Shown here: in pieces, positions 1 through 5,792 of the stretch
Layout: every line of letters begins with the position of its first letter
Position numbering within the stretch: the first letter of the stretch is position 1
Source: Bacillota bacterium
GTDB lineage: Bacteria > Bacillota_B > Desulfitobacteriia > Desulfitobacteriales > Desulfitobacteriaceae
Direction: 5' to 3'
NCBI GenBank assembly: GCA_021779415.1
Contig: JAJYAS010000256.1
Location: forward strand, 1-5,792
Length of the DNA: 5,792 nucleotides
Translations under genes and position numbers: made by a program
Notes under the pieces: model-generated
The model's database searches: none
The model's input: only the letters and a program-made list of their open reading frames with translations
Told to the model about the DNA's origin: nothing

Positions 1-8
1 GAAACTAA

Positions 9-15
9 CCTCCTC
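9..15 (-). promoter_or_regulatory. Shine-Dalgarno of a gene starting just beyond the left edge
   Basis: On the minus strand the window ends with GAGGAGG followed by eight bases, which is the right spacing for a start codon immediately outside the window. No coding sequence of that gene is visible. The 111-bp gap between it and the AIM24 gene has no convincing intrinsic terminator, so co-transcription with the AIM24 gene is possible. A weak AT-rich promoter in the gap cannot be excluded. Confidence 0.6.
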
Positions 16-111
16 AATCCAAAGCAATATTTGATAATTAATGATACCTGAATTTTATGTTTAATAGTTTCTTGAACCGCAACCTTGTCGGCATCTTAAT
101 TGTAACTTGAC

Positions 112-807
112 TTATTCACTTGTTGGCATATGAAAATACATTGATTGAATACCAACCCTTCCCGGCCCAGTAAAACGATTAGTTATTAAATTTGCCGAAG
201 CAAATATGCCGGTAGAAATTGATTGAATGTTAGTTTTCATATCTACGCTTTTATCTTTATATAACCACCCTCCTGGTTCAACATCAATCTGCTCTCCAGG
301 AGAGAGGTTCTTTTCAAAGACATTGCCGTATCCATGCAACCATAAGATACCTTCTCCATTATCACAATGAAACTTATCTATGAAAAATCCGGTACCTCCA
401 AAAAGCATATTGGAAATCCCTTTTAAGCGCTCAAATGTATATTCAACATTTTCTGTAGCTGCTAGAAACTGATGTTCGCGCACATGTAATTCCTCGCCCT
501 GTTTCATGTGAATACCAAAAACATGCCCAGCGCCATCTCGACTAAAGGCAATCTGCCCCGGCCCTTCTGCCTGAGTAATAAATATTTGCATTCCCGCAAT
601 TATGCGTTTAAGTGCACCTTTCATTGGACGTATTCCTATTTTTATATCCGGTTGCTTCCATAATAGAATATGATGCTCAAAGTAAATTTTCTGACCTTGC
701 GTTAATTCAACGGTCAACGCAGGAACCAACTCACCATCTAGATGATAAACTAAGCCTGCAAAATTCTCACTACGTGCGCTCGTCGGCAGCAATACTGGTC
801 TTTCCAT
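112..807 (-). CDS. AIM24 family protein
   Basis: This 231-residue protein resembles the AIM24 family (PF01987, TIGR00266-like). These are all-beta proteins of unknown biochemical role, named after a yeast mitochondrial protein. Family-type features are the PGQIAFSRDGAGHVFGIHM stretch at about residues 83-101, the glycine-rich LFGGTGFFIDKF segment at about 134-145, the LHGYGN turn near 155-160, the PGGWLYKD element near 176-183 and a C-terminal FTGPGRVGIQS stretch. It has no signal peptide or membrane segment, so it is probably cytoplasmic. The ATG follows an AAGGAGG ribosome binding site with a rather long 12-nt gap, and no alternative in-frame start lies closer. It begins 74 bp after the upstream lipoprotein gene. 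A TTGACA (minus strand, 866-871) in that gap could be a -35, but no good -10 follows. The family assignment is confident; its role beside the lipoproteins is unknown. Confidence 0.85.
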   Translation of the reverse strand: MERPVLLPTSARSENFAGLVYHLDGELVPALTVELTQGQKIYFEHHILLWKQPDIKIGIRPMKGALKRIIAGMQIFITQAEGPGQIAFSRDGAGHVFGIHMKQGEELHVREHQFLAATENVEYTFERLKGISNMLFGGTGFFIDKFHCDNGEGILWLHGYGNVFEKNLSPGEQIDVEPGGWLYKDKSVDMKTNIQSISTGIFASANLITNRFTGPGRVGIQSMYFHMPTSE

Positions 808-881
808 GCCGCAAATTAACCTCCTTGTGAAAATTATTTCAACATTCCGCGTTGTACAAATCCCTTGTCAATGTAGCCCTA

Positions 882-2087
882 TTATTTTATGGCCAGGGTA
901 TCCATAATACCCGTCATTTCCTTGACGGCGTTATCGTATATCTTGTCATGGGACCAAATCTGTGTTACGAGTATATAATTATCCATCGCAGTAGCCTGCA
1001 TTCTGACCTTCCAGTATCCGGAACTGGTTTGTGCGTTAAATATTGCCTCTGTAGATGCGGACCCGTCGCTCTCTGTTATGCTGCTTTCCTTATAGTTTGA
1101 TATAGCATCTTTAGCATTAGTTTTTAGATTGTCTAAAGTAATTTTTATAAAATCTTTAGTTGTCCCTTCATAGGTGAGGCCTTTTTTGATAGAATCCTGT
1201 AAGAATTTCTGCTCGCATCGTATGAAATATGTGTCATTTATCTTACTTGTCAATTGAATAGTATTATTTTGCATTAAGTCGATTCTCATGCTGGCAGGAT
1301 ACTTGAAGGATACTGGGTAGGCAGAGTTAGAGAAGGTTTTGGTCTCTTGAACGGCAGCTTTTGGATCAGCAGTATTGGTATTGGTATTGGCCGCTTTAGC
1401 AATAACACGCTTAAGTGTTGTGTCTCCTATGACCATAGTATTTTCATCCTTGAAAACTGCAGTTTCCGAACTACTTGTACCGTCACTTTCAGTTATGCTT
1501 ATCGTTGTTGAATTCTTGCTTCCAGCTATTGCTGCCAATTTATAAGTATACTGTTTTTGTTCCCCATTATTTACTATCGAAACTTCTCCCTTTGGATTAA
1601 ATTTCATAGAATCTTCTCCTGAAGTCCATTTCCCAATAACAAGCGCTTCAGGCGATTTAGCGATAGTAAAGCTCACCTTTTTGGAACTGGTTTTCCCAGC
1701 TGAGTTGGTCTCCAGAGCGGTTAAGCTATGGGACCCGTTGGTCAGAGCAGTAATATCCAAGCTATAGTTGAATCCTGAATTGGTGTTGTTATAATCCGGA
1801 TAAGCTTTCTGCACATCGGGGCGGGAATCGCCGTATGTTGCTTCACCTACCGTAGTGCCATCTATCTGGATCTCGACTTTGGAAACACCGGCGGTGTCTA
1901 AGAACCAGCCCTGAACTTTATAATTAGCTGAGCTAATAGTTGCTCCAGACGCTGGAGCATCAATACAGGCATCAAATGTAGTCTTAGACTCAGCTGTAGT
2001 CTTATCACTTCCACACCCAGACAATATTACAGAAATCACCAATAAAACGACCATACTAATTAAACTTACTGATAACTTTTGTTTCAT
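882..2087 (-). CDS. Modular lipoprotein with Ig-like, lipocalin-like and PsbP-like domains
   Basis: This is a 401-residue predicted lipoprotein with a type II signal peptide. A KQK n-region and a hydrophobic core run up to the lipobox LSGC, with Cys25 as the lipidated residue. After a short T/S/K linker comes a bacterial Ig-like domain, about residues 38-143. It has the pattern VQGWFLD, GVSKVEIQIDG, YGDSRPDVQKAYPDY, NSGFNYSLDI and LTNGSHSLT, which is common in Firmicute surface proteins. Residues ~149-227 form a small beta domain (LVIGKW at the start, NTMVIGDTTLKR at the end) resembling lipocalin-like/DUF5640 domains. An Asn-Thr linker leads to residues ~252-401, where YPVSFKYPASM suggests a PsbP/DUF1795-like fold. 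The protein probably sits on the outer face of the membrane. AGAGGGGGAAAG gives a strong ribosome binding site. It is a paralogue of the gene just upstream (2178-2906), lies 90 bp after it, and no terminator is visible between them. No catalytic residues are recognisable. Confidence 0.85.
   Translation of the reverse strand: MKQKLSVSLISMVVLLVISVILSGCGSDKTTAESKTTFDACIDAPASGATISSANYKVQGWFLDTAGVSKVEIQIDGTTVGEATYGDSRPDVQKAYPDYNNTNSGFNYSLDITALTNGSHSLTALETNSAGKTSSKKVSFTIAKSPEALVIGKWTSGEDSMKFNPKGEVSIVNNGEQKQYTYKLAAIAGSKNSTTISITESDGTSSSETAVFKDENTMVIGDTTLKRVIAKAANTNTNTADPKAAVQETKTFSNSAYPVSFKYPASMRIDLMQNNTIQLTSKINDTYFIRCEQKFLQDSIKKGLTYEGTTKDFIKITLDNLKTNAKDAISNYKESSITESDGSASTEAIFNAQTSSGYWKVRMQATAMDNYILVTQIWSHDKIYDNAVKEMTGIMDTLAIK
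1373..1390. repeat. Three tandem 6-bp units (TATTGG) in a coding linker
   Basis: TATTGG occurs three times in a row. Read on the minus strand, it encodes the alternating Asn-Thr run in the linker between the lipocalin-like and C-terminal domains of the 882-2087 lipoprotein. The 6-bp unit keeps the frame, so copy-number changes would only alter linker length. The paralogous gene lacks it. Confidence 0.6.
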
Positions 2088-2110
2088 AATTCTTTCCCCC
2101 TCTTAAAAAT
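1977..2110 (-). repeat. Duplicated leader and signal-peptide segment, copy 1
   Basis: This stretch is homologous to 2796-2929 at a constant offset of 819 bp. The 47 bases at 2064-2110 are identical to 2883-2929, covering the ribosome binding site and the first codons. The rest encodes the signal peptide, the lipobox and the SKTT linker with scattered substitutions. Homology stops abruptly at codon 37, where the Ig-like domain begins, and resumes at 1658 leftwards into the lipocalin-like domain (to about 1407). It marks a relatively recent gene duplication. Confidence 0.85.
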
Positions 2111-2177
2111 GTAACTTTTATACTAACTGAAAAACCTTAATAACTGATACTTCAATTCTGTTGTCCCACCGGATCGT

Positions 2178-2906
2178 CTAGTTCAATACTTTTAATTTTG
2201 AGTCAAAAGGGTCTTTTAATTCATATACCTTACCCGTGCTTTTACTGACATAATACCAGCCAATATTATCTTGCGTTGTACTATCATTTTTTGAGACTTC
2301 AGTAAAAACACGAATGTTAAAGCAATCTATTCCCTTTGCCTGACTGCTGTTATCGCGATTTATATAATAATCGCCCTTATCATCTTTCATCACCTTATCA
2401 TCCTGATTAGGTTCAAATATATATTTGCCGTTTCCGCTTCCTAAAAGGTTTTTTACTACTTGTATTGCTTTGTCGGAACTTGTGACGGGACTCCCTGGAA
2501 CAGATCCTGTTTCTGCTTTAGGATTGGCAGCATTAGCACGCTTAAATATTGTGTCCCCTATAACCATAGTATCTTCATCCTTAAAAACTGCAGTTTCTGA
2601 TGCACTGCTGTCACTATCAGTTATGGTTATCGTTATTGAATCCTTACTTCCATCTATGGTTGCCAATTTATAAGCAAACTGCTTTTGTTCCCCATTTTCT
2701 ATTGCATTAATTCCTCCCTTTTGAGTAAATTCCATAGAACCTTCTCCTGAAATCCATTTCCCAATAACGAGTTCTTTAGGTGATTTAGGGGTATTTGTAG
2801 TCTTAGACCCAGCTGTAGTCTCATCACTTCCACATCCAGATAACATTACGGAAATTGCCAATAAAACGATCATACTAATTACACTTACTGATAACTTTTG
2901 TTTCAT
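2178..2906 (-). CDS. Lipoprotein with lipocalin-like domain and C-terminal GWYYV domain
   Basis: This 242-residue predicted lipoprotein has lipobox LSGC and lipidated Cys25. Its signal peptide is nearly identical to that of the downstream paralogue (882-2087). After the SKTT linker only three residues (NTP) separate it from the lipocalin-like/DUF5640-like domain at about 46-124 (LVIGKW to DTMVIGDTIFKR), so the Ig-like domain of the paralogue is absent. The C-terminal part, about 145-235, is unrelated to the paralogue. Its features, KAIQVVKNLL, then a central YYIN and a GWYYVSKSTGKVYEL end, resemble the small C-terminal domain found in many clostridial lipoproteins. The start is fixed by AGAGGGGGAAAG, nine bases before ATG. 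It probably heads a two-gene unit driven by the promoter module at 3014-3058, giving a leader of about 100 nt. The protein should be surface-anchored; its ligand or function is not recognisable. Confidence 0.85.
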   Translation of the reverse strand: MKQKLSVSVISMIVLLAISVMLSGCGSDETTAGSKTTNTPKSPKELVIGKWISGEGSMEFTQKGGINAIENGEQKQFAYKLATIDGSKDSITITITDSDSSASETAVFKDEDTMVIGDTIFKRANAANPKAETGSVPGSPVTSSDKAIQVVKNLLGSGNGKYIFEPNQDDKVMKDDKGDYYINRDNSSQAKGIDCFNIRVFTEVSKNDSTTQDNIGWYYVSKSTGKVYELKDPFDSKLKVLN

Positions 2907-2929
2907 AATTCTTTCCCCCTCTTAAAAAT
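2796..2929 (-). repeat. Duplicated leader and signal-peptide segment, copy 2
   Basis: This is the partner of 1977-2110. The 47-bp stretch 2883-2929 is identical to 2064-2110, including 23 bp upstream of the ATG. Upstream of 2929 the two copies diverge at once, so the duplication did not carry the ATCACCC-type promoter module with it. Confidence 0.85.
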
Positions 2930-2997
2930 ATTAAGTTTGTAATCTCACTTTGGCATCACACTTATCATATGGTTCATTTGAATACCCCGAAAATTAA

Positions 2998-3028
2998 AAT
3001 TCACTCTACAATAATTGTAGAGTGAATT
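2998..3028. terminator. Perfect 14-bp inverted repeat: terminator and/or operator
   Basis: Two perfect 14-bp arms, AATTCACTCTACAA and its complement, flank a TAA loop. On the minus strand the repeat lies 100 bp past the stop of the lipoprotein gene at 3128 and is followed by TTTTAATTTTC, so read-through RNA could form a terminator hairpin. On the plus strand CTTTTTGTTTT follows, but no plus-strand gene feeds it. The repeat also covers the TACAAT -10 box (3014-3019) and likely start point of the next promoter, so it could equally be a repressor operator. The low GC of the stem makes the terminator reading only moderate. Confidence 0.55.
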
Positions 3029-3058
3029 CTTTTTGTTTTATATCACCCAGTGGGTGAT
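3014..3058 (-). promoter_or_regulatory. Activator-type promoter module A (ATCACCC-N3-GGGTGAT plus TACAAT)
   Basis: A perfect palindrome, ATCACCC-AGT-GGGTGAT on the plus strand, spans 3042-3058. Exactly 22 bp downstream on the minus strand is TACAAT (3014-3019), a good -10 box. The position of a 17-bp-spaced -35 reads TATAAA, a poor match. With transcription starting near 3007 the palindrome is centred near -43, as for class II activators. The same geometry recurs at 5092-5136. It would drive the lipoprotein genes 2178-2906 and 882-2087. The activator is inferred to be a MalT-like LuxR protein. Confidence 0.6.
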
Positions 3059-3127
3059 CTTTTGATAACCTTTTATAATTTTTCTATAAAATCTCGCTTG
3101 GTTATTTTATCCTTATAACTACTCCTC

Positions 3128-3970
3128 TTAGTTAACAAGAAATAGATAATCCTTCCAGACCGGGCTGCTTTTAATCATATTTGCTTCGATGGTCTCATAA
3201 TTGATAGCCATCTCCAGGTGATCGCCAAGGGCATGGGGAACCTCTATACTTACTATTACTCCGTATTCCATCAACTTGTAATTGGCCTCGGCGTTTTGGA
3301 ACAGATTGATCAGATCTTGATTAGAGTACTGTCGTTTGATTTCCTCTTTCAAGTTGACTCCAGATTTCTCTAAGTCCAAATCCTTTCTCGAGGGTGAGTA
3401 CATACCGTTTTTAAATCGTTCAACAAAGACATCATTTATAGTAAAAATATCTTTTAAAGGGATAGTATGAACATCATCACCCAGTGAAATATTCTGGGTG
3501 TGATAGACATTAACCGGATTAGGAGCTTGTTCAAAATGTGCATATCCTTGATAGGAAATGCTGAGTACTTTATGACCATATCCCGCGATTTCGTAGTTCA
3601 AATCCAAGGTCAAAGCACCCATGTTTTTTCCCTCGCTTTTGAGCGAGTCTATTATCTCCCTAATATTCTCCTGTATCGCTTTATTGATTGAATCCGCCTT
3701 GGTCGGATTGTTTGTTTTGGCGAGCTGTGGGAATTTCAGGGTAATACCCGTTTCTGTATAGGTTTCATCAATAATGCCATAGGTAAACTCTTCTTTTTTC
3801 TCAGGAACGGCTATTTTCTCTGGAACGGCTTTTCCCCCAGAATCCGATTTCTTGACGTCCTGATTCGTTGAAAGTGTCTCTTTCGAAGCTTCTTTCTTGG
3901 CACAGGCTACAAGACTCATTGTCAGTATCAAACAAATGACAACCAGTAAACTTTTTTGAAGGGTTTTCAT
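3128..3970 (-). CDS. Lipoprotein with DUF4163/DUF3298-like domain
   Basis: This is a predicted lipoprotein of 280 residues from the ATG at 3970. That start gives a compact signal peptide (MKTLQKS, a hydrophobic core, lipobox LVAC with Cys23). The frame is open upstream to a TTG at 4000, but that start has no ribosome binding site and would add an unnatural ten-residue extension. An AAAGGA lies about 13 nt before the chosen ATG, so translation may be modest. A Lys/Glu/Pro-rich linker follows. The mature domain (FTYGIIDETYTETG, then LSISYQGYAHF, PVNVYHTQNISL and IPLKDIF) looks like the DUF4163/DUF3298 pair known from RsiV and PdaC-type surface proteins. Its C-terminal half is less typical. RsiV-like proteins bind lysozyme, but no transmembrane anti-sigma part exists here, so that function cannot be assumed. 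It starts 127 bp after the chagasin-domain gene with no clear promoter of its own. Confidence 0.75.
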   Translation of the reverse strand: MKTLQKSLLVVICLILTMSLVACAKKEASKETLSTNQDVKKSDSGGKAVPEKIAVPEKKEEFTYGIIDETYTETGITLKFPQLAKTNNPTKADSINKAIQENIREIIDSLKSEGKNMGALTLDLNYEIAGYGHKVLSISYQGYAHFEQAPNPVNVYHTQNISLGDDVHTIPLKDIFTINDVFVERFKNGMYSPSRKDLDLEKSGVNLKEEIKRQYSNQDLINLFQNAEANYKLMEYGVIVSIEVPHALGDHLEMAINYETIEANMIKSSPVWKDYLFLVN

Positions 3971-4097
3971 TTTTATAACCATTCCTTTCGCTACGCTCAA
4001 GGCACAAAACGTTATGAAAATCGTTGACTTTAGCTATCCATTAGTTGTTGATTTTTAATGTCTTTAGGTTAATGATCTTTCTTCGCTCTTAATAAAC

Positions 4098-5018
4098 CTA
4101 TTCACTAATCTTGATCGTATATTCACCCGTTTTTGTTGCAGATTTTTCTCCTTCCCAACTTCTATAATACTTAAAGGAAATTTTTGTTGTACCTTGTTTC
4201 ATTCCTTTAAAATTCCAGGTATGTTGACTTCCTGCTCCCACTAAATTGGGTTTACTATTATTTTGGCTATTGGTCTCTGAACCTTGGCTATTCTCCGAAT
4301 CAAGCCTAATTAAATCATTATTCTCTATAGAATAATGCCAACTATAACCTGTAGTGATATTTTCGTCTAAGGTTATTGAGACAATTTTCCCTACGTTTAC
4401 CACTTTATTTAGATTAGAACTTTCAATAGGGCTTGTTTTAGCATCGGTTTCATTAGTTTTTGAAATTGTGACAGTATTTCTCGATAGCTCATTGGTCATT
4501 TGTGTAACAATCTCCCTATAGATTTCTTTTTCTTTTTCTGGATAGGATATGATGAAGCCGAGTTGTTGATCGCCAGCGACACAGCCAACTTCATTAAAGA
4601 TGATGGGGGTATCATCTCCACCGCCATATTCAAGTATGTATCCATGATCATCAGCATACTCATGGATGATATGGCTTACTCTGTTTTTTGCCATAGCCAT
4701 CAGATCAACGCCTGAGCTATTACTCACATTGTTGCCACCCCATATCTTCAAGGTATGAAGTTTATCGGAGGACTCCATGGAGATACCGTCCCCATTATCG
4801 CTTTCTGTTTTTTTTGTATAGATATCGGGGTAGGACAGAGAGAACCCGAATCGACCATTGGAATACGTTTTATAGGAGGCCTTAGTAGCGCTTGTTTTTG
4901 TTACATCCGATGTTGGGTCAACAAGGCTTACTGGTTCTTTGTAATTGGAGCAACCGATAAGTGAAACGATTAGTACAAAAGTGATGATATAGGCTGGAAT
5001 TCTTCTCTTGTTTTTCAT
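4098..5018 (-). CDS. Lipoprotein with C-terminal chagasin-type (I42) protease inhibitor domain
   Basis: This 306-residue predicted lipoprotein has an n-region MKNKRR, a hydrophobic core and lipobox LIGC with Cys23. Residues ~52-180 begin with YSNGRFGFSLSYP and contain ESDNGDG and LKIWGGNN, a pattern seen in PsbP-like domains of clostridial lipoproteins. Residues ~205-306 match the chagasin/amoebiasin family (PF09394, MEROPS I42). All three inhibitory loops are visible: ITTGYSW at 221-227 (family NPTTGYxW), VGAGSQHTW at 260-268 and YRSWEGEK at 285-292 (family RPW loop). Known members block papain-like cysteine peptidases, so this one may protect the cell surface from such enzymes; that role is inferred. 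TGGGGGA lies seven bases before the ATG. The gene sits about 67 nt downstream of the start point predicted for promoter module B and is the first intact gene after the broken LuxR gene. Confidence 0.85.
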   Translation of the reverse strand: MKNKRRIPAYIITFVLIVSLIGCSNYKEPVSLVDPTSDVTKTSATKASYKTYSNGRFGFSLSYPDIYTKKTESDNGDGISMESSDKLHTLKIWGGNNVSNSSGVDLMAMAKNRVSHIIHEYADDHGYILEYGGGDDTPIIFNEVGCVAGDQQLGFIISYPEKEKEIYREIVTQMTNELSRNTVTISKTNETDAKTSPIESSNLNKVVNVGKIVSITLDENITTGYSWHYSIENNDLIRLDSENSQGSETNSQNNSKPNLVGAGSQHTWNFKGMKQGTTKISFKYYRSWEGEKSATKTGEYTIKISE

Positions 5019-5091
5019 TTCATGTCCCCCATTTAATATTAGTTACTCAAGTTTTGCACAGGAATTTAAACTGACCTTAAACCTTGCCCTT

Positions 5092-5136
5092 ATTGTATAG
5101 TGATTGTTTTTGCTTGAATATCACCCATCGGGTGAT
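5092..5136 (-). promoter_or_regulatory. Activator-type promoter module B (ATCACCC-N3-GGGTGAT plus TACAAT)
   Basis: The palindrome ATCACCC-ATC-GGGTGAT spans 5120-5136, only three bases beyond the stop codon of the LuxR remnant. TACAAT follows on the minus strand at 5092-5097 after exactly 22 bp, as in module A. Fourteen of the 22 spacer bases also match, including TCACT directly before the -10. The -35 position reads TATTCA, a weak match. Predicted transcription starts near 5085, giving the chagasin-domain lipoprotein gene a leader of about 67 nt. A weak -35 overlapped by a palindrome near -43 suggests activator dependence. Confidence 0.65.
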
Positions 5137-5139
5137 TTC

Positions 5140-5531
5140 TTATGAACTTACGACCAGCTTCTCAAAAATGCTCTTAAGCTGTGTTTTTACTGTGTTCTGG
5201 GAAATATATAGCCTTTCTCCTATTTCCTTGTTGGAAAACCCTTCTGCCGCAAGTTTTGCTATCTCCATTTCCCTTTTAGTAAGAACAGGCTTGCTCTCTT
5301 CAAAATACTCCTTCCTAATATGACCAACTGCTTATTATAGGTCTCGAACAGCTCCAGTATCCTTGAAATATCCTCACGGTAGCTGCCCTGTAGCTGTAGT
5401 TCCTCCAACAGAGGCTCTATGTAATCGCAGTTTTCCACAAAGGGCATATATACCTTATCTGGCATGGCAATATCAAAAACAATTAGAACATCAAGCTTCC
5501 TGCAGTCACCGACTGCTCTGAAGGTCCCCAT
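5140..5531 (-). pseudogene. C-terminal remnant of a MalT-like LuxR-family activator, frameshifted
   Basis: Two reading frames together give about 130 residues that match the C-terminus of MalT-like (ATP-dependent, LuxR-type) transcriptional activators. The first frame (from 5531) contains PDKVYMPFVENCDYIEPLL and a helical ELFETYNKQL segment. The match then continues in another frame as GHIRKEYFEESKPVLTKREM and the helix-turn-helix NKEIGERLYISQNTVKTQLK, ending at TAA (5140-5142). The shift is best explained by loss of one base in the G run at 5324-5325 (minus strand), between QL and GH. Intact family members are usually about 800-900 residues, so the ATPase and repeat domains are missing. An in-frame TAG lies upstream of the ATG. 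The protein also stops at KLVVSS, short of the last helix usually seen in GerE domains. The recognition helix itself is well preserved. It is probably non-functional. Confidence 0.85.
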
Positions 5532-5589
5532 TTGGAAACCCGGTAACTAAATATTGGTGAAGCTCAACGGAAATCTCTTTCTAAAATGC

Positions 5590-5640
5590 AAAAAAAGCCT
5601 TGAGGCAGTACATATCCATATCTATGTACCTCAAGGCTTT
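5590..5640 (-). terminator. Intrinsic terminator of ssrA
   Basis: A long hairpin pairs AAAGCCTTGAGG (5594-5605) with its complement ending at 5640. A second helix, TACATA with TATGTA, lies above a three-base bulge. On the minus strand the stem ends in GGC followed by a run of seven T, the classic intrinsic terminator tail. It lies 38 bp beyond the 3' CCA of ssrA and should end tmRNA transcription, insulating the LuxR remnant and the lipoprotein genes from it. Confidence 0.85.
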
Positions 5641-5677
5641 CGTTATTATGTATCTCCACCACATTCGAGGGTTTGAT

Positions 5678-5792
5678 TGGCGGAGGCGAGGGGATTTGCA
5701 CCCCTGTATCGAAGAGCTGCCACAAAAGCGTCTACGCGTGTGTCCTTTAATTTAAAGTTCGCCAGTCTTGACTCCTAAAGGCCAGGATTCAG
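5678..5792 (-). ncRNA. ssrA: tmRNA, 3' portion (cut by the window edge)
   Basis: tmRNA rescues ribosomes stalled on broken mRNAs by acting first as alanyl-tRNA and then as a short message for a degradation tag. Read on the minus strand, the last ~115 nt are present: a stem-loop compatible with pseudoknot 4 (TCCT with AGGA, and loop GCC able to pair with GGC at 5761-5763), then ACACGCGTAGACGC and TTTTGTGG of the tRNA-like junction, a T-arm (AGGGG/CCCCT) and an acceptor strand CGCCTCC ending with encoded CCA at 5680-5678. U70, the partner for the alanine-identity G3, is present. Two positions are unusual: the T-loop reads TGCAAAT instead of TTCAAAT, and the discriminator base is G rather than A. 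The tag-coding part and 5' end lie outside the window, so it cannot be said whether the gene is whole. Confidence 0.88.

Follow-up and report, generated by a model that had tools for sequence, protein, structure and literature searches.

The presence of two identical palindromes in front of lipoprotein genes raises the question of which regulator, if any, reads them and how far its reach extends. In the window, the whole 5,792-nucleotide stretch of DNA analysed here, ATCACCC-N3-GGGTGAT occurs without mismatch at 3042..3058 and 5120..5136, and at both places the minus strand reads TACAAT after exactly 22 bp (3014..3019 and 5092..5097). No third palindrome lies within 3 mismatches in the window, and two matches at that tolerance arose in 1 of 200 shuffles of it. 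A first-pass annotation had described this pair, its spacing and the 14 of 22 spacer bases in common, all of which hold up (the spacers by hand count). With the T of TACAAT set at −12, each palindrome spans −51 to −35 and is centred at −43, within the −41 to −43 region at which a class II activator site replaces the −35 box. The predicted transcription starts, 3007 and 5085, agree with those the annotation had given, and the activator-type promoter it had envisaged is consistent with the layout in the window and behind luxR genes of other genomes. We propose that both palindromes are probably operators of MalT-like LuxR proteins, that in the full cassette the −10 box lies within a terminator-like hairpin of the luxR gene, and that the window holds decayed descendants of this arrangement.

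The two sites differ in their surroundings. At the first, an inverted repeat (2998..3028, minus strand) whose 15-bp arms pair perfectly encloses the −10 box, which lies in its left arm, and is followed by TTAATTTT. The RNA of 2985-3035 folds at −19.2 kcal/mol (z −7.2), giving the stable hairpin and U-tract of an intrinsic terminator, albeit with an imperfect tract; the second site has no hairpin (fold z +1.2) and does not resemble such a terminator. The centre of the second palindrome instead lies 16 bp from an open frame (5143..5331, minus strand) encoding the helix-turn-helix (GerE) end of a MalT-like LuxR (58.4 bits, cut-off 23.5), which matches the LuxR of G002 at 76% over 63 aa. This frame stops earlier than its relatives and is a different one from that of the preceding piece, found in an ORF at 5259..5531 (minus strand), which matches the G020 LuxR at 74% over 50 aa. 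The STAND part is missing, and there is no space before the tmRNA (5678-5792) for the remainder of an 825-aa LuxR; judged from its sequence, the luxR gene of the window is a broken remnant. Behind the first site, the first intact gene encodes a lipoprotein with a lipobox (gene A, 2178..2906, minus strand) and is flanked on both sides by relics of a DUF2442 gene. The 3′ relic (IRWDNRIEVSVIKVFQLV*K, 2115..2174, minus strand) gave 60% over 20 aa (E 0.002) in a tblastn search against 10 sequences. The 5′ relic (MNHMISVMPK*DY, 2939..2977, minus strand), with an in-frame stop at codon 11, is weak at the protein level alone (47% over 17 aa, E 0.62), but as DNA its leader and start (2997-2939) align to two intact cassettes, and 0 of 2000 mononucleotide shuffles matched either score. 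The relics suggest that site 3042 descends from a luxR-operator-DUF2442 cassette. Neither they nor the LuxR remnant beside site 5120 nor the hairpin around the −10 had been noted in the first-pass annotation.

Lipoprotein genes follow both sites, as had been reported: gene A behind the first and, behind the second, a gene for a lipoprotein with a chagasin/I42 inhibitor domain (4098..5018, minus strand; Inhibitor_I42 86.1 bits, cut-off 27.2). Another lipoprotein gene (3128..3970, minus strand) has a PdaC-like region that scores 26 bits, under the cut-off of 29.1, and has relatives behind sites in L172, L178 and L162; the L178 site carries 1 mismatch and has no −10 at 22 bp, and in L162 a shortened DUF2442 gene intervenes between site and lipoprotein. 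A paralogue of gene A with a Big_7 domain (gene B, 882..2087, minus strand) lacks a site of its own. The duplication relating the two paralogues, put at 47 bp in the earlier account, is larger, forming one block of 146 nt at 90% (1977-2122 and 2796-2941). It was considered as the origin of the palindrome match and rejected, the repeat stopping short of hairpin and promoter; the claim that duplication leaves the match unexplained therefore stands for the lipoprotein repeat, whereas the DUF2442 relics suggest descent from a cassette.

Such decay makes it conceivable that the window sites are themselves non-functional, remnants of cassettes in which luxR and DUF2442 are dead. The frame change and early end of the LuxR remnant, the fragmentation of DUF2442 and the lack of a hairpin at 5120 are in keeping with this, as is the syntenic lipoprotein cluster of G020 (L174), in which no site was found even at 3 mismatches. 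Nevertheless, the palindromes and −10 boxes are still perfect at the two sites and the hairpin at 3042 is intact, despite their decayed neighbours; intact lipoprotein genes come after both sites, and related lipoproteins stand behind sites in other genomes. We regard loss of function as unlikely, though with enough in its favour to be kept in mind. On the operator reading that we prefer, site 5120 would be a decayed descendant that lies behind a dead luxR remnant and has lost its hairpin, and site 3042 one that has kept operator, −10 and hairpin, its DUF2442 gene having been split around a lipoprotein gene. Should the two sites remain functional, they would have to be served in trans by a LuxR whose gene lies at another place in the genome.

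The full cassette is found behind luxR genes of other genomes, with Desulfosporosinus sp. FKB and Fusibacter sp. 3D3 among those in which it is intact: luxR is followed by the operator and then, some 22 bp on, by a U-tract hairpin that contains the −10, after which a DUF2442 gene often comes. In a protein search of 73 genomes, all nine LuxR genes of at least 48% identity had the palindrome at most 60 bp from the stop codon, with 0-1 mismatch (and, in G002, a wider centre), and behind seven of them TACAAT follows at 22 bp. When the phylum was searched again, starting from G001 and with another LuxR as query, largely the same genomes came back, and these were counted once. Across 49 luxR ends, a U-tract hairpin with a −10 inside was present at 32, compared with 71 of 716 other gene ends, a control unmatched in base composition to the luxR ends; the hairpin criteria had been loosened, alike for both groups, after a first version proved too strict. 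Because the cassette was first noticed by eye in these same 49 ends, only the count from a held-out set, 15 of 19, is independent. No cassette was detected at the remaining 17 ends (although by eye one can be made out at two of them, L197 and L207) or at 4 of the held-out ends. A profile made from related sequences places DUF2442 immediately after 24 of the 49 LuxR genes, and as the next gene in 22 of the 32 loci with a cassette; secreted and other genes come after. In the held-out set, DUF2442 was equally common with a cassette (10 of 15) and where none was detected (3 of 4). The one such gene scored against Pfam PF10387, a 76-aa gene in L160, reached 27.6 against a cut-off of 23.9.

How could a single segment serve as both terminator and promoter? 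In the mechanism we propose, the activator is a MalT-like LuxR protein with a STAND ATPase and a LuxR/GerE helix-turn-helix. Its dimer would occupy −51 to −35, substitute for the −35 box and bring RNA polymerase to TACAAT, as class II activators do. The hairpin would terminate transcription of luxR and, in its left arm or loop, also supply the −10 for the next operon. A transcript begun at this −10 is predicted to start beyond the left arm, so that the hairpin could not form and transcription would run on unterminated. With the luxR transcript stopped and the promoter's own transcript escaping the hairpin, the next operon would rely on the activator rather than on read-through.

A hairpin that acts in RNA is consistent with the pattern of change in 22 related sites. 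In their alignment 88.5% of stem cells are paired (at most 47.9% when the register is slid), and 14 cells show double changes, compared with 3.9 in shuffles (0 of 500 had as many; at most 7 when slid). Just 5 pairs are changed on both sides, a number equalled in 24 of 500 shuffles and by one slid version (6). The −10 side of the stem is conserved in 21-22 of the 22 sites and its pairing partners in 13-18, a difference that is partly built in by the finding of most sites with TANAAT in the pattern; at C42, the sole −10-side stem position free of that pattern, the values are 21 and 18. Alternatively, the promoter could be LuxR driven and the inverted repeat be the DNA operator of a second protein, such as DUF2442 acting as a feedback repressor. 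The repeat is indeed centred near the −10/+1 region, and DUF2442 is the gene that most cassette loci have next. However, a U-tract follows the right arm at 34 of the 49 luxR ends (although it formed part of the search rule), the stem sequence changes between loci with pairing kept, and G-U accounts for 30 of the 218 pairs at 12 stem positions, a share that a DNA-binding dimer would not favour and that suits RNA. We therefore think a second-protein operator quite improbable and retain the terminator-like hairpin.

The reach of the system can be judged from the motif across genomes. A scan for exact palindromes followed by TANAAT covered 84,980 species, each represented by a single genome, and counted the window's two sites. 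It gave 51 matches at 21 bp and 34 at 22 bp, as against 1-10 at every other spacing from 17 to 27. The reversed pattern was absent from all 45 genomes of G001's family and, among 10 genomes, from 8, with 1 match in each of 2; viral contigs held 0 matches to the spaced motif. GerE proteins were present in 29 of 115 loci. The predicted proximity to MalT-like LuxR genes was found in the nine genes above and in seven window-type loci, where such a gene directly precedes the site and the distance from the end of its frame to the centre of the palindrome is 14-72 bp. The annotation had also suggested a surface-lipoprotein regulon, and part of this survives: lipoproteins lie behind sites in the window, L162, L172, L178 and some loci of a second family. 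A genome-wide regulon is nonetheless very unlikely, since 10 motif-bearing genomes had only 1-3 sites each at ≤1 mismatch, a LuxR gene lay in the same fetched stretch at 14 of the 17 sites inspected (all but one, in G009), and many targets are other than lipoproteins. The window sites thus appear to belong to a local LuxR-dependent promoter cassette that targets lipoproteins in several genomes. The second family has the same palindrome, at a spacing of mostly 21 bp, facing genes divergent from its LuxR; by eye, with no count made, it has no such hairpin. Secondary sites in L160_b, L168 and L169 likewise show no clear hairpin.

The operator itself appears to vary with the LuxR recognition helix while its centre stays near −43. 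The 25 loci whose operators are of other types give a palindromy maximum of 3.40 out of 9 at −31 relative to the −10, the average across centres being 2.42 (sd 0.33); the held-out set gives 3.6 at −31.5 (average 2.41, sd 0.37). Over all 32 loci, on which we rely, operator likeness followed that of the helix-turn-helix (Mantel r 0.61, 0 of 2000 permutations). It followed that of the rest of LuxR similarly (r 0.62), relatedness persisting in the permutations; with the rest of LuxR given, the partial Mantel value was 0.22 (0 of 2000). A second run on 28 loci gave r 0.77, without L192, L193, L196 and L201, where the automatic −10 call had missed the operator or none was seen. ATCACCC is paired with TVKTQLK and ACTACCC with TVKMALK (each with near variants), AGTATC..GATAAT with TVRKNIT, and others likewise. 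This tracking of a DNA-recognition helix, together with a second family that faces genes divergent from LuxR and looks free of hairpins, makes it highly improbable that palindrome and hairpin work jointly as RNA, attenuating a long transcript or directing its processing, with TACAAT no promoter, even though both can fold as hairpins at a fixed distance in a luxR-DUF2442 intergenic region.

The predicted activator seems to work like MalT without being MalT. The LuxR of L160 is homologous over residues 17-349 to solved E. coli MalT (8bob, E 5.7e-12), giving it a MalT-related N-terminal STAND NTPase, and carries a C-terminal GerE domain (58.1 bits). Its best NCBIfam match is MalT, at 138.1 bits against the equivalog cut-off of 537 (NF003420); Pfam AAA and STAND models fall under their cut-offs, and the MalT TPR region (PF17874, TPR_MalT) scores 15.8 bits against 45. 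E. coli MalT promoters contain arrays of MalT boxes, whereas here there is a single 7-3-7 palindrome near −43 and the targets are DUF2442 and surface genes. Vibrio fischeri LuxR binds the lux box, centred near −42.5, in a class II-like manner. Its palindrome too replaces the −35 box at a comparable distance from the −10, but its sensor domain is different, and the cassette has its −10 within a hairpin that follows the gene of the regulator itself. LuxR genes of L008 and L001 beside ATCACCC-type sites look by eye to encode many transmembrane segments. The 12-TM LuxR activators of Eggerthella lenta likewise have genes that adjoin those they switch on (PMC9734109); their sensor domain differs from that of the cassette LuxR, and the main text of that report has neither "palindrome" nor "inverted repeat". 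Among titles and abstract openings of a limited open-access set, none concerned a LuxR-operator/terminator-promoter cassette; there, DUF2442 appeared with operons in toxin-antitoxin systems and with LuxR in Stenotrophomonas proteomics.

More broadly, and tentatively, the terminator downstream of a STAND-LuxR gene in anaerobic Firmicutes may incorporate both the regulator's cognate operator and a promoter that depends on the activator. The operator would track the helix within a fixed geometry, and the cassette could be copied ahead of surface and lipoprotein genes, thereby recruiting them to the regulator. Since the layout recurs behind many such LuxR genes, operators of unstudied regulators may be predictable: for an uncharacterised STAND-LuxR, the place to look is just downstream of its gene, some 31 bp ahead of a −10 enclosed by a U-tract hairpin. 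The paired helices and palindromes provide a starting point for deriving a GerE recognition code. If the proposal is true, one segment would be a stop signal for transcription arriving from luxR and a promoter core on LuxR binding, and enclosing that core in a terminator would compactly insulate the operon from read-through.

Both ATCACCC-N3-GGGTGAT palindromes of the window (3042–3058 and 5120–5136, minus strand), the 22-bp spacing to TACAAT and the spacer identity between the two copies (14 of 22 bases), as described in the first-pass annotation, are confirmed in the sequence. Because it allowed every spacer length from 17 to 27 equally, a scan of one genome per species (84,980 species) tests the fixed distance directly. 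It yielded 114 stretches. Matches numbered 51 at a spacing of 21, 34 at 22, 6 at 20, 10 at 23 and 1 to 5 at each of the others, with every match counted, the window's two included, and a few palindromes matching at two spacings. By eye, two families are apparent: family A, the window type, with spacing 22, GGGTGATATAAA behind the palindrome and, as a rule, a hairpin enclosing TACAAT; and family B, with spacing mostly 21 and TATAAT or TAAAAT (e.g., in records named Tissierellia, Syntrophomonadaceae and Clostridiaceae). The 10 genomes scanned each hold one to three sites at up to one mismatch, and a reversed-pattern control at up to three mismatches gave none in eight of them and one in each of two. 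In the family of Desulfosporosinus sp. FKB (G001), 9 of 45 genomes have a match at up to two mismatches, and the reversed pattern gave none in all 45. Two of the nine, in G011 and G012, are probably chance matches, since their sequences are near-identical to each other and lack the family A signature.

GerE-type HTH proteins are encoded in 29 of 115 loci, and a LuxR gene lies within the fetched stretch for 14 of 17 inspected sites of up to one mismatch. The distance from the end of the LuxR frame to the palindrome centre is 14 to 72 bp in seven family A loci, one of them the window. Judged by its sequence, the family A LuxR tested (locus L160) is MalT-like: GerE scores above cut-off, residues 17–349 are homologous to solved MalT, and the protein falls far under the MalT equivalog cut-off. 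Twelve other loci encode a LuxR of 519–560 aa at 1419–1569 bp from the site, with a solute-binding protein gene in between in the four inspected (L003, L055, L071 and L087; identity backed by Pfam for L055 only). These and others make up a second system that shares the palindrome (spacing 21 in most cases) and in which the LuxR has a hydrophobic N-terminus; the LuxR and solute-binding genes diverge from a gene for a DUF4870-like protein in L055 (below cut-off) and from a DUF6591 lipoprotein gene in L071. Two further LuxR proteins (L008, 3332–4840; L001, 3–938), 131–160 bp from the centre of an ATCACCC-type site, look many-TM by eye, resembling the Eggerthella regulators described in PMC9734109.

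When LuxR rather than the motif served as query, 21 related genes were recovered from 73 genomes. The palindrome (0–1 mismatch) was present no more than 60 bp from the stop codon in all nine at 48% identity or more, with a wider centre in the Desulfosporosinus MAG G002, and TACAAT followed at 22 behind seven of the nine; L197 has TACACT in its place, and G002 has lost the -10 and kept a hairpin. More distant LuxR genes (27–35%) and one branch at 48–57% have other palindromes in the same place, among them ACTACCC-N3-GGGTAGT, AGTATC..GATAAT, TATACCG..CGGTATA, GTCCATTCGGAC and ATACCAC..GTGGTAT. Operator likeness and HTH likeness were correlated (r 0.61, 0 of 2000 permutations); with likeness in the rest of LuxR removed, a smaller correlation persisted (0.22, 0 of 2000). 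Within one branch, ATCACCC pairs with TVKTQLK, TVKTTLK and TVKTILK, and ACTACCC with TVKMALK, TVKMTLK and TVKYSLK.

The arrangement of luxR, operator and hairpin with the -10 inside was first spotted in LuxR loci L180–L236 (n = 57; 49 after dropping five clipped in the LuxR match, one without downstream DNA and two redundant). A U-tract hairpin lies near the stop codon at 34 of these 49 LuxR ends and encloses a TANNNT box (at least 4/6) at 32, whereas the same script found 222 hairpins, 71 with a box inside, at 716 non-redundant ends of other genes (L001–L179). With the 32 aligned on the -10 alone and all centres scanned, palindromy peaks at -31 from the first base of the -10 (4.06 of 9 versus a mean of 2.40), as it does in the 25 loci lacking an ATCACCC operator (3.40 versus a mean of 2.42); the 71 control hairpins lack such a peak (mean of 2.41 at -31, with the maximum, 2.92, at -16). 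A held-out set of 19 (23 further loci minus two clipped and two redundant) gave a hairpin in 18, a -10 inside it in 15 and a peak back at -31.5 (3.6; mean 2.41, next centres 3.0). In both sets a few automatic -10 calls were wrong by eye and were left unchanged. DUF2442 is the next gene at 22 of 32 cassette loci versus 2 of 17 others, a contrast not repeated in the held-out set (10 of 15 with the cassette versus 3 of 4 without). The third site in L160 is followed by a 1863-aa ORF (9903–15491) with a DUF2442-like beginning, as would result from a fusion of the cassette, DUF2442 start included, to another gene. Near a LuxR-DUF2442 cassette, L160 (9123–9755, by Pfam) and L173 (4436–4978, likeness by eye) each encode a short protein with a phage tail collar domain.

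On 22 family A sites, 88.5% of stem cells are paired, against at most 47.9% when slid, and double-change cells number 14, versus 3.9 in shuffles (0 of 500 as high) and no more than 7 in slid versions. Counting pairs with a double change, a cruder measure, gave 5, a value reached by one slid version and by 24 of the 500 shuffles. G-U pairs account for 30 of 218 over 12 stem positions. The -10 side of the stem is conserved in 21–22 of 22 versus 13–18 of 22 for its partners, a difference partly built in because the search pattern behind most of the sites contained TANAAT; this bias is absent from the LuxR-first search.

The main genes of the window lie on the minus strand. A broken LuxR remnant (5143–5531, minus strand), comprising the final portion of the protein only, split over two frames and with a premature end, is followed by genes for an I42-domain lipoprotein, a PdaC-like lipoprotein, two paralogous lipoproteins and AIM24. 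In the 5531–5792 region, the remnant adjoins the 3′ end of a tmRNA gene (5678–5792, clipped by the window end; Rfam 30.5 bits, below the gathering score of 47). Because the tmRNA 3′ end is a common integration site, the remainder of luxR may have been lost through an insertion or deletion there. RNA folding gave no hairpin at the 5120 site. At the 3042 site, a perfect hairpin is followed by a relic of the leader and start of a DUF2442 gene (2997–2939), matched as well by none of 2000 mononucleotide shuffles in DNA alignment; at protein level alone the match is weak (E 0.62). The tail of a DUF2442 gene survives as a relic at 2115–2174 (E 0.002, search of 10 sequences), and lipoprotein gene A (2178–2906, minus strand) sits between the two relics.

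Lipoprotein genes also stand behind sites in other genomes. In G002, the genes behind one site with one mismatch (L161) are a DUF2442 frame that looks intact and, next, one for an I42 lipoprotein; behind another, with spacing 21 (L162), come a shortened DUF2442 and a PdaC-like lipoprotein, in that order. PdaC-like lipoproteins lie behind a site in L172 and L178, the latter with no -10 at 22. We read the window's sites as a luxR cassette that would have been copied ahead of lipoprotein genes and later pared down, a reading against which counts G020, where the syntenic lipoprotein cluster is kept without a site. The operators and -10 boxes have stayed perfect next to a dead luxR and DUF2442, which hints at their continued use by a LuxR encoded elsewhere. 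The proposed tie of this promoter to MalT-like LuxR proteins stands, and the proposed lipoprotein regulon was too wide a claim; the larger point is the cassette of luxR, operator and hairpin with its -10.
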